A DNA stretch of 64,000 nucleotides, taken from the NCBI RefSeq assembly GCF_001469875.2, contig NZ_LOPW02000001.1, forward strand, positions 62,001-126,000, written 5' to 3'. The notes beneath the pieces are model-generated. The model was given only the letters and a program-made list of their open reading frames with translations, had not been told where the DNA came from and made no database searches. Of this stretch, positions 1-64,000 are shown in pieces; within the stretch, counting starts at the first letter, position 1, and the number at the start of each line of letters is the position of its first letter. The DNA comes from Haloferax marisrubri. Lineage in GTDB: Archaea > Halobacteriota > Halobacteria > Halobacteriales > Haloferacaceae. The translations under genes and the position numbers were made by a program.

Positions 1-478
1 GGTAGTCGTCTTCGAGGACCGAAAACGCGTAAATCGAGAGCGTGTCGGGGAACCCCGGCACGCAGAGCGCGGCCGCGAGCCCGGCGAAGCCCCAGTTCTG
101 TGCGATTTGGACGGCCTTGCGCTCGGTCCAGCCCATCACGTCGACCGGAAGCCGTTCGAGCGCCCGCTCGACGTAGCCCGACTCCTTCGTCTGTCGGCCG
201 ATGTGGAACGCGAAGACGCTCCCGGCGGCCTTGCCCGCGCCGCTGACGAGGATGATGACCGCCAACTTCGCGCTGTAGGGGAGCCCGAGGTCGAGCGGCG
301 CGGCGAGGACGATTTCGCTCACGCCCGGGAGGGCGAAGGCGATGAGAAACGAGTAGGCGAAGATGATGACCAGCCCGACCCAGCCGGTGGCCGTCTCGAC
401 GAGCGACGAGAGCCACGAGAAGTCGGGGTACAGACTGAGCGTCAGGTCTGCGAGCGATGCGAACGCGGTGAGAGACAC
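1..478 (-). CDS. VTT-domain (DedA/SNARE-associated-like) membrane protein, partial
   Basis: The gene runs off the left edge, so only about 159 N-terminal residues are visible. The start is GTG at 478; an in-frame stop lies about 35 nt upstream. The visible part has a hydrophobic segment (GWVGLVIIFAYSFLIAFALPG), then PGVSEIVLAAPLDLG and a second membrane stretch (AVIILVSGAGKAAGSVFAFHIGR), then a charged stretch (QTKESGYVERALERLP) and NWGFAGLAAALCVPGFPDTL. The order of glycine- and proline-rich re-entrant segments, a G-x-x-x-G helix and a second hydrophobic block is that of the VTT/SNARE-associated membrane family. Substrate is unknown; relatives act in lipid scrambling or membrane homeostasis. 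It starts 50 nt beyond the stop of mfnA on the same strand, so co-transcription is possible. The C-terminus cannot be assessed. Confidence 0.75.
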   Translation of the reverse strand, partial: MSLTAFASLADLTLSLYPDFSWLSSLVETATGWVGLVIIFAYSFLIAFALPGVSEIVLAAPLDLGLPYSAKLAVIILVSGAGKAAGSVFAFHIGRQTKESGYVERALERLPVDVMGWTERKAVQIAQNWGFAGLAAALCVPGFPDTLSIYAFSVLEDDY

Positions 479-527
479 ACGAGAGGGTCGAAGCCAGTCG
501 ATTGTAAGTTTTCAGGTTCGGACCGGC

Positions 528-1610
528 TCAGTTGCGCGCCGGTCCCGACCGGAGGTCGTCGAGGTCCGAGAGGAACGCCCGGAGCGACTCGCGGGAGACG
601 TGCGGCATACAGACGATGCGGAGTTCGCCGCTCGCGGTCCGCGAGATGCGCCAGCCGAGGTCCCGAAGGGACTCGAACTGCCCGTCGGGGACGCTCGCGG
701 CGACCAGCGGAAGTTCGGGCTCGACGGCGTCGTAGCCCCGAGAGCGGAGTTCGTCGTAGAGCCAGTCGGCGTTCGCCTGCTGGCGCTCGTAGACGTCGCG
801 GTAGCCGTCGGGCCAGAGTTCGCGCATCGCGGCGGCCGCGGAGGCGACGCCCGCGCCGCTTCGGGTCCCGGTGAGGCTCGCCTGCGACGCGGATTCGAGG
901 TATGGCGTATCGACCGCCAGCGAGTCCACGACCGACTTCTCGCGGAACAACAGACCGCCGGCGGGGACGACCGCCTGCCCGTACTTGTGGGGGTCGATGG
1001 TCATCGAATCGACGGGGGCGTGGGCGAACGACCACTCGTGGTCGGTGAAGGGGAGGATGAAGCCGCCCCACGCGGCGTCGACGTGCATCAGCGCGCCGGC
1101 GTCGTGGGCGACCGCCGTCAACTCGGGAATCGGGTCGACGCGGCCGAACTCGGTCGTGCCGGCGACGCCGGCGACGAGGACGGTGTGGTCGTCGACCGCC
1201 TCGCGGACGGCCGCGACGTTCGCGCGGTAGTCGTCGTCCACGGGCACGATGCGGAGTTCTACGTCGAGCACGTCGGCGGCCTTCTGGAAGCTGAAGTGGA
1301 TGCTCTCGGGGGCGACGACGTTCGGGTCGTCGTCGCGGGCGTGGTTTCGCGCGGCGCGGATAGCCTGGATGTTGGCCTCGGTCCCGCCGCTTGTCACGTA
1401 GCCGTGGGGGGCCGAGAGGCCGGTGATATCGCCGAGGTACGAGAGTGCGTCTTCTTCGAGGGCGGCGACGGCCTGATAGGTCGCCGGGTCGCCGGGGTTG
1501 GTGGCAAAGAACCGCTCTGCGGCCTTCCGGGCGGCCGGGTGCGGTCGGGTGCACATCGAAGAGAGGACGCGGTCGAACTCCTGCGGTGCCGCGCGCTGCA
1601 TGTATCCCAT
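528..1610 (-). CDS. mfnA: L-aspartate/L-tyrosine decarboxylase, PLP-dependent (MfnA family)
   Basis: Group II PLP decarboxylase of about 360 residues, the usual archaeal MfnA length. [10 protein letters not shown] (PLP phosphate site), HVDAAWGG (Asp under the PLP ring) and the Schiff-base motif DPHKYG (Lys about 209) are all present. In methanogens the family makes tyramine for methanofuran; in haloarchaea, which lack methanofuran, it is thought to decarboxylate aspartate to beta-alanine for coenzyme A. The reading frame extends to a GTG at 1619, but ATG at 1610 (or the ATG at 1601) is more likely: a TATA-like element (ATATACTGG) lies about 20-25 nt upstream, which fits leaderless or near-leaderless initiation. 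The gene sits about 120 nt downstream of pps on the same strand, with its own promoter-like sequence. Confidence 0.92.
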
Positions 1611-1730
1611 TATAACCACACCCAGTATATCGGTTCCGCTCCGGTGCGCCGCCGCGCCAAGCCGACGGCTACCGCTACGGAGACGAGAAAAGGCGGAACG
1701 CGGGTGGACGGCCCTCGACCTCGACGGACC

Positions 1731-4007
1731 TCAGCGGACCGAGTCGAGGAGGAGTCGCTGTTCGACGCGCTTGACCTCGTGTTGCACGTCGCGGACGGCG
1801 TCGATGTTGGCCGAGATGGAGCTGACGCCCTTGTCGACGAGGAACTGGACCATCTTGGGCTTCGAGCCGGCCTGCCCGCAGATGCTCGTCTTCACGCCGA
1901 CCTCGCGGCACGTCTCGATGGTGTCGCCGATGAGTTTGAGCACCGCCGGGTGCAGTTCGTCGTAGATGTCGGCGACGTGCTCGTTGTTGCGGTCCACCGC
2001 GAGGGTGTACTGCGTCAGGTCGTTCGTGCCGAACGAGGCGAAGTCGATGCCGGCGTCGGCGAGTTCTTCGATGCAGAGCGCCGCGGCCGGCGTCTCTATC
2101 ATGACGCCCCACTCGCGCTTTTCGGGGTCGATACCCGCCTCGCGCATGTGCTCTTTCGCTCGCAGCACGTCCTCCGCGTCGTTGACGAGCGGGAACATGA
2201 CTTCGAGGTTGTCGTAGCCCATGTCGAACAGGCGGCGGAACGCCTGCAGTTCGAGGCGGAAGACGCTCGGGTTGTCGAGGCCGCGGCGGATGCCGCGGTA
2301 GCCGAGCATCGGGTTGTGTTCGCGCGGCTCGTTCTCGCCGCCTTCGAGCTGTCGGAACTCGTCGGTCGGCGCGTCGAGGGTGCGGACGCGGACCGGCCGC
2401 GGGTAGAACTCTTCTGCGGCCTCGCGGACGCCCGAGACGATTTCGTCCACGTAGGCGCGCTCGCCGTTCTGCTCGATGAACCGCTCGGGGGTCTTGCCGA
2501 GCGTCAGGACCATGTGCTCGATTCGGAGCAGGCCGACGCCGTCAGCGCCCGTTGCGGCCGCACGCTCGGCCGCCTCGGGGATGGAGACGTTGACCTTGAC
2601 CTCGGTCGCGGTCATCGGCTTGACGGGCGTCTTGGGGCGGGCCTCCTCGACGGGCTGGCGCTGTTTCTCTTCGGGCTCCTCGCCCTCGCGGATAGTTCCT
2701 TTGTCGCCGTCGATGGTGATTATCTCGCCGTCTTCGAGCGTTTTCGTCCCGTCGCCGGTGCCGACGACCGCCGGCACGCCGAGTTCGCGGGAGACGATGG
2801 CTGCGTGGGAGGTCATGCCCCCCTCGTCGGTGACGATGCCGGCGGCGCGCTTCATCGCGGGCACCATGTCCGGCATGGTCATCTCGGTGACGATGATGTC
2901 GCCCTCGGCGACCTGGTCGAGGTGGTCGAGCTTGGTGACGATGCGGGCGCGGCCGGAGGCGATACCCGGGCTCGCGCCGAGACCGCGGATGAGCACGTCG
3001 TCGCCCGTCGCGGCCGCCCGCGAACTCCCGCTGTCGCTTTCGCCTTCCTCGCCGTCGTCGCCCTCTGCGATGGTCGTAATCGGGCGCGACTGGAGCATGT
3101 ACACCTCGCCGTCGTAGACGGCCCACTCCACGTCCTGCGGCGACTCGTAGTGGTCTTCGACCAGTTCGCCGAGTTCGAGCAGGCGGGACACCTCGTCGTC
3201 GGTGAGGACGCGCTCGTGGCGGTGGTCGTTCGGCACGTCGCGCATGACGGTCTCGCCGGTCTCCTCGTCGCGGACGCACATCGTCTTCTTGTCCGCGATG
3301 GTCGCCGTCTCGACCTCGCCGGTCTCGCGGCTGACCACGTAGTTGTCGGGCGAGACGGTGCCGGAGACGACGGCCTCACCGAGACCCCACGCCGCCTCGA
3401 TGATAATCTCTTTCTTGCCGGTCGAGGGGTGACGGGTGAACATCACGCCGGACTTCTCGGCGTCGACCATCTGCTGGACGACCACCGCGATGTCGACCTT
3501 GTCGTGGGGGAAGCCCTTCCGGTTGCGGTAGTAGATGGCGCGCTCGGAGAACAGCGAGGCCCAGCACTCCTTGACGCGGTCGAGGAGGTCCTCCTCGGTG
3601 ATGTTGAGGAACGTCTCCTGCTGGCCCGCGAAGGAGGCGTCAGGCAGGTCTTCGGCCGTCGCGGACGACCGCACGGCGACGAAGGAGTCGCCCTCGCCGA
3701 CGCTCCGGTAGGCGTCCAGGATTTCCTCCCGAACGTCGTCCGGCATCGGCGTCTCCATGATGAGGTCGTGCGCGGTCTCGTGGGCCGCCTGTAGTGCCGC
3801 GGAGTCCTCGTGGTCGACCTCGACCGCGGCGAATAGCTCGTCGTCGATGCCCGCGTCCTCGATGAACGCGCGATACGTGCTCGCCGTCACGACAAAACCC
3901 GGCGGGACGGGAAGCCCCGCACCGGTTAGTTCGCCCAGCGACGCGCCTTTCCCACCGACCAAGTCGAGGTCGTCAGCCCGTACGTCGTCCAGCCAGACTA
4001 CAGCCAT
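1731..4007 (-). CDS. ppsA: phosphoenolpyruvate synthase
   Basis: 758 residues, normal for PEP synthase (pyruvate + ATP + water to PEP + AMP + Pi), the entry step of gluconeogenesis. Order: N-terminal ATP-grasp-like PPDK_N domain (VGGKGASLGEL, AVRSSATAEDLPDASFAGQQ), the swivelling phosphohistidine domain (GGMTSHAAIVSRELGVPAVVG, His about 401), and the C-terminal PEP/pyruvate TIM barrel (RTLDAPTDEFRQLEGGENEP, LGYRGIR, SICGQAGSKP). A short acidic, serine-rich linker (about residues 316-338) joins the ATP and His domains and is probably a halophile expansion. ATG at 4007 follows a TATA-like CTTTATC at 4036-4042 (minus strand). Upstream of that is a TrmB-like box at 4075-4090, listed separately, which fits regulation by sugar supply. 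Confidence 0.97.
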   Translation of the reverse strand: MAVVWLDDVRADDLDLVGGKGASLGELTGAGLPVPPGFVVTASTYRAFIEDAGIDDELFAAVEVDHEDSAALQAAHETAHDLIMETPMPDDVREEILDAYRSVGEGDSFVAVRSSATAEDLPDASFAGQQETFLNITEEDLLDRVKECWASLFSERAIYYRNRKGFPHDKVDIAVVVQQMVDAEKSGVMFTRHPSTGKKEIIIEAAWGLGEAVVSGTVSPDNYVVSRETGEVETATIADKKTMCVRDEETGETVMRDVPNDHRHERVLTDDEVSRLLELGELVEDHYESPQDVEWAVYDGEVYMLQSRPITTIAEGDDGEEGESDSGSSRAAATGDDVLIRGLGASPGIASGRARIVTKLDHLDQVAEGDIIVTEMTMPDMVPAMKRAAGIVTDEGGMTSHAAIVSRELGVPAVVGTGDGTKTLEDGEIITIDGDKGTIREGEEPEEKQRQPVEEARPKTPVKPMTATEVKVNVSIPEAAERAAATGADGVGLLRIEHMVLTLGKTPERFIEQNGERAYVDEIVSGVREAAEEFYPRPVRVRTLDAPTDEFRQLEGGENEPREHNPMLGYRGIRRGLDNPSVFRLELQAFRRLFDMGYDNLEVMFPLVNDAEDVLRAKEHMREAGIDPEKREWGVMIETPAAALCIEELADAGIDFASFGTNDLTQYTLAVDRNNEHVADIYDELHPAVLKLIGDTIETCREVGVKTSICGQAGSKPKMVQFLVDKGVSSISANIDAVRDVQHEVKRVEQRLLLDSVR

Positions 4008-4074
4008 GTGATGTTCGTATGGTCCCGCACCCCGATAAAGAAGTTTGCGAACGAAACAAGTATGAATGAAAACT

Positions 4075-4090
4075 CACTCGAAGGCGAGTA
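4075..4090 (-). promoter_or_regulatory. TrmB-like regulatory box upstream of ppsA
   Basis: On the minus strand this reads TACT-N7-GAGTG, and on the plus strand CACT-N7-GAGTA. It is an inverted repeat (ACTCG at 4076-4080 and CGAGT at 4085-4089). The binding motif described for the haloarchaeal sugar regulator TrmB is TACT-N7/8-GAGTA, so this has one mismatch. It lies 35-50 nt upstream of the ppsA TATA element, the position expected of an activator site. The assignment is an inference from motif and target. Confidence 0.5.
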
Positions 4091-4124
4091 TGAAATTGTG
4101 TCGTCGTCCCGGAGACGGACGTTC

Positions 4125-4373
4125 TCAGGCCTCTCGTCGTTCCCGCCCGTGTTCCTCGCAGAGCACCTCGCCGGTGTCCGGGTCGAGGTAGAACGGCGAC
4201 CCGGCTTCGACCGGCGTCCCGCAGACGGCACAGCCGTCGTCGTGCCGGAGGAAGTACTTCCCTTCCGCGCGGCCCGTCTCCAGTCGCCCGGCGGCGACGG
4301 CCGGACGCGTCAGTCCCTCGCCGATTTGCGTGCGCTCCGCGCTGTCGGCCTCCTCGAAGCGAATCGGTCGCAT
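4125..4373 (-). CDS. small zinc-binding-like protein, function unknown
   Basis: 82 residues. After an N-terminal half with no recognised motif (MRPIRFEEADSAERTQ), the C-terminal half carries CAVCGTPVEAG and LCEEHG, giving a Cx2C...CxxH set that probably binds one zinc. Small proteins with such one-finger cores are very common in haloarchaea and mostly uncharacterised. ATG at 4373 is the first start in frame. The gene is divergent from the J-domain gene; the spacer between the two starts is 77 nt. Its stop lies 117 nt before the ppsA start, so it reads toward ppsA on the same strand, but the TrmB-like box and TATA between them suggest separate promoters. I do not know its function. Confidence 0.75.
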   Translation of the reverse strand: MRPIRFEEADSAERTQIGEGLTRPAVAAGRLETGRAEGKYFLRHDDGCAVCGTPVEAGSPFYLDPDTGEVLCEEHGRERREA

Positions 4374-4450
4374 ACCGACGCTTGGGCCGCCGCCGGCAAA
4401 CCATTACGGACAGCGAGGGGTTCATAATCGCTCGCCCCGTGATTTCTAGC

Positions 4451-5050
4451 GTGCTTCCGGAGTGGGTCTTTCTGCTCCCGCCGTGGCTCCTCGTCGGCCT
4501 CGTGGCGGGCGCGGTCGCCTCCGTCGTCGTCGCCGGCGTCTTCGTCGTCGGCGGTCGTGTGTTCCCGGAGCGGCAGGTCTCCCGCGGCCCCCGCGTCAAC
4601 GGGACGGGTCGCCGTCGCCTCGAAATCCGCGACTACCTCACCTCCATCGACGAGCGGTTCGTCGAGGACCGCCCGGTCCGCGGCGAGACGGTTGCGTTCT
4701 TCCTCCCCGACCGCGGCGTCGCCATCACCTTCGACGCGCAGGCGTTCTTCCGCCTCGAACGCGCCGGGGTCTACGCCGTCCTCTGCGAACACGAGATGCC
4801 CGGCGGCCAACTCGGGCGACGGCTCCCCTTCGACGTGCCGGACATCGAGCCCGAACTGGCCGACCTCGACGACCCGGTGTCGGCCGCGTTCGACCGCCTC
4901 GGCCTCCCCGCGAACGCCTCCTCGGACGCCGTCAGAGACGCCTATCGAGCGCGGGTGAAAGACGTCCATCCCGACCACGGCGGCGACCGAGAGCGCTTCC
5001 GCGAGCTACGGGAGGCGTACACGATGGCGCGAGAACACGCCGAGAGCTAA
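4451..5050 (+). CDS. membrane-anchored J-domain protein
   Basis: About 199 residues from GTG at 4451. An N-terminal hydrophobic anchor (VFLLPPWLLVGLVAGAVASV plus the following valine-rich stretch) is followed by an unassigned middle region (RLEIRDYLTSIDERFV...) and a C-terminal J-domain: AFDRLGLPANASSDAVRDAYR, then the diagnostic HPD in VHPDHGGD, then RFRELREAYTMA. J-domains stimulate DnaK ATPase, so this may bring DnaK to the membrane, or it may be a stand-alone J-like fold. The frame opens further upstream at TTG 4382, but a TATA-like TTCATAAT at 4422-4429 puts the transcript start at about 4451, so the leaderless GTG is preferred. A GTG at 4439 is an alternative. Confidence 0.82.
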   Translation: MLPEWVFLLPPWLLVGLVAGAVASVVVAGVFVVGGRVFPERQVSRGPRVNGTGRRRLEIRDYLTSIDERFVEDRPVRGETVAFFLPDRGVAITFDAQAFFRLERAGVYAVLCEHEMPGGQLGRRLPFDVPDIEPELADLDDPVSAAFDRLGLPANASSDAVRDAYRARVKDVHPDHGGDRERFRELREAYTMAREHAES

Positions 5051-5088
5051 GCGGCGACCTGACTTGAAAAACCGAACCCGGCGCGGAG

Positions 5089-5868
5089 CTACGGCTCCGT
5101 CACTTCGAACAGCACGCCCGCGTCGCGGAGCGCGTCGGTCACGCGTCCGGCGGTGTCGGTGCTGGCGACGACCGCGGCGTCGAGCCCGCGGGCCGCGGCG
5201 TCGGCGGCGACCTCGCCCGGCGCGAACCACGTCCGCACGTCGATTTCCGCGTGGCGGCAGGCGACGACCGCCTCGACGCCCGCGGCGACGACGATGTCGG
5301 CCTCGTCGCACGCCGCCGCGAGCGCGTCCGAGTCGACCGCGTCGGACTCGGCGAGTCGCGCGGGCGACACCTGCAGGACGCGGACCGAGCCGGGTTCCAT
5401 CTCGATGACGCCCTCGAAGCCGGTGACGCTGGCCGCGTCGCCCGCCTCGGCGTCGGTGGTGGCGACGCCGATGGCCGGCCCGTCGTCGCCGGGCGTGGCG
5501 TGGAGCAGGCCGTCGCGGAGCGACAGCGTCACGGTGTCGCCGGCCGCCACGTCGTCGGTGACGATTGCGGCGTCCTCGTTGACGCTCTCCAGCACGTCGT
5601 CGGTGACGTGTTCGGCGAACCGCTGGAGGGCGCGCGCCTCCTGAAACAGCCAGTCGACGCCCTCTTTCGTCACGCGGTAGCGCGACCGGCCCTGCTTTTC
5701 GACGAGCCCGTCTTCGACGAGGTCGCGGATGTACTCGGAGACCGCCTGACTCGTCACCCCGACCGCCTCGGCGATTTCGCCCTGACTCACCGCCGGCTGT
5801 CGGTCGGCTATCTCGGCGAGGATGCGAAAGCGGGTCGCGGTGCGCTTGTCCTCCAGTGCGCCGCTCAT
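5089..5868 (-). CDS. winged-helix transcriptional regulator with C-terminal sensing domain
   Basis: 259 residues from ATG at 5868. Residues 5-75 form a winged helix: TRFRILAEIADRQPAVSQGEIAEAVGVTSQAVSEYIRDLVEDGLVEKQGRSRYRVTKEG (split here only by reading order). The rest (about 180 residues) has alternating beta strands and ends in AAVVASTDTAGRVTDALRDAGVLFEV, which suggests a ligand-binding or dimerisation domain; I do not recognise a ligand. The family is common in haloarchaea (MarR/HTH type, DNA-binding by similarity). It is convergent with the J-domain gene (38 nt between stops) and divergent from the phosphoesterase gene, whose promoter region it may control. The frame stays open far upstream, but the HTH begins at this ATG. 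Confidence 0.82.
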   Translation of the reverse strand: MSGALEDKRTATRFRILAEIADRQPAVSQGEIAEAVGVTSQAVSEYIRDLVEDGLVEKQGRSRYRVTKEGVDWLFQEARALQRFAEHVTDDVLESVNEDAAIVTDDVAAGDTVTLSLRDGLLHATPGDDGPAIGVATTDAEAGDAASVTGFEGVIEMEPGSVRVLQVSPARLAESDAVDSDALAAACDEADIVVAAGVEAVVACRHAEIDVRTWFAPGEVAADAAARGLDAAVVASTDTAGRVTDALRDAGVLFEVTEP

Positions 5869-6009
5869 GTGCCGAACGTGGGACGCACCGACTAAAAAGG
5901 CCCCTGCTCCGGCGGCGGCACCGGCCCCGGTTTCGCCGCCCGCTCGCCGGCCCGCAGCGCGGCGCGCGCCTCCGGTGGTGATTTGTCTTCGAGGGCCGTC
6001 CACTCGGTC

Positions 6010-6702
6010 GTGACACGCGTCTCCGTCCGCGAGCGCGCTCTCTTTCTCCCCGACGCCGCCGCGCTCGTCCTCGCGGACCTGCACGTCGGCCGAGCCGACG
6101 CCTCGGCGGTCGATTTCCCGCTCGGCGAGGGAACCGACCTCGCCGAGCGCCTGCGAGCCTACTGCGGCGAGTTCGCGCCCGACGAGGTCGTTTTCGCCGG
6201 CGACGTGCTCCACCGGTTCGACCGCGTCTCGGAGCGCCACGTCGCGGCCCTCGAAACCCTCGCGGAGACGTGCGACGACGCCGGTGCCGACCCGGTGTTC
6301 GTCGCCGGCAACCACGACACGATGCTCGCGGAGGTCTGGTCGGGCGACGTGCACGACGAGTACCGCCTCGCCGACGGGACGCTCGTCTGCCACGGCCACC
6401 GCGAACCCGACGGCGACGCCGACCGCTACGTCGTCGGCCACGACCACCCGACGCTCTCCATCGAGGGTCGGCGGCGGCCCTGCGTCCTCTACGGCCCCGA
6501 CGCCTACCGCGGCGGCGACGTGCTGATGCTCCCGGCGTTCACCCGCTTCGCGGCCGGGGTCGAAGTCAATCGAATGCGCGCGTCCGACTTCCAGTCGCCG
6601 CTCGTCACCGACGCCGACGACTTCCGACCGCTCGTCCGCGACGTGGAGGCGGCCGAGACGCTCACGTTCCCGCCGTTGGGGGAGCTTCGACGCTTGCTCT
6701 GA
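6010..6702 (+). CDS. metallophosphoesterase, archaeal SbcD-related family
   Basis: About 230 residues. It carries the calcineurin-like signature blocks in order: LADLHVGR, FAGDVLHRFD, VAGNHD, CHGH and VVGHDHP, which supply the two-metal site. Size and motif spacing match the archaeal SbcD-related phosphoesterases (about 220-240 residues), which are short versions of Mre11/SbcD without capping domains. The substrate is unknown; nucleic acids or small phosphoesters are both possible. A GTG at 6010 (VTRVSVRERALFLPDAAALVLADLHVG) fits the conserved N-terminus better than the TTG at 5983. It is a monocistronic-looking gene between two minus-strand neighbours. Confidence 0.88.
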   Translation: MTRVSVRERALFLPDAAALVLADLHVGRADASAVDFPLGEGTDLAERLRAYCGEFAPDEVVFAGDVLHRFDRVSERHVAALETLAETCDDAGADPVFVAGNHDTMLAEVWSGDVHDEYRLADGTLVCHGHREPDGDADRYVVGHDHPTLSIEGRRRPCVLYGPDAYRGGDVLMLPAFTRFAAGVEVNRMRASDFQSPLVTDADDFRPLVRDVEAAETLTFPPLGELRRLL

Positions 6703-6748
6703 CTGTCGAAGTAGACGATGGACAGAAAAGCGACGGCGAAGCGCGCGA

Positions 6749-8026
6749 TTACGAGAGGTCGTCGCGGACGGCGTCGGCGGCCTCCTTCCCGCTCCGCATC
6801 GCGCCCTGAATCGACGACCACGTGGTGTAGTCGCCGGCGAGGTACGCGCGACCGGGGGCGTCGCGGGCGTCCGGAAGCGACTCGTGAACTCCCGGCGGCT
6901 GGGCGAACTGCGCGAAGGAGATGTAGTCGGTGTGGAGCAGTTCGAGGTCGTCGAAGTAGCGCTCGGGGTACCACGCTTCGAGCGTCCGGCGGGTCTTCTC
7001 GAACAGTTCCTCCTCGGACTCGTCCTGCGCGGCCGCGCCGAGGAACGTCGCGTTCAGGAGTTCCGTTCCCGGCGGGGCGTACTCCGGCGCGACGGTCGAT
7101 AGGGGAACGACCGTGTTGGGGTCGGGGCTCGGCGCGTTGAGCATGATGCGCTTGCCCGCGTCGAGGCCGCTCCCGCTCGGGAGCGTGTAGTACTGGGTGA
7201 CACAGCCGTGAGCCTCGGTCGGAATCGACCCGACGCCGGTCAGTCGGCGCGCCTCCTTGGGGTCGGTGGCGACGATGACCGCGTCGGCTTCGAGAGACTC
7301 GCGGCCCGTGGTGACGACCGCACCGTCGCCATCGGACTGGACCGACTCGACGCGCTCGCCGAGGCGGACGGTCGCGCCCTCGTCGCGGGCGGCGTCGGCG
7401 AGTTGCTCGGGAACCGCCTGCATCCCCGCCGCGGGGACCGCGGTGCTCCCCGTCGAGAGCATCTTGAAGGTGTACTCGAACACCCGCTTCGACGAGGAGA
7501 GCGAGCGGTCGAGCGTGATGCCGCCGTAGAAGGGCGCGACGAAGTGCTCGATGTAGTCCTCGGAGAAGCCCCAGTCGCGGAGGTACGACCGGATGCTCCG
7601 GTCCGCCGAGGCGAAGGTTTCCTCCTCGTCGCGGGTGCTCACGTCCTGTCTGAGCGCCAGCGTCCGGAGCTTGTCGCTCGTCGTCACCTCGGGGTTGCGG
7701 ACGGACTCGAACAGGCTCCCGATGTCGCGGAGGGGGTCAGAGAGCACCGCGCGTCTGCTCGGCCGGCAGATGGTCGCGCCGGGCGTGAACCGCCGGAGGT
7801 CGAGGGCGTCGAGGTCGAGTTCCCGCCGGACCGCTGGGTAATCGGTGAAGAGGACCTGAAACCCGCGGTCGAGCGTGAAGCCGTCTTTCGTCCGAGTCCG
7901 GACCCGCCCGCCGACGTCGTCGCGCCGCTCCACGACGGTCACGTCGGCCCCGTCGGCGGCGAGGTGTCGCGCGGCGACGAGGCCCGCGAGGCCCGCGCCG
8001 ACGACCGCGATGTGGCTATCGTCCAT
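6749..8026 (-). CDS. FAD-dependent oxidoreductase, amine-oxidase/phytoene-desaturase-like
   Basis: 425 residues. N-terminal Rossmann FAD site VVGAGLAGLVAARHLAADGADVTVVERRDDVGGRVRTR has the GxGxxG and the acidic residue that binds ribose. The flavin-containing amine oxidase signature continues with LDRGFQVLFTDYP, and a C-terminal FAD-contact segment is AYLAGDYTTWSSIQGAMRSGKEAADAV. Haloarchaeal homologues are annotated protoporphyrinogen-oxidase-like or phytoene-dehydrogenase-like; the substrate cannot be told from sequence. Start chosen at ATG 8026 (MDDSHIAVVGAG) because the FAD motif starts there; the frame extends to 8053. The gene is divergent from the threonine-synthase-like gene, with about 95 nt between starts. 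Confidence 0.88.
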   Translation of the reverse strand: MDDSHIAVVGAGLAGLVAARHLAADGADVTVVERRDDVGGRVRTRTKDGFTLDRGFQVLFTDYPAVRRELDLDALDLRRFTPGATICRPSRRAVLSDPLRDIGSLFESVRNPEVTTSDKLRTLALRQDVSTRDEEETFASADRSIRSYLRDWGFSEDYIEHFVAPFYGGITLDRSLSSSKRVFEYTFKMLSTGSTAVPAAGMQAVPEQLADAARDEGATVRLGERVESVQSDGDGAVVTTGRESLEADAVIVATDPKEARRLTGVGSIPTEAHGCVTQYYTLPSGSGLDAGKRIMLNAPSPDPNTVVPLSTVAPEYAPPGTELLNATFLGAAAQDESEEELFEKTRRTLEAWYPERYFDDLELLHTDYISFAQFAQPPGVHESLPDARDAPGRAYLAGDYTTWSSIQGAMRSGKEAADAVRDDLS

Positions 8027-8120
8027 ATCTCGTCTCTCGGACGGGCGACACAAAGCCGCTACGGGTGGCGGCCATCGGCCGACGGGAAGGGCTTAGTCCC
8101 TCCCCCCGTAAGCCCCGCCC

Positions 8121-9290
8121 ATGCAGACGTCCGACACCTTCTCCGGGCTGGTGTGTACGGAGACCGGCGACGAGTACGACGCGGACGCAACCGGCGTGAG
8201 CGACGCCGACGCGCCGCTTGACCCCACCTACGACCTCGACGCGGTCGAGTGGGACGCCGAGACGCTCGCCGAGCGCCCCTTCGACACGATGTGGCGCTAC
8301 CGCGAACTGCTCCCCTTCGCGGAGCCGGTGACGGCCAACGAGGGCGCGACGCCCCTCGTCCCGGCCGACGCGCTCGGCGAGGAGGCCGGCGTCGGCTCCT
8401 TCCTCATCAAAGACGAGGGCCGCAACCCGACCGGCACGTTCCTCGACCGCGGCTTCTCGCTCGCCGTCACCGCCGCGCGCGAGGCCGACGCCGAGGTCGT
8501 CGCGCACGCCTCGCCCGGCAACGGCGCGCAGTCGGCGGCCTCCTACGCGGGCCTCGTGGACGCTCGGTCCTACGGCTTCGTCCCCTCGCGGACGCCGTTC
8601 CCGAACAAGGCCATGGTGAACGTCCACGGCGGCCAGATGAAGGTCGTCGGCGGGCGCTACCCTGACGCCCTCTCTGCGCTCCACGAACAGCTCAAGAGCG
8701 ACTGGTACACCCTACAGGAGTTCGACAACCCCTACCGCCACGACGGCGCGAAGACCATCGCCTACGAGGTCGCAGAGCGCCTCGACTGGTCGGTCCCCGA
8801 CTGGGTCGTCGTCCCCGTCTCGACCGGCGAACTCGCCTACGGCGTCTACAAGGGCTTTTCCGACCTCGTCGAACTCGGACTGGTCGAGTCGGTGCCCAAG
8901 CTCGTCGCGGCGCAGTCCGTCGGTTGCTCGCCGGTCGCCACCGCGTGGGAGGCCGACAGCGACGACCACGAGGCGTGGAACCAACCGGACACCATCGTCG
9001 GCGAACTGGAGATTCCCGACCCCGCTGGCGGGTCGCTCGCACTCCGCGCCGTCCGCGAGTCCGGCGGCACGGCCGTCGCCGTCAGCGACGACGACGCGCT
9101 CGAATCCGCCGTCACCGCGGCCCAGACCGCGGGCGTCGAAGTCGGCCCCGCGGGCGGCGTCGCGCTCGCCGGCGCGTGGGAACTCGCAGACGAGTTCGAC
9201 GAGGACGACACGGTCGTCGTCGTCAACACCGAATCCGGGACGAAGAACGCCGACATCCTCCGCAGTCACCTGATGGGACAGGGCGTCTGA
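8121..9290 (+). CDS. threonine-synthase-like protein lacking the PLP lysine
   Basis: 389 residues, fold-type II PLP family, closest to haloarchaeal threonine synthase over the full length: LVCTETG near the N-terminus, SFLIKDEGRNPTGTFLDRGF, HASPGNGAQSAASYAG, VPVSTGELAYGVYKGF and VNTESGTKNAD. The active-site segment normally reads NPTGSFKDRG, with the Lys bonded to PLP. Here that residue is Leu108 (codon CTC at 8442-8444). The N-terminal zinc-ribbon cysteines seen in the catalytic paralogues are reduced to one, and the phosphate-binding glycine loop is altered (SPGNGAQS for the usual SSGNTGAS). A canonical threonine synthase must then lie elsewhere. It may be a non-catalytic or repurposed homologue. 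Plus-strand gene, followed by the DtxR-type regulator gene. Confidence 0.85.
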   Translation: MQTSDTFSGLVCTETGDEYDADATGVSDADAPLDPTYDLDAVEWDAETLAERPFDTMWRYRELLPFAEPVTANEGATPLVPADALGEEAGVGSFLIKDEGRNPTGTFLDRGFSLAVTAAREADAEVVAHASPGNGAQSAASYAGLVDARSYGFVPSRTPFPNKAMVNVHGGQMKVVGGRYPDALSALHEQLKSDWYTLQEFDNPYRHDGAKTIAYEVAERLDWSVPDWVVVPVSTGELAYGVYKGFSDLVELGLVESVPKLVAAQSVGCSPVATAWEADSDDHEAWNQPDTIVGELEIPDPAGGSLALRAVRESGGTAVAVSDDDALESAVTAAQTAGVEVGPAGGVALAGAWELADEFDEDDTVVVVNTESGTKNADILRSHLMGQGV

Positions 9291-9352
9291 GGGCCCCACA
9301 ACCGGCTGGTTCCTCGCTCGAACGCCCTCATTGCCTCCATCAGACTTTTACT

Positions 9353-9366
9353 TTAGACGCATCTAA
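9353..9366 (+). promoter_or_regulatory. inverted repeat TTAGA-N4-TCTAA, probable DtxR-family operator
   Basis: Perfect 5-bp arms (9353-9357 and 9362-9366), 8 nt before the ATG of the DtxR-type regulator and just downstream of the T-rich CTTTTACTTTA promoter stretch. Operators of DtxR/MntR/IdeR regulators have TTAG...CTAA half-sites, so autorepression in response to metal is the natural reading. This is inferred from position and motif. Confidence 0.6.
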
Positions 9367-9374
9367 TCCGTGGT

Positions 9375-10070
9375 ATGTTGAGCGACGTGATGGAGGACTA
9401 TCTGAAGGCTATCTACACGCTCCAGATGGAGCAGGGACCGCCGGTTTCGACCTCCGACATCGCGGAGTACCTCGGGAAGACGCCGCCGACCGTGACGAGC
9501 ATGGTCGGCAAGCTCGAAGACCGCGGACTGGTCGACCGCGAGAAGTACAAGGGCGTCGAGCTGACCACGGAGGGAGAGACCGTCGCGCTCGAAGTCCTCC
9601 GACACCACCGCCTCTTGGAGGCGTACCTCACGGAGCACCTCGACTACTCGTGGAGCGAGGTCCACGACGAGGCCGACGCGCTCGAACACCACATCAGCGA
9701 GGAGTTCGAAAAGCGGGTCGCGGCCGCCCTCGGCGAACCCGAGGTCGACCCCCACGGCGACCCCATCCCGAGCGCCGACCTCACGCCGCCGGACTCTTCG
9801 GGGCTGTCGGTGCTCTCGGACTGCGAGGTAGGCGACCACCTCGTCGTCGCCCGCGTCAGCGACCGCGACCCCGCGGAGTTGGAGTATCTCTCCGAGGCGG
9901 GCGTCACGCCCGGCACGACCATCGAAGTGACCGATATCGCCCCCTTCGGGATGGTGACGGTCCGCGTCGGCGACGGCGGCCGCGAGCAGAGCCTCCCGGA
10001 GTCGGTGGCCCGAACCATTCGCGTCCGGCCGCCCGACGAGCCGGATAGCGAGGAGGTGTCGCCGGCGTGA
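9375..10070 (+). CDS. sirR: metal-dependent transcriptional regulator, DtxR/MntR family, with FeoA-like domain
   Basis: 231 residues. Residues 1-60 form the winged helix (MLSDVMEDYLKAIYTLQ, DIAEYLGKTPPTVTSMVGKLEDRGLVDREKYKGVELT). The dimerisation and metal-binding domain follows, with the usual His/Glu ligands: LRHHRLLEAYLTEHLDYSWSEVHDEADALEHHISEEFEKR. A C-terminal SH3-like FeoA domain (LSDCEVGDHLVVARVSD...GMVTVRVG) completes the long form of the family. The stop overlaps the start of a Gdt1-type Mn exporter gene, so the pair is one operon, and a TTAGA/TCTAA palindrome sits at the promoter. Together these point to manganese (or iron) homeostasis. The family and target are clear; the metal is inferred. 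Confidence 0.92.
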   Translation: MLSDVMEDYLKAIYTLQMEQGPPVSTSDIAEYLGKTPPTVTSMVGKLEDRGLVDREKYKGVELTTEGETVALEVLRHHRLLEAYLTEHLDYSWSEVHDEADALEHHISEEFEKRVAAALGEPEVDPHGDPIPSADLTPPDSSGLSVLSDCEVGDHLVVARVSDRDPAELEYLSEAGVTPGTTIEVTDIAPFGMVTVRVGDGGREQSLPESVARTIRVRPPDEPDSEEVSPA

Positions 10071-10768
10071 CCGGCTGGTGGGAGATTCTCGTCATCGCGC
10101 TCGTCACCCAACTCGCCGTCCTGCCGGGCGAGAAGGTCCAGTTCATCATCGCGGGCCTCTCGACCCGCTTCGACCCGAAGGTCGTCGTCGCGGCCGCGGG
10201 CTCGGCGTTCGCCATCTGGACGGCGCTCGAAATCATGCTCGGGCAGGCGCTCAAGAACGCGCTCCCGCCGGTCGTGCTCGACGCCATCACCGCCGTCCTG
10301 TTCGCCACGTTCGCGGTGTTGCTCTATCGCGCTGCACCCGACGCGTCCGCGGAGAGCGAGGCCGCGACCACCGACGGCGGCGTCTCCGCGTTCGACGACA
10401 CGCCGACGGTGTTCGGCCGCGAGCTATCGACGCAGGGGTTCGGCGGCTTCCTGCCCATCTTCGCCATGATGGCCGCGGGCGAGTTCGGCGACAAGACTCA
10501 GCTCGTCACCATCGGGCTGGCCGTGCAGTACGGCGCGACCTCGGCCATCTGGGCGGGCGAGATGCTCGCCATTATCCCGGTGAGCATCGCCAACGCGTAC
10601 TTCTTCCACCGGTTCTCCCACCGATTCGACACGCGCAAGGCGTACCTCGGCGCGGCCGCCCTGTTCGGCTTCTTCGCGTTCGACACCCTCCTCGCCATCG
10701 GAACCGGCTTCTCCATCTGGGAGACGCTCGTCGGCACCGCCAGCGACGCCGTCCTCACGCTGGTCTGA
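10067..10768 (+). CDS. Gdt1/UPF0016-family membrane protein, probable Mn2+ exporter
   Basis: 233 residues in two homologous halves of about three helices each, joined by an acidic loop (DASAESEAATTDGG). The second half has the family signature AAGEFGDKTQLVTIGLA (E-x-G-D-K-T). The first-half copy is degenerate, LPGEKVQFIIAG, with the Asp replaced by Glu and the Thr lost. Members of the family (Gdt1, TMEM165, MneA) transport Mn2+ and Ca2+ by cation exchange. The GTG start at 10067 overlaps the sirR TGA in a GTGA, implying translational coupling to the metal-sensing regulator. That linkage argues for Mn2+ export under metal control. Confidence 0.85.
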   Translation: MTGWWEILVIALVTQLAVLPGEKVQFIIAGLSTRFDPKVVVAAAGSAFAIWTALEIMLGQALKNALPPVVLDAITAVLFATFAVLLYRAAPDASAESEAATTDGGVSAFDDTPTVFGRELSTQGFGGFLPIFAMMAAGEFGDKTQLVTIGLAVQYGATSAIWAGEMLAIIPVSIANAYFFHRFSHRFDTRKAYLGAAALFGFFAFDTLLAIGTGFSIWETLVGTASDAVLTLV

Positions 10769-10882
10769 CCGGCGGCGGACGGCCCTCCTCGCCCGGTCAG
10801 CCGACTCGACGCGGGACGGTCTCACTCCCCCGCGCCGTCGCTTCCGCGCCATTTTTCACGGAATCGAGCCCAAGAGAGAGCC

Positions 10883-11566
10883 ATGTCTACCCTCCTTCCG
10901 TCCCTGGGTGCCGGGCTGGTGTTCGGCCTGGCGCTCGCCGCGCCCCCCGGCCCGATGAACGCCGTCATCGCCGAGGAGAGCGTCGTCCGCGGGTGGACCG
11001 CGGGCGCTCGCGCCGGCCTCGGCGCGATGAGCGCCGACGCGCTGTTTTTCGTCCTCGCGGCGCTCGGCCTCGTCGCGTTCGTCGAGCAGTTCCCGACGGC
11101 GCAGGCCGCCATGGTTGGTGCCGGCGGCGTCCTCATGCTCTACTTCGCCTACGGCGCGGCCCAGGAGACGAGCACCACGTTCCGCGAGGCCGCCGACCCC
11201 GACGAGGACAGCGCGGGCTTCACGAAGGCGTTCGTGCTGGCGCTGACGAACCCCTACCAGATTCTGTTCTGGCTCACCATCGGCGTCGGCCTGCTGGAGA
11301 CCGGCACCGTGGACGTGCTCGCTCACACGCCGTATCTCGGCGCGTCGCTGTCGAACCTGCTCATCGTCGAGACGGGAAGCCCGGCGCTCATCCTCGGCTT
11401 CTTCGGCGGCATCGCGCTCTGGGTGACCGGGTTCCCCGCGGCGCTCGTCGCGGCCGAACAGCGCGTCGACTCCTTCGCGCCCGCCGTCGCCGCCGTCAGC
11501 GCCGTCGTCCTCGGCGGCTTCGGCGTCGTCTTCATCTGGGACGCGGTGCAGTCGCTCGTGCTCTGA
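10883..11566 (+). CDS. LysE/RhtB-family exporter
   Basis: 227 residues with about six membrane segments. The N-terminal LAAPPGPMNAVIAEESVVRGWTAGARAGLGAMSADALFF is the characteristic LysE/RhtB block (PGP, then GxxxGxxxxD). A short charged loop (ETSTTFREAADPDEDSAG) precedes the ALTNPYQILFWLTIG motif. The family exports amino acids or their derivatives; I cannot tell the substrate. It stands 114 nt after the Mn exporter and has its own GAATCGAG-rich spacer, so it is probably a separate unit. It is convergent with the Tat hydrolase gene, 27 nt between stops. Confidence 0.9.
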   Translation: MSTLLPSLGAGLVFGLALAAPPGPMNAVIAEESVVRGWTAGARAGLGAMSADALFFVLAALGLVAFVEQFPTAQAAMVGAGGVLMLYFAYGAAQETSTTFREAADPDEDSAGFTKAFVLALTNPYQILFWLTIGVGLLETGTVDVLAHTPYLGASLSNLLIVETGSPALILGFFGGIALWVTGFPAALVAAEQRVDSFAPAVAAVSAVVLGGFGVVFIWDAVQSLVL

Positions 11567-11572
11567 CGCGCG

Positions 11573-11578
11573 AAAAAA
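11573..11578 (-). terminator. U6-tract terminator after the Tat hydrolase gene
   Basis: On the minus strand this is TTTTTT, 16 nt past the stop of the hydrolase gene. U-rich tracts are the main intrinsic signal in archaeal 3' ends, including those cut by aCPSF1. Confidence 0.5.
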
Positions 11579-11593
11579 CGAGATTCTGACCCG

Positions 11594-12466
11594 CTACATG
11601 TCGCCGACGATGTCGTCGGCAATCGTGTTCAGGTAGTTGCTGTGGTCGTCGCCGACCTGCCCCTCCACGTCGTGGTCGGTGTAGTTCGCGGGCGGTGTGT
11701 CGCCGTCTTCGAGACCGGTCTCGCCGAGCGCCTGGTCGAACTCGATGGTGTTGTACACCCACTGGAGCACGTCGTCGGCCTCGTTGTAGTAGTTGTGAAC
11801 GTGGCCGGTTCGGTCGCGGATGGCCTCGTAGGTGGCTCGCCCCTCTTCTTCGCCGGGGACCTCGTTGTCGGTCGCGGCCCCGAACGGGTGGACGGTCGCC
11901 ACCTCGTGGCCCGGGTCGGTCCAGTCGCTTCGGCCGTCGAGGGTGCGGAGCGCGCTGAAGACGACCTGCGCGCCGAGCGAGTGGCTGGCGAATCGGAGCG
12001 TCGCACCCGGGCAGGCCGCCTTGAGGTCGACGGCGAACTGCGCGAGTTTGCGGCCGTTCGCCTGGGCGATGTCCTGCGACTCGCCCCAGCCGTAGTCCCA
12101 GCCGCCGCCCTTGTCGTTGTCCCACGTGTATCCGACGACCGTCCCGCCGTAGCCGGCGGCGTCGAGTTCGGCGTCGGCCGTCGCTATCTTGTCGAGGGCG
12201 GCCGCTTCGGGGTCGTCGCCGTCCTTGTCCCAGCCGTGGACGAACACGGTCAGGTCGGCGGCGCACCCGGCGTCGACGCCGGGCACGTCGCCGGAGGTGT
12301 CGTAGCCGCGGGCGGTGTGGCCGGACGCGAGCGAGCCGTCGTCGTCGAAGTGGTCGCGCGTCGAGACGCGGGGGACCGACGCGGCGGCCGCGGAGCCGCT
12401 TCCGAGGGCCGCGAGTCCGGAGAGCGCTGCTGCTGTCGTCGCGAGGAACTGCCGTCTGTGTGCCAT
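11594..12466 (-). CDS. Tat-exported alpha/beta hydrolase (esterase/lipase-like)
   Basis: 290 residues from ATG at 12466. The N-terminus MAHRRQFLATTAAALSGLAALG is a Tat signal (RRQFL, then a short Ala/Leu-rich h-region), followed by a serine/alanine-rich cleavage region. The mature part has VFVHGWDKDGDD (oxyanion HG), the nucleophile elbow ASHSLGAQ (S-x-S-x-G form), a candidate acid in the GRSDWTDPG to ATDNEVPGE stretch, and a late His candidate in HVHNYYNEADDVLQW. It resembles halophilic secreted lipase/esterase-like proteins; the substrate is unknown. The frame remains open upstream to 12625, but the Tat start decides the N-terminus. A TATA-like TTTATCAC lies upstream on the minus strand near 12515. 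Confidence 0.85.
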   Translation of the reverse strand: MAHRRQFLATTAAALSGLAALGSGSAAAASVPRVSTRDHFDDDGSLASGHTARGYDTSGDVPGVDAGCAADLTVFVHGWDKDGDDPEAAALDKIATADAELDAAGYGGTVVGYTWDNDKGGGWDYGWGESQDIAQANGRKLAQFAVDLKAACPGATLRFASHSLGAQVVFSALRTLDGRSDWTDPGHEVATVHPFGAATDNEVPGEEEGRATYEAIRDRTGHVHNYYNEADDVLQWVYNTIEFDQALGETGLEDGDTPPANYTDHDVEGQVGDDHSNYLNTIADDIVGDM

Positions 12467-12653
12467 GGGTTGTCTACCCGCGCGTCTGCGGGTGTCTTTC
12501 GTGCGAAGCGAAACGTGATAAATCAAACTACGGTTCGGTACGTTGAGATATTGTCCCACGAGGCGACAGTCTCGCGGTCGGGGCGGCCGAGCCGGCGGGG
12601 TTCGGGCCACCGAGACGAGAAACACTATGAACCGCCGTGGCCGACTTCCGCGT

Positions 12654-13700
12654 ATGTTCGATAAATCGACGTGGATTAAGCTACCGAGGAACGTGCTTCA
12701 GGGCCACGGCGTGCTCGACGACCTCTCGGCCGCGGTCGACGAGTTGTACCTCTCTGGCGACCCGTTTCTCGTCACGAGCCCGTCGCCGAACCGCATCGCC
12801 GGCGACCGGGTCCGCGACCAGTTCGACGACATCGATTCGGTCTCCTTGGACCGCGCGAGCTTCGAGTCGGTCGAGCGCGTCGTCGACGCGGCGCGCGAGG
12901 CCGACGCGGGCTACCTCATCGCCCTCGGCGGCGGCAAACCCATCGACGTGGCGAAGATGGCCTCCGACCGCCTCGACTGCGGCTTCATCTCGGTCCCGAC
13001 GGCGGCGAGCCACGACGGCATCGTCTCGGGCCGGTCGTCGATTCCCGAGGGCGACACCCGCCACTCGGTCGCCGCCGACCCGCCGCTCGCGGTCGTCGCA
13101 GACACGGAACTGCTCGCGGAGGCCCCGTGGGAACTCACGACCGCCGGCTGCGCCGACATCATCTCGAACTACACCGCAGTCAAAGACTGGGAACTCGCCC
13201 ACCGGCTGAAAAACGTCGAGTACTCCGAGTACGCGGGCGCGCTCTCGCAGATGACCGCCGAGATGCTCGTCGGCAGCGCCGACTCCATCAAGCCGGGGCT
13301 CGAAGAGTCCGCGTGGATAGTGACGAAGGCGCTCGTCTCCTCGGGCGTCGCCATGTCTATCGCCGGCTCCTCGCGACCCGCGTCGGGCGCGGAGCACCTC
13401 TTTTCGCACCAGCTCGACCGTATCGCGCCCGGGAGCGCCCTCCATGGCCACCAGGTCGGCGTCGGCTCTATCATGACCGAGTACTTCCACAGCGGCGCGC
13501 GCGGCGAGTGGACCGACATCCGCGACGCCCTGTCGACGATGGGCGCGCCGACGACCGCGGACGAACTCGGCATCGACGACGAGACGATTATCGAGGCGCT
13601 CACGACCGCTCACGAGATTCGCGACCGCTACACGATTCTCGGCAACGGCGTCAGCGAGGAGGCGGCCATCGAGGCCGCGACCATCACCGGCGTCATCTAA
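12654..13700 (+). CDS. egsA: sn-glycerol-1-phosphate dehydrogenase
   Basis: 348 residues, the normal length. It makes sn-glycerol-1-phosphate from dihydroxyacetone phosphate with NAD(P)H, which gives archaeal lipids their stereochemistry. Signature features: the nucleotide-binding ALGGGKPIDVAKMAS, SVPTAASHDGIVSGRSSI, and the zinc-binding segments GCADIISNYTAVKDW, GAEHLFSHQLD and HGHQVGVGSIM. ATG at 12654 matches the family N-terminus (MFDKSTWIKLPRNVLQGHGVLDDL). An upstream frame extension to 12543 is not needed. It is divergent from the Tat hydrolase gene and followed by a 269-nt gap. Confidence 0.97.
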   Translation: MFDKSTWIKLPRNVLQGHGVLDDLSAAVDELYLSGDPFLVTSPSPNRIAGDRVRDQFDDIDSVSLDRASFESVERVVDAAREADAGYLIALGGGKPIDVAKMASDRLDCGFISVPTAASHDGIVSGRSSIPEGDTRHSVAADPPLAVVADTELLAEAPWELTTAGCADIISNYTAVKDWELAHRLKNVEYSEYAGALSQMTAEMLVGSADSIKPGLEESAWIVTKALVSSGVAMSIAGSSRPASGAEHLFSHQLDRIAPGSALHGHQVGVGSIMTEYFHSGARGEWTDIRDALSTMGAPTTADELGIDDETIIEALTTAHEIRDRYTILGNGVSEEAAIEAATITGVI

Positions 13701-13969
13701 GCCCACCGTTTTACGCCTCGGGTCGCGGAGCGACCACTCGGCGCAAAAATCTGGCGGGAAAAGCCGCGAGACTCGGCCTCCGGCCTCCCTCGTGGTACCG
13801 CGCTTTCGTGTCACACGACGTGGTACTCTCCGAACTCTGTGACACGGGGTTCCGACAGAAGCCAGTCGACTTCGCACAGCTCTTGGACTGAGTCGAGCCT
13901 TGGTAGTACCATTCTCAAACGCCGTCCGGAACCCGAAGACGGAATACGCCGTCTTCCCAACCCCCGCCC
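13701..13969. other. 269-nt intergenic region with several small inverted repeats
   Basis: No credible gene. It contains a tight hairpin GGTCGC-GGA-GCGACC (13731-13745), GTGTCAC/GTGACAC arms with a 24-nt spacer (13808-13814 and 13839-13845), TGGTAGTACCA (13901-13911), and the GAAGACGG/CCGTCTTC repeat next to the following start codon (listed separately). It could hold a terminator for egsA and the promoter of the DUF420 gene. I find no transposase remnant. Confidence 0.5.
13935..13956 (+). promoter_or_regulatory. 8-bp inverted repeat directly before the DUF420 gene
   Basis: GAAGACGG (13935-13942) and CCGTCTTC (13949-13956) are perfect complements around AATACG, ending 13 nt before the ATG. 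It may be a repressor site or a leader hairpin that limits ribosome access. Function is inferred from position only. Confidence 0.45.
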
Positions 13970-14611
13970 ATGGCAACTGCGAGCGCAGACAACCCCCTGA
14001 AGGAACACCCCGCGGCCGCGACCGCCGTCCTCTCGGTCGTCGGGTACGCCCTCGTCATCGGGACCTTCCTCGGCGTCGTCCCCGGCAGGGTCTTTCCCGA
14101 CCTGTCGCTCCCACAGGTGAACCTCCTCTCCGACGCCATCGCCGTCGTGAACACGGTGAACGTCCTCGTCATCGCGGCGGGGTGGCGCTGGATTCGCCGC
14201 GACGAGGTCCGAAAGCACGCGGCCGCGATGGTCACGTCGTTCGGTCTCATCCTCGTCTTCCTCGTGATGTACCTCACGAAAATCGGCGGCGGCGGCACCA
14301 AGGAGTTCGTCGGCCCCGCGTTCGCGTACTACCCGTATCTGGCGATGCTGGCGATTCACATCATCCTCTCTATCGTCTCGGTGCCGGTCGTCCTCTACGC
14401 GCTCATCCTCGGGATAACCCACTCCGAGCGCGAACTCCGGACCGAGACGCCCCACCGGAAGGTCGGCCGTATCGCGGCGGGCGCGTGGCTCGTCTCGCTC
14501 GCCCTCGGGGTCGTGACGTACCTGCTTCTCAACCACATCTACAGTTGGGAGTACACGGTCACCGCCGTCGAGTCCGCGGGCGCGCTCGTCGCCCCCGCCG
14601 TCGGGTTCTGA
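13970..14611 (+). CDS. DUF420 membrane protein (CtaM/YozB-like)
   Basis: 213 residues, about five membrane helices: AATAVLSVVGYALVIGTFLG, LLSDAIAVVNTVNVLVIAAGW, HAAAMVTSFGLILVFLVMYL, YLAMLAIHIILSIVSVPVVL and IAAGAWLVSLALGVVTYLLL. Conserved His residues (RKHAAAM, AIHIILS, ITHSERELRTETPHRKVG) are typical of DUF420. Bacterial members (CtaM) are needed for activity of heme-copper oxidases, so a role in oxidase maturation is plausible but not shown. No oxidase gene is in this window. An 8-bp inverted repeat precedes the ATG. Confidence 0.85.
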   Translation: MATASADNPLKEHPAAATAVLSVVGYALVIGTFLGVVPGRVFPDLSLPQVNLLSDAIAVVNTVNVLVIAAGWRWIRRDEVRKHAAAMVTSFGLILVFLVMYLTKIGGGGTKEFVGPAFAYYPYLAMLAIHIILSIVSVPVVLYALILGITHSERELRTETPHRKVGRIAAGAWLVSLALGVVTYLLLNHIYSWEYTVTAVESAGALVAPAVGF

Positions 14612-14716
14612 ATCGCGTCGCCGGACCGCGCCCCGTTCCCTCGACGCTCCGGCGGCCGCCCGAGTCACGTCCTCGAAAACTGTGGATTTTTATTGCGCGG
14701 CGTAGTGGCGGCGAAT

Positions 14717-15775
14717 ATGCGAGTCGCGCTCGTCTCGATGTACACGACGCACCACGAGGAGACGGGAGCGACCAGACGGCTCCGACGGACGGCGGAACTC
14801 CTCGCCGAGCGCGACCACGAGGTCACGGTGCTCTGTGCGAAGTGGTGGGACGGCGACGTCGTCGAGTTCAAGCAGAACGAGGTGACCTATCACCGCGTGA
14901 CCGACGCGCCCTCCGTCGGCGGCTTCGCCTCCCGCGTCCCCTTCGCCCTCCGCGAGGTCGCCCCCGACGTGATTCAGGTCGCGAGCTACCCGCCGTCGCA
15001 CGTCACGGCGGTCAGGACCGCGGCGCGGTTCCTCCGGACGCCGGTCGTCGCCGACTGGTGGACCCGCGACGACCGCGGCGGCTCGCGGGCCTACCGGCGG
15101 GCGGCGAAGGCCCCGAACGCCGTCTTGGTCCCCTCCGAGATGGTCCGCACGCAGGTCCGCGAACTCGGTACGTCGGTCGACGCGACCCATCTCGTCCCCG
15201 AGCCCATCAGCATGGACCTCGTCCGGAGCGCCGACGCCGAGGAGCGCGCGGACGTGGTGTACGCCCGCGACCTCGACGAGCACGCGAACGTCGAGAGCTT
15301 CCTCCTCGCGCTCGCGGAACTCCGCGACAAGGACTGGTCCGCCGCCGTCATCGGTGACGGCCCGGAGCGCTCGACGGCCGAACAGACCGCCCGCGACCTC
15401 CGCATCGACGACCGCGTGGAGTTCCTCGGCGAACTCCCCGCGGACGAGGCGGTGCCCATCATGAAGGGCGCGCACGTCTTCGCACAGACCGCGACGGTCG
15501 AGCCCTTCGCGACGAACCTGCTGTGGGCGCTCGCCTGCGGCTGTGTGTCTATCGTCGAGTATCAGGCTCGGTCGTCGGCCCACGAACTCGTCGAGGGCCG
15601 CGAGCGCGGGTCGCTCGTCACGAGTCCGCAGGAACTCGCGGACGAAATCGTCGCCGCCCGCCGGTACGACCACGAGACGGTCGACGACGACTTCGCGAGC
15701 TACGACTACCGGCGGGTCATCGAGCAGTACGAGTCGGTCTACGAGACCGAGCGCGACGACTACGGTTTCTTCTGA
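14717..15775 (+). CDS. glycosyltransferase family 4
   Basis: 352 residues, GT-B fold. The N-terminal domain starts MRVALVSMYTTHHEETGATRRLRRTAELLAERDHEVTVLC. The C-terminal domain carries VVYARDLDEHANVESFLLALAEL, AAVIGDGPERSTAEQTARDL, DRVEFLGELP and the EPFATNLLWALACGCVSIVEY block (E-x7-E region that binds the sugar-nucleotide). The donor and acceptor are unknown; a role in glycolipid or S-layer glycan synthesis is possible. ATG at 14717 is preferred over the GTG-type extension at 14693 because a TATA-like GGATTTTTATTG lies at about 14684-14694. Confidence 0.88.
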   Translation: MRVALVSMYTTHHEETGATRRLRRTAELLAERDHEVTVLCAKWWDGDVVEFKQNEVTYHRVTDAPSVGGFASRVPFALREVAPDVIQVASYPPSHVTAVRTAARFLRTPVVADWWTRDDRGGSRAYRRAAKAPNAVLVPSEMVRTQVRELGTSVDATHLVPEPISMDLVRSADAEERADVVYARDLDEHANVESFLLALAELRDKDWSAAVIGDGPERSTAEQTARDLRIDDRVEFLGELPADEAVPIMKGAHVFAQTATVEPFATNLLWALACGCVSIVEYQARSSAHELVEGRERGSLVTSPQELADEIVAARRYDHETVDDDFASYDYRRVIEQYESVYETERDDYGFF

Positions 15776-15865
15776 CTCGGCCGGCGCGGCGGCGACCGGC
15801 GCGACCGAAGCCGGCCGAGCGCGGCCGCTCCGGGCTGGTGAAAATCGAGAGGAGTGACGACCGCG

Positions 15866-16489
15866 TCAGTCCTGGACGTCGTAGTCGCCGCCGTACTTCA
15901 TGAAGAAGTACGCGAGGCCGAGCGTCGCGACCATGGCGAACGTCGTCGCCACGCCGAGGGACTTCGCGCTGTCGGGGACTTGGGGGAGGCTCGAACCGCC
16001 GCCGCCGCCGGTGCTGACGGTCGGCACGTCGCTGCCGACGGCGACCGCACCGAGCATGCCGAGCGCCTCGTGGGGCACACAGTGGTACTTCGTGATGCCC
16101 GCGTCGCCCTCTTCGAAGGTGTACTCGTAGGTGCTTCCGGCCTCGGAGACGGCCGCGCCGGAGTCGAGCGACGCGCCCTCGCTCGCAACGACGTTGTGGC
16201 CGCCGCCCTCGCCGGTCCACTCCCACGTCACGGTCGTTCCGGCGTCTATCCAGACGCCGGCGGGCGAGAACGCGAGTGCGCCGCCGTTACCTTCCGCGCC
16301 CACTTCGATGGTGACCTCGCTTTGGCCGCGGAGGTCTTCATAGCCTCCGTCGATGCCGTCGAGGTGGCCGCCGAAGTCTGGTTCTTCCGTCTGCGCCGCG
16401 GCCGTTCCGGAAGTGGCGGCGACCGCCGCGCCGCCAGCGGCCGCCCCGAGGAACGCCCGCCGAGACATATCCACGTTGCCGTCGGTCAT
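15866..16489 (-). CDS. halocyanin-domain blue copper protein, Tat-exported and membrane-anchored
   Basis: 207 residues. Tat signal MSRRAFLGAAAGGAAVAA, linker, then a cupredoxin domain: TVTWEWTGEGGGHNVVASEG (first Cu-His) and YHCVPHEALGM (Cys, second His, Met), the full type 1 copper set. After a glycine/serine linker a C-terminal helix (SLGVATTFAMVATLGLAYFFM) anchors it to the outer face of the membrane. It is a mobile or tethered electron carrier. It is very close, also at the DNA level, to the halocyanin of the cytochrome b cluster (30799-31437), so a duplication or gene conversion is likely. Convergent with the glycosyltransferase gene. Confidence 0.93.
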   Translation of the reverse strand: MTDGNVDMSRRAFLGAAAGGAAVAATSGTAAAQTEEPDFGGHLDGIDGGYEDLRGQSEVTIEVGAEGNGGALAFSPAGVWIDAGTTVTWEWTGEGGGHNVVASEGASLDSGAAVSEAGSTYEYTFEEGDAGITKYHCVPHEALGMLGAVAVGSDVPTVSTGGGGGSSLPQVPDSAKSLGVATTFAMVATLGLAYFFMKYGGDYDVQD

Positions 16490-16633
16490 GTCCGCCGCTT
16501 GGTGTGGGCCTGTAGTGAATACTTTGGTTCTCGTCCGCCGGTCGGGGGTGCCGCGCCTCGATATAGGGGGGTGTCCACCCGATGTCGGGCGCGCCGCTGG
16601 GGGTCGCCTCCCGTGGGCGTCTTCCGGGGTCGC

Positions 16634-17680
16634 TTACAGCGTGTAGTCGAACTCGCCCGTCTCGCTCTCCAAGAACGCCGTCAGGAGGTCGATGTAGGCG
16701 ACCACGTCGTCCTCGTGGACGCTCTCGGTGACGGTGTGGAGGTAGCGCGTCGGCATCGAAATCGCGCCGACGGGCTTCGCGCCGTAGGTGTTCTGGAAGC
16801 CGCCGGTGTCGGTGCCGCCCGCGGGGAGCAGTTCCATCTGGTAGGCGATGTCGTTGTCCTCGGCCACGGCGCGGAGGCGGCGGTGGACTTTCGGGTTGGC
16901 GATGGCGCTGGAGTCCTTGAGCTTGATCCCCGCGCCCTCGCCGAGTTTCGTGACGTGGTCCGCGGGGTCGAAGCCGGGTACGTCGTTGGCGACGGTGGTG
17001 TCGAGGCCGAGCGCGAGGTCGGGGTCGAGGTCGACGCCGAGCGCCTGCGCGCCGCGGAGGCCGACTTCCTCTTGGACCGTCGCGGCGAAGTGGACGGTCA
17101 CCTCGGGGTTCTCGATGCGCCGGGCGGCCTCCAGCATGGCGAACAGGCAGACGCGGTCGTCGATGGCCTTGCCCGTCACGTGGTTCCCCATGCGGACGGT
17201 CGTCTGTTCCATCGTCACGAGGTCGCCGACGGAGACGGTCTCCTCGACGGTCTCGGCGGGCAGGCCGAGGTCGACGTACACGTCCTCGACCTTCGGCTCT
17301 TTCTGCTTCTGTTCTTCAGTCAGCGTGTGCGGGGGGACCGAGCCGATGACGCCGGTGAGGTCCTCGTCTTCGGTGTGGACCGTCACGCGCTGGGCCTTCA
17401 GGACGCGGGGGTCCCAGCCGCCGAGGGCGTCGAGCTGCAGGAAGCCTTCGTCGTTGACGTGGCGGACCATGAAGCCGATTTCGTCCATGTGGGCGGCGAC
17501 GGCGACCTCGTAGTCGCCCTCGCCCTCGATGGTGCCGACGACGTTGCCCATCGCGTCGATCCGGACGGTGTCGGTCGTCTCCTCGAGGTCCTCGCGGACG
17601 AGCGCGCGGATTCGGTCCTCGTAGCCGGGGACGCCGCTGGTCTCCGTGAGTTGCTTCAGGCGGTCGAAGTCGAAGTCCAT
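16634..17680 (-). CDS. M42-family aminopeptidase (glutamyl aminopeptidase/deblocking type)
   Basis: 348 residues. Two-metal ligands appear in order: AAHMDEIGF (His), GKAIDDRVCLFA (bridging Asp), VQEEVGLRGA (Glu-Glu), GLDTTVAND (Asp) and the C-terminal RYLHTVTESVHEDD (His). MDFDFDRLKQLTETSGVPGYEDRIR is the normal N-terminus, so ATG at 17678-17680 is chosen although the frame extends upstream. M42 enzymes form tetrahedral dodecamers that trim peptides released by the proteasome. The gene is divergent from the MTH865-like gene. Confidence 0.93.
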   Translation of the reverse strand: MDFDFDRLKQLTETSGVPGYEDRIRALVREDLEETTDTVRIDAMGNVVGTIEGEGDYEVAVAAHMDEIGFMVRHVNDEGFLQLDALGGWDPRVLKAQRVTVHTEDEDLTGVIGSVPPHTLTEEQKQKEPKVEDVYVDLGLPAETVEETVSVGDLVTMEQTTVRMGNHVTGKAIDDRVCLFAMLEAARRIENPEVTVHFAATVQEEVGLRGAQALGVDLDPDLALGLDTTVANDVPGFDPADHVTKLGEGAGIKLKDSSAIANPKVHRRLRAVAEDNDIAYQMELLPAGGTDTGGFQNTYGAKPVGAISMPTRYLHTVTESVHEDDVVAYIDLLTAFLESETGEFDYTL

Positions 17681-17832
17681 GCGAGTGCATGAATTGCCGT
17701 TGTAGATAAGTCCATCAGTCCCGGGCGACCGTGCCGACACTCGACCGCCCGCCGCGCCGTCTCGCAAAGAACCCTAAATATATTCATTATTGTTCCGGAA
17801 CCCTTTTCCACCTCTCTACGTAGGTACACGGT

Positions 17833-18090
17833 ATGTCCGACACCGAATCTCAGCTCCGCGAGCAGTTCATGGACGCCTTCGCGAACGCCGACTTCCCCGT
17901 GAAGAACCAGATGTCTCTCGTCCCCGCGCTCCCGAACGGTCCGGGCACGAAGTTCAAGGCCGACGACGTGACTATCACGGCGATGGAGCTGGCCGCCAAG
18001 CTCGGCAAGCACCAGGACTTCCCGTACGAGGACCCCGAGAGCCTCGTCGACGACATCATCGCCGGCCTCAAGGCCGAAGACATGATCTGA
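17833..18090 (+). CDS. MTH865-like family protein
   Basis: 85 residues: MSDTESQLREQFMDAFANADFPVKNQ, then ALPNGPGTKFKADDVTITAMELAAKL and FPYEDPESLVDDIIAGLKAEDMI. This matches the short EF-hand-like helical fold known from Methanothermobacter MTH865. Function is unknown. A strong TATA-like CTAAATATATTC (17774-17785) and a GTTCCGGAAC palindrome (17792-17801) lie upstream. The gene is followed after 13 nt by the next plus-strand gene, so the two may be an operon. Confidence 0.85.
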   Translation: MSDTESQLREQFMDAFANADFPVKNQMSLVPALPNGPGTKFKADDVTITAMELAAKLGKHQDFPYEDPESLVDDIIAGLKAEDMI

Positions 18091-18103
18091 GTTCGGTCGT
18101 CGC

Positions 18104-18826
18104 GTGACCGAGACGAAACGCGCGCTCTGGGACCGCTTCGTCGACCGCTTCGTCGACGCCGCGGACCCGATTTCACTTTTCGAGACGGACGCCGACGGGA
18201 CCGTCGAGACCGTCGCGTACGGTCGCTCCGGCCGGCGGACGCTCCGCCGCGGCGAGCGCATGGAGCGTCGGCTCCGCGAGGCCGGGGGTCGCGTCGTCGC
18301 CGACTACGACCGCCGCGAGGGCCGCTACGAGGGGCTCGTCTACATGATGTACACCCTCGACGGCGACGAGGTCGTCCCCCGATATCTCGGCAAGTGCGGG
18401 AAGTTCGGCGCGTCCGGCACCGACCTCAACAGCAACCTGAAGAACGTCGATACCAACGACGGCAAACTCGCGCGCTGGGGCTACGGGAACTACTACCACT
18501 TCGGTGACCTCTCGTCGGCCGCCTTCCGCGACGACGGGCCGGGGAAGTACGACCGCTGGCTGGACGCGCTGTTCGATTCGACCGACCCGCCGCGGCTCCG
18601 CGAACCGGTGTACTTCTGGGTCGAGCCGTGGGGGGTCGGCACCGAGGGGCCGTACCCCGACACGCGGCCGTACCTCGAAGAACTGGAGTACCAACTCATC
18701 GGCATCGCCTTCGAACTGTACCCCGAGCGCCTGCTCAACACCGAGGGCGTGCCGACGAACCCCGAGGCCTACGCGAAGATGCGCGGCTGGACCGACCGCG
18801 AGGACACCCGACTTTCGGACTTCTGA
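18104..18826 (+). CDS. conserved hypothetical, possible divergent GIY-YIG nuclease domain
   Basis: 240 residues from GTG at 18104. I do not know a described family member, but the second half resembles the GIY-YIG order: EGLVYMMYTLDG (VYMMY, 79-83), PRYLGKCGKF (YLG, about 94-96), KLARWGYGNYYHFGDLS (Arg and His, 121-137) and LEELEYQLIGIAFELYPERLLNTEG (Glu then Asn, 191-215). In GIY-YIG enzymes the two Tyr, Arg, His, Glu and Asn make the site. The N-terminal 75 residues are charged and unassigned. It is 13 nt after the MTH865-like gene. The nuclease idea is a pattern-based inference. Confidence 0.55.
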   Translation: MTETKRALWDRFVDRFVDAADPISLFETDADGTVETVAYGRSGRRTLRRGERMERRLREAGGRVVADYDRREGRYEGLVYMMYTLDGDEVVPRYLGKCGKFGASGTDLNSNLKNVDTNDGKLARWGYGNYYHFGDLSSAAFRDDGPGKYDRWLDALFDSTDPPRLREPVYFWVEPWGVGTEGPYPDTRPYLEELEYQLIGIAFELYPERLLNTEGVPTNPEAYAKMRGWTDREDTRLSDF

Positions 18827-18865
18827 CACCCAAACCGATTTCTCGTCGCCGGGGCAATTCGAGGT

Positions 18866-20692
18866 ATGCGAACGTACGACATCGAGCGCTACCTGAACAT
18901 CAGGAGCGCCTACGGCGCGTCCTTCTCGGCCGACGGCGAGCGCCTGTCGTTCCTCATGGACACGACGGGCGTCCCGCAGGTCTGGACGGTCGATTCGCCC
19001 GGCGCGTGGCCCGAACAGCGGACGTTCTACGAGGAGCGCGTCACCTTCGCCTCGTGGTCGCCCGAGCGCCCCGAACTCGCCTTCGGCATGGACAAAGGCG
19101 GCAACGAGCGCGCGCAGTTGTTCCGACTCGAACCCGACACCGGCGTCATCGAGAACCTGACCGAACACCCGGACGCCAAGCACCGCTGGGGCGGCTGGAG
19201 CCACGACGGCGAGCGGTTCGCGTTCACCTCGAACCGCCGCGACAACGCCGTCTTCGACGTGTACGTGCAGGCCCGAGACGGGAGCGGCACCGACGCCGAA
19301 CTCGTCCACGAGGGCGACGGCTGGCTCACCGTCGGCGGCTTCTCGCCCGACGACTCGAAGCTCATCGTCCAGGAGGCGTACTCGAACTTCGACCAGGACG
19401 TGTCGGTCCTCGACCTCGCCACGGGCGAGTTGACCCACCTCACGCCGCATCAGGGGACAGTCCGCTTCCAGAGCCCCGAGTGGGGTCCCGACGGCGAGAA
19501 CGTCTACATGGTGACCGACCGCGGGAGCGACACGCTCGAACTCGTCCGATACGAACTCGCCTCCGGGGAGTTCACGACCGTCGAGACCGGCGGCGACCAC
19601 GAACTGGAGGGCATCAGCATCGACCACGACTCGCGGCGACTCGTCTACTCGCGGAACGTCGAGGGGTACACCGAACTCACCTTCGGCGAACTCACCGCGC
19701 CCGACCGCATCGACGCGCTCCCCCAACCCGACCTGCCGAACGGCGTCGCTGGCGGCGTCTCGTTCTCCCCGGACGGCGAGCGCGCCGCGGTCACCGTCAC
19801 CGCCAGCGCCGACACCGCCAACGTCTACGTGGTCGAGTTGGCCACGGGCGACGCCGAAAGGTGGACGCTCGCGGCGACGGCGGGCATCCCCCGCGATACG
19901 TTCGTCCCGCCCGAACTCGTCCGGTACCCGACGTTCGACGGCCGCGACATCCCGGCGTTCTTCACGCTCCCCGAGGAGTCGCCCGAGGGCGAGACCCCCG
20001 TCATCGTGGACATCCACGGCGGACCCGAGTCCCAGCGCCGGCCGTCGTTCTCGTCGGTCAAGCAGTACTTCCTCTCGCGGGGCTACGCCTACTTCGAGCC
20101 GAACGTCCGCGGCTCCGCGGGCTACGGGAAGGCCTACGGCCACCTCGACGACGTGGAAAACCGGATGGACTCCGTCGCCGACATCGAGGCGGCCGTCGAG
20201 TGGCTCCACGACCACCCGGCTGTCGACCCGGACAAAATCGTCGCCATGGGCGGCTCGTACGGCGGGTTCATGGTCCTCGCGGCGATGACCGAGTACCCCG
20301 ACCTCTGGGCCGCCGGCGTCGATATCGTCGGCATCGCCAACTTCGTGACGTTCCTCGAAAACACGGGCGACTGGCGGCGCGAACTCCGCGAGGCCGAGTA
20401 CGGGTCGCTCGAAGACGACCGCGAGTTCCTCGAATCCATCTCGCCCATCAACAACGTCGAGAAGATTCGCGCGCCGCTTTTCGTCCTCCACGGCGAGAAC
20501 GACCCGCGGGTGCCGGTCAGCGAGGCCCACCAACTCGTCGAGGAGGCGAGGGAACACGCCCACGTCCGCGAACTCATCTTCGACGACGAGGGTCACGGCT
20601 TTTCCAAACTGGAGAACCGCATCGAGGCGTACTCCCAGATAGCCGACTTCCTCGACGAGTACGTCCGGAGCGCGCCCGCCGCGGACGACTGA
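18866..20692 (+). CDS. S9-family serine peptidase (prolyl oligopeptidase/acylaminoacyl peptidase type)
   Basis: 608 residues. A seven-bladed-type beta-propeller of repeated FSADGERL, WSPERPEL, WSHDGERF, FSPDDSK, WGPDGENVY and FSPDGERA units fills about residues 20-340. The C-terminal hydrolase domain has PVIVDIHGGPESQ, the nucleophile motif GGSYGG (Ser about 464), VLHGENDPRVPVSEA (Asp) and DDEGHGF (His). Such enzymes hydrolyse small peptides, with the propeller screening substrate size. No signal peptide is seen, so it is probably cytoplasmic. ATG at 18866 gives the usual MRTYDIERYLNIRSA start. Confidence 0.95.
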   Translation: MRTYDIERYLNIRSAYGASFSADGERLSFLMDTTGVPQVWTVDSPGAWPEQRTFYEERVTFASWSPERPELAFGMDKGGNERAQLFRLEPDTGVIENLTEHPDAKHRWGGWSHDGERFAFTSNRRDNAVFDVYVQARDGSGTDAELVHEGDGWLTVGGFSPDDSKLIVQEAYSNFDQDVSVLDLATGELTHLTPHQGTVRFQSPEWGPDGENVYMVTDRGSDTLELVRYELASGEFTTVETGGDHELEGISIDHDSRRLVYSRNVEGYTELTFGELTAPDRIDALPQPDLPNGVAGGVSFSPDGERAAVTVTASADTANVYVVELATGDAERWTLAATAGIPRDTFVPPELVRYPTFDGRDIPAFFTLPEESPEGETPVIVDIHGGPESQRRPSFSSVKQYFLSRGYAYFEPNVRGSAGYGKAYGHLDDVENRMDSVADIEAAVEWLHDHPAVDPDKIVAMGGSYGGFMVLAAMTEYPDLWAAGVDIVGIANFVTFLENTGDWRRELREAEYGSLEDDREFLESISPINNVEKIRAPLFVLHGENDPRVPVSEAHQLVEEAREHAHVRELIFDDEGHGFSKLENRIEAYSQIADFLDEYVRSAPAADD

Positions 20693-20750
20693 ACTCGGAC
20701 CTGCCTTATTTTCCGTTAGAGTCAAAGCGCGGGACATCGAATCCCCGTCT

Positions 20751-21170
20751 ATGAGCGCGGACTCCGAACAGCGAACGATCCGGTGTCTCATCGCCAAGGT
20801 GGGACTGGACGGCCACGACCGCGGTGCACACGTCATCTCTCGCGCCTTCCGCGACGCGGGATTCGAAGTCATCTACTCGGGACTGCATCGCGCTCCGGAC
20901 GAGATTATCCAGGCGACGGTCCAAGAGGACGTGGACGTGCTGGGCATCTCCATCCTCTCCGGCGCGCACAACACGCTCGTCCCGAAGGTGATGGCCGGCC
21001 TCGAAGAGTACGGCGCGCTCGACGACACGCTCGTCATCGTCGGCGGCATCATCCCCGAAGAAGACCGGCCGGGGCTCCTCGAACAGGGCGTCGACGCCAT
21101 CTTCGGCCCCGGGACGCCGATGCAGGAGACCATCGACTTCGTGAAGGAAAACGCGCCCGAGCGAGCGTGA
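20751..21170 (+). CDS. methylmalonyl-CoA mutase, B12-binding (small) subunit
   Basis: 139 residues. It is a stand-alone cobalamin domain: AKVGLDGHDRGAHVISRAFRDAGFEVIYSGLH has the D-x-H-x-x-G base-on motif, then VDVLGISILSGAHNTL (S-x-L) and VGGIIPEEDRPGLLEQGVDAIFGPGT (G-G). Archaeal mutases are split into a large catalytic subunit and this small one. The large-subunit gene is not in this window, so it lies elsewhere. A TATA-like CTTATTTT lies about 40 nt upstream. The gene is 2 nt before the start of the MeaB-type GTPase, its expected partner. Confidence 0.95.
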   Translation: MSADSEQRTIRCLIAKVGLDGHDRGAHVISRAFRDAGFEVIYSGLHRAPDEIIQATVQEDVDVLGISILSGAHNTLVPKVMAGLEEYGALDDTLVIVGGIIPEEDRPGLLEQGVDAIFGPGTPMQETIDFVKENAPERA

Positions 21171-21172
21171 CG

Positions 21173-22285
21173 ATGAGTCGGGCGGTCGAATCCGACCTCG
21201 TCGAGCGCCTCCTCGACGGCGAGCACCGGGCGCTCGCGCGGGCCATCACGAAAATCGAGTCGCAGTCGCCGGGCTACCGAGACATCGTCTCGGAACTCCA
21301 CGCCCACACGGGCGACGCGTCCGTGGTCGGCATCACGGGCAGTCCGGGTGCCGGCAAATCGACGCTCGTGGACAAACTGGCGAAGTACTACCGCGACCAG
21401 GGCGAGACGGTCGGCGTCATCGCCGTGGACCCCTCCTCGCCGTACACCGGCGGGGCCGTCCTCGGCGACCGCATCCGCATGGCCTCGAACGTCGGCGACA
21501 TGGACGTGTTCTTCCGGTCGATGAGCGCCCGCGGCCAGCTCGGCGGCCTCTCGACCGCCACCGCGGACGCCGTGAAGGCGCTCGACGCCTTCGGGAAAGA
21601 CCGCATCATCATCGAGACGGTCGGCGCGGGACAAAACGAGGTGGACGTGGTGAAGACCGCGGACACGGTCATCGTCCTCGTCCAACCCGGCAGCGGCGAC
21701 GACGTGCAGATGCTCAAGGCGGGCATCCTCGAAATCGGCGACCTGTTCGTCGTCAACAAGGCCGACATGGAGGGCGCGTCGCGCACCGTCGCCGAACTGC
21801 AGGAGATGATTCACCTCCGCGACGACCCGCGGGCGAACCTCGATACGGGCCACCACGGGGTCGAGGCGTTCGACGACGCTGGGCACGGACACGGCGGGCA
21901 CGACGGGCACGGTCCCGACGACGCCGACGCTGACGCCGACACCGACGCCGACACCGACGAACCGCCAGTCTGGACGCCGCAGGTCCTCGAAACCGTCGCC
22001 ACGACCGGCGAGGGAATCGACGAGTTGGTCGAGACGCTGGACGACCACCGCGACTACCTCGACGCCTCCGGCGAGTTGGCGGAGAAGGCTCGCAAGCGCG
22101 CGGGAGAGGAGATTCGACAGCTCCTCCGAAGCGACGTGAACCGACTCCTCGAAGCCGAACTCGACCGACGCGGCGGGGTCGAGGAGTTCGCCGAGGCCGT
22201 CGTCGAAAAGGAGACGGACCCCTACGCGGTCGCCGAGGACGTGCTCGAACCGCTTCGGGAGTGTCTGGACGACCGAGACGACTGA
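21173..22285 (+). CDS. meaB: methylmalonyl-CoA mutase-associated GTPase MeaB (ArgK family) with His-rich insert
   Basis: 370 residues. GTPase motifs: GITGSPGAGKST (Walker A), IAVDPSSPYTGGAVLGDRIRM, ETVGAGQNEVDV (G3) and VVNKAD (G4). MeaB protects and reloads the B12 mutase, and here it is directly after the B12-subunit gene. Unusual is an insert at about residues 226-264: GHHGVEAFDDAGHGHGGHDG carries six His, then an Asp/Ala/Thr tract encoded by repeated GACGCCGAC. Family members lack this, so it is an added low-complexity loop that could bind divalent metal. The C-terminal dimerisation segment (KRAGEEIRQLLRSDVNRLLEAELD) is intact. Confidence 0.95.
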   Translation: MSRAVESDLVERLLDGEHRALARAITKIESQSPGYRDIVSELHAHTGDASVVGITGSPGAGKSTLVDKLAKYYRDQGETVGVIAVDPSSPYTGGAVLGDRIRMASNVGDMDVFFRSMSARGQLGGLSTATADAVKALDAFGKDRIIIETVGAGQNEVDVVKTADTVIVLVQPGSGDDVQMLKAGILEIGDLFVVNKADMEGASRTVAELQEMIHLRDDPRANLDTGHHGVEAFDDAGHGHGGHDGHGPDDADADADTDADTDEPPVWTPQVLETVATTGEGIDELVETLDDHRDYLDASGELAEKARKRAGEEIRQLLRSDVNRLLEAELDRRGGVEEFAEAVVEKETDPYAVAEDVLEPLRECLDDRDD

Positions 22286-22387
22286 CGCCGAGGCGACTGC
22301 GGCGGCCGCGGTTCGGGCGGGACGCCCGCCGCCGACCACCCCGCCACGGGCGGGCGAATTAAGGCCACCGCGCACCATCTACGTGAC

Positions 22388-23314
22388 ATGAAACTCCGAC
22401 GAGCCATCGGACTGGCCGCCGCCGGTGTCGGTCTCACCGCCGCGACCAACGCCGCCCTCTCGAAACGCGTGGGTCCGCTCGAACCGCCGCTCTCCGGAGC
22501 CCACGGGACGTATCGCTGGCGCGGCATGGACGTGTCGTACGTCGAGGCCGGAACCGAGGACGACCCGACGCTCGTCCTCCTCCACGGCATCAACGCCGCG
22601 GGGTCGTCCGGCGAGTTCCGCGAGGTGTTTTCCGACCTCGCCGAGGACTACCACGTCGTCGCGCCCGACCTCCCCGGGTTCGGCCTGTCGGACCGACCGG
22701 CGCTGTACTACTCGCCCGCGCTCTACGAGGACTTCGTCGGCGACTTCCTCGCCGAATACGACGACCCGGCGGTCGTCGCCTCGTCGCTCACCGCGGCCTA
22801 CACCGTCGCCGCCGCGGAGCGAGACGACGTGTCGGTCTCGCGGTTCGTCCTCGTCTGTCCCACGTCGCGCGGCGGGCCCGACCCGAAGGAGTGGCTCCGC
22901 GAACTCGTCCGCGCGCCGGTCGTCGGCGAGGCGCTGTTCAACGTCATCGCCTCCCGGCCGTCGATTCGCTACTTCAACGCCGACCACGGCTACTACGACC
23001 CCGAGAAGGCGGGCGAGGAGTGGCAGGAGTACGAGTGGCGCACCGCCCATCAGGAGGGCGCGCGCTTCGCGCCGGCGTCGTTCATCTCCGGCTACCTCAA
23101 CACCGACATCGACCTCGGCGAGGCGCTGTCGGCGCTCGACGTGCCGACGACGCTCGTCTGGGGCCGCGAGAGCGACATCACGCCGCTGAAGCGGGGCCGC
23201 GACCTCGCGGACGCGGCCGACTGCACGCTCGTCGTCTTCGACGACGCGATGTTGCTCCCGCACGTCGAGTTCCCGAACGCCTTCGTCGACACCGTCCGCG
23301 ACGCCCTCGACTGA
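22388..23314 (+). CDS. alpha/beta-hydrolase with N-terminal hydrophobic segment
   Basis: 308 residues. N-terminus RRAIGLAAAGVGLTAATNAALS is a single hydrophobic segment (membrane anchor or uncleaved signal). The fold follows: LVLLHGINAAGSSGEF (oxyanion HG), VVAPDLPGFGLSDRPALYYS, the nucleophile elbow VVASSLTAAY (S-x-S-x-x instead of the usual G-x-S-x-G), VWGRESDITPL (Asp) and LLPHVEFPN (His). The serine, acid and base positions are all filled despite the altered elbow. The substrate is unknown. It is close to a proteobacterial-type epoxide hydrolase/haloalkane-dehalogenase-like core, but that is as far as the sequence goes. Confidence 0.85.
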   Translation: MKLRRAIGLAAAGVGLTAATNAALSKRVGPLEPPLSGAHGTYRWRGMDVSYVEAGTEDDPTLVLLHGINAAGSSGEFREVFSDLAEDYHVVAPDLPGFGLSDRPALYYSPALYEDFVGDFLAEYDDPAVVASSLTAAYTVAAAERDDVSVSRFVLVCPTSRGGPDPKEWLRELVRAPVVGEALFNVIASRPSIRYFNADHGYYDPEKAGEEWQEYEWRTAHQEGARFAPASFISGYLNTDIDLGEALSALDVPTTLVWGRESDITPLKRGRDLADAADCTLVVFDDAMLLPHVEFPNAFVDTVRDALD

Positions 23315-23355
23315 GCGACGCGTCCCGACCGCAACACAATCCGTGATTTGAACCG

Positions 23356-23499
23356 ATGCTCGACTCCCTCTCCCTGTTCTCGCTGTTCCTGTACGGAGCC
23401 ATCGCGCTCCTCGCGGCCGGCTTCTGGGCGTGGCTCCTCGGTTCGTACGTCTTCGGCTGGCGCTCACCGCTGGAGGCCGTCGAGGCGCGCGACGAGTAA
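23356..23499 (+). CDS. 47-aa membrane protein, function unknown
   Basis: A short frame: MLDSLSLFSLFLYGAIALLA, then AGFWAWLLGSYVFGW, then a charged tail RSPLEAVEARDE. It has one to two hydrophobic helices with acidic C-terminus, 41 nt after the hydrolase gene on the same strand, so it may be its co-transcribed partner. Haloarchaea have many such tiny membrane proteins. The frame is not overlapped by another gene, and the tail composition is haloarchaeal. Confidence 0.65.
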   Translation: MLDSLSLFSLFLYGAIALLAAGFWAWLLGSYVFGWRSPLEAVEARDE

Positions 23500-23513
23500 T
23501 TGGCCGCGCGGCG

Positions 23514-23894
23514 CTACTCGCTCGCGGGCCGGAACACGAGCAACTGCTCGTCGGTCGTCGCGTTCTCGCCCACGCCGACCGAGACGGTCGTGCCGAGGTC
23601 CACCTCGTCGGCGGGGAGGTCGCGGACGACGCCCGTGAGTTTGACGGGGCCGAACGACGCGATGGCCGTCACGTAAGGCGCTTCGTCGGCGAAGTTCGGC
23701 GCGGGGACGTGCACCTCGGTGAAGGTGAGTATCTCGCCCGTCTCCGGGAGCGGTTCCGCCGTCAACTCGGCCGCGCCACAGTGCGGACAGGAGCGCCGCG
23801 GCGGGAGCGAGCCGTGGCCGTCGGGACACGCGAGGTAGTAGCCCTCGCCGTCCGCGATTGCGGCCAGCCACTCGTCGTAGCCGGTTTCGGTCAT
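23514..23894 (-). CDS. DUF35 OB-fold/zinc-ribbon acyl-CoA-associated protein
   Basis: 126 residues: a rubredoxin-like zinc ribbon (ACPDGHGSLPPRRSCPHCGAAE) followed by an OB-fold (GEILTFTEVHVPAPNFADEAPYVTAIASFG...KLTGVV). Archaeal DUF35 proteins act with thiolase and HMG-CoA synthase as a bridging acyl-CoA binding subunit. Only one of the ribbon's usual four cysteines changes context: the first pair is reduced to a single Cys with a His. The start ATG overlaps the stop of the thiolase gene by 4 nt (ATGA), so the two are translationally coupled. Confidence 0.93.
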   Translation of the reverse strand: MTETGYDEWLAAIADGEGYYLACPDGHGSLPPRRSCPHCGAAELTAEPLPETGEILTFTEVHVPAPNFADEAPYVTAIASFGPVKLTGVVRDLPADEVDLGTTVSVGVGENATTDEQLLVFRPASE

Positions 23895-25057
23895 CGGTCC
23901 ACCTCCAGGACGTGGACGACCGCGCTGGCGACGGTCCCACCCGCGTTGTGGGTGACGCCGACCCGAGCGTCGGGGACGGCGTCGCTGTTGCCGTGGTCGC
24001 CGCGGAGGAGCTTCGTCATCTCGACGATTTGGGCGGTTCCCGTCGCGCCGACGGGGTGGCCCTTCGCCTTGAGACCGCCCGAGAGATTCACCGGAAGGTC
24101 GCCGTCGCGGGTCGTCTCGCCGCGGGCGGCCGCGCCGACCCCCTCGCCGTGGTCGTAGAGGCCGAGTGATTCGAGCGCGAGCACCTCGGCGATGGTGAAG
24201 CAGTCGTGGACCTCGGCCACGTCCACGTCGTCGGGACCGATGCCGGCGTCCGCGTAGGCGGAGTCGGCCGCTTTCGTCGCGGCGGGCGTCCGCGCGAGGT
24301 GGGGTCTGTCTTGGAGCGCGGCCTTGTCGCCGCCCTGTCCCGACCCGGTGACGGAGACGGGCGCGTCGAGGCCGTGGCGCTCGGCGTAGTCGTCGCTGAC
24401 GAGGACGACCGCGCTCGCGCCGTCGGTGATGGGACAGGCGTCGTAGAGTGTGAGCGGGTCGGCGACGACGGGGCTCTCGAGCGCGTCCTCGACGGTGATT
24501 TCGCGGTGGAACTGTGCGTAGTCGTTCTGCATCGCGTTGGCGTGGTTCTTCACCGCGATGTGCGCGAGGTCCTCGCTGTCGCCGCCGAAGGCGTCGAAGT
24601 ACGCGCGGGCCATGAGCGCGTACGCGCCGGGGAACGTGACCCCCGCGCGGACCTCGAACAACTCGTCCGCGGCGATGGCGAGCGACTGGGTCACCTCGGC
24701 GGTCCCGAGGTTGTTCATGCGCTCCATGCCGCCGGCGAGGACCACGTCGGCCGCGCCGCTCCGAATCGTCGCGACTGCCTGCCGGAAGGCGACGCCCGCG
24801 GAGGCACAGGCCTGCTCGTAGCGGGTCGCGGGGCAGTCGAGGCCGGCGGCCTCGGCCATGACCGGCCCCTGATGGCCCTGCTTCTCGGCGAGTTCGCCCA
24901 TGAAGTTGCCGTAGAAGATTTCCTCGTAGTCGTCGCGGGAGACGCCGGCGTCCTCGCGGGCGGCGAGGGCGGCCTCCGCGAACAGGTCGCGGCCGGTTCG
25001 CTCGGGGTGACTGCCGAACTTCGTCAGTCCGACCCCGGCGATTCGCACGTCAGTCAT
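23891..25057 (-). CDS. thiolase (acetyl-CoA C-acyltransferase, archaeal/SCP-x type)
   Basis: 388 residues. EQACASAGVAFRQAV holds the acyl-carrying Cys, AEVHDCFTIAEVLALE is the second signature, and NLSGGLKAKGHPVGATG the general-base His. The C-terminal THNAGGT segment is the G-rich end of the family. The stop overlaps the start of the DUF35 gene, a pairing known from archaeal mevalonate and fatty-acid-type thiolases, in which both subunits assemble into one complex. Beta-oxidation or acetoacetyl-CoA formation for the mevalonate route are both possible. ATG at 25057 is the family start (MTDVRIAGVGLTKFG). Confidence 0.94.
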   Translation of the reverse strand: MTDVRIAGVGLTKFGSHPERTGRDLFAEAALAAREDAGVSRDDYEEIFYGNFMGELAEKQGHQGPVMAEAAGLDCPATRYEQACASAGVAFRQAVATIRSGAADVVLAGGMERMNNLGTAEVTQSLAIAADELFEVRAGVTFPGAYALMARAYFDAFGGDSEDLAHIAVKNHANAMQNDYAQFHREITVEDALESPVVADPLTLYDACPITDGASAVVLVSDDYAERHGLDAPVSVTGSGQGGDKAALQDRPHLARTPAATKAADSAYADAGIGPDDVDVAEVHDCFTIAEVLALESLGLYDHGEGVGAAARGETTRDGDLPVNLSGGLKAKGHPVGATGTAQIVEMTKLLRGDHGNSDAVPDARVGVTHNAGGTVASAVVHVLEVDR

Positions 25058-25258
25058 GAATGAACGTACGTGATAGATGGTCCTTGAACCTGCCGTTCGC
25101 CCGTGGGTCGAATCGCGGTTCGGTCCCGTTCGCTCGCCGTCACGGCCGCGACGCTCCGACGCGAGCGTCTCGCCGGAGTCGGCCGATTTCTCCGCCTCAT
25201 CACCGCCGTGTTTTCGCCCCATCGCAACGGTTACCACGGCCCCGCGAGACGGTCCACT

Positions 25259-26566
25259 ATGAGTGACTGGATAGGCGACACGTTCACCAGCGAGGTCGGC
25301 TGGAACCACCTGGAGACGCTCGTCGACATCGGCAACCGAATGGCCGGTTCGCCCGGCGAGCGCGAGGCGATGGAGGCGACCCGAGACGCCCTCGAACGCG
25401 TCGGCGCGCGCAACGCCCGCATCGACCCCTTCGAGATTCAGGGCTGGGAACGCGGCGACAGCGCCCTCTACGCCGCCGACACCACGCAGGACTGCATCGC
25501 GCTCCCGCGCAGTCCCGCCGGCACCGCGAGCGGCGAACTGGTCGACCTCGGCTACGGCCTGCCCGAGGACTTCGACCGCGACCTCTCGGGGAAGGTCGTC
25601 GTCGTCTCTACGACGGTCCCCGACCACTACGACCGCTTCATCCACCGCCGCGAGAAGTACTACTACGCCGTCGAGGCCGGCGCGGCCGCGTTCGTCTTCG
25701 CCAACCACGTCCCCGGCCAACTCCCGCCCACGGGGAGCGTCGGCACCGCGGAGGCCCCCATCGGCGACATCCCCGCGGTCGGCGTGAGCAAAGAGGTCGG
25801 CGCGCGCCTCCGCCGCCGGTTCGACGGCGACGAGGTGACCGTCGACGTGACCTGCGAGACGCCCGCGGCCGAAAGCGGGAACGTCCACGCCGAACTCGGT
25901 CCCGACACCGACGCAGAGGTGCTCGTCACGAGCCACCTCGACGCCCACGACATCGCCGAGGGCGCGATGGACAACGGCGCGGGCACCGCGATGGTGGTCG
26001 AAGTCGCCCGCGCGCTCGCCGCCCGCGAGGACGAACTCGACACCCGCGTCCGCTTCGTCTGCTTCGGCGCGGAGGAAGTCGGCCTCGTCGGCTCCGAGTA
26101 CGAAGCCGACCGCCTCGGCGACGCCCGAAGCGACGTGAAGGCCATCGTCAACAACGACGGCGTCGTCGCCGGGCGGACGCTCAAGCTCACGACTCACGGC
26201 TTCGACGAACTCGGAACCGCCGCCGAGACGGTTGCCGAGCGGTTCGACCACGACGTTTCGACGCTCCCCGAACAGCTCCCACACAGCGACCACTGGCCGT
26301 TCGTCGCCCACGGCGTCCCGGCGTACATGGTCGGGAGCGAGAAGGAAGGCCGCGGCCGCGGCTGGGGCCACACCCACGCCGACACCATCGAGAAACTGGA
26401 GTCGCGGACGCTCCGCGAGCAGGCGATTCTCCTGACGGAACTGACCGTCGAACTCGCCGACGCAGACCGAGAGATACCCCACGCCGACCCCGCGGACATC
26501 GCGGCGGCGCTCGAAGCCGAAGACCAAGCGGAAGGCATGAAAGTCACCGGCGACTGGCCGTTCTGA
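25259..26566 (+). CDS. M28-family zinc aminopeptidase
   Basis: 435 residues. N-terminal helix-rich and PA-like region (SGKVVVVSTTV, AVEAGAAAFVFANHVPGQLP), then the M28 catalytic core: TSHLDAHDIAEGAMDNGAGTA (Zn ligands His and Asp), CFGAEEVGLVGSEYEADRL (catalytic Glu), VNNDGVV (Asp) and GWGHTHADTIEKLE (His). Resembles aminopeptidase Y/S-like enzymes. There is no signal peptide, so it is likely cytoplasmic. ATG at 25259 (MSDWIGDTFTSEVGW) is chosen; the frame stays open to 25103 but the upstream part looks non-conserved. Confidence 0.93.
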   Translation: MSDWIGDTFTSEVGWNHLETLVDIGNRMAGSPGEREAMEATRDALERVGARNARIDPFEIQGWERGDSALYAADTTQDCIALPRSPAGTASGELVDLGYGLPEDFDRDLSGKVVVVSTTVPDHYDRFIHRREKYYYAVEAGAAAFVFANHVPGQLPPTGSVGTAEAPIGDIPAVGVSKEVGARLRRRFDGDEVTVDVTCETPAAESGNVHAELGPDTDAEVLVTSHLDAHDIAEGAMDNGAGTAMVVEVARALAAREDELDTRVRFVCFGAEEVGLVGSEYEADRLGDARSDVKAIVNNDGVVAGRTLKLTTHGFDELGTAAETVAERFDHDVSTLPEQLPHSDHWPFVAHGVPAYMVGSEKEGRGRGWGHTHADTIEKLESRTLREQAILLTELTVELADADREIPHADPADIAAALEAEDQAEGMKVTGDWPF

Positions 26567-26655
26567 GGCGTCGGCGACTCACAGTACCCGTCCGGTCCGC
26601 CCAGCCCGCGCCGCCCATCGCCGGACCGAACCACGAGGGCTTTTATTCGCGGCGG

Positions 26656-26677
26656 CGTAGCACGGGACGATGCTACG
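26656..26677 (+). promoter_or_regulatory. leader inverted repeat before the NAD-kinase-like gene
   Basis: CGTAGCA (26656-26662) and TGCTACG (26671-26677) are perfect complements with an 8-nt spacer. A TATA-like CTTTTATTC at about 26640-26648 places the transcript start near 26668, so the repeat straddles the start site. It may be an operator. Confidence 0.45.
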
Positions 26678-26705
26678 GGGGCTCGCCGCGGGTGGACGAC
26701 GATGA
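26670..26705 (+). CDS. possible 11-aa leader peptide coupled to the NAD-kinase-like gene
   Basis: ATG at 26670, about 27 nt after the TATA-like element, opens an 11-codon frame (MLRGLAAGGRR) whose TGA overlaps the ATG of the next gene. In haloarchaea, leaderless initiation at this spot would be normal. Coupling by overlap would follow. It has no conserved sequence I can name, so it could also be chance. Confidence 0.3.
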   Translation: MLRGLAAGGRR

Positions 26706-27433
26706 GATTCGGTATCGTCGGTGACGACTCGGTCGCCACCGCCGTCAGAGCGGCCGGTGCGTCGGTCGAACCGAAGCCGGCCGACGCGGACGCCGTCGTC
26801 GCGGTCGGCGAGTCGGCGCTCTCGACGGTCGCCCTCGGCTCAGAGTGGACGTGTCCGGTCCTTCCCGTCGACTGTGGTGCGCCGTGGGCCACGCCGCGGC
26901 ACGACCTCGAAGCGCGGTTGTCCGCGGTCGCCGCGGGCGACGGTCGAGTCGTCGACCACCCGACGCTCTCGCTCCGCGTCGGCGGCGACGCGGCAGGCCG
27001 CGCGCTCCTCGACGCGATGCTCGTCACGAGCGAGCCGGCGCACATCTCCGAGTACGGTGTCGCCCACGCGGAGGCCGCGGTCCCCTTCTCGTCCGAACCG
27101 ACCGACGAGTCGCGCGCGGCGGCGCGCTGGACGCCGGTCGACGAGTTCCGCGCCGACGGCGTCGTCGTCGCCACCCCGCTCGGGAGCTCGGGCTACGCGC
27201 GCGCCGCGGGTGGCGCGGTCGTCGGCCCGGCCGCCGGGCTCGCCGTCGTACCCGTCTCACCGTACGCGACCCAGACGAACTCGTGGGTCCTCCAGCCGCC
27301 CGTCCGTCTGTCGGTCGAACGCGACGACGCGCCCGTCTCGCTCGTCGCCGACGACGAGGTCGTCCGGGAGGTTCCCCCGTCGGAGTCGGTGGTCATCGAC
27401 CGCGACGGGAGCGTTCCGCTTCTCGTCGAGTGA
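26702..27433 (+). CDS. NAD-kinase-like protein with degenerate active site
   Basis: 243 residues. The second half matches ATP-NAD kinases: VVVATPLGSSGYARAAGGAVVGPAAGLAVVPVSPY corresponds to the family's ATPTGSTAY..SAGGPIV...PI.PH. However, the hallmark GGDG of the N-terminal domain is absent: the aligned stretch DAVVAVGESALS has V-G-E-S (residues 35-38), so the catalytic Asp and the glycine are missing. It may bind NAD(P) without phosphorylating it, or use another residue. A full NAD kinase would be expected elsewhere in the genome. Possible leader peptide and inverted repeat precede it; convergent with the cytochrome b cluster. Confidence 0.82.
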   Translation: MRFGIVGDDSVATAVRAAGASVEPKPADADAVVAVGESALSTVALGSEWTCPVLPVDCGAPWATPRHDLEARLSAVAAGDGRVVDHPTLSLRVGGDAAGRALLDAMLVTSEPAHISEYGVAHAEAAVPFSSEPTDESRAAARWTPVDEFRADGVVVATPLGSSGYARAAGGAVVGPAAGLAVVPVSPYATQTNSWVLQPPVRLSVERDDAPVSLVADDEVVREVPPSESVVIDRDGSVPLLVE

Positions 27434-27549
27434 GCGCCTCGCTCGGCCGTGATTTCGGACTCCGAGCGGCGGCGCTCGACGCGACGGAAAAATACCTGTT
27501 CCTCGTGAGCGGTGCGAGACGGCGACGCGGAGAAGAGTGCGTCGCGGGC

Positions 27550-27993
27550 TTAGACGATGAGGTTCCAGTAGTCCGAGACGAGGAAGAAGAGGCTCTGGAA
27601 CGCCGCGTACAGGAGCACGAGCGTCGCGGCGACGAGCGAGCCGTTCGGGCGTTCGAGCGGCTTGTCGGTGCGGGCTTCGACCTTGCGCGCTTCGAACTCG
27701 AAGAAGTCGGTGACGAACATCCCGACGACCAGCACGGTCAGCACCATGCCGCCGTGCGGCTCGACGAGCAGGTAGAGGAACGAGGTCAGGACGAGCGCGC
27801 CCGAACTAATCGAATGCGGGAGATATCGGGAGATGGCCTCCTCTCCGCCTTCCTCGGCCTGCTTGACGTGCGACCGGTGACCGAGGAAGCGCGTCGCGAA
27901 GTTCGCAAGCACGAGCACGAGCGCCACGTGCGGGACGACCGGTTCGACCGCCGCCAACTGGTCGAGCGGAACGAGGAACTGTAGTGGGTGCAT
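27550..27993 (-). CDS. membrane protein of the cytochrome b cluster, four-helix type, function unknown
   Basis: 147 residues with about four hydrophobic helices: HVALVLVLANFATRFLGH, SSGALVLTSFLYLLVEP, GGMVLTVLVVGMFVTDFFEF and SLVAATLVLLYAAFQSLFFLV. Histidines occur in the first loop (LGHRSHVK). It is haloarchaea-specific as far as I know (I think one of the DUF73xx set described for this locus, not verified). It is the last gene of the minus-strand cluster that includes cytochrome b, 140 nt after the preceding small membrane gene, with a promoter-like sequence (TCTAATG) of its own. No enzymatic motif is visible. Confidence 0.75.
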   Translation of the reverse strand: MHPLQFLVPLDQLAAVEPVVPHVALVLVLANFATRFLGHRSHVKQAEEGGEEAISRYLPHSISSGALVLTSFLYLLVEPHGGMVLTVLVVGMFVTDFFEFEARKVEARTDKPLERPNGSLVAATLVLLYAAFQSLFFLVSDYWNLIV

Positions 27994-28133
27994 ACAGGAC
28001 CGTCGGAGCGAGACTCATTAGAGTTTTTCCAATCCGACGCGGCGGGCCGCCCCGAGCGCACCCGCTATCGTGGGGGTCTTTTCGGCGGCTCGAATCGAGA
28101 TGAGAGGAGAAGCGACCGCGTCGACCGGTCGAT

Positions 28134-28415
28134 TTACTGCGCGTTGCGGCGCTCTTCGAGCGCGGACATGATTTGGTGACCTGCGGGGATGAGCACCCAG
28201 AAGGTGAGCGCGCCGAGGAGCGCGAACCAGAGGAACACGTCCATCAGGGTGACGCCGATGATGTTGAACAGTCCCTCGGTCGCACCGGACGACAGCGGCT
28301 CGATGAGCTGTTGACTGCTCTCGAAACTGCTCGTCCGGTACCACGACGCGAGCACCAGCCACGCGAGTCCGGACCCGGTCAGGATACCCAGTCCCTTGAT
28401 GAATTCGTCAGCCAT
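28134..28415 (-). CDS. small two-helix membrane protein of the cytochrome b cluster
   Basis: 93 residues. Two hydrophobic stretches, GILTGSGLAWLVLASWY and LFNIIGVTLMDVFLWFALLGALTFWVLIP, flank a short polar loop (TSSFESSQQLIEPLSSG), with a charged C-terminus (SALEERRNAQ). The start overlaps the stop of the upstream gene by 8 nt, implying translational coupling. No known motif; I cannot assign a function. Its invariant position in the operon suggests an accessory subunit of the respiratory complex. Confidence 0.75.
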   Translation of the reverse strand: MADEFIKGLGILTGSGLAWLVLASWYRTSSFESSQQLIEPLSSGATEGLFNIIGVTLMDVFLWFALLGALTFWVLIPAGHQIMSALEERRNAQ

Positions 28416-28797
28416 TGTTCGAGTCTTCGCCGGAGTCCTCTTGAGACTTTCCCATTCCTTGGGCGCGAAACCGAGTCCCGAGCGTGTAGACGACCGCGCC
28501 GAACGCGATGACGCTCAGTCCGACCACCGCGAGCGCCGTGCTGAGTAGCCCGTCGGCGACGCCGATGCCGAGCGCGCCGAGCGCGCCGGCGACGACCGCG
28601 CGGAGAGCGCTCACTTGGAGCGTCGCGGCGTCGAGGAAGACGAAGCCGAGGACCACGCTGACGACGGCGATGAGCGTCGAAAAGACGGTAATCGTCTTGT
28701 AGAGTCGCATGGGGACGACGATGTCGCGCCGGCCGCGACGTCCGCGCCGCGCGCCGTCGCGCTCGCCGGTCCGACCGGTTGCGTCGCTGTCTGTCAT
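28408..28797 (-). CDS. membrane protein of the cytochrome b cluster, basic N-terminus
   Basis: 129 residues. A basic, probably cytoplasmic N-terminus (RTGERDGARRGRRGRRDIVVP) leads into three hydrophobic helices (TITVFSTLIAVVSVVLGFVFL, ALRAVVAGALGALGIGVADGL, TALAVVGLSVIAFGAVVYTLG) and an acidic tail (GKSQEDSGEDSNNG). No conserved residues suggest cofactor binding. It lies 39 nt after petD and overlaps the next gene. Function unknown. Confidence 0.75.
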   Translation of the reverse strand: MTDSDATGRTGERDGARRGRRGRRDIVVPMRLYKTITVFSTLIAVVSVVLGFVFLDAATLQVSALRAVVAGALGALGIGVADGLLSTALAVVGLSVIAFGAVVYTLGTRFRAQGMGKSQEDSGEDSNNG

Positions 28798-28836
28798 CAG
28801 TGACGCTAAGAAGTGACGGGTGGTAGTGGTTCCGCT

Positions 28837-29601
28837 CTATTTCGGCGGGCGAAGCCGGTAGTAGCGGCGGTTGAGGTTGTACATGTACCCCTCGCGCATC
28901 GTCTTCAGCACCGCGTAGGTGATGGTCCCGAAGACGAACGGCAACAGGAACGTCAGGTCGAACAGCAGGTCGACGTTCATGGGCATGAGGTTCTTGATGG
29001 CCAGCAGCGAGATGGTGAATGCGAACACCACGCCGAAGACGCCGACTGCGGACCAGAACGGCTGCTCGACGGGTCGCCGGGCCGAGCCCTTGTTGAGGAA
29101 GGGCACGATGGCGATGAAGCCGACGACGACGCCGTTCGCCAGCACGCCGTACGTGCGGTCGGCCATCAGCATCTGATCGCCCAGAATGGCGATTTCGGGG
29201 TTGAGCGGACCGAGTTTGAGCAGGCCGAACGACCAGTAGAGATACCAGTCGGGCAGGATGACCGCCGGCGTGGTCGATGGGTTCGCGGGGTTGCCGATGT
29301 GCGGCGGCATCGTCGCCGAGAGGAACAGAATCATCCCGACGAAGAACGACGCAATCGAGAGGTTGCGGACGGTCTCGTGAGGCCACGTGGGGAACGCGAG
29401 CACGTCGCGTTCGACGTAGTCGGACTCCGTGCGGAGGTCCTGGTCTTCACGACGTGCGCGCTCGAAGTACTCGTAGGTAAGCCGCGAGAGGCCGGTCTTG
29501 CGAGCCTTGCGCTCGCTCCACGTCGGCGTCTCGTCGTCCGGGGCCACGATGCCCGCGCCGTCGGATCGAATCTCCTCGTTTTCGGGTTCGTTGTCGCTCA
29601 T
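28837..29601 (-). CDS. cytochrome b C-terminal subunit (PetD/subunit IV type)
   Basis: 254 residues. An acidic N-terminal extension (SDNEPENEEIRSDGAG...) is followed by FPTWPHETVRNLSIASFFVGMILFL and two further membrane helices. STTPAVILPDWYLYWSFGLLKL contains PDWY, the counterpart of the quinol-site PEWY of cytochrome b/subunit IV. Four to five helices are present. The split of cytochrome b into two genes is b6f-like. It lies 10 nt after petB. The frame can also start at GTG 29610, but ATG at 29601 gives MSDNEPENEE, the cleaner N-terminus. Confidence 0.9.
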   Translation of the reverse strand: MSDNEPENEEIRSDGAGIVAPDDETPTWSERKARKTGLSRLTYEYFERARREDQDLRTESDYVERDVLAFPTWPHETVRNLSIASFFVGMILFLSATMPPHIGNPANPSTTPAVILPDWYLYWSFGLLKLGPLNPEIAILGDQMLMADRTYGVLANGVVVGFIAIVPFLNKGSARRPVEQPFWSAVGVFGVVFAFTISLLAIKNLMPMNVDLLFDLTFLLPFVFGTITYAVLKTMREGYMYNLNRRYYRLRPPK

Positions 29602-29611
29602 AGTTGTCACC

Positions 29612-30406
29612 TCAGTGCGGCTCCGCGATGCCCTGCACCCACACGATGCCGATGTGGATCGCGATGAGCGTCGTCACGACGAACGGGAGCAGGAACACGT
29701 GAATGATGTACATGCGCTGTAGCGTCGACTGGCCCAGCGAGAAGCCACCGAACAGGAGCTGTGCGACCCACTCGCCGGCGAGCGGGACCGACAGCGCCAT
29801 CTCGACGCCGATTTGGCCGGCCCAGAACGCGAGCTGGTCCCACGGCAGGAGGTATCCGGTGTATCCGAACACCATCGTCAGGCTGATGAGGACGATGCCG
29901 AGGAGCCAGTTCAGCTCGCGGGGTTCCTTGTACGACCCCGTGAAGTAGACACGGAGCATGTGCAGGAACACGGCCGCGACCATGACCTGCGCCGCCCAGC
30001 GGTGGACGGAGCGGAGCATGAAGCCGAACTGCAGGTCGCGCATGATGAACTCGATACTGTTGTAGGCCGTGGTCGGGTCGCCGGTCGTCGCGGGGGAGTA
30101 GTAGAACCCGAGGAGGGCACCACTAATCGCCGCGACGACGTACGCGAGCGTCGAGAACAAGCCGAGGGTGTACAGGGGGTACCAGTACCAGAACTTGTTG
30201 TCGAGGTTGTACTGCTCGGTGTGGCTTTTCGGCATCTGGAGGTTGACTCGGTAGTAGAGCGTCTCCAGAAGCTCCAGATAATCGACGATGCGGAGTCGCT
30301 TATCCAGCCAGATGAGCGTGGTGAGGAAGGTGGCCTCGACCGGAGTGAGGTCCTTCTTCTTCATCCAGGCCTTGTGGTCGTAGTCGTCTTTGCGTTCGAG
30401 ACTCAT
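29612..30406 (-). CDS. cytochrome b N-terminal subunit (PetB/cytochrome b6 type)
   Basis: 264 residues with four core helices. The heme-b ligands are SVHRWAAQVMVAAVFLHMLR (His-x13-His, helix B) and IIHVFLLPFVVTTLIAIHIG (His-x14-His, helix D); a 14-residue helix-D spacing is the b6 type (bc1 has 13). An N-terminal 80-residue soluble extension (DKRLRIVDYLELLETLYYRVNLQMPKSHTEQ...) precedes the membrane part. FTGSYKEPRELNWLLG is the usual loop after helix C. It binds two hemes and the quinol. It lies between the 129-aa small membrane gene and petD. Confidence 0.95.
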   Translation of the reverse strand: MSLERKDDYDHKAWMKKKDLTPVEATFLTTLIWLDKRLRIVDYLELLETLYYRVNLQMPKSHTEQYNLDNKFWYWYPLYTLGLFSTLAYVVAAISGALLGFYYSPATTGDPTTAYNSIEFIMRDLQFGFMLRSVHRWAAQVMVAAVFLHMLRVYFTGSYKEPRELNWLLGIVLISLTMVFGYTGYLLPWDQLAFWAGQIGVEMALSVPLAGEWVAQLLFGGFSLGQSTLQRMYIIHVFLLPFVVTTLIAIHIGIVWVQGIAEPH

Positions 30407-30409
30407 GGT

Positions 30410-30799
30410 TTATCGCTTGTAGTAGGGGTACACCGCGCGCTTGACCTGTTCCCACGCGTCGTCGCTGCTGACGGTAACTCCGTCGACGTCTTCCTCGCGG
30501 ACGTAGAGGTCTTCCCACTTGCGACGCCGCTTTTTGACGATCATCACGTCGGGGAGGAACTCCTTGCGGTACAGCGCGAGGATGAACGCGAGGTCCACGA
30601 AGATGACGGCGAGGACGCCGCCGAGGAACATGTTCCCCGTGTCCGTCAGTCCCCAGCCCGAGACGAAGCCGTAGGTGAAGAGGAACACGAACACGACCTC
30701 GATAATCGTCAGGAGGACGATTGCGATGGCCGCTGCGGTGCTCTCTCGTGCCGGTTCGTATCGGTGAATGTCGCCGTATGTGCTGCCGGTCGAAGACAT
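30410..30799 (-). CDS. two-helix membrane protein between halocyanin and cytochrome b
   Basis: 129 residues. Hydrophobic helices IAIVLLTIIEVVFVFLFTYGFVSG and MFLGGVLAVIFVDLAFILALY precede a basic/acidic C-terminal domain (KKRRRKWEDLYVREEDVDGVTVSSDD). Start and halocyanin stop overlap by 1 nt (TAATG). It could be a small subunit that docks the halocyanin to cytochrome b, but this is an inference from position only. Confidence 0.8.
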   Translation of the reverse strand: MSSTGSTYGDIHRYEPARESTAAAIAIVLLTIIEVVFVFLFTYGFVSGWGLTDTGNMFLGGVLAVIFVDLAFILALYRKEFLPDVMIVKKRRRKWEDLYVREEDVDGVTVSSDDAWEQVKRAVYPYYKR

Positions 30800-31437
30800 T
30801 ATTCGCCACCTCCGGTGTTACCCGTATTTGGGGACTCGCCGTACTTCAAGATGAAGAACGTGTAGATGATGGTGACGAGGATGCCGAGAATCGTCGCCGA
30901 GCCGACCCAGTGGGCCTGAATCGGGACGCCGAGTTCGTGCAGTTCCTTCTCGCCGCCACCGCCGGTGCTGATAGTCGCCACGTCGTCGCCGACGGCGACC
31001 GCGCCGAGCATGCCGAGCGCCTCGTGCGGCACACAGTGGTAGTTCGTGATGCCACCGTCCTCGAACGTGAACTCGTAGGTGGTTCCGGCCTCGGAAACGG
31101 CCGCGCCGGAGTCGAGCGACGCACCCTCGCTCGCGACGACGTTGTGCCCGCCGCCTTCGCCGGTCCACTCCCACGTCACGGTCGTGCCGGGGTCGATCCA
31201 GATGCCAGCCGGTGCGAACGCAAGGTTACCTCCGTTGCCGGACGCGCCAACTTCGATGGTGACCTCGCTTTGGCCGCGGAGGTCTTCGTAGCCTCCGTCG
31301 ACGCCGTCGAGGTAGCCACCGAAGTCGGGTTGAACCTGCGCTCCACCGCCGCCTTCCTGCGCAGCAGCGGTCCCGGCGGCAGCGGTCGCGGCGGCTGTCG
31401 CACCGCCAGCCGTTCGGAGAAACTCCCGCCTTTTCAT
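30799..31437 (-). CDS. halocyanin-domain blue copper protein, first gene of the cytochrome b operon
   Basis: 212 residues. Tat signal MKRREFLRTAGGATAAATAAAG, cupredoxin domain with the Cu ligands GGGHNVV (His) and NYHCVPHEALGM (Cys, His, Met), and a C-terminal membrane anchor VGSATILGILVTIIYTFFIL. It heads the cluster with the overlapping TAATG junction and a promoter (GTTTAAGC) upstream. Its coding sequence is near-identical to the halocyanin at 15866-16489 over the copper domain. No Rieske gene is present, so it may replace the Rieske protein as the outer redox subunit, or accept electrons from it. Confidence 0.93.
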   Translation of the reverse strand: MKRREFLRTAGGATAAATAAAGTAAAQEGGGGAQVQPDFGGYLDGVDGGYEDLRGQSEVTIEVGASGNGGNLAFAPAGIWIDPGTTVTWEWTGEGGGHNVVASEGASLDSGAAVSEAGTTYEFTFEDGGITNYHCVPHEALGMLGAVAVGDDVATISTGGGGEKELHELGVPIQAHWVGSATILGILVTIIYTFFILKYGESPNTGNTGGGE

Positions 31438-31523
31438 ACGGTCGTTCGTCAGGATGGGATGCGCTTAAACCCACCGACTATGCCGTCACGGAGGGGGTTT
31501 CGCGAGGTGGTCGGCCGCCGCTC

Positions 31524-32354
31524 TCAGCCCTCAGAACTGAGGGCGTCTCCCTCGGGTGGCTCCACCAGGGACGCGACGTTCTCGTCCCCGTCGAACGTCG
31601 GGACGAACTCGGGGCGCGACCCGCCTTCGAGACCCATGACGCGGAGCCTGTCTCGGTACTCCTCGGCGCGGAAGCGGTCCGAAAGCCGAGCGTTCGCCAC
31701 GACGACGAAGAGGAAAAAGCCGATGACGAGGAAGCCCAGGCCGGCCAGCGGCGCGATAATCGACTCGAGGTCGGGGAGGACGAGCCACGCGCCGATGAGC
31801 GCGACCCCGCCGAGCAACTGGCCGAACGCGACGATTTGGAGCATCCGATTCCCGAAGTCGCCGGTGCCCTGTGCGACGTCTTCTGGCTCGGGGAGTCTGA
31901 CGGTCTCGGGCGCGTCGTTCACCTCGAAGTCCTCCATCGAACAGAGCGCGACGGTCGGCTTCACGTCGCGAAGGACGGTCCCTTCGCCCTCGACGCTCCC
32001 GTCGGGGTAGACGACGGCGTAGCCCTCGTCGGAGTACGCGAGAATCCGGGGCTCGCCGTCTTCGGTCACGCGTTCGAGGACGGCGAACACCTCGCGAATC
32101 GCGACCCGGTAGCGGAGTTCCTGTTCGACGCGGTCGAGTAGCTCCTCGCCGACGATCCACGAGTCGGGGTCGAACGCGGCGTCCCACTCCTCGGGGGTCA
32201 TCTTCGCCATGTCGGCCGGGCCGAAGTTCTCGAAGTCGTACTTGGCTTCGACCTCCTCGCGGAGGGCCGCGAGCTCCGCGTCGGACATCGCGGCGTCGGC
32301 GTCCGCGTCCGGTGACGAGCCGTCGTCGGCCGGGGCGGAAGACGAGTCTGACAT
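31524..32354 (-). CDS. conserved membrane-associated hypothetical upstream of the cytochrome b cluster
   Basis: 276 residues. A long acidic cytoplasmic N-terminal region (residues 1-175) contains conserved segments (KYDFENFGPADMAKMTPEEWDAAFDPDSWIVGEELLDRVEQEL) and SMEDFEVNDAPETVRLPEPEDVAQGTG. Two close hydrophobic helices follow (QIVAFGQLLGGVALIGAWLVL, IAPLAGLGFLVIGFFLFVVV), and a charged tail. It is on the same strand and directly upstream (86 nt) of the halocyanin gene. No motif is recognised; a regulatory or assembly role is possible. Confidence 0.78.
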   Translation of the reverse strand: MSDSSSAPADDGSSPDADADAAMSDAELAALREEVEAKYDFENFGPADMAKMTPEEWDAAFDPDSWIVGEELLDRVEQELRYRVAIREVFAVLERVTEDGEPRILAYSDEGYAVVYPDGSVEGEGTVLRDVKPTVALCSMEDFEVNDAPETVRLPEPEDVAQGTGDFGNRMLQIVAFGQLLGGVALIGAWLVLPDLESIIAPLAGLGFLVIGFFLFVVVANARLSDRFRAEEYRDRLRVMGLEGGSRPEFVPTFDGDENVASLVEPPEGDALSSEG

Positions 32355-32594
32355 CGCCCCGGAGTAGGGTCCACGCCGGTAAACGTGTTCCGACCCCGAG
32401 CGCGTTCGTCGCGGGCGACTCGCCGCGCGCCGCTCCGAAACGCGGCGTCAGTTGGTTCGGCGCTCGAAAACTGTGGTTCGAAGCTCGAATTCTAGTTGTC
32501 GCGACCGACGTTCGGGGCCCGTCGCGTGGTCTAGCGCTCGAACGGGACGCCGCGCATCGGTCCCTTTAGGCCGGCCGGGTCCTAACGCCGTGCG

Positions 32595-33077
32595 ATGGCA
32601 GACGAGACGACGCTCGCCACGCTCGCCGCGATTACCGTCACGGCCAGTTTTCCGTTCTACATCTACGGCGCGTGGATAATGATCGACGCCGAGACGGTGT
32701 CGTGGGACGTCCTCGTCTACCACCTCAAAATCATCTTCCCCGGGCTCGTGTTGAACACGGTCCCGGTCGTCACGTGGATGCTCCCGCGGCTCTTTCAGCA
32801 ACTCAACGGCCTCAGCGCCCTGCACGCGATTCTCGGCCTGCAGGCGTACGCGATGCTCGTCTTCGCGCTCACGGGAATCGTCCGCATCTTCCAGGCCAAG
32901 TGGGAGGCCGACCTCTACCGCGACCCGGACCAAGACCTGTCACTCGACGACCTCCACGAGAACATGGGCGCGTGGCGCGGCCGCCTCCGCGTCGGCGTCT
33001 TCGGCTACGTCATCTTCTGGGTGTTCGCGTGGCTGCTCGGTATCTACCGCTACCTGAGCGGCTACGTGTTCGTCTGA
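32595..33077 (+). CDS. four-helix membrane protein, divergent from the cytochrome b cluster
   Basis: 160 residues. Helices TLATLAAITVTASFPFYIYGAWIM, LKIIFPGLVLNTVPVVTWML, ALHAILGLQAYAMLVFALTGIV and VGVFGYVIFWVFAWLLGIYRY, with His residues in helices 2 and 3 (YHLKIIF, LHAILGLQ) that could ligate heme or a metal. No family is recognised with confidence. A TATA-like CCCTTTAGG lies just upstream. It may belong functionally with the nearby respiratory genes. Confidence 0.78.
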   Translation: MADETTLATLAAITVTASFPFYIYGAWIMIDAETVSWDVLVYHLKIIFPGLVLNTVPVVTWMLPRLFQQLNGLSALHAILGLQAYAMLVFALTGIVRIFQAKWEADLYRDPDQDLSLDDLHENMGAWRGRLRVGVFGYVIFWVFAWLLGIYRYLSGYVFV

Positions 33078-33081
33078 GCGG

Positions 33082-33765
33082 TCACCACGCCTCGCCGCTG
33101 GCGAGGTCGACGTCGTGGTCGCGCTTCGACGAGGGACAGACGTCTTCGAGCACGCACGCGTCGCAGTCGGGGTTGCGCGCGTCGCAGACGGCCCGCCCGT
33201 GGCTGATGAACAGGTGCGTGAACTGCTGCCAGTCGCGCTCGGGGACGACCGGCATCAGGTCCTCCTCGATTCGCTCGGGGTACTCCTCCTCTGTCAGGCC
33301 GAGGCGACGCGAGAGCCGCTGGACGTGGGTGTCGACGACGATGCCCTCGACGATGTCGTGGCCGTGCTGGAGGACGACGTTCGCGGTCTTCCGGCCGACG
33401 CCGGCGAGGTCGGTCAGCGCGGACATGGTGTCCGGAACCTCGCCGTCGTGCTTTTCGATGATGTCCGCGCACGCGGAGCGGATGTACTTCGCCTTGTTGT
33501 TGTAGTAGGTGATGGAGCTGATGTCGTCGGCCAGCTCCTCTTGGTCGGCGGCGGCGTAGTCCGCGGCGTCGTCGTACTTCTCGAACAGCTCCGCGGTGAC
33601 CTTGTTGACGCGCTCGTCGGTACACTGCGCCGAAAGCATGACGGCGATGAGCAGTTCGAGGCGATTCGAGTAGGAAAGCGAGATGGTGGTGTCGGGGTAC
33701 TCCTCGTACAGTCGGTCGAGGACCTCCTCGGCTTGCGCCTCGCGGCTTTCGAGTGGCGTGCCCAT
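33082..33765 (-). CDS. nth: endonuclease III, bifunctional DNA glycosylase/AP lyase
   Basis: 227 residues. Helix-hairpin-helix LAGVGRKTANVVL contains the catalytic Lys (RKT), and VDTHVQRLSRRLG the catalytic Asp (VDTHV). The C-terminal [4Fe-4S] cluster is CDARNPDCDACVLEDVC (C-x6-C-x2-C-x5-C). It removes oxidised pyrimidines and cuts the AP site. ATG at 33765 is the natural start. It is convergent with the membrane protein gene, 4 nt between stops. Confidence 0.97.
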   Translation of the reverse strand: MGTPLESREAQAEEVLDRLYEEYPDTTISLSYSNRLELLIAVMLSAQCTDERVNKVTAELFEKYDDAADYAAADQEELADDISSITYYNNKAKYIRSACADIIEKHDGEVPDTMSALTDLAGVGRKTANVVLQHGHDIVEGIVVDTHVQRLSRRLGLTEEEYPERIEEDLMPVVPERDWQQFTHLFISHGRAVCDARNPDCDACVLEDVCPSSKRDHDVDLASGEAW

Positions 33766-33900
33766 ACCTGTGGGTGCGACCCGGTCGGTTTCAGTCGTTC
33801 GGGTTGGGGCGAGGGGTGCGGATTCCTGACTCTCCGGATTCTCGCGGTCTAAGAGCCAGCGGTCGGTGTTATCGACGCGTCAAGCGTCTCAAAGAACGGA

Positions 33901-34650
33901 GTGAGTACGATGACACCGACCACCGAGTCCCGACGGGACGGCAGTCCGCCGACCGAGACGCGAACCGAACGAATCACCGAGACGCCGGGCGCACACGGCT
34001 CCCAGCGCGAGCGGTACGTCGCCGGCGCGATGCTGTTCGCGTTCGGCCTGCTCGCGCTCATGGGAATCATCACCGCCGAGGCGTTCTACCCCAGCTACAA
34101 CGCGGGCGTACAGGAGATAAGCGACCTCGGCGCGACGAGGCCGCCCAACAGCGTCATCCTCCAGCCGTCGGCGACGATTTTCAACGCGACGATGATACTT
34201 TCGGGGCTGTTGGTCCTCGGCGCGAGCTACTTCGCACACCGGGCGTTCCGCGACCGTGTCGTCACCGCCGCCATCGCCGCGCTCGGCCTCGGCGTCCTCG
34301 GCGTGGGTATCTTCGACGGGAGCGAAGCCCCGATGCACGGGCTGTCCGCGCTCCTGACGTTCTTCGCCGGCGGTCTCTCGGCGGTCGTCGCCGCGCGGGT
34401 CATCGAGACGCCGTTCCGCTACCTCTCGGTCGCGGTTGGCGGCTTCGTCCTCACCCTCTTGGTGAGTATCTTCGCGTTCGGCCTCCTCGGTCTCCCGCAC
34501 CCGCTTTCGTTCCTCGGCGCGGGCGGTATCGAGCGCTACGTCGCCTACCCGGTACTTCTGTGGTTCATCGGGTTCGGCGGCTACCTGATGGGGCCCGCGT
34601 CGGAGACGACACCCGCCGAGCCGAGCGATTCGACCGACTCGGCCGCCTGA
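33901..34650 (+). CDS. DUF998 membrane protein
   Basis: 249 residues. A Thr/Arg/Glu-rich cytoplasmic start (TPTTESRRDGSPPTETRTERITETPG) is followed by about six helices: YVAGAMLFAFGLLALMGIITAEA, SATIFNATMILSGLLVLGASYF, VVTAAIAALGLGVLGVGIFDG, GLSALLTFFAGGLSAVVAARV and two more. NAGVQEISDLGATRPPNS after helix 1 matches the ISxLG type loop of DUF998. The function is unknown. GTG at 33901 is leaderless-compatible with the TGTTATCG element at about 33867-33874; the ATG at 33910 is an alternative. Confidence 0.82.
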   Translation: MSTMTPTTESRRDGSPPTETRTERITETPGAHGSQRERYVAGAMLFAFGLLALMGIITAEAFYPSYNAGVQEISDLGATRPPNSVILQPSATIFNATMILSGLLVLGASYFAHRAFRDRVVTAAIAALGLGVLGVGIFDGSEAPMHGLSALLTFFAGGLSAVVAARVIETPFRYLSVAVGGFVLTLLVSIFAFGLLGLPHPLSFLGAGGIERYVAYPVLLWFIGFGGYLMGPASETTPAEPSDSTDSAA

Positions 34651-34728
34651 CCGACGCCGCCCGGTGAGGCGTCCGACGCGGCCGCGTGAACCCGACGATT
34701 TATGATACACGACCGCGACCGACCGAGC

Positions 34729-34863
34729 ATGTCCACGCTCGAACTTCCCGGCCGGCGCGAATCGTGGCTGACCGCGGCCGCGACGCTCGGCGGGTACGGT
34801 CTCATCCTTACTGCGATGTTCCTCGCGTTGTTCGTCCTTCCGTACGTCGCGTTCGCCGCGTAG
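34729..34863 (+). CDS. 44-aa membrane protein, function unknown
   Basis: MSTLELPGRRESWLTAAATL, then GGYGLILTAMFLALFVLPYV and AFAA. One hydrophobic helix follows a basic-polar start. An upstream TATA-like TTTATGATA at about 34700-34708 gives a near-leaderless ATG. It is the only plausible gene between the DUF998 and PAN genes. I do not recognise it. Confidence 0.65.
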   Translation: MSTLELPGRRESWLTAAATLGGYGLILTAMFLALFVLPYVAFAA

Positions 34864-34942
34864 TCACTCGGCGGTCGGCGTCGCGCGAAAAGTGAGATAC
34901 GGAATCGAAAGCCGAAACGGAACGAATCGCGACTCGCGTCGA

Positions 34943-36163
34943 TTACGCGAACGCGCGGGAGACTTCCGTCTCGTCCGAGGCTTCCTGCTGAATCTTCTCC
35001 CAGGCGTCGAGGAAGTCCTGCATGTATATCTCCGTGCGGTCGTCGCGGATGGCGAACATCCCGGCCTCCGTACAGATGGCCTTGATGTCGGCACCGGAGG
35101 CGTTGTCGGCCATCTCGGCGAGTTCGACGAAGTCCACGTCGTCGGAGACGTTCATCTTCCGGGTGTGAATCTGGAAGATTATCTCGCGGCCGTCCTCGTT
35201 CGGCTTGGGAACCTCGATGAGGCGGTCGAACCGGCCGGGGCGGAGAATCGCGGGGTCGAGCATGTCGAAGCGGTTGGTCGCCGCGATGATGCGGATGTTC
35301 CCGCGTTCGTCGAAGCCGTCCATCTCGGCGAGCAGTTGCATCATCGTGCGCTGGACCTCGGCGTCGCCGGAGGTCTTCGAGTCCGTGCGCTTCGAGGCGA
35401 TGGCGTCGATCTCGTCGATGAAGATGACGGCGGGCTCGTTCTCGCGGGCGACCTCGAACAGGTCGCGGACGAGCTTCGCGCCCTCGCCGATGAACTTGTG
35501 CACAAGCTCGGAGCCGGCCATCTTGATGAACGAGGCGTTCGTCTGGTTGGCGACGGCCTTGGCGAGCATCGTCTTCCCGGTCCCCGGCGGGCCGTAGAGG
35601 AGCACGCCGGACGGCGGGTCGATGCCCACCTTCTCGAACATCTCGGGGCGGTCGAGCGGCATCTCGACCGTCTCGCGGACCTCCTGCATCTGCTCTTCGA
35701 GTCCGCCGATGTCCTCGTAGGTCACGTCGGGGCTGTGTTCGACCTGCATCACGCGCGCCCGGACGTCCGTCTCCTTGTCGAGTCGCTTGACGATGGAAAG
35801 GGAGTTGTTCACGGCGACGCGCGCGTCGGGTTCGAGCTCCTCGCGCATCTCGTCGGTCACTTCGGTGAGGGCCTCTTGGTTATTACCGTGCTGCTTGATG
35901 ATGACCCCCTCGTCGGTGATTTCCTGAACCGTCGCAACGAAGAGCGGCGACTGCTTGAGCTTCTTGTTCTCGTGGGTAAGCCGCTCGAGCTTCTGTTGAT
36001 ACTTGTTGTTCTCGGCGTTCGTGTCGAGGAGCTTGTCGCGCATCTCCTCGTTTTGCGTTTCGAGAACTTCGAGCCGCTCTTGAAGGGCGGTGATCTTCTC
36101 CTGCTGCGACGCCGAGTCCTTATCGTAGGGGAGATCGACGTCGTCCACAGTATCGGTCATCAT
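34943..36163 (-). CDS. panA: proteasome-activating nucleotidase (PAN) AAA ATPase
   Basis: 406 residues. N-terminal coiled coil (SQQEKITALQERLEVLETQNEEMRDKLLDTNAENNKYQQKLERLTHENKKL, about residues 20-75), OB domain, then the AAA module: GPPGTGKTMLAKA (Walker A), VIFIDEIDAIA (Walker B), AATNRFDMLDPAILRPGRFDR (sensor 1 and Arg finger) and GADIKAICTEAG. It forms the hexameric ring that unfolds proteins for the 20S proteasome. The C-terminus is SRAFA, where the usual docking end is hydrophobic-Tyr-X (HbYX); here Phe replaces Tyr. Divergent from the HTH-mre11 operon with an AT-rich spacer. Confidence 0.97.
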   Translation of the reverse strand: MMTDTVDDVDLPYDKDSASQQEKITALQERLEVLETQNEEMRDKLLDTNAENNKYQQKLERLTHENKKLKQSPLFVATVQEITDEGVIIKQHGNNQEALTEVTDEMREELEPDARVAVNNSLSIVKRLDKETDVRARVMQVEHSPDVTYEDIGGLEEQMQEVRETVEMPLDRPEMFEKVGIDPPSGVLLYGPPGTGKTMLAKAVANQTNASFIKMAGSELVHKFIGEGAKLVRDLFEVARENEPAVIFIDEIDAIASKRTDSKTSGDAEVQRTMMQLLAEMDGFDERGNIRIIAATNRFDMLDPAILRPGRFDRLIEVPKPNEDGREIIFQIHTRKMNVSDDVDFVELAEMADNASGADIKAICTEAGMFAIRDDRTEIYMQDFLDAWEKIQQEASDETEVSRAFA

Positions 36164-36331
36164 CCGGCATAGGGTGCAGGTTCATAAGAGGCTTCGGGTG
36201 TGTGAGGGATTCGCCGCCTAGGGGGCGTCTCCCGCCCGGATGACGAGTCTGACGTGCGTCACATAAATTTCTCACAGTAATAAATCTGGATAGCAAATAT
36301 TATCTAATAGCATTGCATGGTGTCTCGTACG
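36164..36331. promoter_or_regulatory. divergent AT-rich promoter region between panA and the HTH-mre11-rad50 operon
   Basis: 168 nt, much richer in A+T than its surroundings. It carries TATA-like sequences such as AGTAATAAATC (36275-36285), AATATTATCTAATA (36296-36309) for the plus gene, and CTTATGAACC on the minus strand at about 36180-36190 for panA. It holds no gene. Confidence 0.6.
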
Positions 36332-36601
36332 ATGAGCACTACGGAAGCAGTCGAACGCGAGTCCGAGCCCCAGTCAGACGACCGGTGGGAATCGGTTCGG
36401 GACATGCCCCCGAGCGCGAAGTTGGTCGCGAAGATTCTCGACTACGAGGACACGCTCACCCAGAGCCAAATCGCCGAGGAGTCACTTCTGCCCCCGCGCA
36501 CCGTCCGCTACGCGCTCTCCCGGCTGGAAGACGAGGGCGCGGTCGACTCCCGGTTTTCGTTCTCCGACGCGCGCAAGCGCCTCTACACGCTCAACATTTA
36601 A
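36332..36601 (+). CDS. small winged-helix regulator upstream of mre11-rad50
   Basis: 89 residues from ATG at 36332 (an ATG at 36317 would add five residues). A polar N-terminus precedes a single winged helix: PPSAKLVAKILDYEDTLTQSQIAEESLLPPRTVRYALSRLEDEGAVDSRFSF, then a wing SDARKRLYTLNI. It is MarR/ArsR-like, with no metal or ligand pocket visible. It is 26 nt before the next gene of the same strand. It may regulate its own repair operon. The promoter (AATATTATC) is about 28 nt upstream of 36332. Confidence 0.82.
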   Translation: MSTTEAVERESEPQSDDRWESVRDMPPSAKLVAKILDYEDTLTQSQIAEESLLPPRTVRYALSRLEDEGAVDSRFSFSDARKRLYTLNI

Positions 36602-36627
36602 ATCCGAACGCGCGGCCACGTCGTCGC

Positions 36628-37041
36628 ATGTCTTCGCCCGCTCCCGACGACGTCGGCCGCGCCCTCTCCGCGCTCGCCGACGCTGACGCCGATGCCGATG
36701 TCGACGACCGGTCCGGGTCGCGCCCGCCCGCCGAGGTCGTCGCCGACGCGCGAAGCGCGTTTCAATCGCTCCACTCTGCCGCGCGATTTCTCTCCGATGG
36801 TGGCGAACTGACGCTCCGTCGAGCGGTCGGCGAGGCCGCGCGACGCGGACACCACGACTGCGCGCGTAGCGGGCGGTCACTCCTCGCAGCCCTCGACCGG
36901 CTACGCGGCGCGCTCGGCGGCGCGGCCGACGAGTCGGCGCGGGGTTTCCGCGCCGCTCGGGGACGACCGCGGGACGCAGACCACTTTCGCTCCGGTCGCA
37001 CAACCGTTTTCAGCGGCGGTGGCGAACCGGTTGATAGATGA
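36628..37041 (+). CDS. hypothetical helical protein, overlaps mre11
   Basis: 137 residues, Ala/Arg/Asp-rich: ALSALADADADADVDDRSGS low-complexity start, then VVADARSAFQSLHSAARFLSDGGELTLRRAVGEAARRG and GRSLLAALDRLRGALGGAADESARGF. It is mostly alpha-helical with no known motif, and has a basic tail (RGRPRDADHFRSGRTTVF). Its TGA overlaps the mre11 ATG (ATGA), so translation is coupled. I know no function; position suggests involvement with Mre11-Rad50. Confidence 0.72.
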   Translation: MSSPAPDDVGRALSALADADADADVDDRSGSRPPAEVVADARSAFQSLHSAARFLSDGGELTLRRAVGEAARRGHHDCARSGRSLLAALDRLRGALGGAADESARGFRAARGRPRDADHFRSGRTTVFSGGGEPVDR

Positions 37042-38417
37042 CACGGGTGATACACACCGGCGACACCCACATCGGGTATCAGCAGTACCACTCGCCGGAG
37101 CGCCGCCAGGACTTCCTCGACGCCTTCGAACGGGTCGTCGCGGACGCGCTCGACGGGGACGTGGACGCCGTCGTCCACGCGGGCGACCTCTACCACGACC
37201 GCCGTCCCGAACTCCCGGACCTCCTCGGGACGCTCGCCGCGCTCCGCCGCCTCGACGACGCCGGGATTCCCTTCCTCGCCATCGTCGGCAACCACGAGTC
37301 GACCCGCGGGGGCCAGTGGCTCGACCTCTTCGAGCGCCTCGGACTGGCGACGAGACTCGGGCGCGACCCGCACGTCGTCGGCGACGTGGCGTTCTACGGC
37401 CTCGACCACGTGCCGCGCTCCCGACGCGACGAACTCGACTACCAGTTCGACCCCGTCGACGCCGAGCGCGCGGTGCTCGTCGCCCACGGCCTGTTTACGC
37501 CCTTCGCGCACGCCGACTGGGAGACGGAAACCGTTCTCGCCGAGTCGAACGTCGACTTCGACGCGGTCCTCCTCGGCGACAACCACGTCCCCGACACCGC
37601 CGAACTCGACGGGACGTGGGTGACCTACTGCGGGTCGACCGAGCGCGCGAGCGCGAGCGAGCGCGAACCGCGCGGGTACAACCTCGTCCAGTTCACGCCC
37701 GACGAGGTCGATATCCGCCGTCGAACCCTCGAAACGCGCCCGTTCGCCTTCGTCGAGGTCGACCTCGCCGGCGACGAGGGCATCGAGCGCGTCCGCCAGC
37801 GCGTCCGCGAGTTCGACCTCGAAGACGCGGTCGTCATCGTCGAACTGCGGGGCGAGGGCGAGACCGTCACCCCCGCGGCGGTCGAGTCGTTCGCCGTCGA
37901 GGAGGGCGCGCTCGTCGCCCGCGTCAACGACAAGCGCGACATCGACGACGACGGCGAACTGGCAACCGACGTGACCTTCGCCGACCCCGACGACGCGGTG
38001 CGCGAGCGGGTCCGCGAGATGGGTCTGTCGAGCGCCGCCCTCGACGTGGACGAGACGGTCCGCGCGAGCAAGGTCGCCGACTCGAACGTCCGCGACGAAG
38101 TGAGCGAGCGCGTCGCGTCGCTTCTCTCGGACGACCCCGACGCCTTCGTCGCCGCCGAGCGCGACGGCGACGCCCAGGGCGAGGACGAGAATTCGGAGGG
38201 CGTCGAAGACGCGGCGGTCGCTGAAGACGTTGAAGCTGCCGAAGAAGTGTCCGAGTCTGGGACCGAGACGACGACCGAATCCGACGCCGAGACGACGACC
38301 GAATCCGACGCCGAGACGACGGCCGAATCCGACGCCGAGACGACGACCGAATCCGACTCGGAGGCCGCCGCGGACCCGGCGGCGAGCCGCGACAGCTCGC
38401 TGGGTGATTTCGCGTGA
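37038..38417 (+). CDS. mre11: DNA double-strand break repair nuclease Mre11
   Basis: 459 residues. Phosphoesterase motifs are [35 protein letters not shown] and LLGDNHVPD, giving the two-Mn site. A capping domain follows (residues about 210-330). The C-terminal tail is a long acidic, low-complexity linker that includes a 24-bp tandem repeat (DAETTTES units, 38283-38354), probably flexible. Ends in [10 protein letters not shown]. Overlaps rad50 start (GTGA), so the complex subunits are co-translated. It processes broken DNA ends with Rad50. Confidence 0.97.
38259..38354 (+). repeat. 24-bp tandem repeat within mre11
   Basis: Three near-perfect copies of a 24-bp unit starting at 38283, 38307 and 38331, plus a diverged partial copy just before. 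Each encodes D-A-E-T-T-T-E-S. One copy has a Thr-to-Ala change. The repeat is in frame and only lengthens an unstructured acidic linker; copy number is likely to vary between strains. Confidence 0.9.
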
Positions 38418-41095
38418 GATTCACCCGCGTCGCCATCCGGAACTTCAAGCCCTACGAGGACGCCGAACTCGACCTCCGAGACGGCGTCACGGTCATCCAC
38501 GGCGTCAACGGCAGCGGCAAGTCGTCGCTCCTCGAAGCGTGCTTCTTCGCGCTCTACGGCTCGAAGGCGCTCGCGGGGACGCTCGAAGACGTGGTGACCA
38601 CGGGCGCGGACGACGCCGAAATCGCGCTCGAATTCGTTCACGACGGCGGCGAGTACCGCATCGACCGCCGGATTCGCGTCTCCGGCGACCGCGCGACCAC
38701 CGCCAAGTGCGTCCTCGAAGGTCCCGAGGGAACCGTCGAGGGCGCGCGCGACGTTCGCCGGCACGTCGCGTCGCTCCTGCGGATGGACGCCGAGGCGTTC
38801 GTGAACTGCGCGTACGTCCAGCAGGGCGAGGTCAACAAGCTCATCAACGCGACGCCGAGCCAGCGGCAGGACATGATAGACGACCTCCTCCAACTCGGAA
38901 AGCTCGAGACGTACCGCGAGCGGGCCGGCAACGCCCGCCTCGGGGTCGAAGACGTGCTGACGAGCAAACGGAGCGTCCTCGAAGACGTCGAGTCGCAAAT
39001 CGAGGCCAAAGAGGACGCGGACCTCCACGCGACGCTCAACGCGCTCGAATCCGAACTCGACTCCCTCGACGAGCAGATTTCGAACTACGAGGGCCAGCGC
39101 GACAAGGCGAAGTCGGCGCTCGACGCCGCCGAGGCGACGCTCGACGAACACGCCGAAAAGCGGGAGCGCCTCGACGAGGTCGAAGCGGCAATCGAGGACC
39201 TGACCGCGAAAATCTCCGCCGACGAGACGAAGCGCGACGACCTCTCGGAGCGTATCCGCGAACTCGACGCTGCGGCCGACGACCTCGAATCTGACATCGA
39301 CGACGCCCTCGCCCGGGCCGACCTCGACGACGCGAGCGACGAGGCGATAGCCGACGCGCGGGAGGCGCTTTCGGAGCGCGAGGCGGAACTCCGCGACGAC
39401 CTCTCGGAGGCGCGGACGCGGACGCAGGCGTTCGAGACGCAGGCCGAGCGGCTCGCCGAGCGCGCCGACGACCTCGAATCGCGCGCCGAGGAGAAACGCG
39501 AGGCCGCCGCCGCCGACGCGGAGGCCGCCGCCGACGCCGAGCGAGAACTCGAATCGTTCCGCGAGACGCGCGCGGAGCTTCGGTCGTCGCTCGACGACGC
39601 CGAGGCCCGGTTCGAAGACGCCCCCGTCGAACTCGGCGAGGCGGCAGACCTGCTCGAAAAACGGCGTGAGGCGCGGTCCGACGCCCGCGAGTCGCTCGCG
39701 GAGACGGAGACCGAACTGAAGAACGCGCGCGAGCGCCTCGCCGAGGCCGAGCGTCTCCGCGACGCGGGCAAGTGTCCCGAGTGCGGGCAGCCGGTCGAGG
39801 GGTCGCCCCACGTCGACGCCATCAGCGAGCGCGAGGCCGCGGTCGAGTCGCTGGAGGCCGACCGCGAATCGCTCGAATCGGACGTCGAGTCACGTTCTGC
39901 GGCTGTCGAGGCGGCCGAGGCGCTGGTCGAAATCGAGAACCGCGCGAGCACCCAGCGCGACAAACTCGACCTCGTGGAAGAACGCATCGCCGACCGCGAG
40001 GAGACCGTCGAGAGCCGCCGCGAGGCCGCCGAAGAAAAGCGCGAGGCGGCCGCGGAACTCGAAGCCGAAGCCGAGGAGAAACGCGAGGCCGCGACGACGC
40101 AGGCCGAGCGGGCCGAGGAAGTCGCTGAGACGGTCGAATCGCTCGAATCAGACCTCCAATCCCTCGACGAGCGGCGCGACCGACTCGACCGCGTCGAATC
40201 GCTGGTCGAGACGCGGGCCGAGAAAATCGACGCTCGGGACCGCCTCCGCGAGAAACGCGAGACGCTCGCAGAGGTGAACCGCGAGCGCCGCGAACACCTC
40301 CGCGAGCGCCGCGAGCGCCGCGACGAACTCCGCGAGACGGTCGACGAGGAGGCGGTCGAGGGGGCGAAGAAGCGCAAACGGAACGCCGCGGAGTACCTCG
40401 AACGGGTCGAAGACGAGGTGTTGCCCGAGTTGCGTGAGAAGCGCGACGACCTCCAGAGCCGCGTCGGTGGCGTCGAGGCCGAACTCGAACAGTTGGGCGA
40501 CCTCCGAGAGCGCCGCGACGGCCTCGCCGAGCGCGTGGACGCCCTCGAATCGCTCCACGACGAGGTCTCGACGCTCGAATCGACCTACGGCGACCTCCGG
40601 GCGGAGCTTCGCCAGCGCAACGTCGAGGTGCTCGAACGGATGCTCAACGAGACGTTCGACCTCGTCTACGCCAACGACGCTTACTCGCGCATCCGACTCG
40701 ACGGCGAGTACGGCTTGACGGTGTTCCAGAAGGACGGCACCGCACTCGAACCCGAACAGCTCTCGGGCGGCGAGCGCGCCCTGTTCAACCTCAGCCTCCG
40801 GTGTGCCATCTATCGGCTCCTCGCGGAGGGAATCGACGGCGCGGCCCCGCTCCCGCCGCTCATCCTCGACGAGCCGACGGTCTTCCTCGACGACGGCCAC
40901 GTCTCGCGGCTGGTCGACCTCGTCGAGGACATGCAGAACCGCGGCGTCAAGCAGATTCTCATCGTCAGCCACGACAACGAACTGGTCGGCGCGGCCGACG
41001 ACCTCGTCCGCGTGGAGAAGAACCCGACGACGAACCGCTCGACGGTCGAGCGGACCGACGCGCCGACCGTCGAGAGCGCGCTCGCGGACGACTGA
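38414..41095 (+). CDS. rad50: DNA double-strand break repair ATPase Rad50
   Basis: 893 residues. Walker [17 protein letters not shown] (about residue 31), long antiparallel coiled coils on each side of the zinc hook CPECGQP (about residue 453), and the C-terminal lobe with signature [15 protein letters not shown] (about 784) and Walker [13 protein letters not shown] (about 816), then the His-loop [11 protein letters not shown]. It pairs with Mre11 for end tethering and processing. The GTG start (38414) overlaps the mre11 TGA. Confidence 0.98.
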
Positions 41096-41131
41096 GGTCG
41101 CTCGTGTCCGCGGCGATACCCTATTCGCTCG

Positions 41132-41560
41132 CTATTCGCTCGCCCGCAGTAATTCGACCCCTTCTTTCGCGGCGTCGGTCGCCTCGTAGCCGCGTTCCCC
41201 GTAGACCGTGGTCTCGGCGACGAGACCGGCGACTCGGAACTCGGTCAGGAGGCCGTGGAGGTCGCTCTCGCAGAGGTCGTAGGCCCCGAGGAGGTCGACC
41301 ACGGGAAGCGGCCCGCGGTCGACGAGGTCGACGAGCAGGCCCAGTCCGCGCTCGGTCGGGACCGCGACGAGGATTTTCCGGACCGGTTCGGGGACGGCGC
41401 GCGCGGCGGTTTCGAGCGGGGACTCGCCGCTCACGGCTTCGAGGTCGTCGTTCGGCAGGTACCGTTCCTCGCCGGTCTTGGGGTCGCGGACGCGACTGGC
41501 GTCGCTCGACTGCTTGACGAGGAGGTACGTCCGGCCGTCTGGCCCGCGGACGGTTCGCAT
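41132..41560 (-). CDS. conserved haloarchaeal hypothetical, winged-helix-like C-terminus
   Basis: 142 residues. Residues 1-45 resemble a small beta-rich segment (VRGPDGRTYLLVKQSSDASRVRDPKTGEERYLPNDDLE). The second part (VRKILVAVPTERGLGLLVDLVDRGPLPVVDLLGAYDLCESDLHGLLTEFRVAGLVAETTVYGERGYEATDAAKEGVELL) has a helix-turn-helix and wing pattern (LGAYDLCESDLHGLLTEFRVAGLV). It may be a DNA-binding factor. Convergent with rad50; 36 nt between stops. No assigned function. Confidence 0.78.
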   Translation of the reverse strand: MRTVRGPDGRTYLLVKQSSDASRVRDPKTGEERYLPNDDLEAVSGESPLETAARAVPEPVRKILVAVPTERGLGLLVDLVDRGPLPVVDLLGAYDLCESDLHGLLTEFRVAGLVAETTVYGERGYEATDAAKEGVELLRASE

Positions 41561-41587
41561 ATGTCTCGGCGAAGGGCGCGGCGACTG

Positions 41588-42151
41588 TTAGCGGTTGCGC
41601 TCGGGAGCGTCTTCGTCGGGAGCGCTCACGTCACCGTCGTCCTCGTCGCCGTCGTCACTCTCGTCGCTGTCCTCGCCGTCCCGCCACTCCCCTCGCTTGA
41701 ACTCCCGATAAATGGAGTAAACGCGGACGAGCACGACCGCGCCGAACAGAAACAGGCCGCCGCCGAGAAGCGTGTCGCCGCGGAAGTAGACGAGCATCGG
41801 GCCGACCGTGATTCCCGCGAGGCCGACGTTCGCCAGTACGACGCTCGCCCAGAATAACCGGGCGACCTCGGGGTTCACGTCGGGAGAGAACTCCGGCGCG
41901 TCGTCACCATCGCCATCGGGGTCGTCGTCGCCGTCGTCGGCGTCTTCGCCGGGGATGCGGACGCGGGGAATCGTCGGGAGTTCCTTCTCGGGGTTCCCCC
42001 AGCGGGTTTCCGGGTCCCAGCGGGCCTCGGGGTCGCCCCACCGTTTTTCGGGGTCGATTTTCGAGGCCATGTCCGACGAGGGACGCTCCGCGTCGTCGTT
42101 CCCGTCGGTCGCGTCGGCGGGCGTCCCCTCGCGGCACTCGTCGTCCGTCAC
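41588..42151 (-). CDS. acidic membrane protein with RWG-DPE repeats
   Basis: 187 residues. N-terminal half is acidic and contains repeats KIDPEKRWGDPEARW, DPETRWGNPEKE (three R-W-G/D-P-E units, about residues 32-56). The C-terminal half has two hydrophobic helices (VARLFWASVVLANVGLAGITVG, GDTLLGGGLFLFGAVVLVRVY) and a highly acidic tail (EDSDESDDGDEDDGD). Likely membrane-bound; function not known. It is 27 nt upstream of the 142-aa hypothetical, same strand. Confidence 0.72.
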   Translation of the reverse strand: MTDDECREGTPADATDGNDDAERPSSDMASKIDPEKRWGDPEARWDPETRWGNPEKELPTIPRVRIPGEDADDGDDDPDGDGDDAPEFSPDVNPEVARLFWASVVLANVGLAGITVGPMLVYFRGDTLLGGGLFLFGAVVLVRVYSIYREFKRGEWRDGEDSDESDDGDEDDGDVSAPDEDAPERNR

Positions 42152-42199
42152 GCTCGCGTCGAGACGCCGTGCCGAGAAAAAGTGTCCGTTTCGGCCGAG

Positions 42200-42385
42200 T
42201 CAGGCGCAGTCGTCGAGGCGCATCGAGCGCGAGGCCTCGACCCACGCGAGTGGGTTCTCCGCGTCGTAGAACACCACGCCACCGTCGATATCGTAGGATT
42301 CGATCGTCTCGGCTCCTGTCGGACCAGTCGGTCCGTCGCCGTCGATCGTGCCATCCCACCGCTCCGGAGTTGCGTGGTCGGTCAT
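42200..42385 (-). CDS. small haloarchaeal hypothetical, 61 aa
   Basis: 61 residues from ATG at 42385 (MTDHATPERWDGTIDGDGPT, then AETIESYDIDGGVVFYDAENPLAWVEASRSMRL, DDCA). The conserved YDIDGGVVFYDAENPLAWVEAS segment looks like a small beta-strand/helix fold seen in many haloarchaeal proteins. A longer frame starts at TTG 42397, but the TATA-like TTTATCC at 42411-42418 (minus) supports leaderless ATG 42385. The gene is preceded by a strong inverted repeat at 42389-42409. Function unknown. Confidence 0.75.
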   Translation of the reverse strand: MTDHATPERWDGTIDGDGPTGPTGAETIESYDIDGGVVFYDAENPLAWVEASRSMRLDDCA

Positions 42386-42388
42386 ATC

Positions 42389-42409
42389 GTGTGACAAGGA
42401 ATGTCACAC
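42389..42409 (-). promoter_or_regulatory. 7-bp inverted repeat between TATA and start of the 61-aa gene
   Basis: GTGTGAC (42389-42395) and GTCACAC (42403-42409) are perfect complements with a 7-nt spacer. The repeat lies 4 nt before the ATG and beside the TATA at 42411-42418, so a bound factor would block transcription from the minus promoter. It also sits about 80 nt upstream of polB. Confidence 0.5.
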
Positions 42410-42490
42410 ATGGATAAATGTCTTTCCGTGGTTCGGGGTGCGGTTCGTGGAAACGCCGGGGTTTTTAGCCGCGCCATCGAAGCGACTGGC

Positions 42491-45187
42491 ATGACGCAGA
42501 CGGGTCTGACCGACTTCGGGGGGAACGACGCCGACGGCGCGGGCGACGCGCGGCCTGACGAGGAGGCCGCCATCGTCGCCGGCGACGCCGGCCAGCACGT
42601 CTCCGACGTCATCGACACGGACGAGGTGCGGTTTCCCGACCCGGACGGGACGGTCGAACTGGCCGTCTCGCAGGTCGACTACACCATCGAGGGCGCGGGC
42701 CGAGACGAGTACCCGGTGATTCACATCTTCGGTCGGACGGCGGACGACGAGACCGAACACGTCCGCGTGCTCGGCTTCCGGCCGTACTTCTACGCGCCCA
42801 CCGCCAGTCTCGACGACGATGCGCTCGACAAGGACGTTATCACCGGTACCGAGGACGGCTACGAGAGCATCCGCGGCGAGGAACTGACGAAGATTTTCGG
42901 CCGCACTCCCCGCGACGTCGGCCAGATTCGCGACGAGTTCGACCACTACGAGGCGGACATCCTCTTTCCGAACCGGCTACTCATCGACAAGGACATCAAA
43001 GGCGGCGTCCGCGTCCCCGAGCGCCGCCTCGACGACGGGACGATTCAGATTCCCCACCAGGAGGTCACGCCCGCGGAGGTCGACGCGAACCTCCGGGTGA
43101 ACACCTTCGACATCGAGGTCAACGACCGGAACGGCTTCCCCGAAGATGGCGAGGAGCCGATTATCTGCCTCACCAGCCACGACTCCTACCGCGACGAGTA
43201 CGTCGTCTGGCACGCCGTTGCCGAAGAAGGCCTCGGCAAGCGCCCCGACTCGTTGCCGAACTACGAGTTCCTCGGGGAGGACGCGGGCGTGGAAGTCAGG
43301 ACGTTCGACGAGGAGGCCGCGATGCTCGACGCCTTCCTCTCGTACATCGAGGAGACCGACCCCGACGTGCTCACGGGGTGGAACTTCGAGGACTTCGACG
43401 CGCCGTACTTCCTCGACCGGTTGGAGGAAGTCGACAGGAGGACCGACCTGAACCTCGACTACAACCGCATGTCGCGGCTCGGCGAGGTCTGGCGCGGCGG
43501 CTGGGGCGGCCCGGACATCAAGGGCCGCGTCGTCTTCGACCTGCTGTACGCCTACAAGCGCACCCAGTTCACCGAACTCGAGTCCTACCGGCTCGACGCG
43601 GTGGGCGAACTCGAACTCGACGCGGGCAAAGAGCGCTACTCGGGCGACATCGGCGACCTCTGGGAGGAAGACCCCGAACGCCTGCTCGAGTACAACCTCC
43701 GCGACGTGGAACTGTGCGTCGAAATCGACCGGAAACAGGACATCATCGCCTTCTGGGACGAGGTGCGGACGTTCGTCGGCTGTAAGCTCGAAGACGCGCC
43801 GACGCCCGGCGACACCGTCGACATCTACGTCCTCCACAAGGTCCACGGCGAGTTCGCGCTCCCCTCGAAGGGCAAACAGGAGTCGGAAGACTACGAGGGC
43901 GGTGCCGTCTTCGACCCCATCACCGGCGTCAAGGAGAACGTCACGGTGCTCGACCTGAAGTCGCTGTACCCGATGTGTATGGTGACTATCAACGCCTCGC
44001 CGGAGACGAAAGTCGACCCCGAGAGCTACGACGGCGAGATGTTCCGCGCGCCCAACGGGACGCACTTCCAGCAGGAGCCCGACGGCATGATTCGGGAGAT
44101 GGTCGACGAACTCCTCACCGAGCGGGAGGAAAAGAAGTCGCTTCGGAACTCCCACAACCCCGGCTCGTCGCAGTACGAGCAGTTCGACCGCCAGCAGGCC
44201 GCGGTGAAGGTCATCATGAACTCGCTGTACGGCGTGCTGGGCTGGGACCGCTTCCGCCTCTACGACAAGGAGATGGGCGCGGCGGTGACGGCGACCGGGC
44301 GGAAGGTCATCGAGTTCACGGAGCAGGCCGCGAACCAAATCGGCTACGACGTGGCCTACGGCGACACCGACAGCGTCATGCTCGAACTCGGCCCGGACGT
44401 GTCGAAAGAAGAAGCCATCGAGCAGTCGTTCGACATCGAGGAGCACATCAACGCCGCCTACGACGACTTCGCGCGCGACGAGTTGGGCGCGGACGAACAC
44501 CGCTTCCAAATCGAGTTCGAGAAGCTCTACCGGCGGTTCTTCCAGGCGGGGAAAAAGAAGCGCTACGCGGGCCACATCGTCTGGAAGGAGGGCAAAGACG
44601 TCGACGACATCGACATCACGGGCTTCGAGTACAAACGGTCGGACATCGCGCAGATAACCAAAGAAGTCCAGAAGAACGTCATCGACATGATCGTCCACGG
44701 TGAGGAGACGGAAGTCATCAAGGACTACCTCCACGGCATCATCACGGACTTCGAGGCGGGGAACCTGCCGCTCGAACAGGCCGGTATCCCCGGCGGCATC
44801 GGCAAGCGCCTCTCGGCGTACGAGACGCCGACCGCGCACGTCCGCGGGGCGCAGTACGCAAACGCCTTCCTCGGGACGAACTTCGGCCGCGGGTCGAAGC
44901 CGAAACGGGTCTATCTCAAGAAGGTCCACCCGTCGTGGTTCCGCGAGATGGAGACCGGCGAGTTCGACCCGCAGGTCGACGACCTCTACCGCGAGTTCAA
45001 GCGCGACCCCGACGTCATCTGCTTCGAGTACGCAGACCAGATTCCCGAGGCGTTCGAAGTCGACTGGGACACGATGCTCAACAAAACGCTCGAAGGGCCC
45101 ATCTCCCGCGTCATCGAGGCGCTCGGGATGTCGTGGGACGAGGTGAAAAGCGGGCAGGAACAGACCGGTCTCGGGAGCTTCATGTGA
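42491..45187 (+). CDS. polB1: family B DNA polymerase (replicative), intein-free
   Basis: 898 residues from ATG at 42491. Exonuclease motifs: NTFDIEVND (ExoI, about residue 205), LTGWNFEDFDAPYF (ExoII) and YNLRDVELC (ExoIII). Polymerase motifs: VLDLKSLYPM (A, about 490), KVIMNSLYGVLG (B) and AYGDTDSVML (C, about 622), the last with both catalytic Asp residues, and KKKRYAGHIVW. Motif A, B and C are contiguous, so no intein is present. A TATA-like TTTTTAGCC at about 42461-42468 gives a leaderless start. The frame is open to 42401 but the longer form is not supported. Confidence 0.98.
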   Translation: MTQTGLTDFGGNDADGAGDARPDEEAAIVAGDAGQHVSDVIDTDEVRFPDPDGTVELAVSQVDYTIEGAGRDEYPVIHIFGRTADDETEHVRVLGFRPYFYAPTASLDDDALDKDVITGTEDGYESIRGEELTKIFGRTPRDVGQIRDEFDHYEADILFPNRLLIDKDIKGGVRVPERRLDDGTIQIPHQEVTPAEVDANLRVNTFDIEVNDRNGFPEDGEEPIICLTSHDSYRDEYVVWHAVAEEGLGKRPDSLPNYEFLGEDAGVEVRTFDEEAAMLDAFLSYIEETDPDVLTGWNFEDFDAPYFLDRLEEVDRRTDLNLDYNRMSRLGEVWRGGWGGPDIKGRVVFDLLYAYKRTQFTELESYRLDAVGELELDAGKERYSGDIGDLWEEDPERLLEYNLRDVELCVEIDRKQDIIAFWDEVRTFVGCKLEDAPTPGDTVDIYVLHKVHGEFALPSKGKQESEDYEGGAVFDPITGVKENVTVLDLKSLYPMCMVTINASPETKVDPESYDGEMFRAPNGTHFQQEPDGMIREMVDELLTEREEKKSLRNSHNPGSSQYEQFDRQQAAVKVIMNSLYGVLGWDRFRLYDKEMGAAVTATGRKVIEFTEQAANQIGYDVAYGDTDSVMLELGPDVSKEEAIEQSFDIEEHINAAYDDFARDELGADEHRFQIEFEKLYRRFFQAGKKKRYAGHIVWKEGKDVDDIDITGFEYKRSDIAQITKEVQKNVIDMIVHGEETEVIKDYLHGIITDFEAGNLPLEQAGIPGGIGKRLSAYETPTAHVRGAQYANAFLGTNFGRGSKPKRVYLKKVHPSWFREMETGEFDPQVDDLYREFKRDPDVICFEYADQIPEAFEVDWDTMLNKTLEGPISRVIEALGMSWDEVKSGQEQTGLGSFM

Positions 45188-45405
45188 CCGCTCTCGCCGA
45201 CAACTAACGAAACTATATTCGGTTACATAGGTGGCGGCGCCGTAACGTCGTTCGGCTGTCCGAAACCCGGACGCGCGTCGCGAACCGGCGTGATTTTTTG
45301 CGGATTTGAAAACAAATTTTCTTTCTACAAAAGGTGGCGGGGGTGAATGCGCAAGCATTATGGGCGATACTCCCCACCCTTCGAGTACGAGGCAACGAAC
45401 CAACG
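45188..45405. other. intergenic region between polB and sufC: terminator and promoter
   Basis: 218 nt with a T6 tract (45294-45299) that probably terminates polB. It includes AT-rich GAAAACAAATTTTC (45308-45321) and an AATGC-GCAA-GCATT repeat (45346-45359) near a TATA-like element for the suf operon. The leader to sufC is around 20-50 nt. No gene is seen. Confidence 0.5.
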
Positions 45406-46311
45406 ATGGCAACTCTCGAGATCAAGAACCTCCACGCACGAGTCGCGGAGGAAGACGGTGAGCAGATTCTGCGAGGTGTCGACCTGGAAGTCAAATCCGG
45501 CGAGATCCACGCACTGATGGGTCCCAACGGGTCCGGCAAGTCTACGACTTCTAAAATCATCGCCGGCCACCCCGCCTACGAAGTAACCGACGGCGAAATC
45601 CTCCTCCACCTGGAGGACGACGACTTCGGCGACCTCGAAATTCCGGACGACGTCCGCACGTGGAACCTTCTGGAACTGGAACCGAACGAGCGCGCCGCGC
45701 TCGGTATCTTCCTCGGCTTCCAGTACCCCGCGGAAATCGAGGGCGTCACCATGACGAACTTCCTCCGCACCGCGCTCAACGCGAAAATCGACGAGCGCGA
45801 GGAGCTCCTCTTCGGCGAGGACGACGAGGAAGAAGAAGAGGAAGCCGGCTACGACACCTCCCCGATGGAGGGTAACGTCGACGACGGCGAAGTCGGCGTC
45901 GCCGAGTTCCAGAAGCTCCTCAAAGAGAAGATGGAGCTTCTCGACATGGACGAGAAGTTCATGCAGCGCTACCTCAACGCCGGCTTCTCCGGCGGCGAGA
46001 AGAAACAAAACGAGGTCCTTCAGGCCGCGATTCTCGAACCGTCGATTGCGGTTCTCGACGAGATCGACTCCGGTCTCGACATCGACCGCCTGCAGGACGT
46101 CTCGAAGGGTATCAACGCGCTGCGCGACGAGCAGGGCACGGGTATCCTCCAGATCACTCACTACCAGCGTATCCTCGAATACGTCGAGCCGGACCACGTT
46201 CACATCATGCTGGACGGCAAGGTCGTCAAGAGCGGCGACGCGTCGCTCGCGTCCGAACTCGAAGACAAAGGCTACGACTGGGTCCGTGAGGAAGTGTACG
46301 AAGCCGCGTAA
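45406..46311 (+). CDS. sufC: Fe-S cluster assembly ATPase SufC
   Basis: 301 residues. ABC ATPase: LMGPNGSGKSTTSK (Walker A), FLGFQYPAEIEG (Q-loop), FSGGEKKQNEVLQ (signature) and IAVLDEIDSGLDID (Walker B), HYQRIL (switch His). An acidic insertion (FGEDDEEEEEEAGYDTSPMEGN, about residues 138-160) makes it longer than bacterial SufC (about 250). ATG at 45406 begins MATLEIKNLHARV, matching the family. First gene of sufCBD; sufB starts 13 nt after its stop. Confidence 0.97.
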   Translation: MATLEIKNLHARVAEEDGEQILRGVDLEVKSGEIHALMGPNGSGKSTTSKIIAGHPAYEVTDGEILLHLEDDDFGDLEIPDDVRTWNLLELEPNERAALGIFLGFQYPAEIEGVTMTNFLRTALNAKIDEREELLFGEDDEEEEEEAGYDTSPMEGNVDDGEVGVAEFQKLLKEKMELLDMDEKFMQRYLNAGFSGGEKKQNEVLQAAILEPSIAVLDEIDSGLDIDRLQDVSKGINALRDEQGTGILQITHYQRILEYVEPDHVHIMLDGKVVKSGDASLASELEDKGYDWVREEVYEAA

Positions 46312-46323
46312 TCCCCCAACATC

Positions 46324-47754
46324 ATGAGTTCCGACCAAGACCACCTCAAAGAGACAGACACGGAAGCTCGCTTCGAGTTCAAGAAGGAGCAGAAGGCCGC
46401 GTTCGTGGCCGAGAAGGGTCTCAACGAAGAGACCATCCGCGTCATCTCGGAGGACAAAGACGAGCCCGAATGGATGCTCGAGCGCCGCCTTCGCGCGCTC
46501 AAGCAGTACCAGAAGATGCCGATGCCGACCGACTGGCCCGGCCAGCCTGACCTCTCCGAGGTCGACGTGGACGAGATCGTCCCGTACATCCGACCCGACG
46601 TGGAAGTCCGCGGCGGCGTCGACGACTGGCGCGACCTGCCGGACGACATCAAGGACACCTTCGACAAACTGGGTATCCCGGAAGCCGAGAAGAACGCCCT
46701 CTCGGGCGTCGGCGCCCAGTACGAGTCCGAAGTCGTCTACCAGAACATGCAGGAGCGCTGGGAGGAGAAAGGCGTCGTCTTCATGAACATGGACCAGGCG
46801 GTCCAGGAGCACGAAGACATCGTCAAGGAGTACTTCATGACGAAGTGCGTCCCCCCGAGCGACAACAAGTTCGCGGCGCTTCACGGCGCGATCTGGTCCG
46901 GCGGCTCGTTCGTCTACGTCCCCGAGGACGTGACGGTCGAGATGCCGGTGCAGGCGTACTTCCGCATGAACTCCGAGGGCATGGGCCAGTTCGAGCACAC
47001 GCTCATCGTCGCGGAGAAGGGCTCCGAAGTCCACTACATCGAGGGCTGTTCGGCCCCGAAGTACTCCGCGTTCAACCTCCACTCCGGCGGCGTCGAAGTG
47101 TTCGTCGGCGAGGACGCCCACGTCCAGTACTCGACCGTCCAGAACTGGTCGAAGAACACCTACAACCTCAACACCAAGCGCGCCATCGTCGAGAAGGGCG
47201 GCCGCATGGAGTGGATTTCGGGCTCGATGGGCTCGAAGGCCACCATGCTCTACCCGGCCTCGATTCTGAAGGGCCGCGGCGCCTCCGACAACCACATCAC
47301 CATCGCCTTCGCGGGCGAGGGTCAGAACATCGACACCGGCGCGAAGGTGTACCACAACGCCCCCGAGACGAAGTCGACCATCGAGTCGAAGTCCATCTCG
47401 AAGGACGGCGGCCGCACGAACTACCGCGGTCTCGTCCACATCGCCAACGGCGCGAAGAACTCCTCGACCGCGGTCGAGTGTGACGCGCTCATGTTCGACA
47501 ACGAGTCCACCTCGGACACGATGCCGTACATGGAGATCAACGAGTCCACGGTGGACGTCGCCCACGAGGCGACCGTCGGCAAGATCGGCGACGAGGACAT
47601 CTTCTACCTCCAGTCGCGCGGTCTCGACGACGACGACGCGAAGCAGATGATCGTCTCCGGGTTCATCGAACCCATCACGGAGGAACTGCCCATCGAGTAC
47701 GCGGTCGAACTCAACCGACTCGTCGAACTCGAGATGGAGGGTAGCCTCGGATAA
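46324..47754 (+). CDS. sufB: Fe-S cluster scaffold SufB
   Basis: 476 residues. Contains the beta-helix core of SufB/SufD: GSFVYVPEDVTVEMPVQAYFRMNSEGMGQFEHTLIVAEKGSEVHYIEGCSAPKY (split from the next segment), EKGGRMEWISGSMGSKATMLYPASILKGRGASDNH, and DALMFDNESTSDTMPYMEINE with the conserved C-terminal acid/His region. The Cys in EGCSAPKY is the conserved scaffold position. With SufC and SufD it builds [4Fe-4S] clusters. Middle gene of sufCBD. Confidence 0.97.
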   Translation: MSSDQDHLKETDTEARFEFKKEQKAAFVAEKGLNEETIRVISEDKDEPEWMLERRLRALKQYQKMPMPTDWPGQPDLSEVDVDEIVPYIRPDVEVRGGVDDWRDLPDDIKDTFDKLGIPEAEKNALSGVGAQYESEVVYQNMQERWEEKGVVFMNMDQAVQEHEDIVKEYFMTKCVPPSDNKFAALHGAIWSGGSFVYVPEDVTVEMPVQAYFRMNSEGMGQFEHTLIVAEKGSEVHYIEGCSAPKYSAFNLHSGGVEVFVGEDAHVQYSTVQNWSKNTYNLNTKRAIVEKGGRMEWISGSMGSKATMLYPASILKGRGASDNHITIAFAGEGQNIDTGAKVYHNAPETKSTIESKSISKDGGRTNYRGLVHIANGAKNSSTAVECDALMFDNESTSDTMPYMEINESTVDVAHEATVGKIGDEDIFYLQSRGLDDDDAKQMIVSGFIEPITEELPIEYAVELNRLVELEMEGSLG

Positions 47755-47757
47755 CCA

Positions 47758-48966
47758 ATGAGTGCGCAACTTCCCGCAAACCTGTCCGCAGAGACGGTAC
47801 GAGAGATTTCGGACGCACGGGACGAGCCGGAGTGGCTCCTCGAGGCCCGCCTCGAAGCCCTCGAAGCACTCGACGAGCTCGAACTGCCGGACGTCATCCA
47901 GACGCCCGGTCGCCGCTGGACGAACCTCGAAGCGCTCGACTTCGAGTCGCTCGTCGACCCGCTGAACCAGGCCGACGAGACGACCCGCGAGTCGCCCGAG
48001 GGCGTCGTCGTCCTCCCCTTCACGGAGGCGCTCTCCGAGTACGGCGACCTCATCGAGGAGCGCTTCGGCTCCGTCGTCGACCCCGAGTCGAACTACCTCA
48101 CCGCCCTCTCGGCGGCGCTGTTCACGACGGGCACGTTCATCTACGTCCCCGAGGGCGTCGACGCCGAGGACGTGAAGATTCGCGCCGAGATGAACTCTCG
48201 GTCGCTGTTCAGCCACACGCTCGTGGTCACCGAGGAGTCCTCGTCGGTCACCATCCTCGAGGCCATCGAGTCCGGTGACAGCGTCGACGACGCGCGGTAC
48301 TTCTCGAACCTCGTCGAAATCGACGCGGGCGAGAACTCGTACGTCCAGTACGGCTCCCTGCAGAACCTCGACGAGGAGACGTACACGTACTCGCTCAAGC
48401 GCGCCGACGCCGACACCTACTCGACCGTCAACTGGATCGAGGGGAACCTCGGCTCGCGGCTCACCCGCAGCGACGTCGAGACCGAACTCAACGGCGAGGC
48501 GTCGGAGACGAAAATCGTCGGCGCGTTCTTCGGTCACGACGACCAGCACCTCGACGTGAACGCCCGCGTCTGGCACAAAGCCGAGAACACGACGGCCGAC
48601 CTCGTGACCCGCGGCGTCCTCGACGACGAGGCACGCTCGGTGTACGAGGGTGTCCAGGACGTCGGCCGCGACGCGTGGAGCACGAACTCCTACCAGCGCG
48701 AGAACACGCTGATGCTCTCGGACCAGTCCGAGGCAGACGCGTCGCCGAAGCTCATCATCAACAACCACGACACCGAGGCGTCGCACGCCGCCTCCGTCGG
48801 GCAGGTCGACGCCGAGGACCTCTTCTACATGGTCTCTCGGTCCATCCCGGAAGAACAGGCCCGTAACATGCTCGTGGAGGGCTTCTTCGTGCCCGTCCTC
48901 GAAGAGATTGCAGTCGACGAGTTCCGCGACGACCTCGAGGAACTCATCGCGGCCCGCCTGCGGTAG
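47758..48966 (+). CDS. sufD: Fe-S cluster assembly protein SufD
   Basis: 402 residues, shorter and more diverged than SufB with the same beta-helix: GTFIYVPEGVDAEDVKIRAEMNSRSLFSHTLVVTEESSSVTILEAIE, and the C-terminal region SEADASPKLIINNHDTEASHAASVGQVDAEDLFYMVSRSIPEEQARNMLVEGFF, including the conserved His in DTEASHAAS. The N-terminus is distinct (DEPEWLLEARLEALEALDELELPD), a short version of the SufB head. Starts 3 nt after sufB, last gene of the operon. Confidence 0.96.
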   Translation: MSAQLPANLSAETVREISDARDEPEWLLEARLEALEALDELELPDVIQTPGRRWTNLEALDFESLVDPLNQADETTRESPEGVVVLPFTEALSEYGDLIEERFGSVVDPESNYLTALSAALFTTGTFIYVPEGVDAEDVKIRAEMNSRSLFSHTLVVTEESSSVTILEAIESGDSVDDARYFSNLVEIDAGENSYVQYGSLQNLDEETYTYSLKRADADTYSTVNWIEGNLGSRLTRSDVETELNGEASETKIVGAFFGHDDQHLDVNARVWHKAENTTADLVTRGVLDDEARSVYEGVQDVGRDAWSTNSYQRENTLMLSDQSEADASPKLIINNHDTEASHAASVGQVDAEDLFYMVSRSIPEEQARNMLVEGFFVPVLEEIAVDEFRDDLEELIAARLR

Positions 48967-48999
48967 TCCGACCGCTCCGCGGCGCGGCTTCGCCCGCCG

Positions 49000-49005
49000 T
49001 TTTTT
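49000..49005 (+). terminator. T6 tract after sufD
   Basis: GC-rich CCGCCG is followed by TTTTTTCGC, 33 nt past the sufD stop. It fits the U-tract rule of archaeal termination. Confidence 0.5.
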
Positions 49006-49111
49006 CGCAGTCTCGCCGACCCGCGAGGGAACCGCTTAAGTCAGTTACTCTCGGAGAAGTGTGTATGTACGCCGCGGGACCGTGTCTTCGAACGTTGAGG
49101 GGGACGAGCCC

Positions 49112-49603
49112 ATGAGCGTCGGGTACCAGGTCAGTTCGGACCACCAACTCGCCCGACTCCTCCAGATCGGTATCGTCCTCGAAGAGGTCGTGGAGGCGCG
49201 CGCCTACCACCACCACGAGGAACTCGACGAAGACGCGCTCGACGAGGAGATTCGAGCCCTGCTTTCGCACGCCGCCGAGGAGTCCGCGGACCACCGCGAA
49301 CGCCTCGAAGCCGTCATCGACAGACTGGAGGTCGACAGCGTCCCCTTCGAGGAGATCGAGGCGCTCGTCGAGGCTCAGTACGGCCAGACGAAACCCGAGG
49401 ACTTCGACGGCGTTCTCTACGATCAACTCTGTAACGAGGAGACCGCCTACAAGTTCTACGACGACGTCATCGAGGCTATCGAGGCGAGCGACGCACAGTT
49501 CTCTATCGACCGCGAAGAACTCGTCGCGACGCTGTCGGCGATTCGCGATGAGGAAGCCGAGGGCGTAGAAGAAGTGACGCGAATCATGGAAGAACGCGAG
49601 TGA
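49112..49603 (+). CDS. ferritin-like (rubrerythrin-type) domain protein
   Basis: 163 residues from ATG at 49112. A helix bundle with candidate metal ligands at spaced positions: VLEEVVEARAYHHHEEL, HAAEESADHRERLEAV (Glu, His), and NEETAYKFYDDVIEAIE and AIRDEEAEGVEEV (Glu). This is the ferritin/rubrerythrin pattern, but whether iron is oxidised or only bound is unclear. The frame extends to GTG 49061, and a TATA (CTTAAG) at 49034 gives a transcript start at about 49061; a GAGGGGGA sequence 12 nt before 49112 supports a led ATG. It lies 4 nt before the regulator gene. Confidence 0.8.
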   Translation: MSVGYQVSSDHQLARLLQIGIVLEEVVEARAYHHHEELDEDALDEEIRALLSHAAEESADHRERLEAVIDRLEVDSVPFEEIEALVEAQYGQTKPEDFDGVLYDQLCNEETAYKFYDDVIEAIEASDAQFSIDREELVATLSAIRDEEAEGVEEVTRIMEERE

Positions 49604-49607
49604 AACG

Positions 49608-50060
49608 ATGAACACGGCAGACCAATACGTCAAGGCGATTTACCTGCTGCAGGAGATGGAGAACGGCCCGGCGGCCACCGGCGCGCTCGCGGACATGATG
49701 GAGGTGAGCCCCGCGAGTGCGAACGAGATGATCGGCAAACTCGAATCCCGCGGCCTCGCCGAACACGAGAAGTACAAGGGCGTCACGCTCACGGACGATG
49801 GCATCGTCCGCGCCCGCGACGCGCTCCAGACCTACTGCATCATCGAGCGCTTCCTCTCGAACGTCCTCGACGTCGAGGAGTTCCGCGCGGAGGCCCGCGA
49901 ACTCGAACCCGTCATCGACGGGATGATCGCGGAGCGACTGGACACCATCATCGACCGTAACTCCGAGTGTCCCGACTGTTTCGACCCCGAGACGGACGCC
50001 TGCGAATATCTCGACGTCTGCGGCGCAGAACCCGAGACGGAGACGGAAGCCGCCGATTAA
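49608..50060 (+). CDS. DtxR-family metal regulator, short form with Cys-rich tail
   Basis: 150 residues. Winged helix MNTADQYVKAIYLLQEMENGPAATGALADMMEVSPASANEMIGKLESRGLAEHEKYKGVTLT is followed by the metal/dimer domain (QTYCIIERFLSNVLDVEEFRAEARELEPVIDGMIAERLD). It lacks the SH3/FeoA domain of the regulator at 9375. Instead its tail contains CPDCFDPETDACEYLDVC, C-x2-C-x7-C-x5-C, which could hold zinc or an Fe-S cluster. It follows the ferritin-like gene by 4 nt and the suf operon, so iron or Fe-S status is the likely signal. Confidence 0.9.
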   Translation: MNTADQYVKAIYLLQEMENGPAATGALADMMEVSPASANEMIGKLESRGLAEHEKYKGVTLTDDGIVRARDALQTYCIIERFLSNVLDVEEFRAEARELEPVIDGMIAERLDTIIDRNSECPDCFDPETDACEYLDVCGAEPETETEAAD

Positions 50061-50125
50061 TCGCCGACACCGCCCGACCGGAACCGAAGCGTTTTCATTT
50101 ACCAGCGGACAACCGACGAGTGCGC

Positions 50126-50229
50126 AGTCCCGTGGTGTAGTGGCCAATCATAGCGGCCTTTGGATTGGCACGGTTCAATGCGTGCCGAGAAGACAGCCGC
50201 TGACGGCGGTTCGAATCCGCCCGGGACTA
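50126..50229 (+). tRNA. tRNA-Gln (UUG) with 31-nt intron
   Basis: Acceptor AGTCCCG (50126-50132) pairs with CGGGACT (50222-50228); A at 50229 is the discriminator. The D-arm is GTG...CAT. Anticodon stem GCGGC (50153-50157)/GCCGC (50196-50200) encloses loop CTTTGG, anticodon TTG at 50160-50162, then the A at 50195. The intron (50164-50194, 31 nt) is inserted after position 37, the canonical archaeal site. T-arm is GGCGG-TTCGAAT-CCGCC (50205-50221). An intron in this tRNA is known from Haloferax volcanii. No CCA is encoded. Confidence 0.95.
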
Positions 50230-50280
50230 CTCAAACTTCTCCGACAAACGACCCGAAGAGCGCGTGGTGTAGCCACAATT

Positions 50281-50297
50281 CGACGCTCGAAGCGTCG
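50281..50297 (+). repeat. 7-bp hairpin CGACGCT-CGA-AGCGTCG downstream of tRNA-Gln
   Basis: Perfect 7-bp stem with a 3-nt loop, 52 nt after the tRNA. It is not followed by a U-tract (GGTCAGAC follows). It may belong to 3' processing or be part of the FkbM gene's upstream region. No gene around it. Confidence 0.5.
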
Positions 50298-50366
50298 GTC
50301 AGACGACACGCCGAGTCGCGTCCCCGCCGAGCGTTTTTTAGTACCGGACAATGACAGTATACTAAC

Positions 50367-51143
50367 GTGTCTTTGCTGCACCCGGTGTCGGCCGCTCGTC
50401 ACCTCGCGTACTCCCTCCACTACGCGCTCGTTCGGGCGAACTACGAGCGACGACTCGTCGCCACGAAGAAACACGTCGGGCGGACGAGTTTCAGGAGCTA
50501 CGAACTGTACAATCGCCACGGCAACGACGTGCTCCTACAGGCGCTGTTGCTCGGTCTCGACGACGGCGACGTGGTGGTCGACGTGGGCGCGAACACGGGG
50601 ACTTACTCCCTCGCGGTCGCAGCCAGCGAACCCTCCGCGCGGGTGGTCGCCGTCGAACCGCACCCCGGGGTCGTCGACCAGTTGCGGGCGAACGTCGAGG
50701 TCAACGACTTCGACAACCGGGTGGACCTGCTCGACTGCGGCCTCGGTGACGCCGACGAATCCCGGGAGTTCCACCTGTCGAGCTACGACGAACTGGGCTC
50801 GTTCTCGCGGGACCACGCGAGCGCGTGGGAGGCGCGGGTCGTCGACACGGCGTCGGTGTCGATGCGGCGGCTGGACTCGCTCGTCGATTCCGGGACGGTC
50901 CCACCGCCGGACCACCTGAAGGTAGACGTCGAGGGGTTCGGCCTGAACGTGCTCCGGGGGGCGGAGGCGGTCCTCCGCGAACACCGGCCGACGGTGTATT
51001 TCGAACTGCACGACGCTCGCGGGAGCCACGACGAGGCGGCGGCGAAGGCCCTGCTCCGGGATTCGGGCTACGAGCTAGTCCCGGTCCGCGAGGGTTGGGT
51101 GTGCGAGCCGCGGGCGCGGACGGAAGCGCCCCAGTCGGCGTAG
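50367..51143 (+). CDS. FkbM-family methyltransferase
   Basis: 258 residues. SAM-binding motif VVDVGANTGTYSLAVAAS (motif I) and VAVEPHPGVVDQLRANVEVNDF, then LLDCGLGD, KVDVEGFGLNVLRGAEAVLREHRPTVYFELH, all typical of FkbM O-methyltransferases, often acting on glycans or polyketides. Substrate unknown. GTG at 50367 is supported by TTTTTTAGTACC at 50334-50345 placed about 27 nt upstream (leaderless). The N-terminal 50 residues carry a His-rich helical segment. It lies alone between the tRNA and AlaX genes. Confidence 0.88.
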   Translation: MSLLHPVSAARHLAYSLHYALVRANYERRLVATKKHVGRTSFRSYELYNRHGNDVLLQALLLGLDDGDVVVDVGANTGTYSLAVAASEPSARVVAVEPHPGVVDQLRANVEVNDFDNRVDLLDCGLGDADESREFHLSSYDELGSFSRDHASAWEARVVDTASVSMRRLDSLVDSGTVPPPDHLKVDVEGFGLNVLRGAEAVLREHRPTVYFELHDARGSHDEAAAKALLRDSGYELVPVREGWVCEPRARTEAPQSA

Positions 51144-51170
51144 TCGCGGGCGGTCAGCCTGGGCCAACAG

Positions 51171-51890
51171 CTATTCGAGGACGAAGTTCACGCGCTCGTG
51201 AGCCGAGCCTTGGGTCGTTCGGCCGGTGACGGAGACTGCGCCGATGTCGCCCGTCGCCGAGACGTGCGTCCCCGCGCAGGCGGTCCGGTCGAAGGGGTCG
51301 TCCGCGTCGCCGATTTCGACGATTCGGACCTCTCGAATCGAGTCCGGAAGCAGGTGCAGTCGAGTACGCTCGGGGTCGAGCGTCGCCTCGGCCTTCTCGC
51401 GGTCGAGGCTGTACCACCGGACGGGGAGGTCGGACGCGACGAGGCCGTTCAGGCGCGTCTCGATGGTCTGGAGGTCGTCGCCGTCGAAGCGGTCGTAGGC
51501 GCAGTCGAGGTGCGCGTGGTCGGCGTACAGTTGGTTGCCGGTCGTCTCGGCGTCGAATTCGTCGAGGAGGACCGCAGAGAGGAGATGTTGGGCCGTGTGG
51601 TAGCGGCTGTGGGCGCGCCGCCGCACCGCGTCGACGCGTCCCGTGACGGTCGTTCCCGGTTCGGGCGCGTCGCCCGCGACGACGTGTTCGATTCGGTCGC
51701 GCTTCCGTACGTCCGTTACTGCTAACCGCTCACCCTCGACCGAAAGCGTCCCCGTGTCGTGCGGTTGGCCGCCACCGGTGGGGTAGAAGTAGGTCCGGTC
51801 GAGGACGACGCGGTCGCTTCCGCGGACCGTCTCGACGGTCGCCTCGAACTTGTGTGTCGCCGCGTCGTCGAGGTATCGTGCGTCGGTCAC
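51171..51890 (-). CDS. alaX: alanyl-tRNA editing protein (AlaX type)
   Basis: 239 residues. N-terminal DRTYFYPTGGGQPHDTGTL is the AlaX-N beta-barrel; the editing domain has HTAQHLLSAVLL (H-x3-H) and CAGTHVSATGDIGAV (C-x3-H), the zinc-binding set of the AlaX/AlaRS editing fold. It hydrolyses Ser- or Gly-tRNA(Ala). The start ATG at 51890 lies next to a GAGTTAACTC palindrome (51913-51922), which may serve as the TATA region. Convergent with the FkbM gene. Confidence 0.94.
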   Translation of the reverse strand: MTDARYLDDAATHKFEATVETVRGSDRVVLDRTYFYPTGGGQPHDTGTLSVEGERLAVTDVRKRDRIEHVVAGDAPEPGTTVTGRVDAVRRRAHSRYHTAQHLLSAVLLDEFDAETTGNQLYADHAHLDCAYDRFDGDDLQTIETRLNGLVASDLPVRWYSLDREKAEATLDPERTRLHLLPDSIREVRIVEIGDADDPFDRTACAGTHVSATGDIGAVSVTGRTTQGSAHERVNFVLE

Positions 51891-52032
51891 GGCGGAGACG
51901 ACGCGGCCGGGCGAGTTAACTCTCTCCGATGTGGCACCGAGTCACATCGCCGGCCACGAGACCCGGTCTGTTGGCCCGAGAGTCCGCTTCCGGCGACTCA
52001 GGGTGGTCGTAACGCCTAAGAGTGGAACGACC

Positions 52033-52050
52033 CTCATTCCGTGTAATGAG
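52033..52050 (+). promoter_or_regulatory. inverted repeat CTCATT-N6-AATGAG before the HD-domain gene
   Basis: Perfect 6-bp arms (52033-52038, 52045-52050) end 35 nt before the GTG of the HD gene. This is the usual spot between TATA and start for a repressor, or a TATA overlap. Inference only. Confidence 0.4.
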
Positions 52051-52085
52051 AATACGCACGTGCCAACACCTACGGAGGTTCTGCC

Positions 52086-52775
52086 GTGGGCGTTGAAATC
52101 AAAGAGTCGGCCGTCTCTGACGCGGAGTTCGAGGATATGAAGCGCTTCGTCTCGGACTATCTCTCTGCGAGCGTCGAAAACGAAGACGACGGCGGGCGGA
52201 TGCGCTGGTACCCGTGGCACTCCGCGGAGTACCGGTTCAACCACATCCTCAACGTCGTCGACCTCGCGACGCGCATCGCCGACCGCGAGGGCGCGGACGT
52301 GGACGTCGTCCGCGTCGCCGCCCTCTTTCACGACATCTCGAAGCTCGAAGCCGACCAGGAGGTCCACGCCGAGGAGGGCGCTCGCGTCGCTCGCGAGTTC
52401 CTCAGCACCCACGGCGACTACCCCGAGTCCTTCCTCGAACAGGTGTGTCAGGTCGTCTCCGACCACTCGTATCAGGGGCCGCTGACGGACGTGTCGCTGG
52501 AGACGCGCTGTCTCATCGAGGCCGACATCCTCGACAAAATCGGGGCGAACGGCACCGCGCTGATGCTCCTGCGGATGGGCTACGAGGCGCGGACGCACAT
52601 GGACGCCGCCGAGATGGTCGAACGCGTCTTCGAACGCGGCCGCGACGCCTCCGAGCGTCTCGAAACCGACACCGCCCAGAGCTTCGCCCACCAGCGGCTC
52701 AAGCGCGTCAAGTGGTTCCGCGAGTGGCTCGAAGACGAGGTCCCCGAGATGGACCACGACGGCCAGTTCAACTGA
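52086..52775 (+). CDS. HD-domain hydrolase
   Basis: 229 residues from GTG 52086. HD superfamily metal site: YRFNHILNVVDLA (His), AALFHDISKLEADQ (HD), VCQVVSDHSYQGP (His) and LIEADILDKIGANG (Asp). These enzymes are phosphohydrolases of nucleotides or cyclic nucleotides; the substrate is not evident. An N-terminal region (VSDAEFEDMKRFVSDYLSASVENEDD) is helical and acidic. An inverted repeat lies in its upstream region; it is convergent with the epimerase gene. Confidence 0.9.
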   Translation: MGVEIKESAVSDAEFEDMKRFVSDYLSASVENEDDGGRMRWYPWHSAEYRFNHILNVVDLATRIADREGADVDVVRVAALFHDISKLEADQEVHAEEGARVAREFLSTHGDYPESFLEQVCQVVSDHSYQGPLTDVSLETRCLIEADILDKIGANGTALMLLRMGYEARTHMDAAEMVERVFERGRDASERLETDTAQSFAHQRLKRVKWFREWLEDEVPEMDHDGQFN

Positions 52776-52793
52776 GCGACGGCACGGTCGTCG

Positions 52794-52810
52794 TCTTCGT
52801 TTTTCGAAGA
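52794..52810. terminator. TCTTCG-TTTTT-CGAAGA hairpin between convergent genes
   Basis: A 6-bp stem with a T5 loop between the stops of the HD gene (52775) and epimerase gene (52908). The plus strand gives TTTTT; the minus strand gives a GTTTTC stretch next to it. It could terminate both genes. Confidence 0.5.
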
Positions 52811-52907
52811 AAACGACTCAGCGAAGCGCTCTGCTTCTCCAGCGACGACGCTGTCGGCGCATCGGACAAACGCAAACGTCAGTCCGCTGAGGCGGAGCGT
52901 CGAGGCC

Positions 52908-53897
52908 TCAGAGCGTGTCGAGAATCGAGAGCACGCGTTCTTCGGCGTCGCGGCCGGGGTCGTGTTCGGAGCCGTCGCGGTCGCTGTCGCGGTGGTCGGC
53001 GACCGACCGGCGCATCGCCTCCTCGACGGGGGTCGACTCCCAGCCGAGACGGGCGAGTTTGTCCGTCGCGAGGACGTGGGGATAGTCGCGGTAGAGGATG
53101 AAGTCGTCCATCGAGAGGTCGGTCGCGGCGAGTTCGCGCTCGCCCGCGTGGACGACTTCGACGTCGGTGCCCGCGGCGTCGGCGATGACCTCGACCATCT
53201 CTTCGAGCGTCACGAGCCGTCGGTCGCCGACGTTGTAGGCCTCGCCGGCCTCGCCCTCCTCGGCGACGACGCGCATCGCGCTCGCCACGTCCTCGACGTA
53301 GGCGCGGTGCCAGACGTTCGTCCCGTCGCCGGGGACGACGACGCGGTCGTAGTTCAGCACGCGGTCTATCCAGTAGTCGAGGCGCTCGGTGTAGTCCTCC
53401 GGGCCGTAGACGATGCAGGGGCGGACCGACATCGCGTTGATGCCCCGCGAGGCCGCCTCGAAGACGACCCGGTCGCCCTCGGCCTTCCGCGGGCCGTAGC
53501 TCGCGCCCGAGTTGTCCGCCGCCTGCTCGTCGGTGCAGTCGCAAAGCGGCGTCTCGCCCTCGCGCTTCGGGATGACCTCGCTTCCGTAGGCCGCGCCGCT
53601 GGAGATGTAGACGTAGGCGTCCACGTCGGCGAAGATATCGACCGCCGAGGCGACCTCTGCGGGCTTGTACGCCACGCAGTCGAACACCGCGTCGGGGTCG
53701 ACGGTCAGTTTCGCGGTCCGGAGCGCCTCGTCGTCGGTTCGGTCGCCCTGCACGTGCTGGACGCGCGGGTCGTCCTCGAAGGGGTTGTCGTGGTTGCCGC
53801 GGTTGAAGATGGTCACGGCGTAGCCGCTGTCGAGGAGTTCCGAGACGAGGTGGCGGCCGATGAATCGCGTGCCGCCGATGACGAGTGCGTTGTCCAT
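52908..53897 (-). CDS. NAD-dependent epimerase/dehydratase (extended SDR)
   Basis: 329 residues. ALVIGGTRFIGRHLVSELL is the Rossmann GxxGxxG (G-G-T-R-F-I-G variant); the catalytic pair is S-x...YGPRK (Tyr, Lys) in SGASYGPRKAEGDRV. VFDCVAYKPAEVASAVDIFADVDAYVYISSGAAYG is the usual beta4-beta5 segment. C-terminal substrate part is typical of the CSP41/NmrA-type extended SDRs. Substrate (sugar nucleotide) unknown. Some relatives bind RNA. Convergent with the HD gene. Confidence 0.88.
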   Translation of the reverse strand: MDNALVIGGTRFIGRHLVSELLDSGYAVTIFNRGNHDNPFEDDPRVQHVQGDRTDDEALRTAKLTVDPDAVFDCVAYKPAEVASAVDIFADVDAYVYISSGAAYGSEVIPKREGETPLCDCTDEQAADNSGASYGPRKAEGDRVVFEAASRGINAMSVRPCIVYGPEDYTERLDYWIDRVLNYDRVVVPGDGTNVWHRAYVEDVASAMRVVAEEGEAGEAYNVGDRRLVTLEEMVEVIADAAGTDVEVVHAGERELAATDLSMDDFILYRDYPHVLATDKLARLGWESTPVEEAMRRSVADHRDSDRDGSEHDPGRDAEERVLSILDTL

Positions 53898-53984
53898 GTC
53901 TCGGTCGAGGGCGCGCGCGGTGAAAAACGTGGGAGAATCGGTGGCGGGTGCCGGGAACCCGCTTACGGTCCGAGAGCGCCGGCC

Positions 53985-56900
53985 TCAGTCGTCGCTCGTC
54001 GTCGCTGCGCCGACCTTGTCGGCACCGGCGTCGACGATTGCGCCCGCCTTCGCGGGGAGTTCGTTCCGAACGTCCTCGCGGCCGTCTTCGGCGATGACCT
54101 CGGCGTACGCGTCGGGCATCACCTTCACGAAGTCGCCGAGGACCGACTGCCAGTCGTCGAGCAGTTCGGCCGCGCGGTCGGAGTCGGTGTACGTGAGGTG
54201 GTTCTCGACGAGTCGGGTGATCATCGCCTCGTCCTTGTCGCCGAGGTGGTCTTCGAGCGTCACCATCTCGGTGTTCGCCTTCGCGGCGAACTCGTCGTCG
54301 GGGTCGTAGACGTAGGCCACGCCGCCGGACATGCCCGCGGCGAAGTTGCGGCCCGTCTCGCCGAGGACGGCGACGACGCCGCCGGTCATGTACTCACAGC
54401 CGTGGTCGCCGACGCCTTCGACGACCGCCTTCACGCCGGAGTTGCGGACGCCGAAGCGCTCGCCGGCGAGGCCGTTGACGTAACACTCGCCCTGCGTCGC
54501 GCCGTAGAGGGCGACGTTGCCGATGAGGATGTTCTCCGCGGCCTCGTAGTTGGCCTCGGCGGGCGTGTTGACGATGACGCGGCCGCCGGAGAGGCCCTTG
54601 CCGACGTAGTCGTTCGCGGCCCCGGTGAGACGCATCGTGACGCCGCGGGCGAGGAAGCCGCCGAACGTCTGGCCGGCGATGCCGTCGAACTCGCAGCGGA
54701 TGGTGTCGTCCGGCAGGCCCTCGCCGCCGTGGGCGTTGGAGATGCGGTTCGAGAGCATCGCGCCGACCGCGCGGTCGACGTTCGAGAGGTCGCGGCGGAT
54801 GACGACCGGTTCGCGGCTCTCGATGGCCTCCGCGGCCTCGTCGATGAGCTTGTGGTCGACGTGCGTCCCGATGTCCGCGTGGACCTGGTCTTCGGTCTTG
54901 CGGCGCGCGCCCGTCTCGGGTTCGGCCAGCACCGACGAGAGGTCGAGGTGCTTGGCCTTCTCGTGGTCCGTCTCGACCTGCCGGAGCAGGGAGGGACGGC
55001 CGATCATCTCGTCGAGCGAGGTGAAGCCGAGGTCGGCCATAATCTCGCGGAGTTCCTGCGCGATGAACGTCATGTAGTTGATGACGTGGTCGGGCTCGCC
55101 GGGGAAGCGGCGGCGCAGGTTCTCGTCCTGCGTGGCGACGCCGACCGGACAGGTGTTCTCGTGGCACTGGCGGGCCATCACACAGCCCGAGGTGACGAGC
55201 GACGCGGTCCCGAAGATGTACTCCTCGCCGCCGAGGAGGGCGGCGATGGCGACGTCACGGCCGGTCTTCATGCCGCCGTCGACGGAGACGCGGATGCGGG
55301 AGCGAAGCCCGGTCGCGCGGAGCATCTGGTTGGCCTCGGCGAGACCGAGTTCCCACGGGAGGCCCGCGTTCTTGATGGAGGTCTTCGGCGACGCGCCGGT
55401 GCCGCCGTCGTGGCCGGAGATGTGGACCACGTCGGCTTTCGCCTTCGAGACGCCGGCGGCGATGGTGCCGATGCCGGCCTCGGAGACGAGCTTGACGTTG
55501 ATGTCGGCGTCGGGGTTGGCCGACTTCAGGTCGAAGATGAGCTGCTTGAGGTCCTCGATGGAGTAGATGTCGTGCAGCGGCGGCGGCGAGATGAGGCCGA
55601 CGCCCGGCGTCGCGTAGCGGACGTGGGCGATCATCTCGTTTACCTTCTTGCCGGGGAGGTGGCCGCCCTCGCCGGGCTTCGAGCCCTGCGCCATCTTGAT
55701 CTGAATCTCGTCGGCCGACGAGAGGTAGTGGGAGGTGACGCCGAAGCGGCCGGAGGCGACCTGCTTGACGTTACACTCCTTTTCGGTGCCGAAGCGCTCC
55801 GGCGGTTCGCCGCCCTCGCCGGAGTTGGACTTGCCGCCGATGCGGTTCATCGCGATGGAGTTGTTCTCGTGGGCCTCCGGGGAGAGGCTGCCGAGCGACA
55901 TCGCGGCCGTCGAGAAGCGCTTGACGATGTCCTCGACGGGTTCGACCTCGTCGATGTCCACGGGCTCGCGGTCGGAGTCGAACTCGAGGAGACCGCGGAG
56001 CGCCTTCAGCTGTTCCGACTGGTCGTTGACCAGTTCGGCGAACTCCTGGTACTTCTCGTAGTCGCCGGCGCGGACGGACTGCTGGAGCGTGCCGACGGTC
56101 TGGGGGTTCCAGCCGTGGTGGATGCCGGCCGAGCGATTCTCGTACTCGCCCTGCCGTTCGAGCTTCGGGTCCGCGCCGAAGGCGGCGGCGTGGCGGGTCA
56201 GCAGGTCCTCTTCGATGACGTCGAGGCCGATACCCTCGGTGCGGATTTCGGTGCCCTCGAAGTACTCGGCGACGAAGTCGGAGTCGAGACCGACGGCTTC
56301 GAAAATCTGCGCGCCGCGGTAGCTCTCGACCGTCGAGATGCCCATCTTCGCCATCGTCTTGAGCAGGCCGTCTTCGAGCGCGTGAACGTACGCGTCGATG
56401 GCCTCGCCCTCGTCGGCCCCGTCGGGGCCGGCGACGACGTCCTCGATGGTCTGGTAGGCGAGGTAGGGGTTCACCGCGCCCGCGCCGTAGCCGACGAGCG
56501 TGGCGAGGTGGTGGACCTCGCGGGGGTCGCCGGACTCGACGACGAGGCCGGCGTGGTTCCGGAGGCCGTTGCGGACGAGGCTGTGGTGGACCGCGCCCGT
56601 CGCGAGCAGGCTCGGGATAGCGACCCGGTCCGGGCCGATGTCGCGGTCGGAGAGGACGACGATGTCCGCGCCGTCTTCGATGACCGCCTTGGCCTCGTCG
56701 CGGACGGCCTCGATGGCCTCGCGGAGGTCGCCGCCCTGCTCGTAGGTGATGTCGACGACGGCGCTCCGCATGTCGTCGTCGAGGTCCTTGATGGCCGCCG
56801 TCTCGGCGTCCGTGAGGACGGGCGAGTCGAGGACGAGCTGGCGCGCGTGGTCGGCCGACTCGTCGAGCAGGTTCTGCTGGAAGCCGAGCCGCGACTCCAG

Positions 56901-58520
56901 GCTCGTCACGAGCTTCTCGCGGATGTAGTCGATAGGCGGGTTCGAGACCTGCGCGAACAGCTGTTTGAAGTAGGTGAAAAGCGGGCGGTTGAGGTCCGAC
57001 AGCACCGAAAGCGGCGTGTCGTCGCCCATCGAGCCGACGGGGTCCTTGCCGTCGCGGGCCATCGGCTCTATCATGTGGTTGAGCTGGTCGTGCGTGTAGC
57101 CGAACGCCGCCTGCGTCGCGCGGAGCGACTCGACCTGTCCGCGCGAGGTGGAGTCCACGTCGCCGGCGATGTCGTCGAGGTGGCGCTGTTGTTGGTCGAC
57201 CCACTCGCCGTACTTGTCGTCGGTGAGGGAGTCGAACACCTCGGCGTCGGGGATGACGCGACCCTCGTCGGGGTCGGCCATGAAAATCTCGCCGGGCTGG
57301 AGGCGACCGCGGGACTCGATTTCCGCGGGGTCGGTGTCGAGCGCGCCGACCTCGCTGGCGACGATGAGGCGGCCGTCGGTCGTCACCTCGTAGCGGCACG
57401 GCCGGAGGCCGTTGCGGTCGAGGACGGCGGCGATGCGGTCGCCGTCGGTCGCCGCGACGAGCGCGGGACCGTCCCACGGCTCGACCAGCGAGGCGTGGAA
57501 GTCGTACCAGTCGCGGCGCGCCTGGTCCATCGCGTCGTCGTTGCGGTACGCCTCGGGGATGAGCATCCGCAGGACGTGCGGGAGCTCGCGGCCGCCCTTG
57601 AGGAGCAGTTCGACCGCGTTGTCGACGCTCGCGGTGTCGGACTGGTCGGCCTTCGTGATGGGCCTGAGCGTCTCGATGTCGTCGCCGAACGCCTCGTGCT
57701 GGAGGTCCGTCTCGCGGGCGCGCATCCAGTTGACGTTACCGCGGATGGTGTTTATCTCGCCGTTGTGGATGACCTGGCGGTACGGGTGGGCGAGGTGCCA
57801 CGCGCCCAGCGTGTTGGTTGAGAACCGCGCGTGAACGAGCGCGAGTTCGGTCACCATCCGCTCGTCGCCGAGGTCGGGGAAGTAGTTCGGGAGCTGTTCG
57901 GCCGTGAGCAGCCCCTTGTAGACGATGGTCTTGCGGTCGAGCGAGCAGACGTAGAATCGTCCCGCACCCTCGATAGCGAGGGTATCGACCGCCTTCTCGG
58001 CGGCTCGACGCGCGACGTACAGCGCCCGGTCGAACTCGTCTTCGGACATCTCGTCGGTCGGCTCGACGAACAGTTGCCAGACGTCGGGCTCCGATTCGAG
58101 CGCGGTCGCGCCGAGGTCGGTGTTGTCGGTCGGCACGTCGCGCCAGTCGAACACGGACAGCCCGTGGTCGGCCAGCGAGTCCTCGACAACCGCCGAAACG
58201 CGCTCGCGAACCTCGTCGTCGGTCGGCATGAACACCGAACCGGCCGCGTAGAGGTCCGGAAGCTCCCCGTCGAGGACGGATTCGAAGAACTCGTCGGGTC
58301 GTTGGAACAGGATACCCGCCCCGTCTCCGGTGTTTTCCTCAGCGCCCGTGGTGCCGCGGTGCTCGAGGTTCTCCAGGAGTTCGAGGCTGTCTGCGACGAC
58401 TCGGTGCGAGGCGCCGTTTTCAAGGTCTACGACGGCCCCAACGCCGCAGTTCGACCGCTCGTCGGTCGGGTCGGCTAACCCGTCCTGAGCGAAGGGTGCG
58501 TCTATGTGTGGCTTGGTCAT
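53985..58520 (-). CDS. gltB: glutamate synthase, large subunit
   Basis: 1511 residues. Class II amidotransferase with Cys25 (ERSNCGVGAVVDLENG) as probable mature N-terminus after removal of a 24-residue propeptide. Central domain, then the FMN-binding TIM barrel (GHDGGTGASPKTSIKNAGLPWELGLAEANQ) with CHENTCPVGVATQD (the [3Fe-4S] Cys set), then the GXGXG beta-helix (GVTMRLTGAANDYVGKGLSGGRV). No small-subunit gene (gltD) is adjacent, so it may use ferredoxin or a remote partner. The start is ATG 58520, preceded by two ACCATAAG-type repeats. Confidence 0.96.
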   Translation of the reverse strand: MTKPHIDAPFAQDGLADPTDERSNCGVGAVVDLENGASHRVVADSLELLENLEHRGTTGAEENTGDGAGILFQRPDEFFESVLDGELPDLYAAGSVFMPTDDEVRERVSAVVEDSLADHGLSVFDWRDVPTDNTDLGATALESEPDVWQLFVEPTDEMSEDEFDRALYVARRAAEKAVDTLAIEGAGRFYVCSLDRKTIVYKGLLTAEQLPNYFPDLGDERMVTELALVHARFSTNTLGAWHLAHPYRQVIHNGEINTIRGNVNWMRARETDLQHEAFGDDIETLRPITKADQSDTASVDNAVELLLKGGRELPHVLRMLIPEAYRNDDAMDQARRDWYDFHASLVEPWDGPALVAATDGDRIAAVLDRNGLRPCRYEVTTDGRLIVASEVGALDTDPAEIESRGRLQPGEIFMADPDEGRVIPDAEVFDSLTDDKYGEWVDQQQRHLDDIAGDVDSTSRGQVESLRATQAAFGYTHDQLNHMIEPMARDGKDPVGSMGDDTPLSVLSDLNRPLFTYFKQLFAQVSNPPIDYIREKLVTSLESRLGFQQNLLDESADHARQLVLDSPVLTDAETAAIKDLDDDMRSAVVDITYEQGGDLREAIEAVRDEAKAVIEDGADIVVLSDRDIGPDRVAIPSLLATGAVHHSLVRNGLRNHAGLVVESGDPREVHHLATLVGYGAGAVNPYLAYQTIEDVVAGPDGADEGEAIDAYVHALEDGLLKTMAKMGISTVESYRGAQIFEAVGLDSDFVAEYFEGTEIRTEGIGLDVIEEDLLTRHAAAFGADPKLERQGEYENRSAGIHHGWNPQTVGTLQQSVRAGDYEKYQEFAELVNDQSEQLKALRGLLEFDSDREPVDIDEVEPVEDIVKRFSTAAMSLGSLSPEAHENNSIAMNRIGGKSNSGEGGEPPERFGTEKECNVKQVASGRFGVTSHYLSSADEIQIKMAQGSKPGEGGHLPGKKVNEMIAHVRYATPGVGLISPPPLHDIYSIEDLKQLIFDLKSANPDADINVKLVSEAGIGTIAAGVSKAKADVVHISGHDGGTGASPKTSIKNAGLPWELGLAEANQMLRATGLRSRIRVSVDGGMKTGRDVAIAALLGGEEYIFGTASLVTSGCVMARQCHENTCPVGVATQDENLRRRFPGEPDHVINYMTFIAQELREIMADLGFTSLDEMIGRPSLLRQVETDHEKAKHLDLSSVLAEPETGARRKTEDQVHADIGTHVDHKLIDEAAEAIESREPVVIRRDLSNVDRAVGAMLSNRISNAHGGEGLPDDTIRCEFDGIAGQTFGGFLARGVTMRLTGAANDYVGKGLSGGRVIVNTPAEANYEAAENILIGNVALYGATQGECYVNGLAGERFGVRNSGVKAVVEGVGDHGCEYMTGGVVAVLGETGRNFAAGMSGGVAYVYDPDDEFAAKANTEMVTLEDHLGDKDEAMITRLVENHLTYTDSDRAAELLDDWQSVLGDFVKVMPDAYAEVIAEDGREDVRNELPAKAGAIVDAGADKVGAATTSDD

Positions 58521-58540
58521 ACGCCAATGATACAGCTACC

Positions 58541-58570
58541 ACCATAAGCAACTTTTCCTGAAACCATAAG
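58541..58570 (-). promoter_or_regulatory. direct repeats CTTATGGT, 22 bp apart, upstream of gltB
   Basis: On the minus strand CTTATGGT occurs at 58570-58563 and 58548-58541, exactly 22 bp apart (two helical turns). The nearer copy is in the TATA position of a leaderless gltB start at 58520. The repeats may bind a nitrogen regulator. The surrounding 160 nt (58521-58680) is AT-rich, with CATAC-ATA-GTATG at 58600-58612. Confidence 0.45.
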
Positions 58571-58680
58571 GGTGTTACAATATCATATAAGGATGTATCC
58601 ATACATAGTATGTCGACTAATGATGATTCGACGCGCGACGAAAAATATGAACAACCGTGTAAAACGGCGCGACGGCCGGT

Positions 58681-60147
58681 TCAGTAGGACTTCGCGAAGT
58701 ACGCCGTCTCCTCGGCGTCGTCGCCGCAGACCGCGCAGTCCTCGCCGTCGTGAATCTCCGCGTCCTCGTCGTTCAGGGGAACCATGACGATTTCGGCGGC
58801 GATTTGGTCTTTAATCTCGTCCTCGCAGGCCTCGTCACCGCACCACGGCGCTTTCACGTAGCCGCCGTGCTGGCCGATGGTGCCGAGAATCTCGTTGCGG
58901 GCGGACGCCTCGCGGACGTTCTCCTCGAGGTTCTCCTCCGCGGCGGCGTAGAGCTTCGCGTAGACCTCGTCGAACTGCGCTTGGACGGCCTCGGCGATGT
59001 TCTCGCGGTCGAGTTCGACCGACTCGCCGTCGGGGCGGTGAACGGCCGTGACGACGTCGTCGTCGACCTCGTTCGGGCCGATTTCGAAGCGGACGGGGAC
59101 GCCCTTGAGCTCCCACTCGTTGAACTTGAAGCCGGGGTTGCGCTCGTCGCGGGCGTCGAGTTCGACGCGGACGCCGGCGTCTTCGAGGTCTTCGGCGATG
59201 TCTTCGGCGTACTCGAGGACCTTCTCCTGCGTGTCGGCCTGCCAGATGGGGACGATGACGACCTGTTCGGGCGCGATGGTCGGGGGCAGGACGAGCCCCT
59301 GGTCGTCCGAGTGCGTCATGATGAGCGCGCCGAGCGAGCGCCACGACAGCCCCCACGAAGTCGTGTGGGCGGGCTCTTCGTCCTCGTCTTCGGTCGTGTA
59401 GGTGAGGTCGAACGCCTCGGCGAAGGAGGTGCCGAGGTAGTGGGAGGTGCCGGCCTGCACGGACTTGCCGTCGGGCATGAGCGCCTCGACGGTCGTCGTC
59501 GTGTCCGCGCCGGGGAACTTGTCGTGTTCCGGCTTCGCGCCGCGGAGCACGGGGATGGCGAGCACGTCCTCGTAGAGCGACTGGTACTGCGACAGGCGGG
59601 TCATCGTCTCGTCCCACGCGCCGTCGCGGGTCTCGTGGGCCGTGTGGCCCTCCTGCCAGAGGAACTCCTTGGTGCGGAAGAACGGCTTCGTCTCAGTCGC
59701 CTCCCAGCGCACGACGGAGGCCCACTGGTTCACGCGGAGCGGGAGGTCGCGGTGACTGCGGACCCACTGGGCCATGTAGGGCGCGATGATGGACTCGGAG
59801 GTCGGGCGGACGGCGAGGCGCTCTTCGAGTTCCTCGTGGCCGCCGTGGGTGACCCACGCGACCTCGGGGTCGAAGCCCTCGACGATGTCCTTCTCGCGTT
59901 CGAGGTAGCTCTCGGGGATAAACAGCGGGAAGTACGCGTTCTGGACGCCCGTCTTCTTGAACTCGCCGTCGAGGTAGTTCTGGATGGACTCCCACAGCGC
60001 GTAGCCGCGCGGGCGAGTCACGATGAAGCCGCTCATGCCCTCCGGGCCGTAGTTCGCGAGGCCCGCCTTCTGGACGACCTCGGCGTACCACTCGCCGGTG
60101 TTGTACTGCTTCGACTCGGTGATACCGAGTTCCTGCTCGTCGCTCAT
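58681..60147 (-). CDS. proS: prolyl-tRNA synthetase, archaeal/eukaryotic type
   Basis: 488 residues. Class II motifs: FIVTRPRGYALWESIQNYL with motif 1, VRPTSESIIAPYMAQWV, FFRTKEFLWQEGHTAH (motif 2) and TTSWGLSWRSLGALIMTHSDDQGLVLPPTIAP (motif 3). The anticodon-binding domain follows (VVIVPIWQADTQEKVLEYAED), with a C-terminal zinc-binding extension (CGDEACEDEI, CAVCGDDAEE) ending in YFAKSY, the archaeal-type form. ATG at 60147 gives MSDEQELGITESKQY. Divergent from the HTH gene. Confidence 0.96.
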   Translation of the reverse strand: MSDEQELGITESKQYNTGEWYAEVVQKAGLANYGPEGMSGFIVTRPRGYALWESIQNYLDGEFKKTGVQNAYFPLFIPESYLEREKDIVEGFDPEVAWVTHGGHEELEERLAVRPTSESIIAPYMAQWVRSHRDLPLRVNQWASVVRWEATETKPFFRTKEFLWQEGHTAHETRDGAWDETMTRLSQYQSLYEDVLAIPVLRGAKPEHDKFPGADTTTTVEALMPDGKSVQAGTSHYLGTSFAEAFDLTYTTEDEDEEPAHTTSWGLSWRSLGALIMTHSDDQGLVLPPTIAPEQVVIVPIWQADTQEKVLEYAEDIAEDLEDAGVRVELDARDERNPGFKFNEWELKGVPVRFEIGPNEVDDDVVTAVHRPDGESVELDRENIAEAVQAQFDEVYAKLYAAAEENLEENVREASARNEILGTIGQHGGYVKAPWCGDEACEDEIKDQIAAEIVMVPLNDEDAEIHDGEDCAVCGDDAEETAYFAKSY

Positions 60148-60192
60148 TGCCCATCGGTAGCCGTAGCGAACCCTTAAACGCCCCGAAGGTGC

Positions 60193-60210
60193 CGGCGTGC
60201 CGGCACGCCG
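60193..60210. promoter_or_regulatory. 18-bp perfect palindrome between proS and the HTH-like gene
   Basis: CGGCGTGCCGGCACGCCG is self-complementary over 18 bp. It lies between the two divergent starts (60147 and 60311). It could be an operator for either gene. GC-rich genomes give some palindromes by chance, so this is moderate evidence. Confidence 0.4.
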
Positions 60211-60310
60211 TGCGGACCGTCTCCGGCCGACGACGTTCGGCGGGTCCGGCGGACGCATAGATACATATCGTCGGCTGCCCTACCTGTGCGTGGTGGTTGG
60301 CGTGTTAGCA

Positions 60311-60802
60311 ATGGACACAATTGTGAGCGGCGAGCGGCCGACTTCTCGGGAGGAGACGGTCCGAATCGAACTGTGGGTTCCGAGCGGGCGGCGCGCGGAG
60401 TTCACACCGGTCATCGAGCGACTGGACGACGCTGTCGAGCGCGGCCTCGTCTCGGAGTACACGGTCGAGACGTGGGACCGGTTCGTGGACCTCTCTGGGA
60501 AGTTGAGCCCGCGCGAGCGCCGCGCCCGCGACCGACTCGCGTCGTACGCGCGGTGGGCGGCGGCGCGCGGCGACCGACTGACGGGGTTGGGCGACCCCGG
60601 AGTGCGCGGCGTCGGACGGATGGGCCCGGAGCGGCTGACGCGGCGGACCCCGCGGGCGGTCATGGCGGAGTACGAGAACGGCATTCTCGAGCACGTGACC
60701 GCGTGCGAGGAGTGCGTCGGCGCGTTCCGCGGACGGCTCCGCGAACTCGGTTCGGCGACCGAGTCCGAGCGGTCGTCGGAGCGCGTCCGAATCGAGTGGT
60801 AA
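60311..60802 (+). CDS. haloarchaeal HTH-family protein
   Basis: 163 residues from ATG 60311. Begins MDTIVSGERPTSREETVRIELWVPSG, a segment conserved in a large haloarchaeal family annotated as HTH-containing. TPVIERLDDAVERGLVSEYTVETWDRFVDL follows, then a basic middle (RERRARDRLASYARWAAARGDRL) and a CEECVGAFRGRLRELG Cys pair. The Cys pair might bind zinc. Function not established. It has a divergent promoter region with the palindrome at 60193. The frame is open to 60197. Confidence 0.72.
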   Translation: MDTIVSGERPTSREETVRIELWVPSGRRAEFTPVIERLDDAVERGLVSEYTVETWDRFVDLSGKLSPRERRARDRLASYARWAAARGDRLTGLGDPGVRGVGRMGPERLTRRTPRAVMAEYENGILEHVTACEECVGAFRGRLRELGSATESERSSERVRIEW

Positions 60803-60841
60803 AACACGACTCGACCTTTTTCACGCGACACCGCCCGGTGG

Positions 60842-61321
60842 TCAGCGCCGGCTGTCGAACGGGGAATCCCCTTCGCGCCACGACCACCCCGGCAGTCGCG
60901 TCTGAAAGCCCGCGGCGAGCGCGGCGTCGAGGTCGTCGCGGCCGGCGGGACCGTCGGTGTGGACGGCCACGTCCGCGAAGTGGAACGTCGCCTGCGCGAG
61001 GAGTCGGAGCGGCTCGCCGCCGGCGATGGTCGCCGCAAGTTCGCGGCCGAGCACCTCGTCCACGACGAACCCCGGATAGTCGTCCTGCACGTCTAACTGC
61101 TTGAGGATGCGCACGTACGCCGCGACGTTGACGCCGACCTCCCCGTCGGCGAACACCGCGTCAACTGCGTCGAGGTAGGTCGCCTCGTCGACCTCGCCGA
61201 CGCGGGTGTCGAACTGCTCGCCGAGTCGCCGTCGCGTCTCGTTGATGAGCGGGACGACCACGTCCGCGCGGTCTCGGACCCAGTCGTGCTCCGCCGAGAC
61301 AGCCGCCGGTGTGAGTTCCAT
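60842..61321 (-). CDS. conserved haloarchaeal hypothetical
   Basis: 159 residues, predominantly helical: MELTPAAVSAEHDWVRDRAD, NETRRRLGEQFDTRVGEVDEATYLDAVDAVFADGEVGVNVAAYVRIL, YPGFVVDEVLGRELAATIAGGEPLRLLAQATFHFADVAV. No motif is recognised. It lies just upstream of, and divergent from, the aCPSF1 gene, with about 250 nt between starts. I cannot assign a role. Confidence 0.72.
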   Translation of the reverse strand: MELTPAAVSAEHDWVRDRADVVVPLINETRRRLGEQFDTRVGEVDEATYLDAVDAVFADGEVGVNVAAYVRILKQLDVQDDYPGFVVDEVLGRELAATIAGGEPLRLLAQATFHFADVAVHTDGPAGRDDLDAALAAGFQTRLPGWSWREGDSPFDSRR

Positions 61322-61569
61322 GGTCGTCGGTCGACCCCGAGACGCTTCGGCTTTGCGAAGGGTTTTATACTGGCGACATGGTACTGTCGGGTAAGCGGGT
61401 TTTCCCTGCCTCTTCCCGCAGTCGAGATACCACCGTATTCAGTTCACTATGCTCTCTCCGCAGTTGGCCGAGACTGGCACTCGTACACGTGGACCGTCTC
61501 GTGTCGACGCTCCTGAGGTAGGGGTTCCCGAGACCTGCCGGCGCAGGACCGGACGGGTCGCTCGTAACT
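61322..61569. promoter_or_regulatory. 248-nt divergent region with a long leader for the aCPSF1 gene
   Basis: A TATA-like TTTTATAC at 61363-61370 predicts a transcript start near 61392, leaving a 5' leader of about 175 nt, unusual for haloarchaea. The leader has GTCTCG (61496-61501), which can pair with CGAGAC at 61469-61474 or 61529-61534, so alternative hairpins are possible. CTTCG/CGAAG arms (61345-61360) precede the TATA. No gene is supported. Confidence 0.5.
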
Positions 61570-63492
61570 ATGAGCTCCGTAGATAAACAACTCGAGAATT
61601 TGAAGGCAGAGATTACGAACGAACTCCCCCGCGACATCTCGGTTTCCGACGTCAAGTACGAGGGTCCCGAACTCGTCGTCTACACGCGCGACCCGAAGAA
61701 GTTCGCTCAGAACGGCGACCTTATCCGGAAACTCGCGAGTAAGCTCCGAAAGCGAATCACGGTTCGCCCGGACCCGGACGTGCTGTCCGACCCCCGAGAG
61801 GCCGAACCCAAGATTCTGAGCGTCATCCCCGAAGAGGCCGGCGTCACCGACCTCGACTTTCATATCGACACCGGGGAAGTCGTCATCGAGGCCGAGAAAC
61901 CGGGCATGGTCATCGGCCGCCACGGCTCGACGCTCCGCGAAATCACACAGAAAGTCGGCTGGACGCCCGAAGTCGTCCGCACCCCGCCCATCGAGTCCTC
62001 GACGGTCTCGAACGTCCGCAACTTCCTGAAGCAGGAACGCGAGGACCGCCGCCGCATTCTCGAACGGACCGGTCGGCAGATTCACCGCGAACAGCTCTCG
62101 GACGACGAGTGGGTCCGCATCACGACCCTCGGCTGCTGCCGCGAGGTCGGCCGCGCGTCTTTCATCGTCTCGACGCCCGAGACCCGAATCCTCGTCGACT
62201 GCGGCGACAAGCCCGGCTCCGACGACGTGCCGTATCTGCAGGTCCCCGAGGCGCTCGGGTCGGGCGCGAACTCGCTCGACGCCGTCGTCCTCACCCACGC
62301 TCACCTCGACCACTCGGCGCTCATCCCGCTTCTGTTCAAGTACGGCTACGACGGACCCATCTACACGACTGAGCCGACCCGCGACCTCATGGGTCTGCTC
62401 ACGCTCGACTACCTCGACGTCGCCTCGAAGGAAGGCCGCACCCCGCCGTACGAGTCCGAGATGGTCCGCGAGGCCATCAAGCACACCATCCCGCTGGAGT
62501 ACGGCGACGTGACCGACATCGCGCCCGACGTGAAGCTCACCTTCCACAACGCGGGCCACATCCTCGGCTCCGCCGTCTCGCACTTCCACATCGGCGACGG
62601 CCTCTACAACGTCGCGTTCTCCGGCGACATCCACTACGAGGACACCCGCCTGTTCAACGGCGCAGTCAACGACTTCCCGCGCGTCGAGACGCTCGTCCTC
62701 GAATCGACCTACGGCGGTCGCAACGACTACCAGACCGACCAGCAGGACTCCGAAAAGCGCCTCATCGAGGTCATCAACGAGACGTACGACCGCGGCGGCA
62801 AGGTCGTCATCCCGGCGTTCGCCGTCGGTCGCTCCCAGGAGATTATGCTCGTCCTCGAAGAGGCGATGCGCTCGGGCAAGATTCCGAGGATGCCCGTCCA
62901 CCTCGACGGGATGATCTGGGAGGCGACGGCCATCCACACGACCTACCCCGAGTACCTCCGCGACGACCTCCGCGACCGCATCTTCCACGAGGACGAAAAC
63001 CCGTTCCTCGCCGAGGAGTTCAACCACATCGACGGCGGCGAAGAGGAGCGCCAGGACGTCGCCGACGGCGACCAAGCCATCATTCTCTCGACCTCCGGGA
63101 TGGTCACCGGCGGCCCCATCATGTCGTGGCTCCGCCACGTCGGCCCCGACCCGAAGTCCCGACTGGTCTTCGTCGGTTACCAGGCGCAGGGGACGCTCGG
63201 TCGCCGCATCCAGAACGGCTGGGACGAGATTCCGGTCAACGGCCGCGACGGCATGGGCCGGTCGGACACGCTGAAGCTCAAGATGGACGTCGAGACGGTC
63301 GACGGCTTCTCCGGTCACGCCGACCGGCAGGGCCTCGAGAACTTCGTCAAGACGATGAACCCGCGCCCGGAGAAGGTGCTGTGCGTCCACGGTGACGAGC
63401 GCTCCGTGCAGGACCTCTCGTCGGCGCTCTACCACGACTACAACATGCGGACGTTCGCGCCGAAGAACCTCGAGACGTTCCGCTTCAAGTAA
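61570..63492 (+). CDS. archaeal CPSF-type beta-CASP ribonuclease aCPSF1 (transcription termination factor)
   Basis: 640 residues. N-terminal KH domains ([18 protein letters not shown] at about residue 113), then the metallo-beta-lactamase core: [31 protein letters not shown] (HxHxDH, about 241), [22 protein letters not shown] and [16 protein letters not shown], then the beta-CASP part ([41 protein letters not shown] and CVHGDE). It cuts RNA 3' ends at U-rich sites and terminates transcription. ATG 61570 starts [15 protein letters not shown]. Long leader. Confidence 0.97.
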
Positions 63493-63604
63493 CGACTCGC
63501 AGTCACGGCGACCCTCACCGGCGCGCCAACCGCCGCCGCGCGACGATTTCTCACGGACGGCGTCCGGGCGAAGATTAATCACGACGCTCGAACGAGTGTT
63601 TGCC

Positions 63605-63988
63605 ATGCGTCTCGCACTTATTGCGCACGACGAGAAGAAGCCGGACCTCATCTCGTTCGCCGAGGAGCGGCAGGCCGACCTCGAACGCTTCGAACTCATG
63701 GCGACGGGGACGACGGGTCAGCGACTCATCGACGCCACGGGCCTCGACATCGAGCGCAAGCAGTCCGGGCCGCTCGGCGGCGACATGCAGATCGGCGCGG
63801 AGATCGCCAGCGAGACCTGCGACGGCGTCATCTTCCTCCGCGACCCGCTGACCGCCCAGCCCCACGAACCGGACATCACCGCCCTGCTCCGCATCTGTGA
63901 CGTTCACCAGACGCCGCTGGCGACAAACCTCGCCAGCGCGGACGCCGTCCTCGACGAACTCATCCGACAGCTCGACGGCGAGGAGTAA
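63605..63988 (+). CDS. mgsA: methylglyoxal synthase
   Basis: 127 residues. [56 protein letters not shown] (catalytic Asp in GGDMQIG), [34 protein letters not shown] contain all the family motifs, including the phosphate-binding GTTG. It converts dihydroxyacetone phosphate to methylglyoxal and phosphate, a glycolytic bypass. The last gene fully in the window; ends 12 nt before the edge. Length is normal. Confidence 0.95.
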
Positions 63989-64000
63989 CCGCTGGGACCA

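Follow-up and report, generated by a model that had tools for sequence, protein, structure and literature searches.

How might a protein described as the chief iron regulator of a haloarchaeon sense the metal when it has lost most of the residues that its family is known to use for this? The question is posed by a gene at positions 49608..50060 (+ strand) of the 64,000-nucleotide stretch of Haloferax marisrubri DNA analysed here (the window). A sequence-only reading had placed at this position a DtxR-family regulator that lacks an SH3/FeoA domain, ends in a cysteine-rich tail and follows a ferritin-like gene and sufCBD, and had proposed that a DtxR protein sensing Fe-S status through a cluster held by this tail would be new. 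The gene, the missing domain and the neighbourhood are borne out by the analyses below; the tail cluster and the novelty of the regulator have to be recast.

Identity and fold of the regulator

The open reading frame starts with ATG and encodes a protein of 150 amino acids, which matches the helix-turn-helix and dimerization domains of the DtxR family above the Pfam cut-offs (PF01325, 63.1 bits, cut-off 26; PF02742, 33.8 bits, cut-off 27). FeoA is absent among its Pfam matches at E ≤ 0.1, whereas the window's other DtxR gene, at 9375-10070, which served as a control, matches this domain at 65.3 bits (cut-off 23). The Rrf2 model is likewise absent at E ≤ 0.1, and it is DtxR folds that are matched: an AF2 model of the protein (pLDDT 85.7, pTM 0.80, with residues 138-150 below 50) aligned with DR2539 at Z 15.2 and with a DtxR variant at Z 14.3. 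The protein is richer in cysteine than chance would explain, with five residues in 150 (3.3%) compared with 16 in the 2996 residues (0.53%) of eight neighbouring window proteins. Its closest matches, among the best 80 of 296 relatives, are 11 Haloferax loci with 89-99% identity. All 292 sampled genomes of the class match it at E ≤ 1e-15, paralogs included, and by eye the best match reaches E ≤ 1e-40 in 284 of them (the exceptions being G001, G007, G021, G132, G205, G217, G251 and G285).

A regulator of this kind has already been named in Haloferax volcanii, where, in a passage that cites a 2024 paper, three DtxR proteins are listed and HVO_0863 is called TroR (PMC11349517); the title of a cited paper describes TroR as the "primary" regulator of iron homeostasis in this species. 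Primers flanking HVO_0863 are printed in PMC6801745. The forward primer occurs exactly, and once each, upstream of the ferritin-like gene and troR in 3 of 15 genomes of the genus, and lies at position 49049 of the window with 2 mismatches; the reverse primer was found neither in the window at up to 3 mismatches nor as an exact match in the compared loci. At E ≤ 0.01 the source genome contains three matches to the protein, namely troR, the FeoA-bearing gene at 9375-10070 and a third gene on contig 22; Hfx. volcanii has just as many DtxR-family genes. Because of the position of the forward primer and this number of genes, we take the protein, judged by position, to be the ortholog of TroR (HVO_0863). 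The gene itself is therefore not new. The third family member (L002, on contig 22) is Idr-like by elimination and, by eye, is missing both most canonical metal ligands and the cysteine set described below. On iron starvation, the abundance of the TroR protein is reported to be unchanged (PMC11349517), which neither supports nor excludes a role as a sensor.

Loss of the canonical metal ligands

Glu83 and His98 are among the ancillary metal ligands of DtxR. The literature gives M10, C102, E105 and H106 as its primary ligands (PMC4805248) and His79 as an ancillary one (PMC10317159). We compared these positions across 145 distinct proteins, obtained from 182 loci with at least 60% identity; these are related rows, many of which share a genus, and certain species probably occur in both of the sets of loci drawn on. 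In an alignment whose DtxR row was entered by hand and in which canonical paralogs carry FHDEAC.LEH in register, five of the seven ligands (M10, H79, H98, C102 and H106) are absent in 145/145, while E83 and E105 are kept. In their place TroR has invariant Q6 and Y76, a changeable residue at positions 93 (H98; R, Q, K or P), 97 (C102; R, H, G, Q, K or S) and 101 (H106; P, A, S or T), and, at the two retained positions, E80 and E100, again in all 145. Thus Glu105 is the only primary ligand kept throughout, with the proviso that MntR differs from DtxR in its primary ligands, and Glu83 is the only one kept of the ancillary ligands His79, Glu83 and His98. From these alignments, both the primary and the ancillary canonical metal sites appear to have decayed in TroR. 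Four acidic residues, E80, E95, E100 and D104, are invariant in a 36-row alignment and could form a site of oxygen ligands.

Site 1 of the regulators MtsR and SloR is described as H76, E80, C123 and H125 (PMC9253540), and an alignment with ScaR and MtsR, independent of the one with DtxR, places Y76, E80, C121 and D123 of TroR at these positions and pairs E80 and C121 with ScaR. Given this correspondence, the cysteines that TroR has added lie around a known metal site.

Four invariant cysteines

The tail of the window protein reads C-x2-C-x7-C-x5-C, as the sequence-only reading had stated, and comprises C121, C124, C132 and C138. In conservation these cysteines part company: C121, C124 and C132 are each present in 145/145 orthologs, while C138 is kept in place in only 18/145 (20/73 with repeats counted). 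At least one cysteine follows C132 in 84 of the orthologs, so that other cysteine sets are possible in these proteins. In the remaining 61 there is none, leaving just three in the tail, and for this reason the tail alone cannot supply four cysteines; a site made of the tail only is therefore discarded.

A fourth invariant cysteine lies elsewhere. C77, which had no part in the earlier set, sits in a helix of the dimerization domain (within DYCIIER in one ortholog, L113) and is likewise found in 145/145 orthologs, as is E80. On the + strand of the window, the codon of Cys77, at the position of DtxR Arg80 and adjoining Tyr76 (the equivalent of DtxR His79), is at 49836..49838, and that of Glu80, the equivalent of DtxR Glu83 and of the site-1 Glu80 described for MtsR and SloR (PMC9253540), is at 49845..49847. 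The codon of Cys121, which aligns with the cysteine of the ScaR CPH motif and with the Cys123 given for site 1 (PMC9253540), is at 49968..49970. Those of Cys124, a position often occupied by glycine (CPxG) in other archaeal DtxR proteins, of Cys132 and of the poorly kept Cys138 follow at 49977..49979, 50001..50003 and 50019..50021.

The positions of these residues suggest how they might come together. C77 adjoins Y76 and is about one helical turn from E80. In DtxR, Arg80, at the position of C77, presumably lines the ancillary anion pocket together with Ser126 and Asn130, which fall in the region of C121-F125. Since C77 is thus near Y76 and E80 at the Arg80 position, and C121-F125 are at the anion-pocket region, C77, C121, C124 and C132 are likely, as far as alignment can tell, to meet in space.

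Genomic neighbourhood and candidate operators

Upstream of troR on the same strand are sufC (45406..46311, +; TIGR01978, 301.1 bits, cut-off 212.8), sufB (46324..47754, +; PF01458, 282.4 bits, cut-off 27) and sufD (47758..48966, +; PF01458, 244.6 bits, cut-off 27), followed by the ferritin-like gene (49112..49603, +), in the order that had been proposed. The stop codon of the ferritin-like gene is four bases before the troR ATG, and the two genes are probably co-transcribed. Among 100 loci that were picked for having the gene (two sets, of 80 and of 20), all 100 show the start of a ferritin-like match on the same strand no more than 900 bp upstream, and 74 have a sufD match no further away than 3.5 kb upstream. 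One of the 26 loci that lack sufD at this distance offers too short an upstream stretch, and in 10 of the remaining 25 sufD is found 3.5-6 kb upstream.

The ferritin-like assignment is one of fold: of the 50 PDB matches listed, the majority bear the name ferritin, bacterioferritin, Dps or ferritin-like (6n63, 4etr, 4eru and 7tmv are among those with other names). Their query TM-scores go up to 0.79, and none reaches E 0.001. Pfam Rubrerythrin matches 13/27 ferritin-like members weakly at E ≤ 0.01, and the window's own ferritin-like protein has no Pfam match at this threshold. Directly behind troR is a tRNA-Gln(TTG) with a 31-nt intron (50126-50230), which the default tRNA scan did not pick up.

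An AT-rich inverted repeat, GAAAACAAATTTTC, lies at 45308-45321, some 90 nt upstream of the start codon of sufC. It has a single exact match in the genome and is near-perfectly conserved in Haloferax; similar boxes, diverged in sequence, are seen by eye before sufC in other haloarchaea. It is a possible suf operator. A 16-base form has 13 places in the genome with at most 3 mismatches, compared with 4 for the control, and two of these are before nadA. The upstream regions of nadA share a different palindrome, TTGAA..TTCAATA with variants, which was recognised by eye in 11 of 12 loci (L308-L319, of which L310 gave none), and because it differs from the sufC box, a common suf-nadA regulon was dropped. 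No box of the sufC type was seen by eye before the ferritin-like gene and troR, and inverted repeats with arms of at least 6 were found neither before the ferritin-like gene nor before suf, where the arms are 5. The upstream regions searched yielded no TroR operator at suf. A further conserved element before sufC, AATGC-GCAA-GCATT, had been considered as an RNA hairpin and was set aside, as in a wider comparison by eye it looks like a core promoter; Rfam gave no match at the gathering threshold. Elsewhere in the window, an inverted repeat, TTAGA-CGCA-TCTAA, was noted by eye at 9353-9366, directly before the FeoA-type, SirR-like DtxR gene at 9375-10070.

Paralogs and the history of the site

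We sampled 110 further loci from haloarchaea and from other archaea of the phylum, all 110 of which gave a family member; together with P0001 and DtxR they make up 103 distinct rows. The canonical H/H/C/H ligands are present in 31/62 distinct non-haloarchaeal rows; 23 of these 31 have a CPxG linker, and 14 have a cysteine 3-12 residues further on. Within the haloarchaea, six distinct paralogs (L185-L188, L190 and L244, with L243 repeating L185) combine the canonical ligands with C77 and CPxC..C. To judge by their residues, these paralogs look like intermediates, and since the four cysteines coexist in them with the canonical ligands, the set may originally have served a structural role. One of them, L186, has just upstream a ferritin-like gene of 29% identity, which is found in none of the other 19 of the 20 loci compared. 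A further row, L189, has C77 and CPxC or CxxxC and is missing most canonical ligands, and a 12-row group of Idr-like paralogs has neither C77 nor the cysteine tail.

Other cysteine-bearing members were seen in the same sample. A second group of haloarchaeal paralogs (L205, L206, L213, L214 and L216) has C77 and a C-x3-C..C tail, with the canonical ligands mostly lost. Three non-haloarchaeal proteins of the same phylum (L193-L195) are single-domain DtxR proteins that carry CPKC..CC without C77 and have lost most canonical ligands; judging from their motifs, they are a possible parallel case.

A tree of 104 rows was built without column 77 and without the tail; it has few columns and many open forks. 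On this tree C77 needs 2 changes and CxxC..C needs 4, and the branch that holds all C77 rows has an SH-aLRT of 84, which is not secure. C77 and the tail changed jointly in just 2 independent pairs, for which a sign test gives p = 0.5. At least three tail cysteines are found in 13/13 rows with C77 and in 38/90 others (Fisher p = 4e-5, 103 rows), a value on which we do not rely because the rows include the window's own protein and are related to one another.

Discussion

What the analysis contributes, as far as residue conservation goes, is a DtxR-family iron regulator with an apparently decayed canonical site and an invariant set of four cysteines. Our proposal, to which we give an even chance, is that in TroR, an iron regulator of DtxR fold, the canonical sites decayed and four cysteines came to form an iron site in place of the ancillary one. 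C77 from the dimerization helix would join C121, C124 and C132 from the short tail, which would stand where many members of the family carry their SH3/FeoA domain. The cofactor at this site might be an Fe-S cluster, or else Fe(II) bound much as in rubredoxin; its presence would hold the tail against the dimerization domain and set DNA binding, and TroR would in this way read the supply of iron or of Suf-made Fe-S clusters. In this reading the four cysteines would come together in space and bind a metal, the metal would be iron, and iron would be the sensory signal. The 26 loci with no sufD inside 3.5 kb, and the search that found no TroR operator at suf, count against the proposal. Iron is the best guess for the cofactor because of the reported role of TroR in iron homeostasis and the loss of the canonical ligands. 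There is a precedent for such a tie in DtxR and IdeR, for which an account in PMC10317159 has the ancillary metal tying the SH3 domain to the body, with dimerization following the first metal binding.

The narrower form of this proposal has TroR sensing iron through an Fe-S cluster on a DtxR fold, the cluster being held by C77, C121, C124 and C132 where the ancillary site used to be; it is a tentative reading that we would sooner doubt than assert. It retains what was sound in the idea of a DtxR protein sensing Fe-S through its tail, for which the invariance of three tail cysteines and of C77, the loss of five ligands and the ferritin-like and sufD neighbours speak, and gives up the cluster held by the tail alone, against which the orthologs with just three tail cysteines speak. 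A literature search, with the 2024 TroR paper outside it, turned up no DtxR protein described as holding an Fe-S cluster, though such a description may exist.

The main rival is a permanent structural zinc on C77, C121, C124 and C132 that would lock the tail in the place of the SH3 domain, leaving iron to be sensed by E80, E95, E100 and D104 or by partner DtxR proteins. CPxC is a common zinc-knuckle sequence, which counts against an iron reading, and the CPxCF of TroR resembles such a knuckle; the same cysteine set stands beside the canonical ligands in the six distinct paralogs, and the invariant acidic residues remain available. Yet a protein described, at least in a title, as a primary iron regulator keeps only E83 and E105 of the seven ligands, and we regard the zinc explanation as unlikely, if well worth taking seriously. 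The same loss, in 145/145 orthologs whose cysteines are invariant, tells against an ordinary Fe(II)- or Mn(II)-dependent DtxR repressor with a decorative cysteine tail; family, fold and the two retained glutamates agree with such a protein, and still we think it improbable. Little credence is also due to a thiol switch, in which the cysteines would respond to peroxide or disulfide stress with no metal involved. The CPxC pair could form a disulfide, and a thiol-based haloarchaeal regulator, of the TrmB family in Haloferax, is reported in PMC9426492, but four invariant cysteines together with E80 exceed the needs of a simple switch and sit around a known metal site.

With the proposed four-cysteine iron site, the question of how TroR senses iron can be put concretely, to four residues. 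If the proposal is true, the living paralogs that carry both sites would show the conversion of a direct Fe(II) sensor into a cysteine-based one.

Among known systems, DtxR/IdeR and MntR/ScaR/SloR/MtsR share with TroR the fold, the winged helix-turn-helix, the dimerization domain and the positions of the site-1 cysteine and glutamate; they differ in that TroR is without five of the seven DtxR ligands and without SH3/FeoA, and has added C77, C124 and C132. The SH3/FeoA domain is not universal in the family, the chains of B. subtilis MntR being 142 amino acids long. SufR, the Fe-S repressor of suf operons, resembles TroR in its suf neighbourhood and its C-terminal cysteine set; it belongs to another family, however, and one of the four conserved cysteines of TroR is in the body rather than in the tail. 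To TroR of Hfx. volcanii (HVO_0863) the present protein is orthologous by genus, position and flanking primer, and nothing is known to differ between them. There may be a functional likeness to RirA, of the Rrf2 family, which according to a passage in PMC6748827 has three conserved cysteines and uses its cluster as an iron reporter; TroR, which may work in a similar way, is of another family and is known here by its conserved cysteine set. Should the cluster reading prove true, haloarchaea would join RirA and IscR/SufR as another case, of independent origin, in which a cluster reports on iron or cluster supply, with the evolutionary intermediates, which have both sites, still extant.
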